NCBI RefSeq assembly: GCF_014863355.1
Contig: NZ_JACZEP010000004.1
Span: 62,001-126,000, forward strand
Source of the DNA: Aminobacter carboxidus
GTDB taxonomy: Bacteria; Pseudomonadota; Alphaproteobacteria; Rhizobiales; Rhizobiaceae
Reading direction: 5' to 3'
DNA length: 64,000 nt
In this document: positions 1 through 64,000 of the stretch, piece by piece
How the letters are laid out: every line of letters starts with the position of its first letter
Numbering within the stretch: position 1 is the stretch's first letter
Program-made: the position numbers and the translations under genes
Notes under the pieces: generated by a model
Seen by the model: only the letters and a program-made list of their open reading frames with translations
Database searches by the model: none
Told to the model about the DNA's origin: nothing

Positions 1-546
1 GTTGCGCGGATCTTCCATCATGTAGGTCAAAAGCTCGCGGAACAGCGAGGTGTACATGGCGTCGATCTGCTCGTCGCGATCGCGCACGAAGCCGATGCGC
101 TCGACCGAGCGCGAGGCATAGACGTCGAGCACTTCCTTGAGCTGGGTCAGCGCCAGTTCCGCCAGCGCCTCAAGGCCACGGAACAGACTGTTCGGCTGCC
201 GGCCCTCGGCCACCGCCGACACGCGCTTGGCAATGTTCTTGCCGAGGTCGCCGACACGTTCGAGGTCGGCGGAGATGCGGATCGCGCCGATGATCTCGCG
301 CAGGTCAGTCGCCATCGGCTGGCGCCGGGCGATGATCAGGATCGCCTTGTCGTCGATCTCGCGCTGGGCCTCGTCGAGCACGATGTCGTCCTGGATCACC
401 CTGTGGCCAAGTGCCGGATCGGCATTGACCAGGGCGGCAATCGCCTGGTCGACCATGCGCTCGGCCTGGCCGCCCATCGCGGCGATCTTCCTCGCCAGGA
501 ATTTCAGCTCGTCGTCATAGGCACTGACAATATGTTGTGACTGCAT
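1..546 (-). CDS. phoU: PhoU phosphate signalling protein (C-terminus beyond window)
   Basis: The reverse strand reads from ATG at 546 for 182 codons to the window edge with no stop, so the C-terminus is missing. The N-terminus (MQSQHIVSAYDDELKFL) and the helical-bundle motifs RQPMATDLREI and DLERVGDLGKNIAKR are typical of PhoU, which couples the PstSCAB phosphate transporter to PhoR and holds the kinase in check when phosphate is plentiful. phoR lies about 1.2 kb upstream on the same strand, but no pst gene lies between them. A phoB gene may follow outside the window; that is inference. Confidence 0.93.
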   Translation of the reverse strand, partial: MQSQHIVSAYDDELKFLARKIAAMGGQAERMVDQAIAALVNADPALGHRVIQDDIVLDEAQREIDDKAILIIARRQPMATDLREIIGAIRISADLERVGDLGKNIAKRVSAVAEGRQPNSLFRGLEALAELALTQLKEVLDVYASRSVERIGFVRDRDEQIDAMYTSLFRELLTYMMEDPRN

Positions 547-716
547 GGCCGCATTTTCTTTCGTCGCTTCCCGTCCGGGAATCGTGATCCTGAATCTAGC
601 GCTTTACGCTAGCCGCATGACGGAAAAAAGAAACCGAAGAAGGATTTAGCCGCCGGATTGACAAATCCTGACCTGTTGGGGCCGCCTATTTACCATTTGC
701 CGGCTTTCCGTGCCGA

Positions 717-1367
717 TCAATGGCTGCGGTGAGCAATCCGGTAGCTGTAGAAGCCACCTATGGCGATCGGCACCAGGAACGCTGCGAGCAGCGCCGCGAT
801 CAGCCATGTCGGGTGCGACACCAGTATGGCGCAGGCCACCAGCACGATACCACCAGCAACGAACAGCATGCCAGTCAGCCGCTGCGTCGCGCGCCAGAGG
901 ACGGGATCGTTCATGATCCAAGGCAGGCGCACGCCGGCGATGGCATTGGGCTGGGTCTTGGGCATGACGTTGCCCAGCAGTATGAGCATGACGCCGAAGG
1001 ACAGCGTGATGACACGCACCATCTGGTCGGGATAGCCAAGGCAGATCAGCACGATCGAGCTCTGGATCGCCAGCATCAGCCCCGTCATGACCGGTATGAC
1101 CGTGGCAAAGGCATGCCTGCTTGCGGCTACATGGTCCTCGCCCACGCGCATGCCGATGAAGGCAAGCAGTGCCGACAGCACAACAACCGCCGCCGGCGCC
1201 AGCAGCAGGGCCAAGTTGCGCGGCCAAAATGCGTCGGGCTCGCCGCTTGGTCCCCAATGGATCGGCAACAGCATATCGGCCGGCACCAGCAGGTAACCGG
1301 CAAGCGTAACGGTGACGAGGGCCGCCGCAAGCGTGAGGTTGATGCGCGAAAACAACGCCTGATTCAT
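717..1367 (-). CDS. SdpI/DUF1648 family integral membrane protein
   Basis: A 216-residue protein with about six predicted membrane helices (roughly residues 10-30, 52-72, 88-110, 117-133, 165-183, 188-206). A DUF1648-like motif (IHWGPSGEPDAF, residues 36-47) is followed by an SdpI-like segment (GVRLPWIMNDPVLW, 145-158). In Bacillus, SdpI gives immunity to the SDP toxin and is paired with an ArsR-family repressor. Here the upstream gene is likewise ArsR family, with start and stop overlapping as ATGA at 1364-1367. No SDP toxin gene is visible, so an immunity role is only analogy; a general envelope-stress or signal-transducing role is equally possible. Confidence 0.85.
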   Translation of the reverse strand: MNQALFSRINLTLAAALVTVTLAGYLLVPADMLLPIHWGPSGEPDAFWPRNLALLLAPAAVVVLSALLAFIGMRVGEDHVAASRHAFATVIPVMTGLMLAIQSSIVLICLGYPDQMVRVITLSFGVMLILLGNVMPKTQPNAIAGVRLPWIMNDPVLWRATQRLTGMLFVAGGIVLVACAILVSHPTWLIAALLAAFLVPIAIGGFYSYRIAHRSH

Positions 1368-1633
1368 GTCTCGGGGTCCTTCAGGCTGAGAAGCCCGGCC
1401 AGGGCCTCTTCGAGGATCGATGTGTTGAGGTGGTAGATCAGGCTCGTGCCGCGCCGTTCGACAGCGACCAGCTCGGCGTCCCTGAGCTTGTTGAAATGCA
1501 CCGACAGCGTCGGCTTGGTCAGGTCGAAATGACCCGCCAGTTCGCCCGCACTCAGCGGCCCGTCCTTGAGCAGCGCCAGAATTCTGCGCCGGACCGGATG
1601 TGAAAGAGCTTCGAAGACCGCGTTGATGCCCAT
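1364..1633 (-). CDS. ArsR-family transcriptional regulator (SdpR-like)
   Basis: An 89-residue single-domain winged-helix protein. It opens with MGINAVFEALSHPVRRRILA and has the recognition-helix region TKPTLSVHFNKLRDAELV, as in autorepressors of the SdpR type. No metal-binding cysteine motif (such as CxC) is present, so metal sensing is unlikely. It is translationally coupled to the SdpI-like gene by a 4-base overlap. A 12-bp perfect palindrome about 45 bp upstream of its start is a candidate autoregulatory operator. Confidence 0.88.
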   Translation of the reverse strand: MGINAVFEALSHPVRRRILALLKDGPLSAGELAGHFDLTKPTLSVHFNKLRDAELVAVERRGTSLIYHLNTSILEEALAGLLSLKDPET

Positions 1634-1664
1634 CTGGCCGCCGCTGATTGTGTCTGCGGCTTTA

Positions 1665-1687
1665 TTTAGATGTTTCTCTAATTAGAG
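1665..1687. promoter_or_regulatory. Candidate operator of the ArsR/SdpI-like pair
   Basis: An AT-rich patch in a GC-rich context holds a perfect 12-bp palindrome, CTCTAATTAGAG (1676-1687), next to TTAGA-N6-TCTAA (1666-1681). It lies 32-54 bases upstream of the ArsR start at 1633, where a promoter is expected. Binding by the neighbouring ArsR protein is inferred from position and symmetry. Confidence 0.5.
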
Positions 1688-1767
1688 TCAACGCGAATTA
1701 TATTGGCATATGACGGCGACCGCGGCCAGCGGTCGATTCGCACTGCATCCGGCGCGCTTCTTGGCGT

Positions 1768-3042
1768 TCAGGCGACGGGGAAATGCACTGTGAAGGCAGC
1801 GCCTTCGCCCAGCTTCGAGCGGATCGACAGCCTTGCGCCGTGCCGCGTCAAGATATGCTTGACGATCGACAGGCCAAGGCCGGTGCCCTTCTGGGCGCGG
1901 CTGGTCTCGACGTCGACGCGGTAGAACCGTTCGGTGACGCGCGGGATATGCTCTTCCGGTATGCCCGGACCGAAATCGCGGACGGTGACCTCGAGCTCGG
2001 CTTCGCTGCCTTGCCCCGCCCGCTGCAGCTTCACCTGCACACGCCCGCCCGACTGGCCGTACTTGCAGGCGTTTTCGAGCAGGTTCTGGAAAACCTGGAA
2101 CAGCTCGTCGCGGTCGCCATGAACCTCGAATGGCCCGTCGGCGAAATCGCGCTCGATGACCACGCCGGTTTCACCAGCCAGCGGCCCGAGCGAGGCAATG
2201 ACCGCTTCCACGGTCTGGCGCAGGTCGACGCGGACGCCGGGCTTGAGATAGGGCTTCATCTCCAGCCGTGACAGCGACAGGAGATCGTCGATCAGGCGGG
2301 CCATGCGACCGGTCTGGTTCTGCATGATCTGCAGGAACTGGTCGCGTGCATTGGGATCGTTGCGGGCCGGACCACGCAGGGTCTCGACAAAACCGGCGAT
2401 CGAGGCGAGCGGCGTGCGCAGCTCATGGCTGGCATTGGCGATGAAGTCGGCACGCATGCGGTCGATGCGGCGCGCCTCGCTCTGGTCCTTGAACGCCAGC
2501 ACGAAAAGTCCGGTGCCGCGCCCGACCGCCGAGGCGGTGACGCGATAGACACGCTCGAACGGGACACGCTCGACATAATCGGTCGCCTGCCCGTTACCGC
2601 CGCCGGCAAGCACGGCCTCGATCAGCGCCTGCATCTCGGGAGCACGGAACTTCAGCAATAGCGGCAATTCGGGCCTGATCGCGCCGAAGGCGGTTTCGGC
2701 GGCGGCGTTGGCATGCACCACCGTGCCGTCGCGATCGAAGATGATGAGCGGATCGGCAACCGCTGCCGCCAGCTTTTCGCCCGACAGCCTGTCGAGCGGC
2801 GAGCGGTCGATCGCGCTGGCCTCGGCCAGCCGCCGGGCAGCCGGCGTGCGCGGCGCAACAAGCGCGAACAACACCAGTGCAGCGATTGTGGCGACCGTGA
2901 AGGGCATGGAGACGCCGCCGAAGAAGCGAACAGCAAGAACAGCGAGGATCGCCGCAGCCAGCATCCAGCGGTTCTGGTACAGCCGGCCGACCCCGATCCG
3001 CGCCGTGCGCCTGGCCTTCGTCTGCGTGGTGGTCTCTGCCAT
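1768..3042 (-). CDS. phoR: PhoR phosphate-regulon sensor histidine kinase
   Basis: A 424-residue membrane kinase. Two membrane helices (about 27-43 and 46-64) are followed by a PAS domain (about 90-190), a HisKA segment with the phospho-acceptor His206 in ASHELRTPLASI, and a HATPase_c domain with an N box (NLLENACKYG, 320-329), G1 (DFGPGI, 356-361) and G2 (GTGLGLS, 386-392). All kinase motifs are intact. PhoR phosphorylates PhoB under phosphate starvation. The nearby phoU and the divergent polyphosphate kinase fit a phosphate-response locus; pstSCAB and phoB are not in the window. Confidence 0.92.
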   Translation of the reverse strand: MAETTTQTKARRTARIGVGRLYQNRWMLAAAILAVLAVRFFGGVSMPFTVATIAALVLFALVAPRTPAARRLAEASAIDRSPLDRLSGEKLAAAVADPLIIFDRDGTVVHANAAAETAFGAIRPELPLLLKFRAPEMQALIEAVLAGGGNGQATDYVERVPFERVYRVTASAVGRGTGLFVLAFKDQSEARRIDRMRADFIANASHELRTPLASIAGFVETLRGPARNDPNARDQFLQIMQNQTGRMARLIDDLLSLSRLEMKPYLKPGVRVDLRQTVEAVIASLGPLAGETGVVIERDFADGPFEVHGDRDELFQVFQNLLENACKYGQSGGRVQVKLQRAGQGSEAELEVTVRDFGPGIPEEHIPRVTERFYRVDVETSRAQKGTGLGLSIVKHILTRHGARLSIRSKLGEGAAFTVHFPVA

Positions 3043-3134
3043 ACGAACGTTTCCGATGCGCCTGCAAGAAGCCTCTGGACCGCTCCCAAGCCACCCAATA
3101 GCATGACTTGCCGAGCTGGAAAGGTGCCGAGGTC

Positions 3135-4073
3135 ATGAAAAAAGACAAGGAAAGCAAGAAGGACAACGCCGCCAGCGCGGCGGTTAAGGTCGATGCGCCA
3201 CCGGTCGCCGGCCCGGTCGAGATCAGGATCGGCAATGACGAGCGCAGCTTCGACATCAACGACCCCATCCTGCCGGACTGGGTCGACAAGAAGGCGCTGA
3301 CGTCGGGCCGCTATCCCTATGACGACAAGCTGCCGCAGAAGGAATACGAAAAGGCGCTCGAACAGCTGCAGATCGAACTGGTCAAGCTGCAGGCCTGGTT
3401 GCAGGCCGCGGGCAAGCGCGTGCTTGTCTTGTTCGAGGGCCGCGACGCCGCCGGCAAGGGCGGTACCATCGCTGCGGTGCGCGAATACATGAACCCCCGC
3501 ACGGCGCGCAATGTGGCACTGACCAAGCCGACCGAAACCGAGCGCGGCCAATGGTATTTCCAGCGCTATGTCGCGCAGTTCCCGACATCGGGCGAGTTCG
3601 TCACCTTCGACCGCTCCTGGTACAACCGCGCCGGCGTCGAACCGGTCATGGGCTTCTGCACGCCAGAGCAGCACCGCCAATTCCTCGACGAAACGCCGAA
3701 TTTCGAAAAGATGGTCGTCAACGAAGGCATCCACTTCTTCAAGTTCTGGCTCGATATCAGCCAGGAGATGCAGCTCAAGCGCTTCCACGACCGTCGCCAC
3801 AGCCTGCTCAAAAGCTGGAAGTTCTCGCCGATGGACATCGCCGGCATCAGCAAGTGGGACGACTATACCAAGGCGCTGAACCTGATGGTCGAAAAGACCC
3901 ACACCCAGCACGCACCATGGATCGTCGTCCAGGCCAACGACAAGCGCCGCAGCCGCATCGCCGTCATCCGCCATATCCTGCGGGCGCTGCCTTATGAAGG
4001 ACGCGATCTCGACGCGGTCGGCAGGCCCGATGGCAAGATCATCGCCGAGGGCATGAAGTTCCTGAACGACTGA
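3135..4073 (+). CDS. ppk2: PPK2-family polyphosphate kinase
   Basis: A 312-residue protein. Walker A is GRDAAGKGG (102-110), the Walker B region [12 protein letters not shown] (158-169), and a lid-type segment [20 protein letters not shown] spans about 215-234, as in class I PPK2 enzymes. These use polyphosphate to phosphorylate nucleoside diphosphates (or the reverse). The ATG at 3135 is chosen because a GAGG precedes it by four bases; an in-frame TTG at 3108 is the alternative. It is divergent from phoR across about 90 bp, so shared phosphate control is plausible, although no clear Pho box was recognised there. Confidence 0.93.
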
Positions 4074-4733
4074 CAACGTCAGGCAAAGGGCGACGCCGAG
4101 ACCGTAGCTCCGCCTGGAACGTGGCGCCGTGGACGGCCGCGCACGACCCGATGCCGAGGCGCAGGGAATCGGAAACCCTGAGCCGATCGAGCACCGGCTG
4201 CAATTCCGGCAGGGGCTACCAGCGCGGTATCATAGGCGTCGATGCCGTTGTCATTTGCTTCGACAAACGCTGAGGCTTCGATGGTCGCGTGATGCGGGGC
4301 GGGCGCAGAAAAAATGGGGCGGATGGTCGCGTGACTGGAGTCAACCGCAACCATCACGCACCCACGGCCTGCGAGCCGTAAATTTGGATACTACGACAGT
4401 AATCGAACCAAGCCACGCCAGCTGTTTCAGACAGCCCGCACGCGTAAGTGCGTCCTCCCCAAGGCGACCGGTCCAGTTCCATTGCAACACCCCCATGCTG
4501 CAATGCCCCGAGCGCGATTATGCATACTAGCCTCTTTGAGGCCATGCCCCGAATGGGTGAGACGCCGACTAATTAATATAAATTGTTGTTTCTGCTGTGG
4601 GGCTTGCGTCCCTTGTCGTGCGTTGCTGCACAATCGCTTTGCCTGCGCGCAATGACGACGCTAAAGCTTTTGCCAGAGATCATCGCGACGCGTCCTGACC
4701 GGGTGCGCAGCAACCGAAGGGCCCGGAGCAGCC
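4074..4733. other. 660-bp intergenic region, no convincing gene
   Basis: The region between ppk2 and the binding-protein gene holds only short overlapping open frames on both strands. The best is 92 codons on the minus strand (4079-4357), with no recognisable domain and no good ribosome binding site. The part from about 4380 to 4640 is AT-richer than its surroundings. No tRNA or strong hairpin was found. It may be a decayed gene or a long leader; I cannot tell. Confidence 0.5.
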
Positions 4734-5576
4734 ATGAACCCCGCACCACTGATGCTTGCGATCGTCATGTCGCTTGCAGCACTGCTCGGCCCGGCCCAAT
4801 CGGCTGAACCGCAGGTGCCGGTGCTGTGGGATAGCAAGGAACGGCTGCCGAAGCCGGACCTTTCGACGCTGCCGCGGCTGCGCTTCCTGACCACGACCGA
4901 CTTCCCGCCGTTCAACTTCATCGACAAGGCCGGACGTCTGTCGGGCTTCCATGTCGACCTCGCCCGCGCCATCTGCGCCGAACTCGGCATCGCCGAGAAG
5001 TGCCAGATCCAGGCCCTGCCCTGGGACGAACTCGGCGGCGCGCTGAACGCGGGCGACGGCGAAGCGCTCATCGCCGGCGTGCCGGCAACGGCCGAAACGC
5101 GCGAAAAATATGCTTTCTCGCGGCCCTATCTCCAGTTCCCGGCCCGCTTCATCATGAAGAAGGCGCAAGCTGTCACCGAACCGCTCGTCGACAAGCTGCG
5201 CGACAAGCGTGTCGGCGTGCTGGCGGGCTCGGCGCATGAGCGGGTGTTGCGCGACTATTTCGGCGATCTGAAGGTCGTCACCTACGCCAAGCCCGACTGG
5301 CTCAACGCCGATCTCAAGGACGGCAAGCTCGATGCCGTCTTCGGCGACGGCATGCGCCTGTCGTTCTGGCTGAGCGGCACCGACGCCGCGGGCTGCTGCC
5401 GCTTCGCCGGTGGCCCCTACCTTGCGCCCGAATATCTTGGCACCGGCCTTGCGATCGCGACCAAGCCGGACAATGCGACCCTTGCTGCGGCCTTCGACTA
5501 TGCGCTGCATGAAATCTCGGCCAAGGGCACCTTCGCCGAGCTCTATCTCCGCTACTTCCCGGTCAGCTTCTTCTAG
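4734..5576 (+). CDS. Periplasmic solute-binding protein, amino-acid ABC type (SBP_bac_3)
   Basis: A 280-residue protein with a signal peptide (about residues 1-23, ending AQSA). The mature fold opens with RLRFLTTTDFPPFNF and continues GFHVDLARAICAEL, the hallmark of family 3 binding proteins for polar amino acids. Later motifs (AGVPATAETREKYAFSRPY; GVLAGSAHE) agree. No permease or ATPase gene is adjacent, so it is an orphan that may serve a transporter elsewhere or act in signalling. The ligand cannot be read from sequence. Confidence 0.88.
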   Translation: MNPAPLMLAIVMSLAALLGPAQSAEPQVPVLWDSKERLPKPDLSTLPRLRFLTTTDFPPFNFIDKAGRLSGFHVDLARAICAELGIAEKCQIQALPWDELGGALNAGDGEALIAGVPATAETREKYAFSRPYLQFPARFIMKKAQAVTEPLVDKLRDKRVGVLAGSAHERVLRDYFGDLKVVTYAKPDWLNADLKDGKLDAVFGDGMRLSFWLSGTDAAGCCRFAGGPYLAPEYLGTGLAIATKPDNATLAAAFDYALHEISAKGTFAELYLRYFPVSFF

Positions 5577-5592
5577 GCGGCGCCCGTCCTGA

Positions 5593-6006
5593 TCAGGTCA
5601 GGGTGCGGTGGCGGGCCTTGGTGGCGCGCTCGATCGCAGCGATCGTCAGTGCGTCGACGCTCAGGTGATGGCGCAGGCGCTGCAGGATACGCACCTCCTC
5701 CATCCGCATTTCCAGGTCGACCGAAGCCACCTCGAAGGCCGCCGCATAGGCGGTGTCGTGCAGCCGCTCGGGAATTGCCTTGCGCGCCAGTTCGAGCGCA
5801 CCTTCCAGCCCCGGCTCTTCATGCAGTAGTTCCTGACAGTCCTGGGCCACTGCGATCAGCCTTTTGTCGTCGAAGTCCATGAAAACAGGCCATGACTTGA
5901 CCACCTCGCCGATCCGCGCCAGCTCGACATCGGTCATGTCGCGGTCGGAAGCTGATGTGATGACCATCAGATAGATCAGCGCCTCGTGGGCGGTCGGCAA
6001 GGGCAT
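5593..6006 (-). CDS. TerB-like (tellurite-resistance TerB family) protein
   Basis: A 137-residue helical protein resembling the TerB fold: an N-terminal [20 protein letters not shown], then helices ending in [15 protein letters not shown]. The conserved acidic DR.M...E pattern is present. The ATG at 6006 is chosen because GGAGA lies five bases upstream; a TTG at 6018 is the alternative. It stands alone, convergent with the binding-protein gene and divergent from lysS. TerB-like domains bind metal or membranes in stress responses, but a tellurite role is not implied. Confidence 0.82.
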
Positions 6007-6159
6007 GGAGTTCTCCAAAGCGTTGAATGCCGTCCGAACTTAGGAACGCGACCCCTTCACTGCAACGAAAAATGGCCGGAATCGTTGACGCCTGCGGCCT
6101 GCGCGCATAGAGCATGCCCTCTTCGGCGGAAACTCCGCCCAACGAAAAGGGCTCTCGAC

Positions 6160-7809
6160 ATGACGAGATCAAACATCATCGATCTCAACCCCGAACTCCT
6201 CACGGCAGCGGCTGAAAGCAAAGCCTGGCCATTCGAGGAGGCCAAAAAGATTGTCGAGCGCTATAAAGGCAAGGAATTCCCCGAGACTGTCCTGTTCGAG
6301 ACCGGCTACGGCCCGTCGGGCCTGCCGCATATCGGCACCTTCGGCGAAGTGGCGCGCACCACCATGGTGCGCCATGCCTTCCGCGTGCTGACCGAAGACA
6401 AGGTCAAGACGAAGCTGCTTTGCTTCTCCGACGACATGGACGGGATGCGCAAGATTCCGGACAACGTGCCGGACCGCGCGTTCCTCGAACCGCACCTGCA
6501 CAAGCCACTGACGGCAGTGCCCAATCCTTTTGGCGGCGACTACGCCAGCTTCGGCGACCACAACAACGCGATGCTGTGCCGCTTCCTCGACACCTTCGGT
6601 TTCGAGTACGAATTCGCCAGCGCGACCGAGTATTACAAGGCAGGCAAGTTCGACGCGATGCTGCTGCGCGCCGCCGAGCGCTTCGACCAGATCATGGCGG
6701 TGATGCTGCCGACGCTGGGCGAGGAGCGCCAGGCGACCTACAGCCCGTTCCTGCCGATCTCGCCGAAAAGTGGCCGCGTGCTCTATGTGCCGATGAAGCA
6801 TGTCGACGCCAAGGCCGGTACCATCACCTTCGACGACGAGGGCACCGAAACCACGCTCCCAGTCACCGGCGGCAAGGTCAAGTTGCAGTGGAAGCCGGAT
6901 TTCGGCATGCGCTGGGCAGCGCTCGGCGTCGATTTCGAAATGTTCGGCAAGGACCACCAGACCAACGCGGTGATTTACGACCGTATCTGCAACCTGCTTG
7001 GCGGCCATGCGCCGGAGCATTTCGTCTACGAACTGTTCCTCGACGAGAACGGCCAGAAGATTTCGAAGTCGAAGGGCAACGGCCTCACCATCGACGAGTG
7101 GTTGACCTATGCGCCGACCGAGAGCCTCGGGCTCTACATGTACCAGCGCCCGCGCCAGGCCAAGAAGCTCTATTTCGACGTCATTCCGCGCGCCGTCGAC
7201 GAGTACTACACCTTCCTCTCCGCCTATGGCAGGCAAGAATGGAAGGAGCGGCTGGGCAATCCAGTCTGGCACATGCATGACGGCAACCCGCCTGTCGTCG
7301 ACATGCCGGTGCCGTTCTCGATGCTGCTCAACCTGGTCAGCGCCTCCAACGCGCATGACAAGGCCGTGCTGTGGGGCTTCATCTCGCGCCATGCGCCTGG
7401 CATAACGCCCGAGACGCATCCGGAGCTCGACAAGCTGACCGGCTATGCCGTCCGCTACTTCGACGACTTCGTGAAGCCGACCAAGACGTTTCGCGCCGCC
7501 GACGATGTCGAGCGCGAAGCGCTGGCGACACTCGAAAAGACGCTCGGCGCACTGCCGGCAGGTGCCGACGGCGAAGCGATCCAGAATGCCTCGCTCAACG
7601 TCGCCCGCCAGATCGAACGTTACCAGGATCATACCAAGAAGAGCCCGGAAGGCGGCCCCGGTGTCTCCGGCGCCTTCTTCCAGATGATCTACCAGGTGCT
7701 GATCGGCCAGGAACGCGGACCGCGCTTCGGCTCGTTCGCCGCCCTCTACGGCATCGCCGAAACCCGTGCGCTGATCACCAAGGCGCTGGAAGGCAAGCTG
7801 GCCGCGTAA
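6160..7809 (+). CDS. lysS: Class I lysyl-tRNA synthetase
   Basis: A 549-residue class I LysRS that charges tRNA-Lys. The HIGH-type motif is [11 protein letters not shown] (53-63) and the KMSKS-type motif is KISKSKGNG at about residue 300. Class I LysRS is the form used by many alphaproteobacteria in place of the class II enzyme. The start at 6160 ([10 protein letters not shown]) is chosen over an upstream in-frame extension that overlaps the divergent TerB-like gene. The next gene begins on the base after the stop. Confidence 0.96.
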
Positions 7810-8274
7810 ATGCCAGACGCCGGCTCGACAGCGGCTTTCAGCTTCGAGCCCGCCAAAGCTTCTGATTTCGAGCGTCTGTTCGACATCAGGCTGCTTGCGA
7901 TGCGCGACAGCCTTGAGCGCATCGGCCGGTTCGATCCAGAGCGGGCGCGCAGGCGCTTCGGCGACGGCTTCAGGCCCGAGCATACACGGCTGATCTTGGG
8001 CGGCGGGCAACTGATCGGCTGCGTCGCCTTTGGCCCGCATGACGGTGCCATTTTACTCGAGCATTTCTATCTCGTGCCGAAGGCACAGGGCCACGGCATC
8101 GGCGCTGCTGTGCTGCGGCAGTTGCTTGATGAAGCTGACGCCGCAGGGCTGGCTGTCCGGCTTGACGTGCTGCGTGGCAGTGACGCCAAGCGCCTTTACG
8201 ACCGCCACGGCTTTGTCGAAACGCGTAGCGATGAGCTCGACATCTACATGGAACGGCAGCCGTCCGACGTGTGA
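7810..8274 (+). CDS. GNAT-family N-acetyltransferase
   Basis: A 154-residue GNAT protein. The acetyl-CoA pyrophosphate-binding motif is QGHGIGAAV (93-101), preceded by the beta strand ILLEHFYLVP. Its ATG directly follows the lysS stop (TAAATG), so it is almost certainly cotranscribed and translationally coupled with lysS. The substrate is unknown. The coupling hints at a link with translation or lysine metabolism, but that is inference. Confidence 0.88.
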   Translation: MPDAGSTAAFSFEPAKASDFERLFDIRLLAMRDSLERIGRFDPERARRRFGDGFRPEHTRLILGGGQLIGCVAFGPHDGAILLEHFYLVPKAQGHGIGAAVLRQLLDEADAAGLAVRLDVLRGSDAKRLYDRHGFVETRSDELDIYMERQPSDV

Positions 8275-8278
8275 GCGC

Positions 8279-9079
8279 CTACTGGACCAACGTCTCGGCC
8301 GGCTCAGACGGCGGCGCTTCGACTTCGGGCAGGCTCGTACCGCTCGGTGTCAGCGTCATTTCGATGCGCGTCGGTGCTGGCCCGTAGATGCCCTTCTTGT
8401 CAGCCTCGGCCTTCTGGCCCGCCTCGGCATAAGGACCACCGATGTCGGCCTTGGCCCAGCCATTGGCAACCAGCCATTCGCCGACGTCCTGCTTGCCGAT
8501 GCGGCAGCGGGCAACGATCAGGCCGCGTTCGGAGTCAGGCGGCACGTCGCAGACCACGGCGCGCGAGCGCAGGAAGCCGCGAAACGCCGTCCGCGCGCGG
8601 GTACCGCAGTTCCACTCCTTGCCTTCGTAGGTGCAGCTTTCGCTCGCATCCACCGCGGTCACGCCCGATAGCGCCACGCTGAAACCCTTGGCCTTGATCA
8701 ACCCGGCCGCCGATGCCACCGGCTGGAACAGCATCGTGCCGTCCCAGTCGTCGGGCATCTTGGGCTTGGGCGGCAGAGCCAGGCTGAGTTCGCTCAGCGG
8801 CGGGCGCGGCGCCGCGCGCACGAGGTCGCCCTGTTCGAGCGGCGGCGGCGCGATATCCTCGGGCGCGACCGGGCGCGAAGCCGGCTCGGCATCCGGCGTC
8901 TCGGGCGCGACCGCCGATGTGCTGCCTTCTTCCGGCGGCAGCATTTCAGGGATGTCGCTTTCGTCGATGACGTCGATCTCGGGCGCTTCGATCGCCGCGA
9001 GCCTCTGCCCGCCGATGGTGACGAGCGAGGCCGCGATGCCGAACCCGGCGGCGGCGACAGCTATGGCGGCCGGGCGCAC
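8279..9079 (-). CDS. Membrane-anchored SNase-like (thermonuclease-fold) protein, possibly inactive
   Basis: A 266-residue protein with an N-terminal hydrophobic anchor (about 3-20), a Pro/Glu-rich low-complexity stretch (about 40-100) and a C-terminal staphylococcal-nuclease-like OB domain (about 120-240; motifs KEWNCGTRARTAF, IVARCRIG and LVANGWAKAD). The usual GxDAPE and D-x-YGR active-site motifs are replaced by GVTAVDASES and DSERGLIVARC, so the catalytic Arg/Glu set looks incomplete. It starts with GTG one base after the stop of the S24 regulator, implying an operon. It may bind nucleic acid or protein rather than cut. Confidence 0.8.
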   Translation of the reverse strand: MRPAAIAVAAAGFGIAASLVTIGGQRLAAIEAPEIDVIDESDIPEMLPPEEGSTSAVAPETPDAEPASRPVAPEDIAPPPLEQGDLVRAAPRPPLSELSLALPPKPKMPDDWDGTMLFQPVASAAGLIKAKGFSVALSGVTAVDASESCTYEGKEWNCGTRARTAFRGFLRSRAVVCDVPPDSERGLIVARCRIGKQDVGEWLVANGWAKADIGGPYAEAGQKAEADKKGIYGPAPTRIEMTLTPSGTSLPEVEAPPSEPAETLVQ

Positions 9080-9080
9080 C

Positions 9081-9731
9081 TTACTGGCTCGCCCACACGA
9101 TGCGCGCCACCCATTCGACCTCGTGGGTCTGGAAACGCCTGATCGGATGCTCGGGGTTGAGCGACACCAGTTCGATGACGCCCTGCGTCTGGCGCTCCAG
9201 CACTTTGGCCATCACCTCGCCCGAGATCGTTTTGACCACCACGCGGTCGCCCTTGCGCACGACGGCACCCGGCTCGACGATCAGAACGTCGCCATTGCGG
9301 TAGAGCGGCAGCATCGAGTCGCCCTGCACCTCAAGCGCATAGGAACTCTCGGTCGCCCGTGCCGGAAGCTCGATCAGGTCCCAGCCCTGCCCGGCGGGAA
9401 AGCCGGCATCGTCGAAGAACCCGCCCGCTCCAGCCTGCGCGAAACCGAGCAACGGCACACCGGCCGCCCGTTCCCGCGCCCTGGCCCTGTTGACTGTTCT
9501 CGCGGGCTCGACAAACCCCAGGAACTCCTCGAGCGAGGAGTTGGTGGCTTCGATGATCTTGGCGAGCGACTCGGTCGAAGGCCAGCGCGGCCGTCCGTCG
9601 ACGGACTGGCGCTTGGATTTGTTGAACGCGGTCGAGTCGAGCCCGGCCTTCTTGGCGAGGCCCGATGCCGAAAGCGAATAGCGCTCGGCGAGAGCGTCGA
9701 TCGCGGCCCAGACACGTTCATGCGAGAGCAT
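9081..9731 (-). CDS. XRE-HTH / S24 peptidase-type repressor (LexA/CI-like fold)
   Basis: A 216-residue protein with an N-terminal helix-turn-helix (about 10-45, SASGLAKKAGLDSTAFNK) and a C-terminal S24 domain. Ser139 (GDSMLPLYRNGD) and Lys167 (VVVKTISGE) form the expected dyad, and an Ala-Gly pair (100-101, FAQAGAGG) sits where autocleavage occurs in LexA/CI proteins. The ATG at 9731 is preceded by GGGAG. This class often responds to stress or damage by self-cleavage. It is followed directly by the SNase-like gene. Upstream lie three phased copies of CCGAAAGG, a candidate autoregulatory operator. Confidence 0.88.
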   Translation of the reverse strand: MLSHERVWAAIDALAERYSLSASGLAKKAGLDSTAFNKSKRQSVDGRPRWPSTESLAKIIEATNSSLEEFLGFVEPARTVNRARARERAAGVPLLGFAQAGAGGFFDDAGFPAGQGWDLIELPARATESSYALEVQGDSMLPLYRNGDVLIVEPGAVVRKGDRVVVKTISGEVMAKVLERQTQGVIELVSLNPEHPIRRFQTHEVEWVARIVWASQ

Positions 9732-9738
9732 GGCGCTC

Positions 9739-9788
9739 CCTTTCGGACAGGAAAAAATACCTTTCGGCATTTAACCACGCCTTTCCGG
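9739..9788 (-). promoter_or_regulatory. Three phased direct repeats upstream of the S24 repressor
   Basis: On the minus strand CCGAAAGG occurs at 9739-9746 and 9760-9767, with CCGGAAAGG at 9780-9788. The copies are 20-21 bp apart, about two helical turns, so they face the same side of DNA. The nearest copy overlaps the ribosome-binding region of the repressor gene. This is the layout of a multi-site operator; binding by the adjacent S24 protein is inferred. Confidence 0.5.
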
Positions 9789-9854
9789 AATGTCCAGTGC
9801 GCAGCGACCTCGCCCGCCTCACCTGAAGGGCGTCAGGTGGGGGCGCGGCCCGCC

Positions 9855-10403
9855 TCATTCGCCCGATTTGGCGAGCGTCCGCAGTCCCTTGTGCGAGGCG
9901 ATGAAGATGCGCTCTTCCTCGCTCACATCGCGTGGCGCAGCCCCTTGGTAGCCTAGTTCGCGCACCAGCTCGTCGATCTGCACGAAACGGCGGTTGGACC
10001 GGTCGTAGACGCCAGCACTGGTCATGATCAGTGCCGCGGTCTCGCCATTGTCGAGCACGAAGCGATGCTTGCCGATGACCTCGGAGCCGTTCCAGGTCTC
10101 GATCGAAGACACTACCTCGAAGCTCTTCCACAGCCTGATCTCGCGCACGAACACCGTCTGCAGCCCACCCAGCATCGGCGCCCAGCCGCGCTTGCGGGCA
10201 AGCTCGATCAGGCCCGAACGCATGAAGATGTCGATGCGGCCGACATCGGCCAGCATCATGTAGCGCGCATTGTTGAGATGCATGTTGAAGTCGATGTCGG
10301 TCGGCAGGCAGCGGAACGACAGCCGGCCCTCATCGCCAAAACGGTAAGGGCCGCGACGAGCTTTCGTCGCGGCCATGCGTGCCAGTCTTGCCCAGACGTA
10401 CAT
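9855..10403 (-). CDS. Acyl-CoA thioesterase, hotdog fold (4HBT-like)
   Basis: A 182-residue protein with the hotdog motif DIDFNMHLNNARYMMLAD (about 37-54), as in 4-hydroxybenzoyl-CoA-type and THEM6-like thioesterases. It is the last gene of the beta-oxidation cluster and starts six bases after the stop of the hydratase/dehydrogenase, so it is very likely cotranscribed. Probable role: releasing free acids from CoA esters that stall or accumulate during fatty-acid breakdown. Acyl-chain preference cannot be read. Confidence 0.85.
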   Translation of the reverse strand: MYVWARLARMAATKARRGPYRFGDEGRLSFRCLPTDIDFNMHLNNARYMMLADVGRIDIFMRSGLIELARKRGWAPMLGGLQTVFVREIRLWKSFEVVSSIETWNGSEVIGKHRFVLDNGETAALIMTSAGVYDRSNRRFVQIDELVRELGYQGAAPRDVSEEERIFIASHKGLRTLAKSGE

Positions 10404-10409
10404 CGTGCC

Positions 10410-12629
10410 TCAGGCCGCCTTCTTTTCCTCAGCCTTCGCGTAGGGGTCGAAGCGCTGGTAGAAGGTCTCGCCCTTCTCGGCCATGTCTATGAGAAGTTTG
10501 GGCGCCTTGAACTCGGCGCCGTACTTCTTCTGCAGCTCCTTGGCGATCTTGACGAACTTCTTGGCGCCGATGCCGTCGATGTAAGACAGCGCGCCACCCG
10601 TGTAGGGCGCGAAGCCGAAGGCCAGGATCGAGCCGACGTCCGCTTCGCGCGGGTCGGTGACGATGCCCTCTTCCATCACCCGCACCGCTTCAAGTGCGAT
10701 GACGGAAAGCAGGCGCTGCTTGAGCTCCTCGACATCGACCTTTTCCGGAGCAAGCTGCGGATAGAGGTCCTTGAGGCCCGGCCACAGCTTCTTCTTCGCG
10801 GGCTTCGCCGGATAGTCGTAGAAGCCCTTGATGTTCTTGCGGCCGAGGCGGCCGTGGGTGTCGACCATGGTGTTGATCAACGCCATCTGGCGCGGATCAA
10901 CGGCCTTTTCGCCGAGATCCCTGATCGTCTGCTTCATGATCTTCTGGGCGAGATCGACAGCCGTCTCGTCGGTCAGCGCCAGCGGTCCCACCGGCATGCC
11001 GGCAGCCTTGGCGGCGTTTTCGATCATCGCAGCCGGCACGCCTTCGATCAGCATCTTGAAGGCTTCCGACATGTAGCGCAGCACGCAGCGGTTGACGTAG
11101 AAGCCGCGTGTGTCGTTGACGACGATCGGCGTCTTCTTGATCGCACGGACGAAGTCCATCGCCACCGCCAGCGCCTTGTCACCGGTCTTCTTGCCCATGA
11201 TGATCTCGACCAGCATCATCTTGTCGACAGGCGAGAAGAAGTGGATGCCGATGAAGTTCTTCGGGCGGGCCGAGTTCTTGGCGAGCGAGGTGATCGGGAT
11301 GGTCGAGGTGTTCGAGGCGAACACCGCCGACGACTTGATCACGGCTTCCGCCTTCTCGGTGGTGACCTTTTTGACTTCCGAATCCTCGAACACCGCCTCG
11401 ACCACCAGGTCGCATCCGGCGAGGTCGGCATAGTCGGCGCTCGGCGTGATCAGCGACAACAGTTTTTCGCGATCCTCGGCCTTGGCGCGGCCCTTCTTGA
11501 CCTGTTCCGAGATCAGGCTGTCGGAATGCGCCTTGCCCTTGTCGGCCGATTCCTGATCGCGGTCGACCAGCACAACCGGGATGCCGGCCTTGGCCGTGAC
11601 ATAGGCGATACCAGCGCCCATGAAGCCGGCACCGATGATGCCGATCTTCTTGAACTTGGTATCAGCGATGCCGTCGGGACGGCGCGCGCCCTTGTTCAGC
11701 TCCTGCAGCGACACGAACAGCGAGCGGATCATCGCCGCTGCTTCCTTGGTCTGCATGATCTCGGTGAAGTAGCGCTGCTCGATGCGCAGGCCGGTGTCGA
11801 ACGGCACCAGCAGGCCCTCATAGACCGACTTCAGGATCGCGGTCGCGGCCGGGTAATTGCCATAGGTCTCGCGGCGCAGGATGGCGATTGCCGGCGGCCA
11901 CAGATTGGCGCCCGCCGCCGAATAGACCGGGCCGCCGGGCAGCTTGAAGCCCTTCTCGTCCCAGGGCTGGACCGGCTTCAGGCCGTTCTTGATCATCGCC
12001 TTGGCGGTTTCGATCAGCTTCTTGGGCTCGGCGATCTCGTGGATCAGGCCCATGCTCTTGGCCTTTTGCGGCGAAAGTGTCTGACCCGACGTCAGCATCT
12101 GCAGCGCCTGCTGCGTGTCGGTCAGCCTGGGCACGCGCTGGGTGCCGCCGGCGCCCGGGAAGATGCCGACCTTGACTTCCGGCAAGGCCATCTTGACCTT
12201 GTCTGAGTCCGCCGCGACACGGCCGTGGCAAGCCAGCGACAACTCAAATGCGCCGCCCATGCAGGTGCCGTTGATCGCCGAGACCCACGGCTTGCCGGAA
12301 GTCTCGAGCTTGCGCCACAGGCCGCCCATGCGACCGGCATTGTCGAACAAAAGCTTGGCCGCCTTTTCCGGGTCCTTGGCCTTTTCCTTGGCGAAGATCT
12401 TGAGCATCTTCTGCAGCATGGTCAGGTCGGCGCCACCGGAGAATGTCTCCTTGCCCGAGGTGATGACAGCGCCCTTGATGCCGGCATCCGCCACCACCTG
12501 GTCGATGATCTTGTCGAGCTCGTTCATCACCTCTTCGGTGAAGACGTTCATCGAACGGTCGGGCATGTTCCAGGTGACGAGCGCGACGCCATCGGCATCG
12601 GTTTCGACCGTGAAGTTGGTATAGGTCAT
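10410..12629 (-). CDS. fadJ: Bifunctional enoyl-CoA hydratase / 3-hydroxyacyl-CoA dehydrogenase
   Basis: A 739-residue FadB/FadJ-type alpha subunit. The crotonase domain (about 1-200) has oxyanion and acid-base residues in [11 protein letters not shown] (Glu129) and [15 protein letters not shown] (Glu151). The NAD-binding domain starts at about 327 with [14 protein letters not shown] (GxGxxG, 333-338), and the HCDH C-terminal domains follow ([14 protein letters not shown] contains the catalytic His). It performs steps 2 and 3 of beta-oxidation. A strong AAGGAGA precedes the ATG. It lies 22 bp downstream of the thiolase gene. Whether it is called FadB or FadJ is arbitrary here. Confidence 0.94.
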
Positions 12630-12651
12630 GTCTGTCTCCTTCCGGCCGAAA

Positions 12652-13860
12652 TCAAACGCGTTCGATGATCGTTGCGGTGCCCATGCCGGCGCCGATGCAC
12701 AGCGTCACGAGCGCGGTGTTCAGGTCGCGGCGCTCGAGCTCGTCGAGCACGGTGCCGAGGATCATCGCACCGGTGGCGCCCAGCGGGTGGCCCATGGCAA
12801 TCGCGCCGCCATTGACGTTGATCTTGTCGTGGGGAATCTCGAAGGCCTGCATGTAGCGCAGCACCACCGAGGCGAAAGCCTCGTTGAGCTCGAACAGGTC
12901 GATGTCGGAGATCTTCATCTTGGCGCGCTTGAGCAGCTTCTCGGTGACGTCGACCGGACCGGTCAGCATCATCGCCGGCTCGGAGCCGATGTTGGAAAAG
13001 GCGCGGATGCGGGCGCGCGGCTTGAGGCCGAGCGTCTTGCCGGCCTTCTTGGAGCCGAGCAGGACGGCTGCCGCACCATCGACGATGCCCGACGAGTTGC
13101 CGGCATGGTGCACGTGGTTGATCTCTTCAAGTTCGGGATAGCGCTGCACGGCGATCGCGTCGAAGCCGCCCATCTCGCCGGGCATGACGAAGGACGGGTT
13201 GAGCTGGCCGAGCGACTGCATGTCGGTGGTCGGGCGCATGTGCTCGTCATGGTCAAGGATGGTCAGGCCGTTCTGATCCTTGACCGGCACGACCGACTTC
13301 TTGAAGTAACCCTTCTCCCACGCCTTGGCGGCGCGCTTCTGGCTCTCGACCGCATAGCCGTCGACGTCGTCACGCGAGAAGCCGTATTTGGTGGCGATCA
13401 GGTCGGCGGAAACGCCCTGCGGCATGAACCAGGCCGGCATGCCGACCGAAGGATCCATGAACCAGGCGCCGCCCGACATGCCCATGCCGACGCGCGACAT
13501 CGACTCGACGCCACCGGCGATGACGATCTCGTCGGCGCCCTGGGCGATCTTGGCCGCGCCGAAATTGATGGCATCGAGGCCCGACGCGCAGAAGCGCGAA
13601 ATCTGCATGCCCGGCGCCTTGTTGTCGTAGCCGGCCTCGAAGGCTGCCGAGCGCGGGATCACCGAACCGGCTTCGCCGACCGGGTCGACGCAACCGAAGA
13701 TGATGTCGTCGACCTCAGCGGTGTCGAGCCCGTTGCGGTCGCGCAGCGCTTCCAACACCTTGGCGCCAAGGCGCACCGCCGGCACTTCGTGCAGCGATCC
13801 GTCCTTCTTGCCCTTGCCGCGCGGCGTGCGCACGGCGTCATAGACAAAAGCGTCAGCCAT
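12652..13860 (-). CDS. fadA: Acetyl-CoA C-acyltransferase (thiolase)
   Basis: A 402-residue thiolase. The nucleophile is Cys91 ([14 protein letters not shown]), the His motif [15 protein letters not shown] is near residue 358, and the second Cys is Cys388 in [10 protein letters not shown]. It performs the last step of beta-oxidation and probably forms a complex with the downstream bifunctional subunit, as in FadAB-type trifunctional systems. Position in the middle of the minus-strand operon supports a role in fatty-acid breakdown rather than polyhydroxybutyrate synthesis. Confidence 0.94.
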
Positions 13861-13891
13861 TTTCTTGCTCCTTGGTTTCCGGACCGGCTTC

Positions 13892-15064
13892 TCAGAGCGA
13901 GCGCGCGATCAGCAACTTCATGATCTCGTTGGTGCCGCCATAGATGCGCTGTACGCGAGCGTCGCGATACATGCGGGCGATCGGGTATTCGTTCATATAA
14001 CCATAGCCGCCGAACAATTGCAGGCATTCGTCGACGATCTTGCACTGCAGGTCCGACAGCCAATACTTGGCCATCGAAGCAGTTACCGGATCGAGCCCGC
14101 CAGAAATGTGACGGGCGACGCAGTCATTGTAGAAGACGCGCCCGATCGTCGCCTCGGTCTTGAGCTCGGCCAGCTTGAACTGGGTGTTCTGGAAGTCGAG
14201 GATCGCCTTGCCGAAGGCCTTGCGGTCCTTGACGTAATCGATGGTCTCGGCGAGCGCGCGCTCGATCATGGCGATCGCGCCGGTGCCGATCTGCAGCCGC
14301 TCCTGCGGCAGCTGCTGCATCAATTGGACGAAGCCCTGCCCCTCCTCCTGCCCGAGCAGGTTGGAGGTCGGCACGCGCACGTCGTTGAAGAACAGCTCGG
14401 AAGTGTCGTTGGCCTTCAATCCGATCTTGTCGAGGTTGCGGCCGCGCTCGAAGCCATCGACCTCATCCGTCTCGACAACGATCAGCGACGTACCCTTGGC
14501 GCCCTTCGACGGGTCCGTCTTGGTCACCAAAATGATCAGGTTGGCGTGCTGGCCGTTGGTGATGAAGGTCTTCGAACCGTTGATACGGTAGTGGTTGCCA
14601 TCCTTTTCGGCGCGCGTCTTGACGCCTTGCAGGTCGGAGCCAGCTCCCGGCTCGGTCATGGCAATGGCGCCGATCAGCTCGCCGGTCGCCATCTTGGGCA
14701 ACCACTTCTTCTTCTGCTCTTCGGAGCCGTAATGAAGGATGTAGGGCGCTACGATCGAATTGTGCAGGGCGATGCCGAAGCCGTCGACGCCGACATGGCC
14801 GATCGCTTCGATGATCGCACTCTCATGGGCAAAGGTGCCGCCCGAACCGCCATATTCCTCCGGCATCGACGCACAGAGCAGGCCGGCTGCGCCGGCCTTT
14901 TCCCAGCTCGCGCGGTCGACCATCTCGTTCTTCTCGTACGCGTCGTAATGCGGCAGGATTTCTTCCGACATGAAGCGATGCGCCATGTCGTAGAGCATCG
15001 CCACGTCGTCCGCCGCCCAGGCGGGCTTGGGCAGCCCCAAGATATCAGATGGATTGGTCGCCAC
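13892..15064 (-). CDS. Acyl-CoA dehydrogenase (isovaleryl/short-chain type)
   Basis: A 390-residue flavoprotein of the standard acyl-CoA dehydrogenase length. Motifs: AMTEPGAGSDLQGVKTRAEK (FAD/substrate loop), FITNGQHANL, and the C-terminal QRIYGGTNEIMKLLIARSL. The IYGGTNEIMK form resembles isovaleryl-CoA and related enzymes rather than the medium-chain IYEGT form. GTG at 15064 is chosen because GGAGGA lies just upstream. It sits between the larger dehydrogenase and the thiolase genes and catalyses the first step of beta-oxidation or branched-chain acyl-CoA oxidation. Confidence 0.93.
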   Translation of the reverse strand: MATNPSDILGLPKPAWAADDVAMLYDMAHRFMSEEILPHYDAYEKNEMVDRASWEKAGAAGLLCASMPEEYGGSGGTFAHESAIIEAIGHVGVDGFGIALHNSIVAPYILHYGSEEQKKKWLPKMATGELIGAIAMTEPGAGSDLQGVKTRAEKDGNHYRINGSKTFITNGQHANLIILVTKTDPSKGAKGTSLIVVETDEVDGFERGRNLDKIGLKANDTSELFFNDVRVPTSNLLGQEEGQGFVQLMQQLPQERLQIGTGAIAMIERALAETIDYVKDRKAFGKAILDFQNTQFKLAELKTEATIGRVFYNDCVARHISGGLDPVTASMAKYWLSDLQCKIVDECLQLFGGYGYMNEYPIARMYRDARVQRIYGGTNEIMKLLIARSL

Positions 15065-15129
15065 GTGCTCCTCCGCGTTTCGACGCCGCAAAATATGGGA
15101 CGGCCGCGAACGGCCGTCCGGCTATTCGA

Positions 15130-16926
15130 TCAGAACGCCTCCGCCGAGAGCGCCATCATCGTCGCCGAACCGGTCGAGAGCCGCGCCAGATGCGCCGAGG
15201 TCTCGGGCATGACGCGCTCCATGAAGTAGCGGCCGGTCACCAGCTTGGTCTCGTAGAAATCGGCCGAGCCGTTGGCGCCTGTCGCCAGCTTGTCCTGCGC
15301 CGTCTTGACCATCCGACCCCACATGTAGCCGAGCGCCACGAGGCCGAAGAGATGCATGTAGTCGGTCGAGGCGGCACCGGCATTGTCCGGATTGGCCATG
15401 CCGTTCTGCACCAGCCACATGGTCGCGGCCTGCAGGTCGTTGAGCCCCTTCTTCAGCCCCTTGGTGTAAGGCGCCATCTGCTCGTCGCCGCGATTGGCCT
15501 CGCAGAACTCGCCGACTTCCTTGAAGAAGGCCTGCACGGCGCGGCCGCCATTGAGGCCGAGCTTGCGGCCGACGAGGTCGAGCGCCTGCACGCCATTGGC
15601 GCCTTCATAGATCATGGCGATGCGGGCATCGCGCACGAACTGGCTCATGCCATGCTCTTCGATGTAGCCGTGGCCGCCGAACACCTGCTGCGCCATCACG
15701 GCGTGCTCGAAGCCCTTGTCGGTCAGCACGCCCTTCACCACCGGCGTCATCAGGCCCATGTGGTCGTCGGCGGCCTGGCGCTCGCCGCCGTCCTCGGAGC
15801 GATGGGCGACGTCGGAGTTGATCGCGGTCCACAGCACCAGAGCGCGACCGGCCTCGTTGAAGGCCTTCATGGTCATCAGCTTGCGGCGGATGTCGGGGTG
15901 GACGATGATCGGGTCGGCCTTCTTGTCAGGCGCCTTCGGGCCGGTCAGCGAACGGCCCTGGATACGATCCTTGGCGTAGGCGACGGCGTTCTGGTAGGCG
16001 ACCTCGGAGACCGCCAGGCCCTGCAGGCCAACGCCGAGGCGGGCCTCGTTCATCATCGTGAACATCGCCTTCAGGCCGCCATTGGCCTCGCCGAGCAGGA
16101 AGCCGTTCGCCTCGTCATAGTTCATGACGCAGGTCGAGTTGCCGTGGATGCCCATCTTCTCTTCGATCGAGCCGCACGACACAGCATTGCGGGCGCCGGG
16201 ATTGCCTGAAGCATCGAGATTGAACTTCGGCACGATGAACAGCGAGATGCCCTTCACGCCCTCCGGCGCTCCCTCGATGCGGGCCAGCACCAGATGGATG
16301 ATGTTATCAGACATGTCGTGCTCGCCGGCCGAGATGAAGATCTTCTGTCCGGAAATCTTGTAGGAGCCGTCGCCGTTCGGTACGGCCTTGGAGCGCAGCA
16401 GGCCGAGGTCGGTGCCGCAATGCGGCTCGGTCAGGTTCATGGTGCCGGTCCAGGCGCCCTCGACCATCTTGGGCAGCCAGGTGGCCTTCTGCTCGTCCGA
16501 GCCATGCACGAGGATCGCAGCCATCGCACCCTGGGTCAGGCCGGGATACATCATCAGCGCCATGTTGGCCGCCGACATGTATTCGCCGACCGCCGAGTGA
16601 ACGGTGTAAGGCAGGCCCTGGCCGCCATGCTCGACCGGCACGGCGAGACCCATCCAGCCGCCTTCGCGATACTGGTCGAAGGCTTCCTTGAAACCCTTGG
16701 GCGTGGTGACGGAGCCGTCGTCGTTGCGGACGCAGCCTTCCATGTCGCCGACGCGGTTGAGCGGATGCATGACGTTTTCGGAGAGCTTGGCGCCCTCGGC
16801 GAGGATCGCCTCCAGTACGTCGGGGCTGGCGTCGGAGAAGCCGGCGAGGTTGCTGTAGCGCTCGTAGCCGAGCACGTCGTTGAGCACGAAAAGGGTGTCT
16901 TGGACCGGCGCGCGGAATATCGGCAT
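15130..16926 (-). CDS. Large acyl-CoA dehydrogenase (FadE5/DmdC-like)
   Basis: A 598-residue acyl-CoA dehydrogenase with the extra N-terminal segment ([19 protein letters not shown]) and extra C-terminal domain seen in FadE5/DmdC-like proteins. The core has [28 protein letters not shown] and [18 protein letters not shown], which carries the likely catalytic Glu. The ATG at 16926 follows GGAGGAAG. It is the first gene of the beta-oxidation operon, and its promoter region carries a perfect 13-bp inverted repeat (17007-17036) that probably binds the MerR protein encoded just upstream. Confidence 0.93.
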
Positions 16927-17006
16927 TGCTCTTCCTCCAGCAAATGTGAGCCGGTTCCGGCCAGACGGTATGCGACGGGGAACCGCTTGTCGAACCGCGA
17001 TTAGCA

Positions 17007-17036
17007 AAAATTGACGTTTGCGTAAACGTCAATTTT
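17007..17036. promoter_or_regulatory. Perfect palindromic operator, probable MerR-family site
   Basis: AAAATTGACGTTT (17007-17019), a 4-base spacer GCGT, then its exact complement AAACGTCAATTTT (17024-17036). The site lies about 80 bp upstream of the first beta-oxidation gene. It resembles operators of LiuR-type MerR regulators of acyl-CoA degradation (TTTACGTAAACG-like). The same TGACGTTT-N4-AAACGTCA core recurs at 33080-33099 in front of the nitronate monooxygenase gene. Confidence 0.75.
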
Positions 17037-17119
17037 CGTAGCGACCAATTTTTAGATGAAATTGTTGCGTAATGGGCCGCCGACAAGCGCGAAAGGGGCC
17101 CGCTTTGCCCCCAAACGCA

Positions 17120-17155
17120 AAACGACCCGGCGCAGTCTCCCGCGCCGGGTCGTTT
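17120..17155 (-). terminator. Rho-independent-type terminator of the MerR gene
   Basis: An inverted repeat with arms AACGACCCGGCGC and GCGCCGGGTCGTT (14 paired bases including the flanking A-T) starts 22 bp after the MerR stop. On the minus strand it is followed by TTTTGCGTTT. This is a strong GC-rich stem with a T-rich tail. Confidence 0.75.
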
Positions 17156-17176
17156 CAGAAAAGCGAAAACGCCTGG

Positions 17177-17632
17177 TTAGCTGGCAGCGCTTGCCTGCAC
17201 GGCGGTGCGCTCGGCAAGCAGCTGGCGGACGACATTCATGTGGTTGTTCAGTTCGCCGATCGCCTCGTCGAGCAGCTGGCGCTGCTTCTGCAGACGGCCG
17301 AGCTGCTTGTCCGACTTGTCGAGCGTCAGGCGCAGTTGCTTGGCGTTGGTGCCGGTCGGATCGTAGAGGTCGATCATCTGCTTGACGTCGCGCAGCGAGA
17401 AACCGACCTTCCTGCCGAGCAGGATCAGCTTCAGCCGGGCGCGGTCGCGACGGGTGTAAAGGCGCGTCGCACCCTCACGCTTGGGGTTGAGCAACCCCTT
17501 GTCTTCGTAGAAACGCAGCGTCCGCAAGGTGACGCCATACTTCTTTGCCATTTCGCCGATGCGGACATAGTCCTCGCCGGAGAGATTGTTTTCATTGGCC
17601 GCGACATCGGCGACCGATACAAGCTTCATCAT
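17177..17632 (-). CDS. MerR-family transcriptional regulator of acyl-CoA metabolism
   Basis: A 151-residue protein with a short N-terminal extension (about 22 residues), then the MerR HTH (YVRIGEMAKKYGVTLRTLRFYEDKGLL, about 22-48), the wing, and a long C-terminal coiled coil (about 95-135) for dimerisation. No metal-binding cysteines, so it is not a metal sensor. Its position next to the beta-oxidation operon and the palindromes beside it suggest a LiuR/PsrA-like role, sensing acyl-CoA and repressing degradation genes. Identity as an orthologue of LiuR is inference. Confidence 0.85.
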   Translation of the reverse strand: MMKLVSVADVAANENNLSGEDYVRIGEMAKKYGVTLRTLRFYEDKGLLNPKREGATRLYTRRDRARLKLILLGRKVGFSLRDVKQMIDLYDPTGTNAKQLRLTLDKSDKQLGRLQKQRQLLDEAIGELNNHMNVVRQLLAERTAVQASAAS

Positions 17633-17764
17633 CTACTCTGCTATCCCCAATTGCGAGCAAAGGCGGCGGGGCCGGCCAGGTGCTCTGATGGAAGCCGCAG
17701 GGGGCGGGGCTTCCGATCGTGGTTTCTATGTAAATGCTTCCAAAGACGGCGATCTGTACACGTC

Positions 17765-17780
17765 TTACGTTTACGTAAAT
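17765..17780. promoter_or_regulatory. Candidate MerR operator upstream of its own gene
   Basis: TTACGTTTACGTAAAT lies 133-148 bp upstream of the MerR start, in the gap before the podJ-like gene. It contains an ACGTTTACGT core close to the published LiuR-type consensus and shares the ACGTTT half with the two stronger sites in this window. Symmetry is imperfect, so this is a weaker call than 17007-17036. The surrounding gap (17633-18071) holds no gene. Confidence 0.45.
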
Positions 17781-18071
17781 GCTATAACGATACCGCCTAC
17801 CCTACGCAAGGGAAATCTGGCCGATTTCACCGCCAAGACGGTTACACAACGTCGCACTTTCTTAAGTTTGGTTAAGAGCTTGTTTACCACGTTGAGGGAA
17901 ATGTACGCGTGTCGGTTCCCCCGTGGTCATCATGTATCGAATTGTTCACGGTTTCGGAGGGCGGCGAAAAGCCCCGGAAGCCTAGATCCGTGGCCTGACG
18001 CAGTCTCCGTTCCCGGCGCGGATTTGAGACTTCTGGTTCCGACACCAGCACTCTGGCCAACGGGCGTTTCG

Positions 18072-21000
18072 ATGAACAGCAAGCGGTCCTATCTCGACAC
18101 CCTCAACGAAGGCAGGCAGCGCCGCCCGCATGCGTCGCTCGACCAGCTCAACCGTTCCCTGGAGAATCTCGAAGCGCGGCTCGAACGCGCCCGCGAGGAA
18201 AGTGCCGAGGCCTATCGCGCGCCGCCGCGCCAGGCCCCCCCGGCCGGCTACACGCCGCGCGGCGAATATGGCCGCACCGCCCCCTATGAGCGCCCCTACC
18301 AGACGATTGCCCGCGACATCGACCGCGCCCGCGGCCAGGAGGACGGCGTTGCCGCCGTCGGCAAGATCGCCGGCGAGCTCCGCGCGCTGCGCGAAGAGAT
18401 GCGCCACCAGATGAGCACCGGGCTGCAGCGCGAGTTCGACCTGCTGCGCAAGGACATCGACCGCGCCAGCCAGGCAGGTGCCGCCGGCGGCCAGGCCGTC
18501 GAGCTCGGGCTCGAGCTGGAGCGGCTGTCGGGCGCCATCCACTCGCTTGCCGAACGCAGCGACGACAAGAGCGTCAACACGCTGCGCCTCGAACTCGAAC
18601 AGGTCCGCCGCTCGCTCGGCGATCTGGCGCGCGAAGAGACCGTGCTGTCGGTCGATCGCCGCTGGGACGATTTCGACCGCCGCTGGGTCGAGTTTGCCGA
18701 CCGCATGTCAGCCGATGTCCGCCAGCGCCCCGAAGACCCGGCTCTTGCCGCCCTTGCAGGTCGCCTTGAACAGATCAACGACGCCGTCAACAGCCTGCCC
18801 GAATCGCTGTCGCTGCGCTCGATCGAAGACAAGGTCCGCACCCTTGCCGGTGCGGTCGACCAGTTCGTGCGCCAGCGCGACAGCCATGGCGACGAGATGT
18901 TCAGCCTCATCGACGAGCGCCTCGACGAAATCTCGCGCGCCATCGTCGCCTCGACGGTCGCAGCGCAGACGCCGCATTTCAATCCCGAGCCGTTCGAGCG
19001 GATCGAAGTGCGCATCGCAGCCCTCGCCCACCAGATCGAAGAGATCACCTCGGAGCAGCCGACCGCCGAAATCATCGACCGGCTCAATGTGCTTTCCGAG
19101 CGCGTCGACGACATCGCCATGCGCAGCGACATCCCCGAGCAGACCGTCGAGCGCCTGACGCGCCAGATCTCGCTGATCGCCGAAAAGATTGAACGCACGC
19201 CACAAACACCTGATGCCGGCCTTATCTTCCAGGGCATCGAGCAGCGCTTCGACGCGCTGGCCGACGTGTTCGAGCGCCGCCAGGGCGACGCATTCGAACA
19301 TGGCAACGTGCTGTTCCGCGATCTCGAGCGCCGTCTCGAGGATCTCGGCGACCGTCTCGACCGCCAGGCCGCCCAGCCCGCCGACCAGTCTGGCATCATG
19401 GAGGCCATCGACGCCCGCTTCACGGCTTTCGCCCAGCGGCTTGAGACCAACCGCCAGCCGGATCCGGCCACCGAGCTGGCGATGCGTGGCCTCGAAGCCC
19501 GCCTCGAAGACATCTCCGGCCGCCTGGAAATGTCGGCAGCACAGGTGTCGAGCATCGACCCCGAGCTGATCCGCGGCCTTGAGGCCCAGGTCAGCGAACT
19601 GACCAACCACCTGGCACGCCCCGGCTCGCCGCTGCCCGAGCTCGAAGACATCCGCCCGCGCCTCGACGAGATCGAACGTTCGATATCAGGCAACCATCAC
19701 GCACTTGTCGAAGCGGCCCGCCAGGCCGCCGAAAATGCCGTGCGCACCTTCTCCGGCTCGACCACCGAGACGGCCGCCGTCACCGGCCTTGCCCAGGACC
19801 TGAAGGCGCTGGAAACGCTGACCCGCCGCTCCGACGAACGCAACGGCAAGACCTTCGAAGCGATCCACGACACGCTGCTGAAGATCGTCGACCGGCTTGG
19901 CTCGATTGAGACCAACGAAGCACCGGCACCTGTCGAGGCTCCGCCCGCTTCGGTGGCCGAACTGCTGTCGACGACCATGCTGTCGCCGGCACCGAAGCTG
20001 TCGCTCAGTGAAACGCCGGCGCTTGACTCGGAAGCACCGGCACCGCTGCCCGAGGCCACCCATACCTTCGGCCGCCGCGCCAGCGACCGCCCGGGTGACG
20101 ATGACCGCGCTGCACGCAGCCCGGCCCAGGCCGCCGCCGAAGCCGCCGCGGCAGTCGCTGCGCTTGACGGTGTCCGCACCGAAAAGAAAGAGCAGAAGCC
20201 GGCCAAGACCTCGATGTTCAGTGGGCTCGCCCGCGCCTTCAGCAAGAAGGACAAGCAGCAGCCCGTCGCCACGGAAACGGCCGAGCCTGTCGTCGAGACG
20301 CCGGCGCCGGGTGTCATGCTCGATGCGCCGCTAGATCCCAAGATCGCCAACCGTCCACTGGAGCCCGGCTCCGGCGCGCCCGACCTCAACGCCATCATGC
20401 GCCGCGTCCGCGATGAACGTGGCGAGACGGTGCGTGCAAACGAGCCCGACGCGTCGAAATCCGACTTCATCGCCGCTGCCCGGCGCGCCGCCCAGGCCGC
20501 CGCCGCCGAGGCCGATGCCGCCAAGCGCAGTTCCGACCTCAAGGGCCCGGTGCGCGCGCTGCGCATCGGCGACCTCATCAAGAAGCGCCGCAAGTCGGTG
20601 CTGATGGCCGTCGGCGCCGTGATGCTGGCGCTTGCCGGCATGCAGCTCGGCAAGGCCTTCCTCAGCGATCCGATCCAGACGGCAAGCGTCATCGTGGCGC
20701 CTGCCGTGTCGCAGTCGGTCAAGGCAGCCGCGACAGCGCCGGCAAAGCCAGCCGAACTCGCCGCGCTTCCGGTTCGCAATGTCGACAAAACAGACGTCGC
20801 CAGTGTCCCGCTCGCCGAACCCGAGCAGATGGCAGACACCTCGACGGACTCGGTGCCCGTAGCTGCGGCACTCGACAACACCAGCACCCAGTCGATCCCG
20901 GCCCTGCCGGTCACCAGCGAGACCATCAAGCCCTCCGTCACCCCGGCCGCCTTCATGCCCGAAGCGGTCGGCCCGGAAGCGCTGCGCCAGGCCGCCAATG

Positions 21001-21794
21001 CCGGCGACGCCAAGGCCCTCTATGAGATGGGTTCGCGTTATGCCGAAGCCCGCGGCGCCAATGCCGACATGAAGGCCGCGTCCCAGTGGTACGAAAAGGC
21101 CGCTGAGCTCGGCTTCGCGCCGGCCCAGTACCGCATCGGCAACATGTACGAGAAGGGCACCGGCGTCGAACGCAATGCCGTCAAGGCCAAGACCTGGTAC
21201 CAGCTCGCCGCAGCCCAGGGCAACGCCAATGCGATGCACAACCTGGCGGTGCTGCTCGCCATGGGTGCGGACGGCACCGTCGACAACGACTCGGCCAACC
21301 GCTGGTTCACCTCCGCCGCCGAACTCGGCATCAAGGACAGCCAGTTCAATCTCGGCATCCTTGCCGCCAAGGGCGTCGGCATGAAGCAGAACCTCGAAGA
21401 GTCCTACAAATGGTTCGCCATCGTCGCCAGGGAGGGTGACAAGGATGCCGCCGCCAAGCGCGATGAGATTGCCAAGGCGCTCAAGCCCGACCAGCTCAAG
21501 CGTGCCGAGGAGACGACCGCACTGTGGCAGCCCAAGCCACTCGACCCGTCCGCCAATTCGGTCGATGTGCCTGCGGCCTGGGCGGATGCGCCCGCCGCCA
21601 ACATCGACATGAAGCGGGCAGTGCAGAACATCCAGGCGATCCTCAACAAGAACGGCTACGAGGCCGGCAAGCCCGACGGCATGATGGGCCAGAAGACCAA
21701 GGACGCGATCATGGCGTTCCAGAAGGACAACGCGCTGGCGCCCACCGGCAATGTCGACGAGCCGCTGGTCGAGGCGCTCTTGGCGCGCAAATAG
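18072..21794 (+). CDS. podJ: PodJ-like cell-polarity protein with SEL1 and peptidoglycan-binding domains
   Basis: A 1240-residue protein. The cytoplasmic part (1-~840) is predicted coiled coil rich in Glu/Arg/Ala with acidic repeats. A single membrane helix lies at about 841-862 (SVLMAVGAVMLALAGMQLG). The periplasmic part has SEL1/TPR-like repeats (about 966-1130) and a C-terminal peptidoglycan-binding domain (about 1177-1240, AILNKNGYEAGKPDGMMG). This order matches PodJ of Caulobacter and rhizobia, which recruits polar factors and is trimmed during the cell cycle. The start MNSKRSYLDTLNEG is chosen; upstream in-frame codons read as non-coding. A hairpin terminator follows the stop. Confidence 0.88.
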   Translation: MNSKRSYLDTLNEGRQRRPHASLDQLNRSLENLEARLERAREESAEAYRAPPRQAPPAGYTPRGEYGRTAPYERPYQTIARDIDRARGQEDGVAAVGKIAGELRALREEMRHQMSTGLQREFDLLRKDIDRASQAGAAGGQAVELGLELERLSGAIHSLAERSDDKSVNTLRLELEQVRRSLGDLAREETVLSVDRRWDDFDRRWVEFADRMSADVRQRPEDPALAALAGRLEQINDAVNSLPESLSLRSIEDKVRTLAGAVDQFVRQRDSHGDEMFSLIDERLDEISRAIVASTVAAQTPHFNPEPFERIEVRIAALAHQIEEITSEQPTAEIIDRLNVLSERVDDIAMRSDIPEQTVERLTRQISLIAEKIERTPQTPDAGLIFQGIEQRFDALADVFERRQGDAFEHGNVLFRDLERRLEDLGDRLDRQAAQPADQSGIMEAIDARFTAFAQRLETNRQPDPATELAMRGLEARLEDISGRLEMSAAQVSSIDPELIRGLEAQVSELTNHLARPGSPLPELEDIRPRLDEIERSISGNHHALVEAARQAAENAVRTFSGSTTETAAVTGLAQDLKALETLTRRSDERNGKTFEAIHDTLLKIVDRLGSIETNEAPAPVEAPPASVAELLSTTMLSPAPKLSLSETPALDSEAPAPLPEATHTFGRRASDRPGDDDRAARSPAQAAAEAAAAVAALDGVRTEKKEQKPAKTSMFSGLARAFSKKDKQQPVATETAEPVVETPAPGVMLDAPLDPKIANRPLEPGSGAPDLNAIMRRVRDERGETVRANEPDASKSDFIAAARRAAQAAAAEADAAKRSSDLKGPVRALRIGDLIKKRRKSVLMAVGAVMLALAGMQLGKAFLSDPIQTASVIVAPAVSQSVKAAATAPAKPAELAALPVRNVDKTDVASVPLAEPEQMADTSTDSVPVAAALDNTSTQSIPALPVTSETIKPSVTPAAFMPEAVGPEALRQAANAGDAKALYEMGSRYAEARGANADMKAASQWYEKAAELGFAPAQYRIGNMYEKGTGVERNAVKAKTWYQLAAAQGNANAMHNLAVLLAMGADGTVDNDSANRWFTSAAELGIKDSQFNLGILAAKGVGMKQNLEESYKWFAIVAREGDKDAAAKRDEIAKALKPDQLKRAEETTALWQPKPLDPSANSVDVPAAWADAPAANIDMKRAVQNIQAILNKNGYEAGKPDGMMGQKTKDAIMAFQKDNALAPTGNVDEPLVEALLARK

Positions 21795-21818
21795 TTCACC
21801 ATGACCGGCATTCAGTGG

Positions 21819-21836
21819 CCCGCCTTTACCGGCGGG
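21819..21836 (+). terminator. Likely terminator of the podJ-like gene
   Basis: CCCGCC-TTTACC-GGCGGG hairpin about 25 bp after the stop, followed by a T-rich tract (TTATTTTTCGTTTT, from 21850) after a short gap. Confidence 0.55.
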
Positions 21837-21970
21837 TTAACTGATTGAGTTATTTTTCGTTTTGTGCGCGGTGAAGTTTGACTTCGCCGTAATGTCGGCG
21901 CAAGTACCCGGTAGCCAACAAGCTCCCAGGGATGGGCGTCGGCAACAGTTCATTTTGCAGAGTCTGACGG

Positions 21971-22897
21971 GTGGGCATCTATCTCCCGATTGCGGAAATG
22001 TCGGTCAATGTGTTCGTGCTGCTGGCGATGGGCGCGGCGGTCGGTTTCCTGTCGGGCATGTTCGGGGTCGGCGGCGGCTTTTTGATCACGCCGCTTTTGA
22101 TCTTCTACAACATCCCCCCGGCGATCGCGGTCGCCACCGGCGCCAACCAGGTCATCGCCTCGTCATTCTCCGGTGCGCTCGCCCATCTCAAGCGCGGCAC
22201 ACTCGACTTCAAGCTCGGCACCGTGCTGCTGATCGGCGGTATCGCCGGTTCCGCCGCCGGCGGCTTTGTCTTTGCGCTGTTGCGCGCGCTCGGCCAGCTC
22301 GACCTGTTCATCTCGCTGCTCTATGTCGTGTTTTTGGGCACCGTCGGCGGACTGATGCTGATCGAAAGCGTCAATGCGCTGCGCCTGACCAAGGGTGGGG
22401 TGCCGCCGGCTTTGAAGAAGTCGGGCCAGCACAACTGGATCCACCGCCTGCCCTTCAAGATGCGCTTTCGCACCTCGAAGCTGTTCGTCTCGGTCATCCC
22501 GGTGCTCGGCATCGGCGCCGGCATCGGCTTCTTGTCGGCCATCATGGGCGTCGGCGGCGGCTTCATCATGGTGCCGGCACTGATCTATCTGCTCAAGGTG
22601 CCGACCAACGTCGTCGTTGGCACCTCGCTGTTCCAGATCGTCGTCGTTTCGGCCTTCACCACCTTGGTGCACTCCTCGACCAACCAGACGGTCGACATCA
22701 TCCTGGCGCTGGTGCTGATGGTCGGTGGTGTTGCCGGTGCGCAATATGGCGCCAAGGCCGGCCAGAAGCTGCGCGGCGAACAGCTGCGCGCGCTCTTGGC
22801 ACTGCTGGTGCTTGCCGTTGCCTTGCGCCTTGGCTTCGACCTGTTCGTCAAGCCGCAGAACCTCTATTCGCTGACCGGCGTGAGCGGGCTGTTGTGA
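21971..22897 (+). CDS. TauE/SafE-family membrane permease
   Basis: A 308-residue protein with about eight predicted membrane helices and two copies of the GGGF signature (GMFGVGGGFLITPLLIFYNI and MGVGGGFIMVPALIYLL), typical of TauE/SafE exporters of sulfite or organosulfonates. GTG at 21971 is chosen; ATG at 21998 is an alternative. Its stop overlaps the start of the TIGR02186 gene (TGATG), a pairing common in alphaproteobacteria. The substrate is unknown. Confidence 0.88.
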   Translation: MGIYLPIAEMSVNVFVLLAMGAAVGFLSGMFGVGGGFLITPLLIFYNIPPAIAVATGANQVIASSFSGALAHLKRGTLDFKLGTVLLIGGIAGSAAGGFVFALLRALGQLDLFISLLYVVFLGTVGGLMLIESVNALRLTKGGVPPALKKSGQHNWIHRLPFKMRFRTSKLFVSVIPVLGIGAGIGFLSAIMGVGGGFIMVPALIYLLKVPTNVVVGTSLFQIVVVSAFTTLVHSSTNQTVDIILALVLMVGGVAGAQYGAKAGQKLRGEQLRALLALLVLAVALRLGFDLFVKPQNLYSLTGVSGLL

Positions 22898-23679
22898 TGC
22901 GGGCGGCGACATGTCTCGCAGCCCTGTTGCTGGCGACCGCATTTCCGGCGCGCGCGCAGGAGCCGGCGCATCCTGAAAGCATCCAGATCGGGCTGTCCAC
23001 CGACCGCGTCGCCATCACAGCCGATTTCGCCGGTGCCGACCTCACCATCTTCGGCGCGCTTGAAAACGCCGATCCGCTGATCAACCGCCAGGGCCGCTAC
23101 GACGTCTATGTCGTGCTCGAGGGCCCGGCCCGGCCGGTGGTGGTACGGCGCAAGAGCCGCGTGCTCGGCATGTGGATCAACACCCAGTCCGAAACCTTCG
23201 TCAACGTGCCGATGTCGTATTCGGTGGCAACCACCCGCCAGCCGCAGGACATCACCGATCCCAACAACTACCGCCAGCTGTCACTCGGCGCCAACAACAT
23301 CTACATGGAGCCCGAAGACAAACGCGACAGCCCGCTGACCATCCAGGAGTTCACCGACGCGTTGCGTGACCGCAAGCAGGCGACCGGGCTTTACTCCGAC
23401 AACATCGGCGGCGTGCAGTTCCTGTCGCAGAGCCTGTTTCGCGCCACCTTGCACCTTGCTCCCAACGTGCCAGTCGGCACCCACAAGGCGCGCGCCTTCC
23501 TGTTTCGCAACGGCATCTTCATCAAGGAAACCTCGGCCCAGCTTGCCATCGTCAAATCAGGCTTCGAGCAGACCATCTACCGCTTCGCCACCGACCACGG
23601 CTTCGGATACGGCCTCTTCGCCATTGGCCTCGCCATGCTCACAGGTTGGCTCGGAAGGATCGTGTTCAGGAAGGACTAA
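22897..23679 (+). CDS. TIGR02186-family membrane-anchored protein
   Basis: A 260-residue protein with a signal peptide (MRAATCLAALLLATAFPARA), a conserved periplasmic part (IQIGLSTDRVAITADFAGADL) and a C-terminal membrane helix (YGLFAIGLAMLTGWLGRIVF). It matches the conserved alphaproteobacterial family TIGR02186, regularly found beside a TauE/SafE permease. It overlaps that gene by one base here. It probably acts as an accessory subunit of the permease; its molecular function is unknown. Confidence 0.82.
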   Translation: MRAATCLAALLLATAFPARAQEPAHPESIQIGLSTDRVAITADFAGADLTIFGALENADPLINRQGRYDVYVVLEGPARPVVVRRKSRVLGMWINTQSETFVNVPMSYSVATTRQPQDITDPNNYRQLSLGANNIYMEPEDKRDSPLTIQEFTDALRDRKQATGLYSDNIGGVQFLSQSLFRATLHLAPNVPVGTHKARAFLFRNGIFIKETSAQLAIVKSGFEQTIYRFATDHGFGYGLFAIGLAMLTGWLGRIVFRKD

Positions 23680-23886
23680 GGCGGCGGGGCGACGTGCTCA
23701 GCCGCGTTTGGTGCCTCTGCGGCATGCTCCTGTTCTGGAGTCGTCACTTCGTCCAACTGCCGGGACATGTCCCGCCAAGAAGTATAATGCCCCGCTTTTC
23801 GCCTGATCGTCCGTGCCCGAACCACTGTCTGATCCTCTCTGGAGGGGAGTGCCAAGTCCTGCGCCGCGGCTGACACCGTCTCTGTC

Positions 23887-24101
23887 ACGGCATGGTTTCC
23901 CGACACTCTCCGCTCGTTTCACTCGCTCACGAGGTCGGGAATGACGGATGATAAAAGCGCGTCGGCCAACCTTCGACGTTTCCTCAGCATATCGCTTGTG
24001 CCAATCGCCGATGTCGAAGATTTGCGAAGGCGGCCCCGCAGTCCGTCATTCCCGACCTCGTGAGCGAGGAACGAGCGGAGAGTGTCGGGAAACCATGCCG
24101 T
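23887..24101. repeat. Long inverted repeat, arms about 60 bp
   Basis: The left arm (23887-23947) and right arm (24043-24101) are near-perfect reverse complements with about two bases of difference, separated by 95 bp. Each arm also contains a small internal hairpin (CTCG-TGAG-CGAG). It fills most of the 489-bp gap (23680-24168) between TIGR02186 and pdeM, two convergent genes. The form suits a MITE-like or dispersed intergenic element. No gene was called in this gap; a minus-strand open frame at 23676-23906 has no recognised domain. Confidence 0.75.
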
Positions 24102-24168
24102 AATTTCAGAGGACTTGGCGACAGCATAAAGGCGTTAGCGCTGCCGAATAGCGGCGCAAACCAGCGGC

Positions 24169-24882
24169 CTACCCCGGCCTCAGCAACGACCCGGCGATCG
24201 GATAAACGCGGCTTGTGCCGATCATGTAGGCGGTCGGCGCGCCGTTGCGGAACATGCCCTTGTAGGCGCGGTCGAGCACGTTGAGCGAGCCGGTGAAGGC
24301 GCCGAAAGCCGGCATCACCAGCCGCAGGCCATCGCTGGCGAAGCAGCGTCGGCGCACCGAGCGGCTGCGCTGGACGATGCGGGCGCAAGGATGCAGGTGG
24401 CCCGCGACCTCACCCTCGACCAGCCCCTTGGACGGCTCATGGCGAAACGCCAGCCCGCCGACGGCGAGTTCCTGCACGGTCTCGCCAGGCAAGTCGTCGG
24501 GCGCATCGGGATCGTGATTGCCGGCAACCCAGAACCAGTCACGCCCCTTCATCATGCCGATCAGGCTGTCGCGAAAAGGCTCCGGCAGGCGCGCAGCACC
24601 CTCGCCGTCGTGAAAACTGTCGCCGAGACTGATGATGGTCTTCGGCGCATAGTCTTCCACGACCGAGGCCAGCCGTGCCAGCGTCGCCGCGGTGTCGTAG
24701 GGCGGTAGCAGCCGGCCGCGTCGGGCAAAGGAAGAACCCTTTTCGAGATGCAGGTCCGAGACCACGAGCAGGCCGACATCAGGGAAATGCAGTGCTGCGC
24801 GCGGGTCGCAGATGGCGCGCATGCCTGAAATGGCGATAGTCTCGCAACCGGCCCTGGTCAGTTCGCGCGCGGCTATGTTCAT
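24169..24882 (-). CDS. pdeM: PdeM: ligase-associated metallophosphoesterase
   Basis: A 237-residue calcineurin-like phosphoesterase with all metal-binding motifs: SDLHLEKGS (about 42-50), LGDSFHDG, WVAGNHDP and GHLHP. PdeM enzymes are encoded with LigC, Exo and Lhr in many bacteria and have phosphodiesterase activity. Here the gene overlaps the Lhr helicase gene by four bases and follows it in the same operon. Confidence 0.9.
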   Translation of the reverse strand: MNIAARELTRAGCETIAISGMRAICDPRAALHFPDVGLLVVSDLHLEKGSSFARRGRLLPPYDTAATLARLASVVEDYAPKTIISLGDSFHDGEGAARLPEPFRDSLIGMMKGRDWFWVAGNHDPDAPDDLPGETVQELAVGGLAFRHEPSKGLVEGEVAGHLHPCARIVQRSRSVRRRCFASDGLRLVMPAFGAFTGSLNVLDRAYKGMFRNGAPTAYMIGTSRVYPIAGSLLRPG

Positions 24883-27422
24883 GCGCTTCCCATCGCCTCT
24901 TCGATCAGGTCGGCTGCTTCGAGCAGCAGCGTGTCGTTGGCCTCGCCATTGACCGGTTCGCGGCCGATTTCCAGCATGATCGGCACCGCCAGCGGCGAAA
25001 TCTGGTCCAGCATCTTATGAACGATTCGGCCATGGATGCGCGAGAGCATCTCGGCCAGCCTCCTGACATCGAGCAGGCCGGATGCCGCATCCGCCCGCGT
25101 TGCCTGGAGCAGGATGTGGTCGGGCTCATGGCTGCGCAAGACGTCATAGATTAGGTCGGCCGATACCGTCACCTGCCGCCCATTCTTTTCCTGGCCGGGA
25201 AAGCGTTTCTCGATCAGGCCCGAAATGACAGCGCAATTGCGGAAGGTGCGCTTGAGCAACCAGCTGTCGGCGAGCCACGCCTCGAGATCGTCGCCCAACA
25301 TGTCCTCGTCCAACAGTTCGGCGAGCGAAGGTTTCTTGGCCCTAAACATCGCGCCGAGATCACTGAGCGCCCAGATGGCCAGCGAATAGTCGGTGGCGAC
25401 GAAGCCGAGCGGCCTCGCACCCATGCGCTCCAGCCGCCGGGTCAAAAGCATGCCGAGCGTCTGGTGCGCCAGCCGGCCTTCGAACGGATAGACCACCATG
25501 TAGTGGCGCTCGCCGCGCGGAAAGGTCTCGACCAGCAGGTCCTCGCGCCGCGGCAGGATCGATTTCAGCTGCTGCATGCGCAGCCAGTCCGCCACCTGCT
25601 CGGGCAGCGCCTTCCAGCGCGCGGGATCGGCCAGCATGCCGCGCACCTGTTCGGCGAGATAGGTCGAGAGCGGGAACTTGCCACCGGCATAGGACGGCAC
25701 CAGCACATTGCCGCCGCCGCCCGTCGAGACGTAGCACTCGTTCTCGCGGATGCCCTCGAAGCGCAGCACCTTGCCGGCGAAGATGAACATGTCGCCGACC
25801 GACAGCGTCTCGACGAAATACTCCTCGATCTTGCCGAGCACCGGTCCGCCGCGCAGGGCCAGCGACTGAGCGCTGCCGGCACCCGACTTGCCCTTGGCGC
25901 GGGTGTAACGGACATTCAGCATCGGCGCCTCGATGATGGTGCCGACATTGAGCCGGTACTGCTGGGCGATGCGTGGATTCGACACCCGCCAGGTGCCGTC
26001 CTTGGTCAGGCGGATGCGGGCATAACGCTCATAGCTGCGCAGCGCGTAGCCGCCGGTGGCGACAAAATCGACGACGCGGTCGAAGCTTTGGCGGTCCAGC
26101 GCCGCATAAGGTTCTGCCCCCCTCACCTCGGCGAACAGATCGTCGGCACGAAAAGGCGCACCGCAAGCGCAGCCCAGCACATGCTGTGCCAGAACGTCGA
26201 GCGCGCCGTCGAGCAACGGCGGGGTGTCCTGGGCGCCGAGATAGTTGGCCTCAAGGGCTGCCCGGCACTCCAGCACCTCGAAGCGGTTGGCCGGCACCAG
26301 GATCGCCCGGCTCGGCTCGTCCATGCGGTGATTGGCGCGGCCGATGCGTTGGGCCAGCCGGCTCGCGCCCTTCGGCGCCCCGACATGGACGACGAGGTCG
26401 ACGTCGCCCCAGTCGATGCCGAGGTCGAGCGTCGAGGTGGCGACGACGGCACGCAGCACATTGTCGGCCATCGCCTTTTCGACCCTGCGGCGCTGGCCGA
26501 CATCGAGCGAGCCGTGATGAAGCGCTATCGGCAGGTTGTCGTCGTTGACGCGCCAAAGCTCCTGGAACAAGAGCTCCGCCTGGCTGCGCGTGTTGACGAA
26601 CAAAAGCGTCGTCCTGTGCCTGCGGATCGCCTCATAGACATCGGGAATGGCGTAGCGCGCCGAATGACCCGACCATGGCACGCGCTCGTCTGAATCGAGG
26701 ATCGATATTTCAGGCTTGGCGCCGCCCGACACCGTGATCAGCTCGGCCATCTCGCCTGCCGGGTTCTGGTTGACCAGCCAGCGCCTGAGCTCGTCGGGCT
26801 CGGCCACCGTCGCCGACAGGCCGATCGCCTGCAGGTCGGGCACGAACTTCCTGAGGCGCGCGAGGCCAAGCGACAAAAGGTGCCCGCGCTTGGAGGTCAC
26901 CAGCGAATGCAGCTCGTCGAGCACGATGTAGCGCAAGTCGGCGAAAAAGCGCTCGGCATCGGACGATGCGATCAGCAGCGCGAGTTGCTCGGGCGTCGTC
27001 AAAAGGATTTCGGGCGGCGACAGCTTCTGGCGCGCGCGCTTGTGCTGCGGGGTGTCGCCGGTGCGCGTTTCCATCGTGATCGGCAGGCCGATCTCGGCGA
27101 CCGGCTTGCCGAGGTTGCGCTCGATGTCGACGGCAAGCGCCTTGAGCGGCGAAATGTAGAGCGTGTGCACGCCGCGATGCGCCTCGCCCGGGCGTTTCTT
27201 CGGCCGCATGGCAAGATCGGTCAGCGCCGGCAGGAACCCGGCCAGCGTCTTGCCGGCACCGGTCGGCGCGATCAGCAGCACCGAGTTTCCTTGCTGGGCT
27301 GTCGCCAGCAAATCGAGCTGGTGGGCACGTGGCGACCAGCCGCGCTCGGTGAACCATCGCACGAATGGCTCCGGCAGCATCGCGGCAGTCGAATTCGGCT
27401 CCAGTCGCGCTTGGCTCGTCAC
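24879..27422 (-). CDS. lhr: Lhr-type ligase-associated DEXH DNA helicase
   Basis: An 847-residue superfamily 2 helicase. Walker A is APTGAGKTL (52-60), motif II DELH (169-172), and the downstream RecA2 motifs VATSTLDLGIDWGDVDLV and QRIGRANHR are present, followed by the long Lhr-specific C-terminal region. Length fits the Lhr-core proteins that translocate 3'-5' on single-stranded DNA. It forms an operon with pdeM and lies within 1.5-5 kb of the exonuclease and ligase, a set known as a damage-response cassette. Confidence 0.93.
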   Translation of the reverse strand: MTSQARLEPNSTAAMLPEPFVRWFTERGWSPRAHQLDLLATAQQGNSVLLIAPTGAGKTLAGFLPALTDLAMRPKKRPGEAHRGVHTLYISPLKALAVDIERNLGKPVAEIGLPITMETRTGDTPQHKRARQKLSPPEILLTTPEQLALLIASSDAERFFADLRYIVLDELHSLVTSKRGHLLSLGLARLRKFVPDLQAIGLSATVAEPDELRRWLVNQNPAGEMAELITVSGGAKPEISILDSDERVPWSGHSARYAIPDVYEAIRRHRTTLLFVNTRSQAELLFQELWRVNDDNLPIALHHGSLDVGQRRRVEKAMADNVLRAVVATSTLDLGIDWGDVDLVVHVGAPKGASRLAQRIGRANHRMDEPSRAILVPANRFEVLECRAALEANYLGAQDTPPLLDGALDVLAQHVLGCACGAPFRADDLFAEVRGAEPYAALDRQSFDRVVDFVATGGYALRSYERYARIRLTKDGTWRVSNPRIAQQYRLNVGTIIEAPMLNVRYTRAKGKSGAGSAQSLALRGGPVLGKIEEYFVETLSVGDMFIFAGKVLRFEGIRENECYVSTGGGGNVLVPSYAGGKFPLSTYLAEQVRGMLADPARWKALPEQVADWLRMQQLKSILPRREDLLVETFPRGERHYMVVYPFEGRLAHQTLGMLLTRRLERMGARPLGFVATDYSLAIWALSDLGAMFRAKKPSLAELLDEDMLGDDLEAWLADSWLLKRTFRNCAVISGLIEKRFPGQEKNGRQVTVSADLIYDVLRSHEPDHILLQATRADAASGLLDVRRLAEMLSRIHGRIVHKMLDQISPLAVPIMLEIGREPVNGEANDTLLLEAADLIEEAMGSA

Positions 27423-27540
27423 GCCCCATGCCTAGCGCGGGCGCATCGCCGCGCCAAGCGAAATCTGGAACAAAAAGGGATCAAGATACTCGACATGGTG
27501 CGCCGCGCCCCCTGAAAAGCCGCGTTCTTTCGCGCCTCCC

Positions 27541-27580
27541 CTCTGCCCTGCCGGCCATCTCCCCCTCTCGGGGGGAGATT
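27541..27580. repeat. Rhizobial intergenic palindrome (CCGGCCATCTCCCCC family)
   Basis: A hairpin of ATCTCCCCC and GGGGGGAGAT preceded by CTCTGCCCTGCCGGCC. Related copies occur at 29970-30125 and 43028-43178, and a partial tail copy at about 58128-58152. It lies in the gap between the lhr start and a small coiled-coil gene. Confidence 0.75.
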
Positions 27581-27700
27581 AGCAGCGGCGGCTGCCCCGC
27601 CGCCATTCGACAACGGAGGCGATTGGCAATGAAACCTATACGGCTTGCGTCTTGCGCTGCACCGCTTCACATGATCGAAACCGAACAATCGAGCCCGCCC

Positions 27701-27877
27701 ATGTCCGACACCTCTTCCCACGAATCCCGCATCGCCGAGCTCGAAAAACTCGTCCACGACCTTCAGGCCCAACTGGAAGTGTTGCAAAAGCAGGCGGGCA
27801 TCACCGCCAAGCCGGTGGAAAAACCGCTGCGTTCGCGCGGCATGCTCGGTAGCCCGAGCAGCAGCCGGCAGCGTTAG
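27701..27877 (+). CDS. Small coiled-coil protein, unknown function
   Basis: A 58-residue protein (MSDTSSHESRIAELEKL...), largely one predicted amphipathic helix with heptad leucines (SRIAELEKLVHDLQAQLEVL), then a basic Arg/Ser-rich tail. An in-frame ATG at 27671 would add ten residues. It is convergent with the methyltransferase, their stops overlapping by four bases, and lies inside the repair-gene cluster. It resembles SlyX-like short coiled coils in form only. Confidence 0.55.
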   Translation: MSDTSSHESRIAELEKLVHDLQAQLEVLQKQAGITAKPVEKPLRSRGMLGSPSSSRQR

Positions 27878-28797
27878 GCCGTCCGCTCCGTCACCACGAT
27901 CAGGCCTTCGACCGGCTCGCGGCGGTCCTGGCGGATCACGGCACGGTCGAGCGACAGCAGCCTCAGACCCGCCGCCGCGATCAGCCCGTGCACATAGGCT
28001 TCGGAATGGGCATAGCGGCGCGATCCCTGCAGCTCGAAGACACCCTCCCCGGCCAGACGCTCGACCGAAAAGGCAAACAATCCATCAGGCGCCAGCATCT
28101 TCACGACACGCGCAAAAACGCGGTCGAGCGCGCCGAGATACATGAACACGTCGGCAGCAGTGACGAGGTCGGCCGCCTCGCCGGAAAACTCCAGCTTCTG
28201 CAGGTCGGCCTTTTCAAGCCTGTCGTAGACGCCCTTGTCGCGCGCCTTGCGCAGCATCTCGGCCGAGATGTCGTAACCGTCGAGGCGTTGTGCCACCGGC
28301 CTGAGCTTGACGCCCATCAGCCCGGTGCCGCAGCCGAGATCGACGGCATGGTCGAATGCGTTGCGCCCAGTCGCGGCGATGGCCGCCGTCAGCAACTCCG
28401 GCACGCGGTAGTGCAGCGTCTCAACCAGCGCGTGATCGAACTTTTCGGCATATTGGTCGAACAGCATCTCGACAAAGGCGCTGGGCGGGCTGTCGGCGGC
28501 AGGTGCCGCGCCGATCAGCTGCAGCTTGAGCGTCGCCCCTGGCCGGTCAGCCGGCTCGAGCTTCAGCGACATGCGCCAGGCTGCGGCGGCGGCTTCCGAC
28601 TGGCCGGCGGCCTCGTGCATTTCGCCGGCGCGGAACCAGCCCATGGCCCAGTTCGGCGCCAGCTCAAGCGCCCCAAGCATCAGTTCGGCCGCAGCGGCAT
28701 GCTCGCCCGAAGCGAACAGCATTTCGGCATAGTCCGCCCGCCGGTCGGCAAGCAGGTCGTTGGAAGAGAGCTGCAGCGGCGTCAAGCGCGTTTCCAT
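27874..28797 (-). CDS. TPR-containing class I SAM methyltransferase
   Basis: A protein of about 307 residues with N-terminal TPR-like helices (ADYAEMLFASGEHAAAAELM; NWAMGWFRAGEMHEAAGQ) and a Rossmann methyltransferase domain (VDLGCGTGLMGVKL; DGYDISAEML). The start METRLTPLQLS at 28797 is chosen but lacks a clear Shine-Dalgarno site; an ATG at 28818 is possible. It sits between the two halves of the repair cassette and is divergent from exo by about 70 bp. The substrate is unknown. Confidence 0.8.
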   Translation of the reverse strand: METRLTPLQLSSNDLLADRRADYAEMLFASGEHAAAAELMLGALELAPNWAMGWFRAGEMHEAAGQSEAAAAAWRMSLKLEPADRPGATLKLQLIGAAPAADSPPSAFVEMLFDQYAEKFDHALVETLHYRVPELLTAAIAATGRNAFDHAVDLGCGTGLMGVKLRPVAQRLDGYDISAEMLRKARDKGVYDRLEKADLQKLEFSGEAADLVTAADVFMYLGALDRVFARVVKMLAPDGLFAFSVERLAGEGVFELQGSRRYAHSEAYVHGLIAAAGLRLLSLDRAVIRQDRREPVEGLIVVTERTA

Positions 28798-28868
28798 AAT
28801 GAGGAGAGTGGCGCGCATTACTGCCAAAGCGGCCTTCCACGCAAGCGACAAATGCCTATCTTGCAAAG

Positions 28869-29879
28869 ATGCGCGCCAGCGACCTGCTTCATCCCCGCCC
28901 CGAAGGGCTCTACTGCCCATCAGGCGATTTCTATATCGACCCGGTGCGGCCGGTTGAGCGCGCGCTGGTCACGCACGGCCATTCCGACCATGCGCGCCCC
29001 GGCCACGCCAAGGTGCTGGCGACACGTGAGACGCTCGACATCATGGCGATCCGCTGTGGGCCGGATTTCGCCGGTGCCACCCAGGCGATGGCCCTGGGCG
29101 GCAAGATCAAGCTTGGCGACGCCACCGTCTCATTCCACCCTGCAGGCCATGTGCTCGGCTCGGCGCAGATATCGGTCGAGCACAACGGGCTGCGCATCGT
29201 TGCCTCGGGCGACTACAAGCGCGCCACCGACCCGACCTGTGCTGCCTTCGAGGTGGTGCCCTGTGACGTCTTCATCACCGAGGCGACCTTCGCCCTGCCC
29301 GTCTTCCGTCATCCCGATGCATCGGACGAAATCGCCAAGCTGCTAAAGTCCACCCGGCAGTTTCCCGAGCGCGCCCATCTCGTCGGTGCCTATGCGCTCG
29401 GCAAGGCCCAGCGGGTCATGCGGCTGCTGCGCGACCAAGGTTATGACCGGCCGATCTACATCCACGGTGCCATCGCGCGGCTGAGCGAATATTACGAGAG
29501 CCAGGGCATCGCGCTTGGCGACCTCCAGCCGGCGACCATCGAGGACGGCGACAAGGCCGATTTCGCCGGCGCGATCATCGTCGCCCCTTCGTCGAGCTTC
29601 GCCGACCGCTGGGCGCGGCGCTTCCCCGATCCGCTCTCCGCCTTCGCCTCGGGCTGGATGCGCATCCGCCAGCGCGCCAGGCAAGGCGGCGTCGAGCTGC
29701 CGCTCATCATTTCCGATCATTCCGACTGGGACGAGCTCACGGCCACGATCAAAGACACCGGCGCCGGCGAGGTCTGGGTCACCCATGGCCGCGAGGAGGC
29801 GCTGGTGCGCTGGTGCGAGCTGAGCGGGATAGCGGCTCGGCCGTTGCACCTCGTCGGCTATGAAGACGAGGGGGATTGA
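28869..29879 (+). CDS. Ligase-associated exonuclease (metallo-beta-lactamase fold)
   Basis: A 336-residue MBL-fold nuclease. The metal motif THGHSDHARPGH (HxHxDH) is at about residues 35-46; PAGHVLGSAQI and SGDYKR follow. It matches the Exo protein encoded with LigC/Lhr/PdeM, related to mRNA 3'-processing nucleases and SNM1-type nucleases. It lies upstream of the ligase gene on the same strand, with 262 bp holding a palindromic repeat between them. Confidence 0.9.
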   Translation: MRASDLLHPRPEGLYCPSGDFYIDPVRPVERALVTHGHSDHARPGHAKVLATRETLDIMAIRCGPDFAGATQAMALGGKIKLGDATVSFHPAGHVLGSAQISVEHNGLRIVASGDYKRATDPTCAAFEVVPCDVFITEATFALPVFRHPDASDEIAKLLKSTRQFPERAHLVGAYALGKAQRVMRLLRDQGYDRPIYIHGAIARLSEYYESQGIALGDLQPATIEDGDKADFAGAIIVAPSSSFADRWARRFPDPLSAFASGWMRIRQRARQGGVELPLIISDHSDWDELTATIKDTGAGEVWVTHGREEALVRWCELSGIAARPLHLVGYEDEGD

Positions 29880-29969
29880 GGATGGTCCATCCCGATAGCG
29901 TCGCGATCCTTCCTACCCCACTCTGGCCTGCCCGACGGGAGACTGTTTGGCTTGCGGGACAGCACCCCC

Positions 29970-30125
29970 CTCTGTCCTACCGGCCATCTCCCCCGCAAGG
30001 GGGGAGATCAGCTGTCACTACCGCTTTCGCCAATCGCCATCGTCGCAGAACAAGCGCCAACAGCGAAGCTGCCGATCTCCCCCGCCGGCAAGCCAGAGGG
30101 GGGTGGGACGGAACGCGACGCCGAT
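29970..30125. repeat. Two copies of the rhizobial palindrome, exo-ligC gap
   Basis: The first copy (29970-30010) has CCGGCCATCTCCCCC-GCAA-GGGGGGAGATC. The second (30074-30125) carries GATCTCCCCC, GCCAGAGGGGGGT and the tail GGGACGGAACGCGA, which recurs near 58140. They fill the space before the ligase start at 30142. Confidence 0.7.
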
Positions 30126-30141
30126 CGGGGACGGCACTCCC

Positions 30142-31740
30142 ATGAACCGCTTCGCCGAACTCCTCGACCGCCTTGTGCTGACGCCATCGCGCAACGGCAA
30201 GCTCAAGCTCATCACCGACTACTTCCGCGTGGTCGAAGACCCCGATCGCGGCCTGGCGCTCGCTGCCCTCACTGGCGAGCTCGACATCGCCTCGGTCAAG
30301 CCAGCGATGCTGCGCCAGCTCGTTTCCGAGCGCATGGACCTTGTGCTGTTCGGCTATTCCTACGATTATGTCGGCGACCTCGCCGAGACCGTATCGCTGG
30401 TCTGGCCCGAGGCGCCGGGCAGCCGGCCCAACCACGACATCACGCTCGCCGAAGTGGTCGAAAAGTTACAAGCGGCGAGCCGTTCCGACGGCCCGGCTGT
30501 GCTTGCCCGCCTGCTCGACCAGGCCGGCGTCTCGGCCCGTTTCGCCATCATCAAACTCGTCACCGGCGGCCTGCGCATCGGCGTCTCTGCCCGCCTTGCC
30601 AAGCAGGCGCTGGCCGATTTCGGTACCGTCGACGTCACCGAAATCGAGGAGCTCTGGCACGGCCTTGCGCCGCCTTATGGCGAACTCTTCGCCTGGCTGG
30701 AGGGCAAGGCGCCGAAACCGGAAAAGGCTGCCAAGGCACTGTTTCGCCCTGTCATGCTGTCCAACCCGATCAGTGACGGCGACCTCGAAAAGCTCGCCCC
30801 GGCCGACTACGCCGCCGAATGGAAATGGGACGGCATCCGCGTCCAGGCGGTTTCGGAGGGCGGCATCCGCCGGCTCTATTCGCGCACCGGTGACGATGTG
30901 TCAGGTGCCTTCCCCGACGTGGTCGCTGCCATGGACTTCGAAGCAGCACTCGACGGCGAGTTGCTCGTCGGCGTACCCAGCGAGGCGACAGGCACCTTTT
31001 CCGCCCTGCAGCAGCGGCTCAACCGCAAGACCGTCTCAGTCAAGATGCAGGACCGCTATCCGGCCTTCGTGCGCTGCTACGACCTGCTCCAGCTCGGTGG
31101 CGAGGATTTGCGCGGCCTCGCCTTCATCGAGCGCCGCCAGCGCCTCGAAAGTTTCATCGCCACGCTCGATCCAGATCGCTTCGACCTGTCGCCGCTCGTC
31201 GCCTTCAGCGGCTGGGAACAACTTGAAAAGATGCGCAGCACGCCGCCGCACCCGATCATCGAGGGCGTCATGCTGAAGCGGCTCGACTCGCCCTATCTCG
31301 CCGGCCGCCCCAAAGGCCCATGGTTCAAGTGGAAGCGCGATCCGCACACGGTCGACGCCGTCCTGATGTATGCCCAGCGCGGCCACGGCAAGCGTTCGAG
31401 CTTCTACTCCGACTACACATTCGGTGTCTGGTCGGGTGCCGTGGGCGCCGAAGAGCTGGTGCCGGTCGGCAAGGCCTATTTCGGCTTCACCGACGAGGAG
31501 CTCAAGCAGATCGACAAGTTCGTCCGCGACAACACCATCGAGCGCTTCGGGCCGGTGCGCTCGGTGCGCGCCGACAGGGCGAACGGGCTGGTGCTGGAAG
31601 TCGCCTTCGAAGGCCTCAACCGCTCGACGCGCCACAAGTCGGGCGTCGCCATGCGCTTTCCCCGGATCTCACGCCTGCGTTGGGACAAACCGCCAGCGGA
31701 AGCCGACCGCATCGAAACGCTGCAGGCGCTGCTCGACTAA
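30142..31740 (+). CDS. ligC: ATP-dependent DNA ligase (LigC type, damage-response cassette)
   Basis: A 532-residue ATP-dependent ligase. The N-terminal DNA-binding region (MNRFAELLDRLVLTPSRNGK) is followed by motif I EWKWDGIR with the nucleotidyl lysine at 228, then RTGDDVSGAFPDV, DGELLVG, EGVMLKR and the C-terminal OB part. Length and neighbours fit the LigC/LigB-type ligases encoded with Exo, Lhr and PdeM rather than the Ku-dependent LigD. Members of this set have been linked to resistance to cross-linking agents. Confidence 0.93.
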   Translation: MNRFAELLDRLVLTPSRNGKLKLITDYFRVVEDPDRGLALAALTGELDIASVKPAMLRQLVSERMDLVLFGYSYDYVGDLAETVSLVWPEAPGSRPNHDITLAEVVEKLQAASRSDGPAVLARLLDQAGVSARFAIIKLVTGGLRIGVSARLAKQALADFGTVDVTEIEELWHGLAPPYGELFAWLEGKAPKPEKAAKALFRPVMLSNPISDGDLEKLAPADYAAEWKWDGIRVQAVSEGGIRRLYSRTGDDVSGAFPDVVAAMDFEAALDGELLVGVPSEATGTFSALQQRLNRKTVSVKMQDRYPAFVRCYDLLQLGGEDLRGLAFIERRQRLESFIATLDPDRFDLSPLVAFSGWEQLEKMRSTPPHPIIEGVMLKRLDSPYLAGRPKGPWFKWKRDPHTVDAVLMYAQRGHGKRSSFYSDYTFGVWSGAVGAEELVPVGKAYFGFTDEELKQIDKFVRDNTIERFGPVRSVRADRANGLVLEVAFEGLNRSTRHKSGVAMRFPRISRLRWDKPPAEADRIETLQALLD

Positions 31741-31787
31741 GGCATGATCCCGAAAAGCGGGCGCCGGTTGTCGGACAGGACCATGCC
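31741..31787. repeat. Rhizobial GGCATGATCCCGAAAA palindrome
   Basis: An imperfect hairpin beginning GGCATGATCCCGAAAAGCGG and ending GGACCATGCC, directly after the ligase stop. It matches a very common intergenic palindrome of rhizobia; a second member is at 44900-44947. It may serve as a transcription end. Confidence 0.65.
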
Positions 31788-31801
31788 CTACCAAAGGCCG
31801 G

Positions 31802-32896
31802 CTATTCGGTCACCGAGACCCTGATTTCGTAGATATCGACGGCCTTGCCTTCCTTGGTCAGGTCCGAGTTGATGGCGATGGTGCCGGCAGCACCTGGCTC
31901 CTTGTCCGGCACATCCATCTCGAACAGATATTCGCCGCGCTGGTAGCCGACGAGATAACGCTTGCGGCCGCAGTCGCCAAGTTCGCCGAAATTGCAGTCG
32001 ACGGCCATCTGCGTTTCCTTGCCGTCCTCAGCGCGCGCGATGATGTCGAACACCGCATGCTTGCCGGCGATCTGTTCGAGCACGCCGCGGCCGACATCGA
32101 AGACGATCGCTGAGCCGGTGTTGCCGGAGCGGATGCGCAGGAAGCTGCCGGTATCGTCCTTGGCGACTTCGGCCGATGTGCCACTTGGGGCGCTGACGTC
32201 GGTCGGGTCCGTCGGCGTGAACACGGTGATCCAGTTGCGCGCCTGGTCGACCTCGCCCGGCCGCGCCGGCCCGGCATCGGTGGGCGAAAAATCCTCGCTC
32301 TCGAGCTGCTTGGGCGGGTTGTGCACCGAGGTGTCGATTTCCGCAGCCGACTTGAACTGGTCGGTCTGCACCGCCCACCAGGCGCCGATGCCGCCCATGG
32401 TGAGAAGTGTCACCGCAAAGAACATCGCCGCATAAGGCCGCCGTCTTTCCGCACGCGCGCTGGCCCGGTCGGCGGCACGCCGCTCCGCCCGGCTGCGCTT
32501 TTCGGTGATCTCGACCGGCGGGCCGCCGGGCAAGGTCGCATCGGGCATGATGTCGGGCACCACGGGCGTCACACCCGCCGCCGGATTGCCGATGGAGACG
32601 GACGGCGCCCTGCTGGCGCCATTGCCGTTGAGCGATATTTCGGGTGCTGCTGCAGCGTCCGCCGCGCCCAGCGAGGCCGCGGGCGCTGCCGGCATGAATT
32701 CCGATTCGATCTCGGTGATCGTGGCCTGCAGCGACTTGCGGCGGTTGATCGCCGCCTCGACTGTCATCGCCGGATTGGCCTTGAGCGCGCGGTCGAGCGC
32801 GCCGAACGCAGCGCGATAGACCTTTTCGCGAAACTCGCGGTTCTCGGGATCGCCCTTTTCGAAAGCGTTCCGGATCGCCTTTTCGATCGAATCCAA
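31802..32896 (-). CDS. Single-pass membrane protein of unknown function
   Basis: A protein of about 364 residues. The N-terminal helical part (DSIEKAIRNAFEKGDPENRE) leads to a low-complexity Ala/Pro region, a basic stretch (EKRSRAERRAADRASARAER) and one membrane helix (YAAMFFAVTLLTMGGIGAWWA), followed by a periplasmic domain of about 190 residues with CNFGELGDCGRKRYLVGYQR. The TTG at 32896 is chosen because GAGGAA lies seven bases upstream; no good ATG exists nearby. The family is conserved in rhizobia as far as I can recall, but no function is known to me. Confidence 0.65.
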   Translation of the reverse strand: MDSIEKAIRNAFEKGDPENREFREKVYRAAFGALDRALKANPAMTVEAAINRRKSLQATITEIESEFMPAAPAASLGAADAAAAPEISLNGNGASRAPSVSIGNPAAGVTPVVPDIMPDATLPGGPPVEITEKRSRAERRAADRASARAERRRPYAAMFFAVTLLTMGGIGAWWAVQTDQFKSAAEIDTSVHNPPKQLESEDFSPTDAGPARPGEVDQARNWITVFTPTDPTDVSAPSGTSAEVAKDDTGSFLRIRSGNTGSAIVFDVGRGVLEQIAGKHAVFDIIARAEDGKETQMAVDCNFGELGDCGRKRYLVGYQRGEYLFEMDVPDKEPGAAGTIAINSDLTKEGKAVDIYEIRVSVTE

Positions 32897-33079
32897 CCGA
32901 TGTTCCTCGCAACGCGCCTGTGTTGCCAGATGGTTAGCGGCAGAAAAGGCATCAATCAACGGCACCGTTGGCGAATTGTCGGCCAAAAATGGGTGCAATG
33001 CGCCGCAAGGCCGGCAAAACAACTCGGGCGGAGCCCGCGACCGATCCATTGTCGAGACGATGCAATCTGTTGTATGGAG

Positions 33080-33099
33080 TGACGTTTACGGAAACGTCA
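33080..33099. promoter_or_regulatory. Palindromic operator identical in core to the beta-oxidation operator
   Basis: TGACGTTT-ACGG-AAACGTCA, centred 33 bp before the nitronate monooxygenase start. Arms and spacing are the same as the core of the site at 17007-17036 (TGACGTTT-GCGT-AAACGTCA). The GTG start and a GGGAG ribosome binding site lie downstream. Control by the MerR protein of 17177-17632 is inferred. Confidence 0.72.
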
Positions 33100-33122
33100 A
33101 AATCGAGAGCCGGGAGAGACGC

Positions 33123-34079
33123 GTGGCACTGCCTGAAATCCTCAAGAAGAATTTGCGTGTTCCCGTCGTCGGCGCGCCTTTGTTCATCATCTCGCATCCG
33201 CCGCTGGTGCTGGCGCAGTGCAAGGCCGGCATCGTCGGCTCGTTTCCTGCCCTCAACGCCCGCCCCGAAGCCCAGTTCGACGAGTGGCTGGCTCAGGTCA
33301 CCGAGGATCTCGCCGCCCACGACGCCGCCAATCCCGACAGGCCGGCCGCACCTTTCGCCGTCAACCAGATCGTGCACAAGTCGAACAAGCGGCTCGAGCA
33401 TGATTTGCGCCTGTGCGTGAAGTACAAGGTGCCGATCGTCATCTCGTCGCTCGGTGCCGTCGAGGAGGTCAACCAGGCCGTCCACTCCTATGGCGGCATC
33501 GTTTTGCACGACATCATCCACGACCGCCACGCCCGCAAGGCGATCAAGATGGGCGCCGATGGGCTGATCGCGGTCGCCGCCGGCGCCGGTGGCCATGCCG
33601 GCACGCTGTCGCCCTTCGCGCTGATCCAGGAAATCCGCCAGTGGTTCGACGGCCCACTGCTTTTGTCGGGCGCCATCGCCAATGGCGGTGCCGTGCTCGC
33701 CGCCCAGGCCATGGGCGCTGACCTCGCCTATATCGGCTCGCCCTTCATCGCCACCGAGGAGGCCCGCGCCGCCGATGCCTACAAGCAGATGATCGTCGAA
33801 TCCAAGGCCGCCGACATCGTCTATTCCAACCTGTTCACCGGCATTCACGGCAACTACCTCAAGGGCTCGGTCCGCGCCGCCGGCATGGACCCCGACAACC
33901 TCGCCGTCTCCGATCCCACCCACATGGATTTCGAGGGCGACAACAAATACAAGGCCTGGAAGGACATCTGGGGCTGTGGCCAGGGCATCGGCGCGGTCGA
34001 CAAGGTGGCCCCGGTGGCGGAGCTGGTCGAGCGTCTGGCCAGCGAATACGCTGCGGCGAAAGCCCGCCTCGCCGGTTGA
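33123..34079 (+). CDS. Nitronate monooxygenase (2-nitropropane dioxygenase family)
   Basis: A 318-residue FMN-dependent TIM-barrel protein: VPVVGAPLFIISHPPLVLAQ at the N-terminus, GLIAVAAGAGGHAGTLSPFA for FMN phosphate binding, and LLSGAIANGGAVLAAQAMGAD. GTG at 33123 is preceded by GGGAG. Such enzymes oxidise alkyl nitronates, and some act as enoyl-ACP reductases (FabK) or in acyl-lipid metabolism. The shared operator with the beta-oxidation operon favours a fatty-acid-linked role in this organism. Confidence 0.9.
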   Translation: MALPEILKKNLRVPVVGAPLFIISHPPLVLAQCKAGIVGSFPALNARPEAQFDEWLAQVTEDLAAHDAANPDRPAAPFAVNQIVHKSNKRLEHDLRLCVKYKVPIVISSLGAVEEVNQAVHSYGGIVLHDIIHDRHARKAIKMGADGLIAVAAGAGGHAGTLSPFALIQEIRQWFDGPLLLSGAIANGGAVLAAQAMGADLAYIGSPFIATEEARAADAYKQMIVESKAADIVYSNLFTGIHGNYLKGSVRAAGMDPDNLAVSDPTHMDFEGDNKYKAWKDIWGCGQGIGAVDKVAPVAELVERLASEYAAAKARLAG

Positions 34080-34265
34080 ATAGAGCCGGCGCGATAGGAA
34101 ACCTCGTCCTTTCGAGCCGCCCTTGACCAGCAGCGGCTTTCCCCAACGACAGGCGGCGACATGTTCGCCTCTTGTCAAAACCCTGCAAAGGCCGCTTGAA
34201 ATCCGCGCGCAATGAAGTTATCACGCGCTCACTGTCTCGCGCCCCTCGGGTCGCGAAGCCTGGAA

Positions 34266-34341
34266 GCCGCTTTAGCTCAGTTGGTAGAGCACATCATTCG
34301 TAATGATGGGGTCAGGTGTTCGAGTCACCTAAGCGGCACCA
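34266..34341 (+). tRNA. tRNA-Thr (anticodon CGT)
   Basis: A 76-base cloverleaf: acceptor GCCGCTT/AAGCGGC, D stem GCTC/GAGC, anticodon stem CATCA/TGATG with loop TTCGTAA (anticodon CGT, reads ACG), T stem AGGTG/CACCT with TTCGAGT loop, discriminator A and encoded CCA. All stems pair fully. Confidence 0.97.
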
Positions 34342-34516
34342 GCTATCTCAGAAGAAAATCACTGGTACGCATCGGGCCATCCGCCCAGGTTCTGCATGCA
34401 ATGTCGAAACCAACGCGGAAGCAAAGGGCATTGCCCCCATGTGCGCACCGACTGGCACTCCGTCTCCCATCCTCTAGCGAACGGGCGGTGTCCCAGCCGA
34501 ATGCGCGATTGCGTTC

Positions 34517-34873
34517 CTACGACCCTACAGTGACGACGAAGTGTTTCGTCACGGGCTCGATGATCTTCCAGGTACCCTTGAAATCGGCCTCCACGACGAA
34601 CGCATCGCCCGGCCCAACCTCGACCGGCTCGCCCCCGTCGGGCGTGATGACAATGCGGCCCGAGATCATGTGGACGAACTCATAGTCGGTGTAGCTCGCA
34701 TGGTAGGTGCCTGGCGTCGCCTGCCATGTTCCCGACAGCACCTTGCCATCCCTGGTCGTGTGCTGGACGGCGGTTTTCATCGTCGGCTTTCCTTCGACCA
34801 CCACCCAGCCTGGCAGGTCACTGGAGTCGGCGCCTTCCGGCTGGCCGAACTTGAGGATGGTTTTATGCGCCAT
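34517..34873 (-). CDS. Cupin-domain protein
   Basis: A 118-residue single-domain cupin. It opens MAHKTILKFGQPEGADSSD and has the cupin strands YTDYEFVHMISGRIVITPDG and VGPGDAFVVEADFKGTW. The form resembles the cupin_3/ureidoglycine aminohydrolase-like group. The ATG at 34873 is preceded by a strong GGAGGAAG. It stands alone downstream of the tRNA, on the opposite strand. No substrate can be assigned. Confidence 0.85.
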   Translation of the reverse strand: MAHKTILKFGQPEGADSSDLPGWVVVEGKPTMKTAVQHTTRDGKVLSGTWQATPGTYHASYTDYEFVHMISGRIVITPDGGEPVEVGPGDAFVVEADFKGTWKIIEPVTKHFVVTVGS

Positions 34874-35046
34874 GGTATCTTCCTCCTTCTTCAGACACTT
34901 CTGAATAGCCGACGGGCCCACCGCGGGCAACTTAGTTTCCTGGTGATAAATTCCAAGACACTGCGACGCTGTGCGCTTTGAAGCCCGCCCCTTGCGGAAT
35001 TACCCCTGCCGGTGATGATAGGAGCAGATTTAGCAAAGGCTTATAG

Positions 35047-35370
35047 ATGAAAGCAAAACTGTTGGCGGCCATGACAATGCTCGCCGTCGTCGGCTGCACG
35101 ACCCAGCCAGCCGAGCATGCCGCAAAACTCTCGACCCAGGATCCCAAATGGCGCTCTCCGGAATGCGCAAGAGCCCGGCAAGCGGCATCGAACTATGAGG
35201 CGGGCGAGAAGAAGACCATGAGCATATCCGCCGGCCTGCTCCTCGGCCCATACGGGCTTGGCATTGCAATGGCCGGCAAGCAGCATCAAGCCAAGATGCG
35301 AAAGCAATTCGCCCGAGACATGCATTCGAAATGCTCAAGCCAGCCCCTTCCGGCCAGTCTGGCGAGATAG
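35047..35370 (+). CDS. Small predicted lipoprotein
   Basis: A 107-residue protein with a lipoprotein signal: MKAKLLAAMTMLAVVGC ending in a VVGC lipobox with Cys17. The mature part has a Gly-rich hydrophobic patch (SISAGLLLGPYGLGIAMAG) and a basic C-terminus. No family recognised. It lies alone between the cupin gene and the cobalamin riboswitch. Confidence 0.7.
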   Translation: MKAKLLAAMTMLAVVGCTTQPAEHAAKLSTQDPKWRSPECARARQAASNYEAGEKKTMSISAGLLLGPYGLGIAMAGKQHQAKMRKQFARDMHSKCSSQPLPASLAR

Positions 35371-35456
35371 CGTTGACGCGTCGCCGACACCACGACTTGA
35401 TTTTGTGACCTCGGATATCCCTTGACTTGGCCCGACCCGCCTATAGCTTGCCGCGC

Positions 35457-35626
35457 GGTTATGGTTCTTCCGCTTTCGGGCGGGAGCTAAGAGGGAATTC
35501 GGTGTGACACCGAAGCTGCCCCGCAACTGTAAGCGGCGAGCCGCATTGCCGATCTTGTCACTGGCGTTGATGCCGGGAAGACAGGCGATGAAGCCGGGAC
35601 CCGCGAGCCAGGAGACCTGCCTGACC
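35457..35626 (+). promoter_or_regulatory. Cobalamin riboswitch
   Basis: It contains the conserved core TAAGAGGGAA, then CGGTGTGACACCGAAGCTGC, CCCCGCAACTGTAAGCGG, TGCCGGGAAGACAGGCG and the B12 box GCCAGGAGACCTGCC. These are the defining elements of adenosylcobalamin riboswitches. The next gene, a CbiX-like/ferredoxin fusion, starts about 127 bp further on, with no other gene between. It should lower that gene's expression when B12 is ample. Confidence 0.93.
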
Positions 35627-35752
35627 GAATGATGTTCCGAGGGCGGGGTGTACCACCGGAACGCAGGTTCGTGCAGGCGGGCGCATCGGCCTTGGCCTCC
35701 ACCGACATGCGTTGCCGCAATCCCCGCCTCGACCAGGCAGGGATCGAATCGT

Positions 35753-36535
35753 TTGTCCAGTACCGAAGTTGAGACCGCGCAGTCAGATGCCAAACGGGCC
35801 GTCGTGCTCGTCGCCAAGTCGGCCTTCGCGGCTTCCCCATACAAGCAGATGCAGCGGCTCGCCGATCTGGCCGCGACATTGCCCGGTGTCGATCATGCGA
35901 GCTTCGGCTTCACCGAACAGGGCACGCCGTCGTTGCGCGAGGCACTGGCAGCACTTCGGCAAACCAACGTCTCCGACATCCTCATCCTGCCGCTGATGCT
36001 GCCGGTCGAGCCAAGCTTCACCGCCTGGCTCGTCAAATCGCTGCGCCGCTGGCAGGCCGAGGACGGTGCGCCGTGGCCGAGTATGCGCATCGCCCAGGGT
36101 CTCGCCGAAAGTCCGCTGCTGCCGGTGCTGATGGCCGAACTCGTTGCCGGTGCCGATGCGGCGACGACTGTCCCGCCGCTCGAAAAGCTCACGCCAGAGG
36201 GCTCGCTTGTGCCGGCGCAGAAACGGCGCGTGCTGGTCTGCCAGGGCGGCCCATGCAACGCCGCCGGCGCCGACCTGATCTGGGGCCACCTGCGCAACCA
36301 GCAGGATCGCCAGAAGCTTCGCATCACCGGCGACGGCACAATGACCGCCAAGTCGACCTGCCTCGGCCCGTGCAACCTGGCGCCGGTGCTACAGGTGTTT
36401 CCCGAGGGCACCTACTACGGCGGTGTCACCGAAGCCGCCATCGACCGCATCGTCAGCGAACATCTGCTTGGCGGCGTGGTGGTCGAGGACTTCGCTTACC
36501 AACCCACCGGCCGCAAGCAGGTGCTGCGGCGGTAG
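35753..36535 (+). CDS. CbiX-like domain fused to a [2Fe-2S] thioredoxin-like ferredoxin
   Basis: A 260-residue two-domain protein. Residues 15-135 match the sirohydrochlorin cobaltochelatase (CbiX/SirB) fold (AVVLVAKSAFAASPYKQMQRL; VSDILILPLMLPVEPSF). Residues 158-240 form a ferredoxin-like domain with Cys163/168 (CQGGPC) and Cys203/207 (CLGPC). The chelatase histidines expected in HGS-type and PLFL...H-type motifs are absent, so cobalt insertion is doubtful. The TTG start at 35753 follows AGGGA; other starts are possible. It is controlled by the cobalamin riboswitch upstream, tying it to B12 metabolism. Confidence 0.82.
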   Translation: MSSTEVETAQSDAKRAVVLVAKSAFAASPYKQMQRLADLAATLPGVDHASFGFTEQGTPSLREALAALRQTNVSDILILPLMLPVEPSFTAWLVKSLRRWQAEDGAPWPSMRIAQGLAESPLLPVLMAELVAGADAATTVPPLEKLTPEGSLVPAQKRRVLVCQGGPCNAAGADLIWGHLRNQQDRQKLRITGDGTMTAKSTCLGPCNLAPVLQVFPEGTYYGGVTEAAIDRIVSEHLLGGVVVEDFAYQPTGRKQVLRR

Positions 36536-37021
36536 CCGTCGCCGTTGGCGGCTCCAGGCCCGGCAGGGGCTTCGAGACACATCTCTGCAGGTCTCGATCA
36601 GCAGATGCATGTGTATCCCGGAAATCTGATAGCAGAAGCTGGCTTCAAGGTCAGGCGGAAACACGCGGCAACCACCCGCAGTGCCCGAAGTCCATAACGC
36701 CGTCATCACGGCAAATTGCGCGATCAGCAACGCCACCTTCCCCGCACATGGAAAGTCGAATTCGCCAGAAAAAGTGCAATTTTGACGCAAAATCTCCGAC
36801 CTCGCTGCGGCGCACGTCAATCCATCGATCTAATTGACCCAAGGGAAACATCAGCGACTATTACACGGGGCTAGATCAGACAGCGGGCGGTTCTTGGCAT
36901 GGCAATTCAACTATCTCACACGCGGCGGGAGGCTCGGGACGCATTGCTTCGCCGGCGCGAAAGTTATTTCGCGATACAAAAAATCCTTTCACAGCCTTCG
37001 CGCGGTGAAGAAGGAGGCAAC
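36536..37021. other. 486-bp gap, no gene seen
   Basis: Between the ferredoxin fusion and the zinc-ribbon microprotein only short, biased open frames occur. No tRNA, strong hairpin or clear operator was recognised. Confidence 0.5.
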
Positions 37022-37114
37022 ATGGAATGCGTCCATTGCCACAATCGCTTCATTGGCGTCACGGCGGCTGCCTGGAAGTTCGGTCTCTGCGACGATTGCC
37101 TGCATCACGACTGA
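37022..37114 (+). CDS. 30-residue zinc-ribbon microprotein
   Basis: An ATG preceded at ideal distance by AAGGAGG opens a 30-codon frame: MECVHCHNRFIGVTAAAWKF, then GLCDDCLHHD. Two CxxC pairs (Cys3/6 and Cys23/26) are spaced for a zinc ribbon. The frame is open further upstream (to an ATG at 36899), but the perfect ribosome binding site points to this start. The 318 bp between it and the desaturase (37115-37432) contain no convincing gene. Confidence 0.55.
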   Translation: MECVHCHNRFIGVTAAAWKFGLCDDCLHHD

Positions 37115-37432
37115 CTGCCGGAAATTGCGCGGTAGCCTGATGGAGGGTGTGGCGTGAACAACTTGTTCTTGCCCGCCATGCTCGTGACCGCGCCGACCTT
37201 CATCGCCGACCTCAGCGCATGTCTGGCGACAATCCACGCCCCAAGGATCCGGCCAACGTCGCATCCACAATCACGACAGGCGCGCTCAACACGTCGTCCC
37301 CTCCCAACGTGCATATTTCGGGACAATTCCAAACGTGCCTTGACCCTGAATTAGAAACTGCGCAACCTCGCCTGAAATTGAGGAGGTGGCTCGATCGTTA
37401 CGAAACGATACGGGCCGCAACGGGGAGCATCT

Positions 37433-38356
37433 ATGTCGGACCAGATTGCGGTGTCTGCCGCCACGCCCCCCGTCGCGCGTCAGCCGCTGCTGGCGCGTAT
37501 CGACTGGCTCAATGTCAGCGGCCTCGCCTTCTACCATCTTGTGGCGCTCTACGCGCTTTTGCCCTGGTTCTTCAGCTGGACCGGCGTCATCCTCTGCATC
37601 GTCGGCATCTATGTCTTCGGCACGCTCGGCATCAATCTCTGCTATCACCGCCTGCTCACCCATCGCGGCTTCATCTGCCCGAAATGGCTGGAACACGGGC
37701 TCGCGATCATCGCCGTCTGCGCCTTCCAGGACACGCCGGCGCGCTGGGTGGCGGTGCATCGCCGCCATCATGAGCATGCCGACGAGGAGCCCGACCCGCA
37801 CAGCCCGATCGTGACCTTCCTCTGGGCTCATATTGGCTGGCTGCTGGTCAAATCGCCCGACATGGAGCGCATGCAGATCTACGGCCGCTACGCCAAGGAC
37901 ATCGTCCGCGACCCGTTCTACCGCAAGCTCGACAAGCCGCATGTCTATCTCGGCATCATCCTGGCGTCGTGGGCAGCGTTTTTCGGCGGCGGCGTCGCCG
38001 CCAGCCTGATCGCCGGGCAGACCACGGGCGAAGCGGTGCAGTTCGGCCTCAGCCTGCTGGTCTGGGGCGTGTTCCTGCGCACCGTCATCACCTGGCACAT
38101 CACCTGGTCGGTCAATTCGGTCACCCATGTCTGGGGCTACCGCAACTACGAAACCACAGACGACAGCACCAACAACGTCATCGTCGGTCTGCTCAGCAAC
38201 GGCGAGGGCTGGCACAACAACCACCATGCCGACCCCCGCTCGGCGCGCCACGGCCATCACTGGTGGGAGTTCGACGTCACCTACCTGTCGATCCGGCTGC
38301 TCGGACTGCTTGGACTTGCAAGCAAGATCGCCGAGCCAAGGCGGCACGACCACTAG
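37433..38356 (+). CDS. Membrane fatty-acid (acyl-CoA) desaturase
   Basis: A 307-residue di-iron membrane desaturase. Histidine boxes are HRLLTH (72-77), HRRHH (109-113) and HNNHH (near 260), with several predicted membrane helices (about 30-70, 84-100, 178-200, 212-232). The family introduces double bonds, usually delta-9, into acyl chains. ATG at 37433 follows GGGAG. It is a single gene closed by a strong hairpin (38391-38423). Confidence 0.93.
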   Translation: MSDQIAVSAATPPVARQPLLARIDWLNVSGLAFYHLVALYALLPWFFSWTGVILCIVGIYVFGTLGINLCYHRLLTHRGFICPKWLEHGLAIIAVCAFQDTPARWVAVHRRHHEHADEEPDPHSPIVTFLWAHIGWLLVKSPDMERMQIYGRYAKDIVRDPFYRKLDKPHVYLGIILASWAAFFGGGVAASLIAGQTTGEAVQFGLSLLVWGVFLRTVITWHITWSVNSVTHVWGYRNYETTDDSTNNVIVGLLSNGEGWHNNHHADPRSARHGHHWWEFDVTYLSIRLLGLLGLASKIAEPRRHDH

Positions 38357-38390
38357 CGCCGGGAGCGACCCGAGAGGCATCGAGGAAAAC

Positions 38391-38423
38391 AAAATCGCCG
38401 GCAAGCTGTGCTTGCCGGCGATT
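38391..38423. terminator. Bidirectional-type terminator hairpin
   Basis: AAATCGCCGGCAAGC-TGT-GCTTGCCGGCGATTT: a perfect 15-bp stem with AT ends that give A and T tracts on both strands. It lies between the convergent desaturase and GlsB-like genes and can serve both. Confidence 0.85.
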
Positions 38424-38448
38424 TGCTTTGTAGCTTTGTGGAAGGCGG

Positions 38449-38703
38449 CTAGGCCTGTTTCACCAGCCTGAGCAGCACGAGCAGGATCACCGCGCCGATC
38501 GTTGCGTGGATGATGGCGGCGATGATGCCGGTGCCGAGGCTGATGCCGATGGCCGGAAACAGCCAGCCGGCGATCAGCGCGCCGACGATGCCGACGACGA
38601 TGTTGCCGATCAGGCCGAAGCCGTAACCCTTGACCAGTTGCCCCGCGAGCCAACCGGCGACCGCACCGACGATGAGGAAGATAAGAAGGCTTTCGATACC
38701 CAT
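38449..38703 (-). CDS. GlsB/YeaQ/YmgE-family stress membrane protein
   Basis: An 84-residue protein with three hydrophobic helices and glycine motifs (GAVAGWLAGQLVKGYGFGLIGN, about 13-34) typical of the transglycosylase-associated YeaQ/YmgE family (GlsB-like). The ATG at 38703 follows GGAGAGG. Members are often induced by general stress. The molecular role is unclear. Confidence 0.9.
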   Translation of the reverse strand: MGIESLLIFLIVGAVAGWLAGQLVKGYGFGLIGNIVVGIVGALIAGWLFPAIGISLGTGIIAAIIHATIGAVILLVLLRLVKQA

Positions 38704-38815
38704 AGACCTCTCCTGATTTCGCGCATCGGCCCGGACTCCGGCATGGAGTTCCTGAAAGCACGACACGCCGGTTCAAAGACGTTGCGCGTCCAGCTGGACC
38801 CGCGGCATTGCGAGA

Positions 38816-39004
38816 TCAGGCGACGGCCGTTGTCTGATCGTCCACGGCGGCGCCCGGCGTGTTCTTCTTGATCGATTCGATCGCCTTCAGCGCCGACGCC
38901 TTGGCCGAGTAGCCTTCGGAGCTGAACATGACCTCGCCATTGGAAGCCCTGAAGCGGAAGCGAAACTCGCCGCCCTTGTCCTTGTAGACCTCGAATTTGT
39001 ACAT
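38816..39004 (-). CDS. DUF1508 (YegP-like) small protein
   Basis: A 62-residue protein holding one DUF1508 unit: MYKFEVYKDKGGEFRFRFRA then SNGEVMFSSEGYSAKASAL. YegP of E. coli has two such units; single-unit forms are common in rhizobia. The function is unknown. It lies between the GlsB-like gene and the transporter operon, all on the minus strand. Confidence 0.88.
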   Translation of the reverse strand: MYKFEVYKDKGGEFRFRFRASNGEVMFSSEGYSAKASALKAIESIKKNTPGAAVDDQTTAVA

Positions 39005-39109
39005 CGCATTTCCTCGTATCTGCCGGTTCGCGACTCACGCCGCTGGACGAATCGTCGCACAAGCGGGCGGCGAAAGTCCATCACAGCTGCAACTCGGCCC
39101 CAGGCAAGC

Positions 39110-39613
39110 TCAGGCGTCGCGGTCGGTCAGGCAGATGTGGCAACAGCCGGTGCCGTGGCCCGGCGTCCAGGTGACGTTGTCGAAACGCACGCCGGTCGCC
39201 TCGAACAGGCCGCGGTCAAATGCCCCGGCGATCCGGCACAAGGTCGCCAGCCTGTCGTCGCCAACGCCGGCCCCGACCCAGGCATCCTTGAGCGGGCAGC
39301 GCTTGACCTTGAAGGCGATGTGGTGGTCGCTGCGCTCGACGTCGGTCGGGTACATTCGCCCGCCGTCGGGGCTGACGGCAAGGAAGGCTTCGCCGATGAC
39401 CCGAGCATCGTTAGGCCCGAACCGCGCGAACGCCATCTCGGCGACCTCGCGGCCGCGCTTTTCGATCGCCCGCACCAGGATGTCTTCTGCCCTGTCGTCG
39501 CCCAGTTCGGCAGCGAGCTCGTCCAGCATCAGCCGGTAGAGGTCGGCGCGGTTGCGAAAGGCAGAGTCCAGTTCGGCAGCGAGCTTTTCAGCGCGTATGG
39601 CATGTTCGGTCAC
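39110..39613 (-). CDS. L-2-amino-thiazoline-4-carboxylic acid (ATC) hydrolase-like protein
   Basis: A 167-residue protein. The C-terminal half has KRCPLKDAWVGAG, DRLATLCRIAGAFDRGLFEATG and TWTPGHGTGCCHICL, resembling the ATC-hydrolase family (PF14196), whose founder opens the thiazoline ring on the way to L-cysteine. It is the last gene of a peptide-type ABC operon, overlapping the ATPase gene by four bases. The coupling suggests the transporter imports this enzyme's substrate; that is inference. Confidence 0.75.
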   Translation of the reverse strand: MTEHAIRAEKLAAELDSAFRNRADLYRLMLDELAAELGDDRAEDILVRAIEKRGREVAEMAFARFGPNDARVIGEAFLAVSPDGGRMYPTDVERSDHHIAFKVKRCPLKDAWVGAGVGDDRLATLCRIAGAFDRGLFEATGVRFDNVTWTPGHGTGCCHICLTDRDA

Positions 39614-40398
39614 GAAACGGTCTCCTTGAAAACAGGCAGCTCGGGCGTGGCCGCGACCAGCGCCCGGCCGGTGGCCGAAGCCGGGGCAGCAATCACCGTG
39701 GCAGCCTCGCCCTGCTCGACGATCCTACCGCCATCCATGATGGCAATGCGGTGGGCTATGGCGCGCACCGCTCCCAGATCGTGCGAGATGAAAAGATAAG
39801 CGACGCCCTCGTCCCTTTGCAGTTCGGCGAGCAGGCTGAGGATGTCGGCGCGCACCAGCACGTCGAGCGCCGACACCGCCTCGTCAAGCACGATCAGCGC
39901 CGGCCTAGTGGCAAGCGCGCGCGCGATCGCCACGCGCTGGCGCTGGCCGCCCGAGATTTCATGCACGCGGCGGCCGGCGAGTTCGGTAGCCAGGCCGACG
40001 CGCTCAAGCAGCGTTGCGATCGCCCTCGGCCGTTCGGCGCGACCGACAATGCCATGGATCCGCAGCGGATCGTCGATCAGGCCGGCCACGGTGGCGCGCG
40101 GATTGAATGCCGCCATCGGATCCTGGAACACCATCTGCAAATTCGCGCGTATCGCCCGGAGCGCTGCACCGCGCAGGCCAAGCAATGCCTCACCGTTGAA
40201 GCTGATCCGGCCGGCATCGGGTTCGACCAGCCGCAGCAGGATGCGCGCCACCGTCGACTTGCCCGAGCCGGAAGGACCAACCAGCGCCAACGTCTCGCCC
40301 GGCGCAATCGACAACGAGACCCCGTCAAGCGCGGCAACCTCCTGGTTGCCGCGCCGGTAGCGTTTCGACAGCCCCTCGACCTGAAGCAGCGTGCTCAT
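39610..40398 (-). CDS. Peptide/nickel-type ABC transporter ATPase (DppF-like), first operon
   Basis: A 262-residue ATPase. Walker A GPSGSGKS (41-48), signature ISGGQRQRVAIARAL and Walker B LIVLDEAVSALD (the usual Pro after DE is Ala here). It belongs to the oligopeptide/dipeptide DppF/OppF group. It overlaps both neighbours by four bases, showing tight translational coupling in the operon 44857-39110. Confidence 0.9.
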   Translation of the reverse strand: MSTLLQVEGLSKRYRRGNQEVAALDGVSLSIAPGETLALVGPSGSGKSTVARILLRLVEPDAGRISFNGEALLGLRGAALRAIRANLQMVFQDPMAAFNPRATVAGLIDDPLRIHGIVGRAERPRAIATLLERVGLATELAGRRVHEISGGQRQRVAIARALATRPALIVLDEAVSALDVLVRADILSLLAELQRDEGVAYLFISHDLGAVRAIAHRIAIMDGGRIVEQGEAATVIAAPASATGRALVAATPELPVFKETVS

Positions 40399-41153
40399 GC
40401 GTGCAGCCCCAGATGTGCTGCCAGCAGGGCGCGGCTGTAGTCGGTCCTCGGCTGCGACACCAGCTCGGCCGTTGCCGCCTGCTCGACCAAACGGCCGTGG
40501 CGGAAAACGGCGACGCGGTCAGCGAGGTTGGCAGCGAGCGCGATGTCGTGGGAGACGAACAGCAGCGCCATGCCGTCCTCGGCCACCAGGGCGCTGATCA
40601 GCGCCATGATCTCGGCCTGGACGATTGTGTCGAGTGCGCTCGTTGCCTCGTCGGCGATCAGCAGCCGTGGCCGCGCCACGATCGCCGCCGCAATCGCCAC
40701 ACGCTGCTTCTGCCCGCCCGAGAGCTGATGCGGATAGGCCTGCGCCAGCAGCGCCGGCTCGGGCAAGCGGACCCTGTCGAGCAGTTCGACCGCGAGGCGC
40801 CGTGCTGCGCGCCAGTCCATGTCGAGATTGGCATGCGCCACCTCGGCCACCTGGTCGCCGACCGGCATGACTGGATCGAGGCTCGATGCCGGATCCTGGA
40901 ACACGAAGCCGATATCGCGGCCATTGCGCGCCTTTTGGTCGAGGCCCGGCCAGGCGACCGTGCCCTGCTGGATCACCGTCTGTGGCAACAACTCGGCGAC
41001 GGCCCGCGCCAGCGTGCTCTTGCCCGACCCGCTCTCGCCGATGATGGCCAGCCGTTCACCGGCTGCGAGATCGAGGTCGACGCCTTCGAGCGCCGGCGCC
41101 ACAGCCCCCTTGTAGCGCACGCCCAGTCCGCGCAGTTCGAGCAGTGGCGTCAT
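40395..41153 (-). CDS. Peptide/nickel-type ABC transporter ATPase (DppD-like), first operon
   Basis: A 252-residue ATPase with Walker A GESGSGKS (39-46), signature LSGGQKQRVAIAAAI and Walker B LLIADEATSALD. It is the second ATPase of the pair required by peptide-type importers. It lacks the long C-terminal extension that often holds the OppD/DppD Fe-S or peptide-related motif. Overlaps of four bases at both ends. Confidence 0.9.
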   Translation of the reverse strand: MTPLLELRGLGVRYKGAVAPALEGVDLDLAAGERLAIIGESGSGKSTLARAVAELLPQTVIQQGTVAWPGLDQKARNGRDIGFVFQDPASSLDPVMPVGDQVAEVAHANLDMDWRAARRLAVELLDRVRLPEPALLAQAYPHQLSGGQKQRVAIAAAIVARPRLLIADEATSALDTIVQAEIMALISALVAEDGMALLFVSHDIALAANLADRVAVFRHGRLVEQAATAELVSQPRTDYSRALLAAHLGLHA

Positions 41154-41977
41154 GCCTGCCCCTCCCGCGCCGCGGTACCTTCAACCACCCCCTCGCCGGC
41201 GAGGTAGACGCCGAGCACGGCCAGCACCAGGGCGATACCGGGGATGACGGACAGATAGGGCGCCGAGCGCAGCACCGCCCTGCCCTCCGCGATCATGCCG
41301 CCCCAGGTGACGCGGTTGGGGTCGCCGAGGCCGAGGAAGGACAGTGCCGCCTCGGTCAGGATCGCGGCCGCCACGATCACCGACGACAGCGCCAGCACCG
41401 GCGGCAGCGCGTTGGGCAACACCTCGCGAAAGGCAATCTCGACCGGGTGCATGCCGATGACGCGCGCCGAGGCGACATAGTCGCGCTCGCGGATCGACAG
41501 CACCTCGGCCCGGGCGATCCGCGCGGGCCCGGTCCAAGCGCTGAGTGCGATCGCCGCCACCACCACGCCAAGCGAAGGCCCGACGACGCTGACCAGCGCC
41601 AGCGACAACAAAAAACCCGGCACCGTCTGGAAGGCGTCGGTGATGCGCATCAGCACTTCGTCGACCAGCCCGCCGGCAAAACCTGCCACAGTGCCTACGA
41701 CACTTCCGACGAGGATCGAGGCGGCAGCCGCGGCGAGCCCGACGGCCAGCGAGGTGCGCGCGCCATGGAACAGCCCAGCCAGCACGTCGCGGCCGAGACG
41801 GTCGGTGCCGAGCGGCAGTGTCCAATCCTGGAACGGTCTCGTGAGAGGCTGGCCGGCGATGGCCAAAGGATCGCCCGGAAACAGCACAGGCGCCAATAAG
41901 GCAATGGCGACGAGCAGGCCAAGAATGGCGAAACCGGCGACAGCCTCGGGCGAGCGGAACAGGCGGCCGAGGCTCAT
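41150..41977 (-). CDS. ABC transporter permease (DppC-like), first operon
   Basis: A 275-residue inner-membrane permease: an N-terminal helix (AGFAILGLLVAIALLAPVLF), the LGTDRLGRDVLAGLFHGART motif typical of DppC/OppC, and the EAA loop around REVLPNALPPVLALSS. About six membrane helices. It overlaps the second permease and the ATPase genes by four bases each. Confidence 0.9.
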   Translation of the reverse strand: MSLGRLFRSPEAVAGFAILGLLVAIALLAPVLFPGDPLAIAGQPLTRPFQDWTLPLGTDRLGRDVLAGLFHGARTSLAVGLAAAAASILVGSVVGTVAGFAGGLVDEVLMRITDAFQTVPGFLLSLALVSVVGPSLGVVVAAIALSAWTGPARIARAEVLSIRERDYVASARVIGMHPVEIAFREVLPNALPPVLALSSVIVAAAILTEAALSFLGLGDPNRVTWGGMIAEGRAVLRSAPYLSVIPGIALVLAVLGVYLAGEGVVEGTAAREGQA

Positions 41978-42960
41978 GCGTTGGCCTCGCTCGCGTCGAC
42001 GCGCGGGTCGAGCGCGGCATAGGCGATATCGACCAGCAGGTTGATGACGATCACCAGCACGGCACTGACCAGGATGATGCCGATCAGCAGCGGCGTGTCG
42101 CGTGAGCCCACCGCCTCCTGCGCCAGTCGGCCCAGTCCCGGCACCGAAAAGACACTTTCGATGACGACGCTGCCGCCCAGCATCTGGGCCGACTGCAGGC
42201 CGAGCATGGTGACCAGCGGCAGCAACGCGTTGCGCGCGACATGGCCAAGCACGATGCGACGCCTCGGGATGCCGCGGGCGCGCGCTGCAAGCGTGAAATC
42301 CATGCGCCAGACCTCGGCCATGCCCGCCCGCATCATCCTGAGATAGAGCGCGAGATAGATCAGGCCGAGGCTCGTCACCGGCAGCACCATGTGCCAGGCG
42401 ATGTCGAGCGCGCGGGCGATGCCGGTCTTGCCGGACGCGATGGTCTCCATGCCCGACAAGGGCAGCCAGCGCAGCTCGACCGAAAAGACGATCGTCAGCA
42501 CCAACGCCAGCCAGAAGCCGGGCACGGCATAAAGCGCCAGTGAACCGATCGACAGCAGCCGGTCGCGGGCGCTGCCCGGCCGCGCGCCGGCAAGGATACC
42601 GAGCGCGGTTCCGAGCGCGAAAGACAATGCCGTCGCAGCCCCCATCAAAAGCAGCGTGTTCGGCAGCCGTTCGAGCACAACATCCAGCACCGGCCGGGAG
42701 AAAGCGACCGAGTGGCCGAGGTCGAGATGCAGCAGCGCCCAGAGATAGGCGGCAAGCCGCGTCATCGGCGAGGCGTCCAGCCCCCAGTTCTGACGCAAGG
42801 CCTCGATCATGCCGGCGTCGCCGCCAACCGATACGACATAGGCATCGACCGCATCGCCAGGCGCTGCCTCGAGCAGCAGGAACGAGCCGACGACCACGAT
42901 CAGCAGCACCGGAATGCTGCCGACCAGCCGGCGTTTCAGCAAACGCCAGGCGCGGGTCAT
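41974..42960 (-). CDS. ABC transporter permease (DppB-like), first operon
   Basis: A 328-residue permease starting MTRAWRLLKRRLVGSIPVLL, with GDAVDAYVVSVGGD in the first periplasmic loop and the EAA loop region RNALLPLVTMLGLQSAQMLGGSVV. The ATG at 42960 is chosen; GGGA lies upstream. It is separated from the binding-protein gene by 289 bp holding two palindromic repeats (43028-43178). Confidence 0.9.
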   Translation of the reverse strand: MTRAWRLLKRRLVGSIPVLLIVVVGSFLLLEAAPGDAVDAYVVSVGGDAGMIEALRQNWGLDASPMTRLAAYLWALLHLDLGHSVAFSRPVLDVVLERLPNTLLLMGAATALSFALGTALGILAGARPGSARDRLLSIGSLALYAVPGFWLALVLTIVFSVELRWLPLSGMETIASGKTGIARALDIAWHMVLPVTSLGLIYLALYLRMMRAGMAEVWRMDFTLAARARGIPRRRIVLGHVARNALLPLVTMLGLQSAQMLGGSVVIESVFSVPGLGRLAQEAVGSRDTPLLIGIILVSAVLVIVINLLVDIAYAALDPRVDASEANA

Positions 42961-43027
42961 GCGCGTCCCATCTTCGTCAGGCGTCGAACGCGAATGGTCG
43001 CGCACAACAGGAGATATTGCGGCCCAG

Positions 43028-43178
43028 GCCTCTGGCCTCCCGGCCATCTCCCCTTCAGAGAGGGAGATCGGTTGTCATCGACGCCGCCGCTTTCCTTGAC
43101 CGTGGCAGGCGCGCTCGAATGCGCCCGCGGCGGCCAATCTCCCCCATTGAGGGGGAGATGTCCGGCAGGCCAGAGGGA
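43028..43178. repeat. Paired rhizobial palindromes inside the ABC operon
   Basis: One copy at 43028-43068 (CCGGCCATCTCCCC...GGGAGAT) and one in the opposite orientation at 43136-43178 (ATCTCCCCCATTGAGGGGGA then GGCAGGCCAGAGGG). Together they lie between the binding-protein and permease genes, where they could shape transcript stability or stoichiometry. Confidence 0.75.
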
Positions 43179-43249
43179 AGCAACGTAAGGCACCACAAAT
43201 GCGAAGGGCATGCTCAGTAACGGATCATCATCCAGCTCAGGCGATGATG

Positions 43250-44857
43250 TCACGTTTCGACATAGGTGTCCGCCCAGTTCGAAACCGCCCAGCGCGGGTT
43301 GTTCGACACGTTCTTGACCGTGTCGCGCGCGACCGTGATGAAACCCCATTCGGCGACGTTGATCAGCGGCAGGTCGGCTGCCACCTTCTTCTGGAACTCC
43401 TTGTAGAGCTCGATGCGCGCCGAGGGGTCCAGCGTCTCCGCCGCCTTGTCGATCAGTCCGTCGAGCTCGTCGTTCTTGTAGCCACCCTGGTTGGAGAACG
43501 GCACGCCGTCGGGAATGCCTGACTGCACCAGGATCGTCGTCGAGATCGCCGGGTCGCCGCGGAACACCGGAGGTGCGATAGCGAGATCGAAGGCGTGGTC
43601 GGCGTAGACGGCCTTCTGGTGCGCGGCCGAGTCGTTGTTGACCAGTTCGGCATCGATGCCGACGGCGGCTAGCGCCTGGCGCAGGTAGTCGCCGAACTGC
43701 TTGGTCTCGTTGAAATAGGGTGCCGGCAGAAGCTTCAGGGCAAAACGCTTGCCGTCGTCCTTCTTCGCATAGCCCGCCTCGTCGAGCAGCGCATTGGCCT
43801 TGGCGACGTCGAAGCCATAGGTCGGCACATCGGGTGCGTAGAACTGCTTGTCGTTCTGCGGCACGATGCCGGTCGCCGGCTTGGCGTAGCCGAGGAAGAT
43901 CGTTTTGACGACGAAGTCCTTGTCGATGGCATGTGCGATTGCCTGGCGCACCTTGGCGTCGGCCAGCTCCTTGCGGCGGTGGTTGATCTCGACGACCAGC
44001 TGGTAGGTCAGCGCCTCGTAGCCTTCGCTGATGACCTTGATGCCCGCCACCTTGGAGATGCGCTTGAGGTCGGCCAGCGGCACCGCAGAAAACGCCGCCA
44101 GCTGGATTTCTTCAGCCTCCAGCGCGCCGGCCGCTGCGGCACGGTCGGGCAGCACGCGGTAGATGATCTCGTCGAGCGCCGGCGCGTTGTCGCCCCAGTA
44201 TTTGTCGTAACGCTCGAGCCGGTAATATTCGCCCGCCTTGTGTTCGGCGAACTTGAACGGTCCGGTGCCGACGGGCGCATTGTTGGCCGGGTTGGCGGCA
44301 ATGTCGGAGCCCTCGTAGACGTGCTTGGGCACAACCGAAGTCAGCGCCGGCAGCGCGTTCTTGATCAGCTGCAGCGGCGTCGGCTTGGAGAACTTGAAGA
44401 CGGCAGTGTTCGCGTCCGGTGTCTCCACCGCCTCGAGGTTCTTGAACACGACGCGACCGAGGTTCTGCAGCGGCTTCCAGACGTTGAGCGCAGAAAACGC
44501 CACGTCGGCGGAGCTGAACGGCTTGCCGTCGTGCCAGGTCACGCCCTCGCGCAGCTTGAAGGTGACGGAAAGCCCGTCGGCCGAGCCTTCCCAGCTCGTC
44601 GCCAGCCGCGGCGCCAGCCCGTCTTCGCCGTCGAAGGAAGCTTCGGCCAGCGGCTCGACAACCTTGCTCGCTACGAAGAACACGCCGTTGGAAGCGACAA
44701 TCGCCGGGTTCAGATTGCGCGGCTCGGAATCGGCAGCGACGACAAGGCGCCCGCCCTTCTTCGCCTGCGTCCAGCCGATCGACGGCAGCGCCGTCGAGGC
44801 CAGCAGGAACGCCGACCCCGCCAGAACCTTGCGCCTCGAAATCTCTATTCCCGCCAT
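43250..44857 (-). CDS. Peptide-type ABC transporter substrate-binding protein, Tat-exported, first operon
   Basis: A 535-residue family 5 binding protein. The N-terminus has a twin-arginine signal (SRRKVLAGSAFLLAS, 7-21). The core shows GVTWHDGKPFSSADVAFSA and GTGPFKFAEHKAGEYYRLER. The ATG at 44857 follows GGAGG by five bases. As first gene it defines the operon's specificity; the downstream ATC-hydrolase-like gene hints at a thiazoline or cysteine-related ligand, but peptides cannot be excluded. Confidence 0.9.
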   Translation of the reverse strand: MAGIEISRRKVLAGSAFLLASTALPSIGWTQAKKGGRLVVAADSEPRNLNPAIVASNGVFFVASKVVEPLAEASFDGEDGLAPRLATSWEGSADGLSVTFKLREGVTWHDGKPFSSADVAFSALNVWKPLQNLGRVVFKNLEAVETPDANTAVFKFSKPTPLQLIKNALPALTSVVPKHVYEGSDIAANPANNAPVGTGPFKFAEHKAGEYYRLERYDKYWGDNAPALDEIIYRVLPDRAAAAGALEAEEIQLAAFSAVPLADLKRISKVAGIKVISEGYEALTYQLVVEINHRRKELADAKVRQAIAHAIDKDFVVKTIFLGYAKPATGIVPQNDKQFYAPDVPTYGFDVAKANALLDEAGYAKKDDGKRFALKLLPAPYFNETKQFGDYLRQALAAVGIDAELVNNDSAAHQKAVYADHAFDLAIAPPVFRGDPAISTTILVQSGIPDGVPFSNQGGYKNDELDGLIDKAAETLDPSARIELYKEFQKKVAADLPLINVAEWGFITVARDTVKNVSNNPRWAVSNWADTYVET

Positions 44858-44899
44858 GTCAGCCTCCATGCCCCCGGCACGGCGACATCGCCGGCCCTG

Positions 44900-44947
44900 G
44901 TGCATGACGCCGAAAATCGGAATCGATTTTCGGAAAGGATCATGCAC
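44900..44947. repeat. Rhizobial GTGCATGA...TCATGCAC palindrome
   Basis: A 48-bp hairpin with outer arms GTGCATGA/TCATGCAC and inner arms CCGAAAATCG/CGATTTTCGG. Same family as 31741-31787. It lies upstream of the first-operon binding-protein gene, in the 339-bp gap 44858-45196, which otherwise holds a terminator hairpin and no gene. Confidence 0.75.
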
Positions 44948-45127
44948 CGATCCAAAATTCACAGCGTCCGTTGCGCGTCCAAAAAGTCGCGCGGCGCTGT
45001 AGTGATGGCCTGGATTATGATCCGGGAAAGCCGATTTGCGAGAGACGAAATTGGCGTTTTAACCCGCTGGCCCAAAACATTGTGCTACGTGAGCAGCCCG
45101 TTGGCACGCGAATGCTTCCGAAAATGC

Positions 45128-45161
45128 GTCGGCCCGGAAACCGTCTGCGATTTCCGGGCCG
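45128..45161 (-). terminator. Probable terminator of the dpp operon
   Basis: TCGGCCCGGAAA, a 10-base loop, then TTTCCGGGCCGA: a perfect 12-bp stem about 36 bp after the dppF stop. No long T tract follows, so termination efficiency is uncertain. Confidence 0.55.
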
Positions 45162-45196
45162 AAGCAGCGATCAGTCAGTCGACTTCAGGTCGCCGT

Positions 45197-46024
45197 TCAG
45201 GCGGCCTTCTTCTTGGCCAGGCGGGCGCGGATGCTGTCGACGTCGGCGCGCGGCGTCGCGGCAAAAAGCGTCTTGGTATAGCTGTGCTTGGGGTCGGCGA
45301 AGACCTCGTCGCGGCTGCCATATTCAACCGCCTCGCCGAAATACATCACCATCACCTCATCGGCGATATAGCGCACCACCGAGAGGTCGTGGCTGATGAA
45401 GACGTAGGTCAGCTGGAACTCGTCCTGCAGGTCGGCGAGCAGGTTCAGCACCTGTGCCTGCACCGACAGATCGAGCGCCGAAACCGGCTCGTCCAGCACC
45501 AGAAGCTTCGGGTTCAGCATCAGCGCACGGGCGATCGCGACGCGCTGGCGCTGACCGCCGGAGAACATGTGCGGGTAGCGGTTGTAGTGCTTCTCTTCGA
45601 GACCGACCTTCTTCAGCAGCGTCATCGCCCGGTCGCGGCGTTCGTCGGCCGGCGTCTTGGTGTTGATGACCAGCGGCTCGGTCAGGATGTCGCCGATCTT
45701 CTGGCGCGGGTTGAGCGAGCCATAGGGGTTCTGGAACACGATCTGCACCTTGCGGCGCATCTCGGGCGTCAGGTCGCCCTTGGCGATGTCGACCTTGTTG
45801 CCTTCGATCAGCAGATCGCCCGACGTCGCCGGGTCGATCAGCGTCAGAATGCGGCCCAGCGTGGACTTTCCGCAGCCGCTTTCGCCGACGATCGCCAGCG
45901 TCTTGCCCTTCTCGACCTGGAAGCTCACGCCCTTGACGGCGTGAACGGTCTTGGCCTTCTTCAGGAAGCTGCCGGGCACATGGTAGTCGCGCACGATGTT
46001 GCGCGCTTCGAGAATGACGCTCAT
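45197..46024 (-). CDS. dppF: Dipeptide ABC transporter ATPase DppF
   Basis: A 275-residue ATPase opening [20 protein letters not shown], with Walker A GESGCGKS (47-54), QNPYGSLNPRQKIG after the Q loop, signature FSGGQRQRVAIARAL and Walker B LLVLDEPVSALD. Strong likeness to DppF. The ATG at 46024 overlaps the dppD stop by four bases. Last gene of dppABCDF. Confidence 0.93.
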   Translation of the reverse strand: MSVILEARNIVRDYHVPGSFLKKAKTVHAVKGVSFQVEKGKTLAIVGESGCGKSTLGRILTLIDPATSGDLLIEGNKVDIAKGDLTPEMRRKVQIVFQNPYGSLNPRQKIGDILTEPLVINTKTPADERRDRAMTLLKKVGLEEKHYNRYPHMFSGGQRQRVAIARALMLNPKLLVLDEPVSALDLSVQAQVLNLLADLQDEFQLTYVFISHDLSVVRYIADEVMVMYFGEAVEYGSRDEVFADPKHSYTKTLFAATPRADVDSIRARLAKKKAA

Positions 46025-46872
46025 CGTGCAGCCCCTTCCACCTGGTCGTCGACGAACAGTTCCGAGATCGTCGGCAGCCGGTCGCCGGTCGCATTGTCGG
46101 GCAGTGCCGCCAGCAGCGCGCGCGTGTAGTTGCTCTTGGGGTTTTCGAACAGCGTCAGCACGTCGGCTTCTTCCATCTTGCGGCCCTTGTACTGCACGAC
46201 CACGCGGTCGGCGGTCTCGGCCACGACACCCATGTTGTGGGTGATCATGATCAGCCCCATGCCATGGTCGGCCTGCAGCTTCATCAGCAGGTCGAGGATC
46301 TGCTTCTGGATCGTCACGTCGAGTGCTGTCGTCGGCTCGTCGGCGATGAGCAGCTTCGGGTTGCAAGCAATCGCAATGGCGATCATCACGCGCTGGCACT
46401 GGCCGCCCGACATCTGGTGCGGGTAGGAACCGAGACGCTCGGCCGGATCGGCAATGCCGACGGCCTGGAACAGCTCGATCGCGCGCTTGCGGCGCGCCGC
46501 CTTGTCGAGGCCCATGTGCACACGCAGCACTTCTTCGATCTGGAAGCCGACGGTGAAGCACGGGTTGAGGCTCGCCACCGGCTCCTGGAAGATCATGGCA
46601 ATGTCCTTGCCGATGATCTTGCGCCGCTCACTGGCGGGCATGGCGAGCAGGTCACGGCCGTTGAAAGTCAGCTTGTCGGCGGTGACTTTCGCCGTCCAGG
46701 GCAAAAGCCCCATCGCGGCCAGCATCGACACCGACTTGCCCGAACCGGACTCGCCGACGATGGCGAGAACCTCGCCTTCGTGCACCTTCATCGACACGCC
46801 GTTGACGGCGCGGAAGGGACCGGATGCCGTCTCGAACTCGACGACCAGGTTTTCGATTTCAAGAAGCGCCAT
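46021..46872 (-). CDS. dppD: Dipeptide ABC transporter ATPase DppD
   Basis: A 283-residue ATPase with Walker A GESGSGKS (40-47), signature [15 protein letters not shown] and Walker [13 protein letters not shown]. It partners DppF to power import. It starts one base before the dppC stop region ends (spacing of one base) and overlaps dppF by four bases. Confidence 0.93.
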
Positions 46873-46873
46873 G

Positions 46874-47782
46874 TCAGGACCTCTTCAGCTTGGGGTCGAG
46901 CGCGTCGCGCAGGCCATCGCCCATCAGGTTGATCGCCAGCACAGTGATGAGGATCGCCACGCCCGGAAGCGTCACCACCCACCACTTGCTCTGGATGAAC
47001 TCGCGGGCCTCGGCCAGCATGGTGCCCCATTCCGGCGTCGGCGGCTGCGCACCCATGCCGAGAAAGCCGAGTGCGGCGGCGTCGAGAATGGCGGAAGAAA
47101 ACGACAGCGTCGCCTGGACGATCAGCGGCGCCATGCAGTTCGGCAGGATGGTCTTGAACATCAGGCGGGTATGGCCCGCACCGGCCACCTTGGCGGCGAC
47201 GACGTAGTCGCGGGACTTTTCGCTCATCACCGCAGCACGTGCCAGGCGCACGAAATGCGGCTGGTAGACGAGCGAAATCGCGATCATCGCATTGACCAGG
47301 CCCGGCCCGAGGATCGCCACCAGCACGAGTGCCAGCAGCAGCGACGGGAAGGCCAGGATGATGTCCATGACCCGCATGATGGCGGTGTCGACCCAGCCGC
47401 GGAAGTAGCCGGCAATGACGCCGAAGACGACGCCCACGACCAGCGACAGGGTCGTTACGATGACGCCGACGAACAGCGAGAACTGGGTACCGAAGATCAG
47501 GCGCGAAAGCATGTCGCGGCCGACAGCATCGGTGCCGAGCAGGTAGTCGGCGCGGCCGCCCTCCTGCCAGACCGGCGGAACCAGAACCGCGTCGCGGTAT
47601 TGCTGGGTCGGATCATGTGGCGCGATCAGTGGTGCGAAGATCGCCAAGAGCACGAGGAAGATGAAGAACACGAGGCCGATGACGGCGCCGCGGTTTTCAG
47701 AGAAATAGTACCAGAACTCGGCCAGTCGCGCCCGGCGGGACGGGTCGGTCGAGACAGCACTGGTTGCAGCAGCTTGAGACAT
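46874..47782 (-). CDS. dppC: Dipeptide ABC transporter permease DppC
   Basis: A 302-residue permease with the OppC/DppC N-terminal domain (FWYYFSENRGAVIGLVFFIF), the motif LGTDAVGRDMLSRLIFGTQ, and an EAA loop around KTILPNCMAPLIVQA. Nine bases separate it from dppB upstream. Confidence 0.93.
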   Translation of the reverse strand: MSQAAATSAVSTDPSRRARLAEFWYYFSENRGAVIGLVFFIFLVLLAIFAPLIAPHDPTQQYRDAVLVPPVWQEGGRADYLLGTDAVGRDMLSRLIFGTQFSLFVGVIVTTLSLVVGVVFGVIAGYFRGWVDTAIMRVMDIILAFPSLLLALVLVAILGPGLVNAMIAISLVYQPHFVRLARAAVMSEKSRDYVVAAKVAGAGHTRLMFKTILPNCMAPLIVQATLSFSSAILDAAALGFLGMGAQPPTPEWGTMLAEAREFIQSKWWVVTLPGVAILITVLAINLMGDGLRDALDPKLKRS

Positions 47783-47791
47783 CGTGCCCTC

Positions 47792-48796
47792 CTAGTGCCG
47801 GATACGCGGGTTGATGAGGCCGTACATCAGGTCGACCGCAAGGTTCACCAGCATGATGACCGCAGCGATCATGAGCAGGCCACCCTGGATGACGGCATAG
47901 TCGCGCCGCGACACGGAATCGACCATCCACTTGCCGATACCCGGCCAGGAAAAGATCGTCTCGGTCAGGATAGCGCCGGCGAGCATCACGCCGACCTGCA
48001 GGCCGACGGTGGTGACGACCGGGATCATGGCGTTGCGCAGCGCATGGACGCCGACGACGCGGAAGGTCGACAGGCCCTTGGCGCGCGCCGTGCGGACATA
48101 ATCCTCCGACAGCACTTCCAGCATCGCTGAGCGCGTCTGGCGGGCAATGACAGCGAGCGGGATGGTACCCAAAACGATGGTCGGAAGGATCAGGTGGCTG
48201 ATAGCCGACTTGAACGCGCCAGCCTGGCCTGAAAGCAGCGAGTCGATCAGCATGAAGCCGGTGACGGGCGGGAAATAGAACATCAGAGAGATGCGGCCGG
48301 AGACAGGCGTCCAGCCGAGCATGCCCGATACCAGCATGATCAGCAGCAGGCCCCACCAGAAGATCGGCATCGAGAAGCCGACGAGTGCAGTGCCCATCAT
48401 CGCCTGATCGGCGAAGGAACCACGCTTGATCGCAGCGATGATGCCTGCCGGAACGCCGAGCACGACGGCGAAGATGATAGCGCAGAGCGACAGCTCGACC
48501 GTCGCCGGGAACAATTCGAAGAACTGGTCGACGACAGGCCTCTTGGTGACGATCGAGGTACCGAAATCGCCACGCACCACGCCCCAGAGATAGTCGAGGT
48601 ACTGGATGACGATGGGCCGGTCGAAACCGAGTTGGGCGGAGATTTCCGCGTGGCGCTCCGGCGACATGACGCGCTCGCCGGAAAGCAGGGCGACCGGATC
48701 GCCGGGCAACAGACGGATGAAGGAGAATGCGATGATTGAGACCCCGATGAATGTCGGGATCAGGACGGCGAGCCGTCCCAACAGGAACCGGAGCAT
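47792..48796 (-). CDS. dppB: Dipeptide ABC transporter permease DppB
   Basis: A 334-residue permease: MLRFLLGRLAVLIPTFIGVS, then FIRLLPGDPVALLSGE, with the EAA loop near HALRNAMIPVVTTVGLQ. Standard length for DppB. A 110-bp gap with a hairpin separates it from dppA, a common way to favour binding-protein synthesis over membrane parts. Confidence 0.93.
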   Translation of the reverse strand: MLRFLLGRLAVLIPTFIGVSIIAFSFIRLLPGDPVALLSGERVMSPERHAEISAQLGFDRPIVIQYLDYLWGVVRGDFGTSIVTKRPVVDQFFELFPATVELSLCAIIFAVVLGVPAGIIAAIKRGSFADQAMMGTALVGFSMPIFWWGLLLIMLVSGMLGWTPVSGRISLMFYFPPVTGFMLIDSLLSGQAGAFKSAISHLILPTIVLGTIPLAVIARQTRSAMLEVLSEDYVRTARAKGLSTFRVVGVHALRNAMIPVVTTVGLQVGVMLAGAILTETIFSWPGIGKWMVDSVSRRDYAVIQGGLLMIAAVIMLVNLAVDLMYGLINPRIRH

Positions 48797-48851
48797 GTCG
48801 AACCTTTAAGTGAATGTTCCGAGAAAAGGTAAGGGTAGCACAAAATGTGCA

Positions 48852-48880
48852 TTGGGGCGCTTGTGATCCAAGCGCCCCAA
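48852..48880 (-). terminator. Hairpin between dppA and dppB (partial terminator or mRNA stabiliser)
   Basis: TTGGGGCGCTTG-TGATC-CAAGCGCCCCAA: a perfect 12-bp stem 27 bp after the dppA stop. On the minus strand it is followed by TGCACATTTTGTG. The position suits partial termination or protection of the dppA message. Confidence 0.75.
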
Positions 48881-48906
48881 CCCAAGGTTGGCCTGTTTAG
48901 GCAACC

Positions 48907-50502
48907 TTACTCCGTGATGTCAACACCGTCGAAAGCGAAGTCGCCGAGCGGGCTCTGAACGAAGCCTTCAACGCCCTTGCGCATCGGAACGATCGACAGC
49001 GAGTGGTCGATGGTTGCCCAGGGAGCGTCCTTCTTGAACACGACCTGCGCCTGCTCGTAGAGCTTGGTGCGTTCGGCCACGTCGGAGGTCTCCTTGGCCT
49101 TGGTTACCAGATCGTCGAACTCCTTGTTGCACCACTGAGCGCGGTTGTTGCCGCCGACGGCATCGCAACCGAGCAGGGTGTCGAGGAAGTTGTCCGGATC
49201 GCCATTGTCGCCGGTCCAGCCGAGCATGACGGCACCGTCACGATCCTTGGCCTTCGACTTGTCGAGGTACTCGGCCCACTCGTAGGAGACGATCTCGACC
49301 GTGACGCCAACCTTGGCGAAATCGGACTGGATCAGCTCCGCCGCGCGGCGGGCATTGAGCATGTAGGGACGCGAAACCGGCATCGCCCAGACCTTCATCT
49401 TGAGGTCCTTGACGCCAGCGGCTTCAAGACCCTTCTTCGATGCCTCCGGATCGTACTTGTCGTCTTCGACGGCCTTGTTGTACGACCACATGGTCGGCGG
49501 GATCGGGTTGGTAGCCGGCGTTGCAGCACCCTGGAACACGGCGTCGACGATGGCCTGCTTGTTGATGGCCTGGTTGAGAGCCGTGCGGACCTCAGCCTTG
49601 TCGAACGGAGCCTGGGTGGTGTTGTAGGCGAGGTAGGCGACGTTCAGGCCAGCCTGCTCGACGACCTTCAGGTTCGTATCGGCCTTCATCGCAGCCACGT
49701 CGGCAGCGTTCGGGAACGGCATCAGGTGGCATTCGCCAGCCTTTAGCTTCTGGTAGCGAACCGATGCGTCAGGGGTGATCGCGAAGACGAGGTCGTCGAT
49801 CTTCTGCTTGCCGCCCCAATAGTCCGGGTTGGCCTTGTAGCGGATGATGGCGTCCTGCTGGTAGGCGACGAACGAGAACGGGCCGGTGCCGAGCGGCTGC
49901 TGGTTCATCTGGTTCATCTTGCCGTCAGCCTGCAGCTTGTCGGCATATTCCTTCGACACGATCGAAGCGAACGGCATCGCGATGTTGGCGAGGAACGGTG
50001 CTTCCTTGCGGGTCAGAGTGATCTTGACGGTCAGGTCATCGACCTTCTCGACCGACTTGATCACTTCCGGGAAGCCCATGCCGGCAGCGTATTCCCACGA
50101 AGCGCCGGTCACGTACTTGTTCCACGGATTGTCAGCCTTCAGCTGGCGCTCGAACGAGAACACAACGTCGTCGGCGTTGAAGTCACGGCTCGGCGTGAAG
50201 AACTCGGTGGTCTGGTACTTGACGCCCGCACGCAGCTTGAAGGTGTACTCCAGGCCGTCATCGGAAACCGTGTAGCTCTCGGCCAGGCCCGGCTCGGTCT
50301 CGGTGGTGCCCTTCTTGAATTCAAGCAGGCGGTTGTAGACGGTGTGCGCGGCGGCGTCGAAGGTCGTTCCGGCGGTGTAGAGGCCCGGATCAAAGCCTTC
50401 CGGCGAACCTTCCGAGCAGTAGACGAACGTCTTTGCGCTCGCCGCACCGCTGAGGACGGTTGCAGCCAGCAACGCGGCCGCAAAGGTCGTTTTTTTCAAC
50501 AT
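48907..50502 (-). CDS. dppA: Dipeptide-binding protein DppA
   Basis: A 531-residue family 5 binding protein with a Sec signal peptide (1-23, ending GAASA). The mature N-terminus KTFVYCSEGSPEGFDPGLYT and later motifs (FNADDVVFSFERQ, PEAPFL-like KEAPFLANIAMPFAS, PIPPTMWSYN) closely follow E. coli DppA, which supports dipeptide (and possibly heme or ALA) import. First gene of the dpp operon. Confidence 0.94.
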   Translation of the reverse strand: MLKKTTFAAALLAATVLSGAASAKTFVYCSEGSPEGFDPGLYTAGTTFDAAAHTVYNRLLEFKKGTTETEPGLAESYTVSDDGLEYTFKLRAGVKYQTTEFFTPSRDFNADDVVFSFERQLKADNPWNKYVTGASWEYAAGMGFPEVIKSVEKVDDLTVKITLTRKEAPFLANIAMPFASIVSKEYADKLQADGKMNQMNQQPLGTGPFSFVAYQQDAIIRYKANPDYWGGKQKIDDLVFAITPDASVRYQKLKAGECHLMPFPNAADVAAMKADTNLKVVEQAGLNVAYLAYNTTQAPFDKAEVRTALNQAINKQAIVDAVFQGAATPATNPIPPTMWSYNKAVEDDKYDPEASKKGLEAAGVKDLKMKVWAMPVSRPYMLNARRAAELIQSDFAKVGVTVEIVSYEWAEYLDKSKAKDRDGAVMLGWTGDNGDPDNFLDTLLGCDAVGGNNRAQWCNKEFDDLVTKAKETSDVAERTKLYEQAQVVFKKDAPWATIDHSLSIVPMRKGVEGFVQSPLGDFAFDGVDITE

Positions 50503-50956
50503 TGAACACTCCCTATGATTTTTCCCAAGCCCTACCCGTCAGGCTCGCAGGCGCGCATATAAGCACCGTTTACCCAGCTTTGGAACTCCCCGCCTACCTG
50601 CCCTTTGGTAAGCAGAATAATTTACCCACAGATGACTTCGAAATAGTCGAAAAGTAGCGTTTTCCATTGCCTGGCTGGGCATTTGCACTTCGCGTTAGAT
50701 TCCGCCGCGCCAAGTTATATCATCGCTGGGGATGGCAATTCGGGGGCTGTTGCCAGCGCCGACCTATATAACTGCGAATCCTAAAATTCGGCCTGCGAGG
50801 TGACGTTGGGTGATACTTGCCGTTAACGTCATGTGGCAATACAAACAACTACAACATGCCCCGACGCGGCACTGTTCTTGCGGCGCTGCGACGTGGACGA
50901 GGGCGAAAGCCGGCGGACTATCAACGCCGGAAACAAGAACAACCAGGGAGGCTGCA
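50503..50956. other. Divergent regulatory gap between dppA and the acyl-CoA ligase
   Basis: A 454-bp gap with an AT-rich stretch around 50605-50660 that likely holds the dppA promoter, and a second low-GC part at about 50700-50830. The frame of the ligase is open upstream of 50957 but composition and the ribosome binding site argue against translation there. No further gene seen. Confidence 0.5.
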
Positions 50957-53212
50957 TTGGCTAAAACTACCGGCAAGGCAAGCACGGCAAAGACCGCAAC
51001 CACAAAGGCGGCGCCCAAGCCAGCCAGCACGACCAAACCCGAAACCAAACCCGCCGCCAAGGCCGCCGCGCCGAAGCCGGCACCTGGCAAGGCAGCGACG
51101 GCCAAGGCAGCGCCAGCCAAGACTGCGGCTCCGAAAGCCGCCCCTGCCAAGACAACAGTTGCATCGCCGGCAAAGGTTTCTGCGGCGCCGAAGCCCAAGG
51201 CCCAATCAGCCAAGCCCGCAGCCAAGGCGCCAGCACCAAAGGCCGCGGCAAAGCCTGCCGCAGCAACTGCCAAGGCCGCACCGGCCCCGACCAAGTCCAC
51301 AGCACCCAAGTCGGCAGCTCCCCAGCCCGCCGCTTCAAAGCCGGCGGCCAAGACCGGGGCCGTCAAGGCAGCAACAACGAAGCCGGCTCCCAAGTCCGCT
51401 CCAGCCAAGTCAAAGGCCGCTGCCGCCGCCAAGACTGCCGAGATGCCCGCAGCCAAGGCAAAGCCTGCCGCCGCAAAGCCCGCCCCGGCGGCAAAGGCTG
51501 CACCTGCGGCCAAGGCCGCAGCACCTGCCAAGGCAGCTGCAAGGTCCACCGACAAGCCGTGGCTAAAGAGTTACCCGGCCAACGTTCCGGCCGAAATGCC
51601 GCCGCTCGCCCACAGCTCGATCGGCGACCTGCTCACCGAAGCCTGCCGCCAGTATGCCGGTCGCCCCGCTTTCTCGTGCATGGGCAAGTCGATGAGCTAT
51701 GGCGAGCTCGAGCGCATGTCGACGGCATTCGCCGCATGGCTGCAGTCCAAGGGCCTCGCCAAGGGCGCGCGTGTCGCCATCATGATGCCCAACGTGCTGC
51801 AGTATCCGGTCGCCATGATGGCGATCCTGCGCGCCGGCTACACCGTGGTAAACGTAAACCCGCTCTACACGCCGCGCGAACTCGAGCACCAGCTCAAGGA
51901 TTCGGGCGCCGAGGCCATCATCATCCTCGAAAACTTCGCCACCACGCTGCAGGCGGTCGTTGCCAAGACCCACGTCAAGCATGTCGTCGTCGCCTCGATG
52001 GGCGAGATGCTCGGGCTCAAGGGCCTGCTGGTCAATCTTGTCGTGCGCAAGGTCAAGAAGCTGGTGCCGGCCTGGTCGCTTCCCGGCCACGTCAAGTTCA
52101 TGGCGGCGCTCAAGGAAGGTGCTGGCCTGAGCTTCAAGCCGGCCACCGTCGCGGCTTCCGACATCGCCTTCCTGCAATATACCGGCGGCACCACAGGCGT
52201 CTCCAAGGGCGCGATGTTGATCCACTCCAACGTGCTCGCCAATGTCGCCCAGTTGGCGCTGTGGGTCGAGGACGCCTACACGGTCAGGCCGAAGCCGCCC
52301 CACCTTACCTTCGTCTGCGCGCTGCCGCTCTACCATATCTTCGCGCTCACGGTGAACGCGCTGATGGGCATGCAGCAGGGCGCGCTCAACGTGCTGATCC
52401 CCAACCCGCGCGACATTCCCGGCTTCGTCAAGGAACTGGGCAAGTTCCAGTTCAACATCTTCCCCGGCCTCAACACGCTGTTCAACGCACTGACCAACAA
52501 CGAGGACTTCCGCAAGCTCGACTTCTCGGGCCTGATCCTGTCGCTCGGCGGCGGCATGGCGGTGCAGCGGCCGGTGGCCGAGCGCTGGAAGAAGGCGACG
52601 GGCAACCACATCACCGAAGGCTACGGCCTGTCGGAAACCTCGCCGGTGGCGACCGCCAACAAGTGCTCGTCGCCCGATTTCACCGGCACCATCGGTCTGC
52701 CGCTGCCCTCGACCGAGATCGCCATCCGCGACGAGAACGACAACGACATGCCGCTCGGCGAAGTCGGCGAGATCTGCATCAAGGGACCACAGGTAATGGC
52801 CGGCTACTGGAACCGCGCCGACGAAACCGCCAAGGTGATGACCTCGGACGGCTTCTTCAAGTCCGGCGACATGGGCTTCATGGACGAGCGCGGCTTCACC
52901 AAGATCGTCGACCGCAAGAAGGACATGATCCTGGTCTCGGGCTTCAACGTCTATCCCAACGAGCTCGAGGACGTCGTCGCCCAGCATCCCGGCGTGCTCG
53001 AAGTCGCAGCTATCGGCGTACCGGACGAGCATTCGGGCGAAGTGCCCAAGCTGTTCGTCGTGCGCAAGGATCCCGACCTCACCGTCGAGACTTTGATCGC
53101 CTACTGCCGCGAAAACCTGACCGGCTACAAGCGGCCGAAATACATCGAGTTCCGCAACGAACTGCCGAAGACCAATGTCGGCAAGATCCTCAGGCGCGAA
53201 CTCAGGGGCTAA
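50957..53212 (+). CDS. fadD: Long-chain acyl-CoA ligase (FadD) with a long Ala/Lys/Pro-rich N-terminal tail
   Basis: A 751-residue protein. Residues 1 to about 200 are almost only Ala, Lys, Pro, Thr and Ser (for example KPAAKAAAPKPAPGKAATAK), like histone H1 or AlgP tails. From about 201 (DKPWLKSYPANVPAEMPPL) it is a full FadD: YTGGTTGVSKGAM P-loop near 408, EGYGLSETSPV, GEICIKGPQVMAGYWNR, and the C-terminal Lys in KTNVGKILRREL. The TTG start follows GGGAGG by five bases. It activates fatty acids to acyl-CoA for beta-oxidation. The tail is not part of normal FadD (about 550 residues). Confidence 0.92.
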   Translation: MAKTTGKASTAKTATTKAAPKPASTTKPETKPAAKAAAPKPAPGKAATAKAAPAKTAAPKAAPAKTTVASPAKVSAAPKPKAQSAKPAAKAPAPKAAAKPAAATAKAAPAPTKSTAPKSAAPQPAASKPAAKTGAVKAATTKPAPKSAPAKSKAAAAAKTAEMPAAKAKPAAAKPAPAAKAAPAAKAAAPAKAAARSTDKPWLKSYPANVPAEMPPLAHSSIGDLLTEACRQYAGRPAFSCMGKSMSYGELERMSTAFAAWLQSKGLAKGARVAIMMPNVLQYPVAMMAILRAGYTVVNVNPLYTPRELEHQLKDSGAEAIIILENFATTLQAVVAKTHVKHVVVASMGEMLGLKGLLVNLVVRKVKKLVPAWSLPGHVKFMAALKEGAGLSFKPATVAASDIAFLQYTGGTTGVSKGAMLIHSNVLANVAQLALWVEDAYTVRPKPPHLTFVCALPLYHIFALTVNALMGMQQGALNVLIPNPRDIPGFVKELGKFQFNIFPGLNTLFNALTNNEDFRKLDFSGLILSLGGGMAVQRPVAERWKKATGNHITEGYGLSETSPVATANKCSSPDFTGTIGLPLPSTEIAIRDENDNDMPLGEVGEICIKGPQVMAGYWNRADETAKVMTSDGFFKSGDMGFMDERGFTKIVDRKKDMILVSGFNVYPNELEDVVAQHPGVLEVAAIGVPDEHSGEVPKLFVVRKDPDLTVETLIAYCRENLTGYKRPKYIEFRNELPKTNVGKILRRELRG

Positions 53213-53236
53213 GCCCCCGCTCCATCCGGACAAAGC

Positions 53237-53263
53237 GGCCACCGTGGACACTCCGCGGTGGCC
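53237..53263 (+). terminator. Terminator of the acyl-CoA ligase gene
   Basis: GGCCACCG, an 11-base loop, CGGTGGCC, then CTTTTGTTATTT, starting 25 bp after the stop. A classic Rho-independent form. Confidence 0.8.
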
Positions 53264-53337
53264 CTTTTGTTATTTGGGCAGCCGATGCCTGTTGGCCGCC
53301 CGAGATCCGGGACAGTGTCTGGGACTGGCGCCCGCGT

Positions 53338-53854
53338 CAGTTGGCCGGAAGAGACTTCACGAAGTCTGGAGATCTGGCTGGTGCCATGCAAGCTCACCAC
53401 CGGAACATGAGCGCCGTTCGCGAGGCGGGCACGTTCGATGTCCGGCCGCTTTTCACGATCGAACGACCAGACATCTGAGAAACGCTAAAAACTCCGCGTC
53501 GAGCTTTTCAGTGCAGCTGTCGGGCAGATCGGGCCGTGGCCTGTTCAACAGATTGCGCAGAGCAACGCGCGTCACACATCGCAGCCGCGATGTGTCGAGC
53601 CAGATGACGAGATCGGCGCGAGGCAGCCTGAGGTCGAATGTCTGGCGATAATAGTTTCCCTCGCAAATCCAGCCATCGCCCGCGATCGCCTGGCGAACCC
53701 GGCCACGAAAGGCGTCGGGGTCCGGCTTGGACCAGTTCGGTCCCTAGAACAGCCGGTCCAGATGCACGACCGGCAACGCCAGCCGCGTGCCCAGTTGGCG
53801 CGCCGGTGTCGACTTGCCGCTGCCGGCATTTCCCAGGATCACAATCCGCCGCAT
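53338..53854 (-). pseudogene. Broken P-loop kinase-like gene (adenylate-kinase-like / topology-modulation family)
   Basis: The minus strand from ATG 53854 reads [20 protein letters not shown] (Walker A), then HLDRLF and an in-frame TAG at 53744-53746, where relatives have Trp (HLDRLFWGP). Reading resumes in frame with GPNWSKPDPDAFRGR and DGWICEGNYYRQTFDLRLPR. A second lesion near 53464 shifts the frame to FDREKRPDIERARLANGAHV. Two independent breaks mark it as a pseudogene. The intact family has about 170-180 residues and binds nucleotide. Confidence 0.8.
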
Positions 53855-53925
53855 CGGCGGACGATTAGCAGTTGCCTCGACGCAAGCACAAGCCGACGCG
53901 CCTGACCTCGAAGCTCAAGGCGTAG

Positions 53926-54555
53926 TCAGGCGGTCAGCTTCGCGACAAGATCGGCATAACAATCAAAGGCCAGATCGGGGCCTTGGGCGCGCAATGCGGC
54001 AGCCGTGTTGTAGCCGAAGGTCACCGCTCCCGCGGCGATGCCCGCACCGCGCGCCGCTTCGATGTCACGAACCTCGTCTCCGATGGCGATGGTGCGTCGC
54101 TTGTCGGCCCCCAGGCGCTTGATGACGGCCTTGAACTTGGCGCTCTTGCCCCACAGCGACGCGCCACATTGGAAGTGGCTTACGTGGGCCGCAGCCGCCC
54201 CAAGCGTGCCGCGGATGGTGTGTTCGCTGTTGGAACTGACGATGGCAATAGTGATGTCGCGTGCGGCCAGGCTGGCGAGCATCGGTTCGACCCCGGGGAA
54301 AAGCGCCACCGCATCACGGCTTTCCGCGCTCAGCTTGCGCATGTGCATCGCGATTGCCGGCATCTTCCACTTGGGAATCCCGAGGCTGGCAATGATCTCG
54401 CGGGTTCCCAGCGCGCGCATTTGCTCGATCTCGTTATCGGCAACCTCGCGAAAGCCAAACTGCCGCGCGGTTTGATTGAGCACCGAGCAGAACCACGGAA
54501 AGCTGTCGGCCAGCGTGCCGTCATAGTCGAATATCGCAAGCGAGAAAGAAGACAT
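53926..54555 (-). CDS. HAD-superfamily phosphatase (phosphoglycolate-phosphatase-like)
   Basis: A 209-residue HAD hydrolase: the catalytic DxD motif in IFDYDGTLADSF (Asp10, Asp12), motif II IAIVSSNSEHT, and motif III/IV KSAKFKAVIKRLG with IAIGDEVRDIEAARGAG. A helical cap lies between. The ATG at 54555 is chosen; GTG at 54582 is possible. The substrate is unknown. It lies between the broken P-loop gene and map, on the same strand. Confidence 0.86.
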   Translation of the reverse strand: MSSFSLAIFDYDGTLADSFPWFCSVLNQTARQFGFREVADNEIEQMRALGTREIIASLGIPKWKMPAIAMHMRKLSAESRDAVALFPGVEPMLASLAARDITIAIVSSNSEHTIRGTLGAAAAHVSHFQCGASLWGKSAKFKAVIKRLGADKRRTIAIGDEVRDIEAARGAGIAAGAVTFGYNTAAALRAQGPDLAFDCYADLVAKLTA

Positions 54556-54627
54556 CAGGGCGCCACCAGTGTGCCCCGTCACTGCCTCAGTGCGGTTTCA
54601 GCGTCAATGCCGGCTGCGGCATGGCAA

Positions 54628-55398
54628 TCAGGCCAGCATGCGCGCCTCGTCGCGGCGCAAGGTCAAAACCTCGACACCGCTCGCCGTGACGGCGACCGTA
54701 TGTTCGAACTGCGCCGAGAGTTTCCGGTCGTTGGTCACGACAGTCCATCCGTCGCTTGCGGTCGAGACCTTGCGGGTGCCCTGGTTGACCATCGGCTCGA
54801 TGGTGAAAACCATGCCCTCGCGCAGCATCATGCCCGTTCCCGGCTTGCCGAAATTGAGCACCTGCGGCTCTTCGTGCATCTCGCGGCCGATGCCGTGGCC
54901 GCAATAGTCCCGCACCACCGAATAGCCGTTTTTCTTGGCATGCCGCTCGATGGCAAAGCCGATGTCGCCGAGATGCGCTCCCGGCCGGACCTGCCTGATG
55001 CCTTTCCACATCGCCTCTTGGGCGACCCGCACCAGCCGCGTCGCGGCAGGCGGGGCGCTGCCGACCAGATAGGTCTTGCTCGAATCGGCGATGTAGCCGC
55101 CCTTTTCGAGCGTGATGTCGAAATTGACGATGTCGCCGTCCCGGATGATCTCCTGCCCATCGGGCACGCCGTGGCAGACGACATGATTGATCGAGCAGTT
55201 CAGTACGTAGTTGAAGCCATATTGCCCCTTGCTGGCCGGGCGGGCGGCAAGCTCGACCGTGATGAAGCGCTCGACAAGATCGTTGACCTGCAGTGTCGAC
55301 AGTCCGGCGAGCTCCTGCCCGTCGAGCATCTCGAAGACGGATGCCAGCATCCTGCCTGCGACGCGCATCAGCGCCATTTCATCCGCTGTCTTGACCAT
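54628..55398 (-). CDS. map: Type I methionine aminopeptidase paired with a ParD-like gene
   Basis: A 256-residue MetAP. All five metal ligands are present: Asp94 (NFDIT), Asp105 (ADSSKTY), His168 (GHGIG), Glu201 (IEPM) and Glu232 (FEHT), plus His76 (CHGVPD). It removes N-terminal Met. It starts one base after the stop of a ParD-like antitoxin gene, forming a two-gene operon. Genomes usually carry a housekeeping map elsewhere, so this may be a second copy; that cannot be checked here. Confidence 0.92.
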   Translation of the reverse strand: MVKTADEMALMRVAGRMLASVFEMLDGQELAGLSTLQVNDLVERFITVELAARPASKGQYGFNYVLNCSINHVVCHGVPDGQEIIRDGDIVNFDITLEKGGYIADSSKTYLVGSAPPAATRLVRVAQEAMWKGIRQVRPGAHLGDIGFAIERHAKKNGYSVVRDYCGHGIGREMHEEPQVLNFGKPGTGMMLREGMVFTIEPMVNQGTRKVSTASDGWTVVTNDRKLSAQFEHTVAVTASGVEVLTLRRDEARMLA

Positions 55399-55399
55399 G

Positions 55400-55606
55400 T
55401 CAGGCGACCGCCAGATCCTGGACATGCACCTGCGCCGCCGCAAACTGCATCTTGACGATCTCGTTGAACGAAAAGGTCGGATTGGCTTCCGCCAGCATGC
55501 CGACCTTCATCCAGAACTCGGCCTGCGCATTGATCGACCGGCACATCACCGTGCTGGCCCGCCTGATTTCCTCATGCAGGTCCTCGTCGATCTTCACGAT
55601 ACCCAT
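55400..55606 (-). CDS. ParD-like antitoxin-family protein
   Basis: A 68-residue protein opening MGIVKIDEDLHEEIRRASTV, a ribbon-helix-helix type start, followed by SINAQAEFWMKVGMLAEANP, the signature of the ParD-like family (PF11903). No ParE- or PIN-type toxin gene is adjacent; the partner is the methionine aminopeptidase gene one base downstream. An AT-rich palindromic region sits upstream (55621-55650), as usual for autoregulated antitoxins. Confidence 0.85.
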   Translation of the reverse strand: MGIVKIDEDLHEEIRRASTVMCRSINAQAEFWMKVGMLAEANPTFSFNEIVKMQFAAAQVHVQDLAVA

Positions 55607-55620
55607 GAACGTCTCCTATT

Positions 55621-55650
55621 TACGAATATACGTATCATATATGTTTCGTA
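55621..55650. promoter_or_regulatory. AT-rich palindromic promoter of the ParD-like/map pair
   Basis: TACGAA (55621-55626) and TTCGTA (55645-55650) are inverted repeats, with a perfect 8-bp palindrome ATACGTAT at 55628-55635 between. The site is 15-44 bp upstream of the ParD-like start and much richer in AT than its surroundings. Autorepression by the RHH protein is inferred. Confidence 0.5.
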
Positions 55651-55781
55651 TACTCACAGGTCAACCGGATGCGGTAGATACCTGGCCTCCTGGAGGCTGG
55701 ATGGACCGTCGTTTGGCCGCGCATTGCCTCGATCTATCTTGACCCTATTGAACAACATTTCGCGCATGGTAATACGCCTGC

Positions 55782-56455
55782 ATGGAAACAGTTGAGCCTG
55801 AAAAGTCCAAAGCATCTGTTCGCAAGCGCGCTGAAGCGATCAAGTCGTTTCGCTGCAAGAACCTAATCGCAGTTATCGAAGACCCGACTGACATCAAGAA
55901 CATCGGAACAGTCATCCGAAACGCCAATGCACTCGGCGTGGAGAAGTCTACATCGTCGATCCCCGCAAGGCCCTTCCCGATGACTGGCAGGAAATGCGAG
56001 AGCAGAAGTCGCTTTCGAAGATATCGGTGTCTGCGGTCAAATGGACATTCGTGAAACGCTTCGACAGCACCGAGGCGTGCCTCGATCATCTGGAAAAGAA
56101 CGGCTGTGTCTCTGTCGTCACCTCACCGCATGTAAAGGGTAAGACCAACGTTTACCTGCATGAAGGCGACTACACACAGCACACGAAACTCGCGGTCTGG
56201 TTCGGCAACGAGGCGCGTGGCATCAGTCCGCTCGCGGTCGAGCGCAGCGATATGTGCGTGGCCGTCCCGATGTTCGGCATGATCGAGAGCCTCAACCTCG
56301 GCACATGCTCAGGTATCGTTCTCTACGAAGTCGCCAAGCAGCGGCGAGCGTATCAGAGCACGTATCGCCGCAGCAGGAACAAGGGGAAACGCGCCGAGCC
56401 TTTGCCCACCATCATGGCTCGCGAAGACGCTGACGCTGGCTTCCAGGCAGTCTGA
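55782..56455 (+). pseudogene. SPOUT (TrmH/SpoU) RNA methyltransferase with a one-base frameshift
   Basis: Restoring one base near 55947 gives a 224-residue SPOUT methyltransferase. Frame 1 encodes METVEPEKSKASVRKRAEAI and IKNIGTVIRNANALGVEK (motif 1). Frame 2 continues YIVDPRKALPDDWQEMREQK, VWFGNEARGIS (motif 2) and MIESLNLGTCSGIVLYE (motif 3). The sequence GAGAAGTCTAC appears to lack one G. It is either a recent pseudogene or a sequencing error; all knot motifs are otherwise intact. The family 2'-O-methylates tRNA or rRNA. Confidence 0.82.
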
Positions 56456-56929
56456 TCGCGTCTACGACGGACGTCTCACGGGCGAAAGCAGGTTCTGGCG
56501 AAAAATGCCAAAGCGTGGACTGCGAACAAAATGTTCTGCAGCCTTCATCCCAATCTTTCGCATCCCACCAGCCGAACGCACCGGCATCTGGAGAATCAGC
56601 TTCCTTGGCGAACAGCGCTCAAGCCGGCACCGCTGTGAATAAGCTCTGCCGCCCGCTGCACGTATTGCGCGCGACCTCCCTCTTGCCGCGCGCAACCGCA
56701 TGACGTAAAGGGAACCCGTCGCGCAAAGCGACCGCTTCCCTTGATCCGCTCAGTGGCGGAGTAAACAGGTGGACGAATAGTCGTCCAGGCGGTCAAGCAT
56801 ACGTCGCCCATGCCGTTTCGAGCATGGGGCGCCCAGCTCCCGAAAATCACCCCGCCTGAACCACTCAGGCCCATTGCGAGCTGCCATCGGCGCAAGGCCG
56901 CGGCACGCTTGCGTTCATTGGAGTTCGCC
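56456..56929. other. 474-bp gap with stem-loops, no gene
   Basis: It contains a nested hairpin at 56708-56742 (AAGGGAA...TTCCCTT enclosing GTCGC-GCAAA-GCGAC) and a small one at about 56769-56786 (TGGACGA-ATAG-TCGTCCA). No coding frame with support was found. It lies between the broken SPOUT gene and the MFS gene. Confidence 0.55.
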
Positions 56930-58123
56930 ATGAGCAAGCCGCTCATCGTCATCTTTGTTGCCGTAGTCCTCGATGCCATCGGCATCGGCCTCATCTTTCC
57001 GATCCTGCCGGCGCTGCTCAAGGACGTCACCCATAGCGAAAATGTCGCCGCCTATATCGGCGTCATGACGGCGCTCTACGCGGCGATGCAGTTCGTCTTC
57101 GCGCCAGTGCTCGGTTCGCTCAGCGACCGGCTCGGCCGCCGCCCAGTGCTGCTGATTTCCCTCGCCGGGGCCGCGATCAACTACCTGTTCCTCGCCTTTG
57201 CCCCCAGCCTGTGGATGCTTCTGCTCGGCCGCGCCATTGCCGGTCTGACCAGCGCCAACGTCTCGGTGGCGACGGCCTACATCACCGATATCTCTCCCAA
57301 GGATCAGCGCGCCCGCCGCTTCGGCCTGTTCAACGCCATGTTCGGCGCCGGTTTCATCATCGGGCCGGTGCTTGGCGGTGCGCTCGGCGACCATTGGCTG
57401 CGCCTGCCTTTCATCGCCGCCGCCGCGCTCAACGCCTGCAATCTGCTTCTGGCGTATTTCGTCCTGCCGGAAACGCGCGCGCCCAGCCCAGACAAGATCA
57501 ACCTCGCCGCGCTCAATCCGCTCAAGCCGCTGCGCTGGGTGTTTTCGATGAAAAGCCTTTTGCCCGTCATCTCGATCTTCTTCATCTTCAGCGCCACCGG
57601 CGAGGCCTATGGCACCTCCTGGGCGTTGTGGGGCAGCGATGCGTTCCAGTGGAACGGGCTGTGGATCGGCCTGTCGCTCGGCACCTTCGGCGTTTGCCAG
57701 GCCCTCGCCCAGGCCTTCCTCCCCGGTCCCGCGGTCAAGCTGCTCGGCGAGCGCGCCGCCATTCTTGTCGGCATTGCCTGCGCCTGCACAGCACTTGTCG
57801 TCATGGCCTTCGCCAGCAAGAGCTGGATGATCTTCGCCATCATACCGCTCTTCGCGCTTGGCGGCATCGGCGTGCCGGCGCTCCAGTCGCTCGCGACCCG
57901 GCAGGTCGACGAAAGCCAGCAAGGGCAGTTCCAGGGCGTGCTGGCGTCGGCGCTCAGCCTGGCATCGATCATGGCGCCGCTCGGCTTCTCCAGCTTCTAC
58001 TTCGTCGTCCGGGCACAATGGCCCGGCGCGATCTGGCTGTCAGTCATCGCCATCTACGCGCTCAGCGTGCCGCTGGTGCTGGGTTTGAGTTTCAAGAAGA
58101 CGATGCCGGTTGCTGCGACATAG
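56930..58123 (+). CDS. MFS exporter, TCR/Tet family
   Basis: A 397-residue transporter with 12 predicted membrane helices. The N-terminus MSKPLIVIFVAVVLDAIGIG, motif A GSLSDRLGRRPVLL and the motif C-type helix FGAGFIIGPVLGGALG resemble TetA-class drug exporters. ATG at 56930 follows GGAG. The regulator TetR is not adjacent, so a tetracycline role is unproven; many chromosomal relatives export other drugs or metabolites. Confidence 0.9.
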   Translation: MSKPLIVIFVAVVLDAIGIGLIFPILPALLKDVTHSENVAAYIGVMTALYAAMQFVFAPVLGSLSDRLGRRPVLLISLAGAAINYLFLAFAPSLWMLLLGRAIAGLTSANVSVATAYITDISPKDQRARRFGLFNAMFGAGFIIGPVLGGALGDHWLRLPFIAAAALNACNLLLAYFVLPETRAPSPDKINLAALNPLKPLRWVFSMKSLLPVISIFFIFSATGEAYGTSWALWGSDAFQWNGLWIGLSLGTFGVCQALAQAFLPGPAVKLLGERAAILVGIACACTALVVMAFASKSWMIFAIIPLFALGGIGVPALQSLATRQVDESQQGQFQGVLASALSLASIMAPLGFSSFYFVVRAQWPGAIWLSVIAIYALSVPLVLGLSFKKTMPVAAT

Positions 58124-58194
58124 CGGGCAGAAGGGGGGTGTGACGGAACGCGAGGCGGAGTTTTGGCCTGATGCCGAAAGGTGAAAAAGGACGT

Positions 58195-58647
58195 TTACGC
58201 TCCGCCCACCTTTTCGCCGAAGGTCGAGAAGAACTGGCCGGCCAGCTTCTTCGAGGTCGAGGTGATCAGGCGGCTGCCGAGCTGGGCGATCTTGCCGCCG
58301 ACATCGGCCTTGGCCTCATATTTGAGGATTGTCGCGTCGGGCCCGTCCTCGGTCAGGGTCACGTCGGCGCCGCCCTTGGCGAAGCCGGCGATGCCGCCCT
58401 TGCCTTCGCCAACGATGGTGTAGGAGTGCGGCGGCTTGAGGTTCTTCAGCGTCACTTCGCCTGTGAAGGTCGCCTTGATCGGCCCGATCTTGAGCACCAC
58501 CTTGGCGGCCATCTCGGTCGGAGACGTCATCTCCAGGCTTTCGCAGCCGGGAATGCTCTCCTTGAGCACAGCGGGATCGTTGAGCGCCTGCCACACCACC
58601 GCGATGGGTGCCGCGATTTTTTCTTCGCCTTCGATCACCAGGGCCAT
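58195..58647 (-). CDS. CoxG-like SRPBCC protein
   Basis: A 150-residue START/Bet-v1-like protein: MALVIEGEEKIAAPIAVVWQ, PGCESLEMTSPTEMAAKVVL and the C-terminal LITSTSKKLAGQFFSTF follow the CoxG (carbon-monoxide dehydrogenase subunit G) family. No coxMSL genes are nearby, so it is a stand-alone member, possibly a membrane-recruiting factor for a molybdenum hydroxylase encoded elsewhere. Confidence 0.88.
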   Translation of the reverse strand: MALVIEGEEKIAAPIAVVWQALNDPAVLKESIPGCESLEMTSPTEMAAKVVLKIGPIKATFTGEVTLKNLKPPHSYTIVGEGKGGIAGFAKGGADVTLTEDGPDATILKYEAKADVGGKIAQLGSRLITSTSKKLAGQFFSTFGEKVGGA

Positions 58648-58719
58648 GCTTTATCCTCCCGAATGCCGATCCCATCGAGGCGTATCGCAGCGTCCGGTGA
58701 TTGTCCATCGCGCGGCCCG

Positions 58720-58788
58720 GATCAGGCCTTGCGGCCAATCGAGATCAGGCCTTGCGGCCAATCGGGATCAGGCCTTGCGGCCAATCGG
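58720..58788. repeat. 23-bp tandem triplication at a gene end
   Basis: GATCAGGCCTTGCGGCCAAT plus CGG/CGA occurs three times in tandem with a 23-bp period (58720, 58743, 58766). The third copy is the end of the methyltransferase reading frame, including its stop; the others lie just downstream of that stop. It looks like a recent slippage or unequal-exchange duplication. Confidence 0.85.
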
Positions 58789-59508
58789 GATGATCTCGCC
58801 CATGTCGGGCGCATAAGCCGCGCCCTGCCAGCTGCCGAGCCAGCGGTCGACGGCGAGCCCGGCCTCGGTCATCATCGCAGCAAGCCGCTCCTGCGCCGGG
58901 AAGGCGATGCGCGAGCGTGCATGGAACTGCCACCCGTCCGCCGGGACGCGGTAAAAGGTGTCATAGGTGACGATGCCTGATGCAGCGTCCTGGACGGCGT
59001 CGTTCCAGGCCTCGACGAGGCCGAAAGTGGGATGCGCGATGGTGCGCCTGGAATCGTCGGGTCCCCATTGCAGCCATTCCTTGGCCAGCGGATTGCGGCT
59101 GTCGAAGATGAAGCACCCGCCAGGTGCGAGATGGGCAGCGATGGTGTCGAGCGCGGCGCGCTGGTCCTCTTCGGTCAGGAACACCTGGAAGGCATGGCCG
59201 GTCAGGAGCACGAGGTCGAAGCCCTTGCCGAGGCGCAGCGAACGCGCATCGCCTTCGACCCATTCGACATGCTCGCCGCCGGGGCGCTTGCGGGCGACAT
59301 CGAGCATGGCAGGCGCCGGGTCAGCGCCTGTGACGGCACGGCCGTCGGCCAGCATCGCCGTCAGCGCGCCAGTGCCGCAGCCGAGGTCGAGAACGCTACG
59401 CGCGTCGCCGACGAACCGCATGATGAAGTCGACGTCGTCACCGCCTTCGTTTTCGAGGTCGTAGAACTGGACAAGTTCGGGGTCGATGTAGAGGCGGTCG
59501 TCGATCAA
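58768..59508 (-). CDS. Class I SAM-dependent methyltransferase
   Basis: A protein of about 246 residues with the SAM motif VLDLGCGTGALTAMLA, DPAPAMLDVARKRP and the aromatic post-motif GGCFIFDSRNP. The TTG at 59508 (LIDDRLYIDPELVQFYDLEN) is chosen because GGAG lies upstream and no in-frame ATG exists nearby. Its last codons (IPIGRKA) are part of a 23-bp tandem triplication. The substrate is unknown. Confidence 0.82.
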   Translation of the reverse strand: MIDDRLYIDPELVQFYDLENEGGDDVDFIMRFVGDARSVLDLGCGTGALTAMLADGRAVTGADPAPAMLDVARKRPGGEHVEWVEGDARSLRLGKGFDLVLLTGHAFQVFLTEEDQRAALDTIAAHLAPGGCFIFDSRNPLAKEWLQWGPDDSRRTIAHPTFGLVEAWNDAVQDAASGIVTYDTFYRVPADGWQFHARSRIAFPAQERLAAMMTEAGLAVDRWLGSWQGAAYAPDMGEIIPIGRKA

Positions 59509-59708
59509 GGCACTGCTGCTCCGATGCTGGCTGGCGCATTCATACCATCGCAGCGCCGTGAGGGAAGCCGTGCCTGCCGGACCAGTTGCCGGGCGAAAGT
59601 TGCACCACGACGCCTCGTAGTGGCAACCCGTACGGTGCCCCCTTCGTCGCTCTTGCAGCTGTTTGGTCCTTGCCATAACGATGCAGGTCCGGATTTCGGG
59701 AGGAATTG

Positions 59709-61511
59709 ATGGCCGGCCAAAAGACGACGAAGACGCTCCGTTCGCAGGAGTGGTTCGACAATCCCGACAATCCCGGCATGACCGCGCTTTATCTCGAGCG
59801 CTATCTGAATTTCGGCCTGACGCGCGAGGAGTTGCAGTCGGGCAAGCCGTTGATCGGCATCGCCCAGACCGGCTCCGACCTGTCGCCGTGCAACCGTCAT
59901 CACATCGAACTGGCCAAGCGCGTGCGCGACGGCATCATCGCCGCCGGCGGCGTGCCGTTCGAATTTCCCTGTCACCCAATCCAGGAAACCGGCAAGCGCC
60001 CGACCGCCTCGCTCGACCGCAACCTAGCCTATCTCAGCCTTGTCGAGGTGCTCTACGGTTACCCACTCGACGGCGTGGTGCTGACCGTCGGCTGCGACAA
60101 GACCACGCCGGCGCTTTTGATGGCGGCGGCCACCGTCAACATTCCGGCGATCGCGCTGTCAGTCGGCCCGATGCTCAATGGCTGGCACAAGGGTGAGCGC
60201 ACCGGCTCGGGCACCATCGTGTGGAAGTCGCGCGAAAAGCTGTCGTCCGGCGAAATCGACTACGACCAGTTCATGGATATCGTCGCTTCGTCAGCACCCT
60301 CGGTCGGCTACTGCAACACCATGGGCACGGCCACGACGATGAACAGCCTGGCCGAAGCGCTGGGCATGCAGTTACCTGGTGCTGCCGCCATCCCCGCGCC
60401 CTACCGCGAGCGCGGCCAGATTTCCTACGACACCGGCAAGCGCATCGTCGACATGGTGCGCGAGGATTTGAAGCCGTCCGACATCATGACCCGCGAGGCG
60501 TTCGAAAACGCCATCGTCATCAATTCGGCAATCGGCGGCTCGACCAACGCGCCGATCCATCTCAACGCCATCGCCCGCCATCTCGGCGTGCCGCTCGACA
60601 ATGACGACTGGCAGAAGGTCGGCCACCATGTGCCGCTTCTGGTCAATCTGCAGCCGGCCGGCGAATATCTCGGCGAGGACTACCACCATGCCGGCGGCGT
60701 GCCGGCCGTCGTTGCCGAACTGATGAAGGCCGGCCTGCTGCCGCATCCCCACGTCATTACCGTCAATGGCCGCACCATGGGCGAGAATTGTGCCGCCGCC
60801 GAAAACATGGACCCAAAGGTCATCCGCTCGGTCGCCGACCCGCTCAAGAAGGACGCCGGCTTCATCAACCTCAAGGGCAATCTGTTCGACAGCGCCATCA
60901 TGAAGACCAGCGTGATCTCGCCCGAGTTCCGCGACCGCTATCTGTCGAACCCCAGGGACCCCGAAGCCTTTGAAGGCACGGCAAAAGTGTTCGACGGGCC
61001 GGAGGACTATCACGCTCGCATCGACGACCCGGCGGAAAACATCGACGAACATACAGTGCTGTTCATGCGCGGCGCGGGACCCGTCGGCTATCCCGGTGGC
61101 GCCGAGGTGGTCAACATGCAGCCGCCGGCCTACCTGCTCAAACGCGGCATCCACTCGCTGCCTTGCATCGGCGACGGCCGCCAGTCGGGCACTTCGGGTT
61201 CGCCGTCGATCCTCAACGCCTCGCCGGAAGCCGCGGTCGGCGGCGGGCTGGCGCTGCTGAAATCGGGCGACCGGGTGCGCATCGACCTCAGGAAAGGCAC
61301 CGCCGACATTCTCGTGACCGACGACGAGATCACCCGCCGCCGCGCCGAACTGCAGAACAATGGCGGCTATCAGTTCCCCGCGCACCAGACGCCGTGGCAG
61401 GAGATCCAGCGCGGCATGGTCGACCAACTGTCGGAAGGCATGGTGCTGAAGCCGGCGGTGAAATACCAGCGTGTCGCCCAGACAAAGGGCATCCCGCGCG
61501 ACAATCACTAG
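59709..61511 (+). CDS. IlvD/Edd-family dehydratase (sugar-acid dehydratase-like)
   Basis: A 600-residue Fe-S dehydratase. Cluster cysteines are Cys61 ([10 protein letters not shown]), Cys129 (GCDKTTPA, with Lys131 next to it as the likely Mg ligand) and Cys202 ([12 protein letters not shown]). The C-terminal motif is [19 protein letters not shown]. Length and the [10 protein letters not shown] form fit L-arabinonate/D-xylonate-type sugar-acid dehydratases better than housekeeping IlvD. The ATG at 59709 follows GGGAGG. It is a single gene, with no sugar operon around it. Confidence 0.9.
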
Positions 61512-61540
61512 GCAAGCAAACCGGGGTGCTTGCGCCCTGG

Positions 61541-61828
61541 TCAATCAAGCTGCGACAGCAACTGCCCGTTAGCACGGCTCGATGGTGCGATGCCGTCGCA
61601 GATCGGCTGCGCCAGCATTTCAGCCAGCACCGTGCGCTGGTTGATCTCGGCGCGCGCGGCGTAGTGGCCGAAATGCTGAGCGGCAGCGGTTGCCCCGACG
61701 CCGAGGGCCAGGGCCGCGGCGACAGCAGCAACCCAGCACACACCGCGATGCCAGCCGGACGCCACGCTCAACAGGCGGCGCCAGGCTGCGATCGCGGCGA
61801 TGATCAGCGCTCCCAGGGCGCAGCACAT
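61541..61828 (-). CDS. Small membrane protein downstream of DUF899
   Basis: A 95-residue protein with two predicted membrane helices (ALGALIIAAIAAW, about 4-16, and GVCWVAAVAAALALGVG, about 29-45) and a soluble C-terminal part. GGGGAGAG precedes the ATG and it follows the DUF899 gene by 16 bp, so it is likely cotranscribed. No family recognised. Confidence 0.6.
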   Translation of the reverse strand: MCCALGALIIAAIAAWRRLLSVASGWHRGVCWVAAVAAALALGVGATAAAQHFGHYAARAEINQRTVLAEMLAQPICDGIAPSSRANGQLLSQLD

Positions 61829-61844
61829 CGGCGTCTCTCCCCGC

Positions 61845-62615
61845 TCATGCGTGCTTGCCGCAGCCGCAATCAGCCGGGTGGTAGCGGCCGGTCGGCTCGA
61901 CCATGCCGCCCTTGCCGTACATGTCGTGCGGCCTGACCCAGTCGGCGAGGAGATGGAACGGCCCGTTTTCGTCGCGGCCCTTGGGCATCACGTCGAGGAA
62001 GCCATAGGCCCCGAGGAACTGCTCGCCACCACGGCCGAAGGTCGAATAGGTGTGGTAGATCTGGCCGTCATCGTCCTTGTAGAAGACGCTGTCGCCGGAC
62101 AGATCCTCGATCTCGAAATCGAGCGGCGCGAAGTTGTAGACCGCCTTCTTCGCCGCAAATTGCTGAGGCGTATAGGAGACGTTGAAGTCGTAGTTGAAGT
62201 CGCTGTCAAAGGACGAGACGAAACGCGCCTGCCAGCCCATGCGGGCCCTGAGTGCCTCGACTTCGGCAATCGGCGCGCGCGCCACGGCGACGTAGCTGAC
62301 GTCGTGGTTCTCGAGGTGGACAATCACGCTGTCAGCGTTGTCGAGTTCGAACGAGCAGCCGACGCAGTGGTGCTGTTGGCCCGGGCCCATCATGAAATGC
62401 TTGATGAACAACTGACTACGCCCGTCGAACAGGTCGGACAGCGAAAGCCTGCCCTCAGGACCGTCGAAATAGTACTGCTTGTCGATCTTGACCCAGGGCA
62501 GCTGGCGCCGCTCGGCGCTCAACTCGTCACGCGCCCTGGTCATTGCCTTTTCCTTGGCGAGCAACGCCCGGCGCGCTGCAACCCATTCGTCTCGCGATAC
62601 GATTTCATGTCGCAT
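61845..62615 (-). CDS. DUF899 thioredoxin-like protein
   Basis: A 256-residue DUF899 protein: the N-terminal EWVAARRALLAKEKAMTRAR, then LPWVKIDKQYYFDGPEG, FMMGPGQQHHCVGCSFELDN with its CxxC pair, and the end HPADCGCGKHA. These thioredoxin-like proteins are often annotated as dithiol-disulfide oxidoreductase-like. ATG at 62615 follows GGAG; an upstream ATG at 62627 is possible. The function is unproven. Confidence 0.88.
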   Translation of the reverse strand: MRHEIVSRDEWVAARRALLAKEKAMTRARDELSAERRQLPWVKIDKQYYFDGPEGRLSLSDLFDGRSQLFIKHFMMGPGQQHHCVGCSFELDNADSVIVHLENHDVSYVAVARAPIAEVEALRARMGWQARFVSSFDSDFNYDFNVSYTPQQFAAKKAVYNFAPLDFEIEDLSGDSVFYKDDDGQIYHTYSTFGRGGEQFLGAYGFLDVMPKGRDENGPFHLLADWVRPHDMYGKGGMVEPTGRYHPADCGCGKHA

Positions 62616-62701
62616 TTCAATCTCCATCGTTTGGACACAGGTTTCCCATCGGCCGCCGGATGGCGGCCGTCATGCACTGCTCGAAATTTCGATGCTTGCT
62701 G

Positions 62702-63151
62702 TTAGAGGTAGCCCGTCACTGCGGGCGCTCGGTCCCAGGCGTCGTTGCGCCCATCCTCATAGATGATGGGCACAGCGGCCAGCTCGTCGGGCGAAATGTC
62801 GTCGAGACAGGCGATGTTCACCGCATGGAAATCGCCGCCCATGATGTCGAAGCTGGCCGAGGCGAAGGGATGAACGCCGCAGCGGCTGCAGAAGGTGTGG
62901 CGGATGGCCGACGAGCCGAAGCGATACTCGGTCAGCATGTCGGCGCCGGAGGTGACGCGGAAGCCGGCGGGCCGGGCAAAATTCTTCCAGAAGCGGGTCT
63001 TGGCGCACCAGGAGCAGTTGCAGCGGAAGCTCGACGTCCACCAGACGCCGTCGAGCTCGGGCTTGGAGCGCTGCCCCTCGGGTGCGAGATCGAGCTGGCA
63101 TTCGAAATGAACTGCCCCGCAGTGGCAGCTGCCGCGATAGGATTTCAGCAT
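62702..63151 (-). CDS. GFA/CENP-V-family zinc protein
   Basis: A 149-residue protein with the GFA (glutathione-dependent formaldehyde-activating-like) cysteine pattern: CHCGAVHFEC near the N-terminus, CNCSWCAKT and CSRCGVHPF, which bind zinc. The ATG at 63151 is chosen for ribosome-binding-site spacing; one at 63157 is close. Most members are not formaldehyde enzymes; substrate unknown. Confidence 0.88.
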   Translation of the reverse strand: MLKSYRGSCHCGAVHFECQLDLAPEGQRSKPELDGVWWTSSFRCNCSWCAKTRFWKNFARPAGFRVTSGADMLTEYRFGSSAIRHTFCSRCGVHPFASASFDIMGGDFHAVNIACLDDISPDELAAVPIIYEDGRNDAWDRAPAVTGYL

Positions 63152-63258
63152 GGTCATGTCTCCTCGCATGGCTGATCGTTCCGAGGATCGGCAACGATCC
63201 CCGGCAGGCATTGGTTTCATCAGGCACGTAACTGACGCGCGGGCTTGGCGCGCGAAGG

Positions 63259-63720
63259 TCAGACCACCGGTCGGCCAGCGAGCGCGTCGGCCAGGCGATC
63301 GAGGCATTCGCCCCAGCCGCCCAGATGCGAGTCGCGCGTTTCGACATCGAGGAACGGCTCCTGCCGGAAGGTCAGCCGCGTGCCGTCGCCTTCGGCCTTC
63401 AGCGTCACCGTCACCAGCGTCTGCCAGTCGGGATCGTGGTCCCAGGCGAAGGTAAAGACGATCCGCTCATTGTCGACGATCTCGCGGAAGGTGCCAGACA
63501 TGCCGTTGTCGCTGTCACCATGGATCAGCAGGTGATAGCTCCCGCCCTTGCGAAACTCGTGCGTCTCACAGCTCGACGTGAAGCCCTTCGGTCCCCACCA
63601 GCGCACCAGATGCTCGGGGCTCGACCACATGCGGAAGACGAGCGCCGGCGGCGCGTCGAACACCCTTGAGAATTCGAGGACAAGCGACTGGGCGGCGACG
63701 GTGTCAGTTCTTGCGGTCAT
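63259..63720 (-). CDS. SRPBCC/AHSA1-domain protein
   Basis: A 153-residue Activator-of-Hsp90-homologue-1-like protein: SRVFDAPPALVFRMWSSPEH, VRWWGPKGFTSSCETHEFRK and GGWGECLDRLADAL. Its start overlaps the end of the upstream ArsR gene by 17 bases. ArsR plus AHSA1 gene pairs are frequent in soil bacteria; the pair is probably autoregulated, but its ligand is unknown. Confidence 0.88.
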   Translation of the reverse strand: MTARTDTVAAQSLVLEFSRVFDAPPALVFRMWSSPEHLVRWWGPKGFTSSCETHEFRKGGSYHLLIHGDSDNGMSGTFREIVDNERIVFTFAWDHDPDWQTLVTVTLKAEGDGTRLTFRQEPFLDVETRDSHLGGWGECLDRLADALAGRPVV

Positions 63721-64000
63721 CCTGGTCTCCCTTCGGCGTCTGCAGTTCCTTGAGATAGTCGGCCATGCGGTCGAAACTCGCATCCCAGAAGCGGCGGTAA
63801 TGATCGACCCAGTTGGCGATGTCCTTGAGTGGCGCAGCCTCCAGCCGGCACGGCCGCCACTGCGCCTCACGGCCGCGGCTGATCAGCCCGGCGCGCTCCA
63901 GCACCTTCAAATGGCGCGAGATGGCCGGCAGGCTCATAGCGAACGGCTCAGCCAGTTCGTTGACGGTCGCCTCGCCCTGGGCGAGCCGGGCAAGGATGGC
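63704..64000 (-). CDS. ArsR-family regulator (N-terminus beyond window)
   Basis: 98 codons are visible; the start lies past the right edge. The winged-helix core is clear: QGEATVNELAEPFAMSLPAI, RHLKVLERAGLISRGREAQW, followed by the ArsR/AHSA1-partner C-terminus WVDHYRRFWDASFDRMADYL. No metal-binding cysteines seen. It overlaps the SRPBCC gene by 17 bases. Confidence 0.88.
   Translation of the reverse strand, partial: AILARLAQGEATVNELAEPFAMSLPAISRHLKVLERAGLISRGREAQWRPCRLEAAPLKDIANWVDHYRRFWDASFDRMADYLKELQTPKGDQDDRKN

Follow-up and report, generated by a model that had tools for sequence, protein, structure and literature searches.

Why should a gene of an antitoxin family stand one base upstream of a gene for methionine aminopeptidase (MetAP), and what might the two do together? 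The question arises from a 64,000-nt stretch of the Aminobacter carboxidus genome (contig NZ_JACZEP010000004.1, positions 62,001 to 126,000), called the window here, in which an initial annotation had recognised the pair and described its layout as that of a toxin-antitoxin operon with an effector that would process protein N-termini. The features concerned, in window coordinates, are these:

55659-55664, minus strand: candidate -35 box, TTGACC
55627-55652: operator candidate, three CRTATAYG-type palindromes 11 bp apart, of which the first and last extend partly beyond the pattern; minus-strand sequence TATACGAAACATATATGATACGTATA
55636-55641, minus strand: candidate -10 box, TATATG, inside the operator and 17 bp after the -35 box
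55613-55617, minus strand: ribosome-binding site AGGAG of the ParD-like gene
55400-55606, minus strand: ParD-like (PF11903) gene, 68 aa (82.5 bits against a cut-off of 23)
55399: single base between the ParD-like stop codon and the MetAP ATG
54628-55398, minus strand: type I MetAP gene, 256 aa from its ATG (TIGR00500, 301.7 bits against 171.35)

On the minus strand the ParD-like gene thus comes first and the MetAP gene downstream, and the ParD-like protein begins Met-Gly-Ile-Val-Lys-Ile. The first protein scores as a member of Pfam ParD_like and the second as a type I MetAP, so that the gene assignments and their one-base spacing stand as first described, as does the palindromic AT-rich promoter. 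Chance or mis-annotation of the pair is ruled out by the curated scores and by the conservation of the pair.

Conservation of the pair and its other layouts

The ParD-like/MetAP pair forms a conserved module, found in many proteobacteria and also on a number of their plasmids. A search of GTDB with the ParD-like protein, biased to close relatives, yielded 318 confirmed relatives; in the best 80 of these 318, a MetAP gene lies downstream on the same strand in 78 and the gap is exactly 1 nt in 68, the neighbour conservation that the initial annotation had asked about. The two exceptions among these 80 are a locus with a SnoaL-like ORF in place of the MetAP gene (L070) and one that stops at the contig end (L083). 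Damaged MetAP copies occur within the 78 loci, two being split over frames (L031 and L028), one shortened (L034) and one without an intact start (L048). No in-frame fusion of the two genes was seen among the loci examined by eye.

A survey of 398 Pseudomonadota genomes found PF11903 in 109 of them (117 matches in total), and in 49 of the 109 the PF11903 gene has a MetAP gene on its own strand no more than 1.5 kb away. One of the 49 (G140) was excluded, its MetAP gene being 815 bp away and a ParE-like gene lying directly downstream of the PF11903 gene. The remaining 48 have two MetAPs (47 genomes) or three (one genome), so that in every one of the 48 the MetAP is an additional copy. The 60 genomes whose PF11903 genes are all unlinked have one MetAP in 53 cases, none found in six and two in one, and 80 genomes without PF11903, of which 20 were listed as negative and 60 taken by their absence from the 109 positives, have one in 72 cases, two in seven and none found in one. 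A. carboxidus itself has one PF11903 match and exactly two TIGR00500 matches above the cut-off, including the MetAP of the pair. The second map, elsewhere in the genome, adjoins radC and has a trigger-factor-like gene near it (neighbours read from ORFs); it is the housekeeping copy, and the paired map is therefore not the only one in the genome, a case that the initial annotation had named as a refutation.

The pair is also carried on plasmids. A collection of plasmids contained 33 records with a MetAP at 60% identity or more, and a ParD-like gene adjoins it in all 33 (30 linked by listing or annotation and three by sequence reading, many of the records being near-copies). Carriers include a conjugative IncFII Klebsiella plasmid (K. 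pneumoniae), Pantoea megaplasmids, and an Acinetobacter baumannii plasmid in which the pair (L127, 4790-5768) lies between transposase genes and near blaOXA-58 and a recombinase gene. A plasmid MetAP of Legionella adelaidensis (51% identity) had no ParD-like gene by annotation or by core motif, which speaks against the link being universal among more distant MetAPs. A megablast search of 20,395 E. coli records with the pair as found on the K. pneumoniae plasmid gave no match. Viral contigs gave 43 loci, two of them of the Met-Gly branch of ParD-like proteins described below (L265 and L266), and the other 41 had no MetAP motif on the match strand. Sampling was uneven and the sequences are related, so that none of these counts is a count of independent events.

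Two other layouts were found. On three Sulfitobacter plasmids, which come from two strains, the ParD-like and MetAP genes are divergent and about 114 nt apart, next to rpsU and a gene for a class I SAM methyltransferase; on the IMG/VR contig L265 the two genes are likewise divergent and the operator lies between them. In these divergent loci (L124 from Sulfitobacter, L308, L309 and L265) the MetAP is of housekeeping type, and that of Sulfitobacter groups with the A. carboxidus housekeeping copy (SH-aLRT 99). In Ancylobacter (with a 1-nt gap) and in Aureimonas AU20, a ParD-like gene of the Met-Gly branch is followed instead by a SnoaL/DUF4440-like ORF:

L070 4001-4655: ParD-like and SnoaL-like genes
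L125 4001-4655: ParD-like and SnoaL-like genes

The SnoaL-like call is approximate, the AU20 protein having Pfam scores below the cut-off and the Ancylobacter protein no family match, and the two proteins being alike by eye. These partners argue against a strict bond of the ParD-like protein to MetAP.

The metal site of the enzyme and its Cys-to-Asn change

The statement that all metal ligands of the enzyme are present was borne out. D94, D105, H168, E201 and E232, which we take to be the ligands, are found in the window MetAP together with H76 and H175, and all seven residues are kept in 189 of 189 distinct MetAP rows compared (211 rows less 12 outside 235-330 aa and 10 exact repeats). With a TIGR00500 score above the cut-off and these ligands, the protein is a type I MetAP by sequence.

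It departs from the ordinary enzyme at one active-site position. Asn67 of the window MetAP aligns without gaps with the active-site Cys of the E. coli chain 2p99, presumably Cys70 in E. coli numbering. Asn occupies this position in 107 of 120 ParD-linked MetAPs (101 labelled as linked and six that the linkage motif had missed and that were relabelled from the genome survey of PF11903-MetAP distance). About a tenth of the linked enzymes (12 of 120) keep the ordinary Cys, and one has Leu; the 69 unlinked rows all have Cys and none has Asn. In the Asn group two nearby positions differ as well, with Gln for Tyr and Met for Phe. Housekeeping MetAPs such as E. coli Map and P. aeruginosa 4fo7 share the fold family and metal ligands of the window enzyme and are its best sequence matches in the PDB, but have Cys for Asn at the S1 position and Tyr for Gln and Phe for Met nearby, and are not ParD-linked.

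MetAPs with Asn in place of this Cys were reportedly termed type 1n by Pillalamarri and colleagues in 2019 and are said to have a specificity relaxed towards Leu, K. pneumoniae reportedly being one studied source. By its Asn at the conserved active-site Cys the window MetAP falls into this class, and a plasmid copy of the enzyme from K. pneumoniae is ParD-linked. The type 1n work reportedly classed enzymes by specificity and is not known to link them to a ParD-like gene and its operator. Because the ligands are intact and the Cys is changed to Asn, the window MetAP would be expected to be an active paralogue, probably with relaxed specificity.

In a tree of the enzymes, 37 Asn-type rows form one side of a branch with SH-aLRT 96, apart from the linked Cys group (nine rows). 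Constraining all linked rows to a single clade gave a p-AU of 0.609 and a likelihood higher than that of the free tree, which is compatible with a single pairing event. The idea that the tandem pairs recruited different MetAPs several times was set aside, as the single clade was not rejected; only the divergent Sulfitobacter partner falls among the housekeeping enzymes.

The association is seen from the side of the enzyme as well. Among 385 alphaproteobacterial genomes, nine MetAPs matched that of the window at E <= 1e-85, and a Met-Gly type ParD-like gene lies upstream of eight of them, the window's own counted. The ninth, in genome G410 (locus L243), is an intact Asn-type MetAP; the stretch around it has neither an upstream ParD-like gene nor an operator match, and PF11903 is not matched anywhere in the genome. 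G410 also has a second MetAP. The Asn-type MetAP without an antitoxin-like gene, together with the divergent layout, argues against strict addiction. In the PF11903-negative genomes with two MetAPs, an Asn-type enzyme was absent from six of the seven loci examined (five genomes, the loci not including the second copies in G107 and G253).

Rhizobiales relatives without PF11903 have another lineage of second MetAP (L231, L232, L233 and L234, from genomes G265, G307, G028 and G043), with TIGR00500 scores of 232 to 251 bits and a position in the tree far from the other rows.

The ParD-like branch, its Met-Gly start and its operator

PF11903 genes unlinked to MetAP precede an ORF of about 90 aa. 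Such ORFs were PF15781 ParE-like toxins in five of five cases tested (111 to 134 bits), and a ParE-like ORF lies downstream in 17 of 23 motif-matched unlinked loci. These pairs resemble the window pair in the family of the first gene and in the antitoxin-first order, the two genes overlapping shortly in the PF15781 pairs; they differ in that the second gene of the window pair encodes a MetAP, that its ParD-like protein belongs to a separate branch and that Met-Gly stands directly at the predicted strand without extra residues. In a tree of 72 ParD-like rows, the 17 ParE-type rows are set apart from the Met-Gly rows by a branch with SH-aLRT 100, most inner forks of this 66-column tree being unresolved. 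PF11903 genes beside MetAP should accordingly not be counted as ParE-type antitoxins in annotation. Other partners are known for the family, as PMC6504116 lists a mycobacterial PF11903 gene beside a zeta-type toxin. In a further locus, L195 (G333:C41), the protein matching PF11903 is about 115-135 aa long and has a C-terminal part that is extended and different; neither a ParE-like nor a MetAP gene was recognised downstream of it.

The family is assigned to clan CL0057 (ribbon-helix-helix, Met_repress) in a table of PMC7354421. Like the Arc/MetJ/CopG-type autorepressors of that clan, the window protein belongs to a small, dimeric-type family and is preceded by short palindromes one helical turn apart; no sequence or fold match was obtained. 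The AlphaFold2 monomer (pLDDT 79.9, pTM 0.59) has helices at 8-21, 25-41 and 47-57 and an extended N terminus before the first helix, with no strand. Foldseek with this model returned nothing at E <= 0.001, a second look gave no ribbon-helix-helix chain, and a profile search of the PDB with the ParD-like family gave no useful match.

The start of the branch proteins is fixed. In a survey of N termini anchored on a motif in helix 2, which is itself uninformative about the N terminus, the start codon lies exactly 22 residues before the core Arg and is followed by Gly in 132 of 132 distinct branch proteins (148 loci). The start codons are ATG in 121, GTG in eight and TTG in three, and the occurrence of GTG and TTG at the same site indicates that this is where translation begins. 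Gly is encoded by all four of its codons, so the constraint acts on the protein. In ParE-type relatives (23 of 39 loci matched the motif used), residue 2 is Ala in 14, Pro in four, Ser in three, Asn in one and Gly in one, and one or more extra residues precede the predicted strand. As a control, the unrelated ParD family PF03693 (28 of 30 loci used, with starts chosen by script) has Ala in nine, Asn in five, Gln in four, Thr in four, Pro in three, Ser, His and Val in one each, and Gly in none.

Met-Gly is a good MetAP substrate. Small second residues, which suit MetAP, are generally common, and most ParE-type relatives have one as well. It may be for DNA contact or folding only that Gly2 and the start position are fixed, since H11, R15, R23, S24, N26, Q28, A29 and G36 are equally invariant in 128 ParD-like proteins. 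The Met-Gly start is kept, as is the operator, where the MetAP gene is divergent or replaced by a SnoaL-like gene.

The consensus upstream of the ParD-like genes, TATAYG-N3-CRTATAYG-N3-CRTATA, amounts to CRTATAYG palindromes one helical turn apart. At least 16 of 20 positions are matched in 124 of 131 upstream regions against seven of 2620 first-order shuffles, a contrast that is not independent, since some of these sequences also served to derive the pattern. In 68 of the 124 relatives TTGAC precedes the operator by 6-16 nt, the distance being exactly 12 nt in 57 of them. In the 6.29-Mb A. carboxidus genome the degenerate operator is unique with up to three mismatches allowed, and a reversed control pattern gave no match; a single occurrence in this genome scan suggests local autoregulation and indicates no regulon. 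The operator also precedes solitary or differently partnered ParD-like genes in Ancylobacter, Aureimonas AU20 and Sulfitobacter.

A candidate circuit, its rivals and the neighbouring genes

Taken together, these observations favour an operon for an accessory MetAP under its own repressor, with removal of the repressor's initiator methionine probably tuning DNA binding, a reading whose chances we put at about even. ParD-like dimers would bind the helically phased CRTATAYG array over the -10 box and promoter and repress both genes; once repression is lifted, the spare MetAP would add to the housekeeping enzyme. The repressor's Met-Gly start, at the predicted DNA-reading strand, would be a substrate of the MetAP that it controls, and initiator-methionine removal, or its failure, may then tune DNA binding, with the operon induced when MetAP activity is low; this is the least certain step. 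If the strand register is that of Arc in a gap-free alignment, Met1, Ile3 and Lys5 lie on the base-reading side. As the first residue of the repressor would lie at its DNA-reading end and be removed by the enzyme of its own operon, incomplete removal would alter binding, whether by weakening or by strengthening it.

In its strongest form, the ParD-like repressor would be a sensor of MetAP activity, the state of Met1 deciding DNA binding. This form is possible, though less likely than not. Where methionine excision fails because the enzyme is inhibited or metal-starved or the formyl group is retained, newly made repressor would keep its (formyl-)Met and release the CRTATAYG array, and the spare MetAP of relaxed specificity would be switched on.

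It is rather unlikely that the ParD-like protein is a generic autorepressor with various accessory genes, the MetAP being an ordinary backup (for metal limitation, insensitivity to inhibitors or a phase of growth) and the signal unrelated to methionine removal from the repressor. Such a repressor would be expected to have partners like the SnoaL-like genes of Ancylobacter and Aureimonas AU20, where the operator and the Met-Gly start are kept, and an operator overlapping the promoter and an extra MetAP (48 of 48) fit it as well. It does not account for the MetAP partner in nearly all other cases (78 of the best 80 of 318; 49 PF11903 genes of the branch or near a MetAP), and a repressor of passing cargo would not predict that the divergent partner in Sulfitobacter, too, is a MetAP, though of a different lineage (SH-aLRT 99 with the housekeeping copy).

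There remains the toxin-antitoxin layout described in the initial annotation. A type II-like system, in which the ParD-like protein would bind and inhibit the MetAP, the freed relaxed MetAP would damage protein N-termini and the complex would autoregulate through the operator, we consider improbable. Its architectural half held up: an antitoxin-family gene stands directly before the effector gene with a 1-nt gap or short overlap and an operator over the promoter, this layout is conserved, PF11903 includes genes that precede PF15781 ParE-like toxins (five of five), and the tight translational coupling of the tandem pairs resembles a toxin-antitoxin system more than a simple regulator would require. 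The scattered occurrence of the pair and its presence on plasmids point the same way, as do the Asn confined to linked enzymes (107 of 120 against 0 of 69), with the relaxed specificity reported for it, and a housekeeping MetAP in all 48 MetAP-paired genomes. The other half, MetAP as toxin, found no support. An effector would not be expected intact without its antitoxin, yet one of the nine close MetAPs, that of G410, is an intact Asn-type enzyme in a genome without PF11903; 12 of 120 linked MetAPs keep Cys; Sulfitobacter and contig L265 have the genes divergent; and SnoaL-like genes can take the place of the MetAP. E. coli generally tolerates an excess of MetAP, which also counts against it. 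As a known defence system the pair can be dismissed, PADLOC giving no match for either protein.

To our knowledge, no regulator of N-terminal methionine removal has been described, and the limited collection of literature searched contained none, nor a paper naming 'ParD-like' together with 'methionine aminopeptidase'. Passages of PMC6504116, PMC13129497 and PMC7354421 make no link between PF11903 and MetAP, and those of PMC3948609 concern other matters. If the proposed circuit is true, bacteria have a dedicated means of sensing and adjusting N-terminal methionine removal, an essential step carried out by an enzyme pursued as an antibacterial target, and this would also explain why some plasmids, clinical ones included, carry a second MetAP. 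If the pair should be a toxin-antitoxin system instead, its effector activity would be new.

Two genes flank the pair. A HAD gene downstream (53926-54582) was considered as a third member; it had a tblastn match in one related Aminobacter locus (L015), not in the other (L016) and in none of the other loci shown, and was left out of the module for its presence in L015 but not L016. A SpoU/TrmH-type RNA methylase gene on the plus strand (55782-56455) had no match near the pair in L015 or L016. It is split into overlapping frames at 55782-56054 and 55994-56455, of which only the second matches PF00588 (66.3 bits), and is apparently frameshifted.
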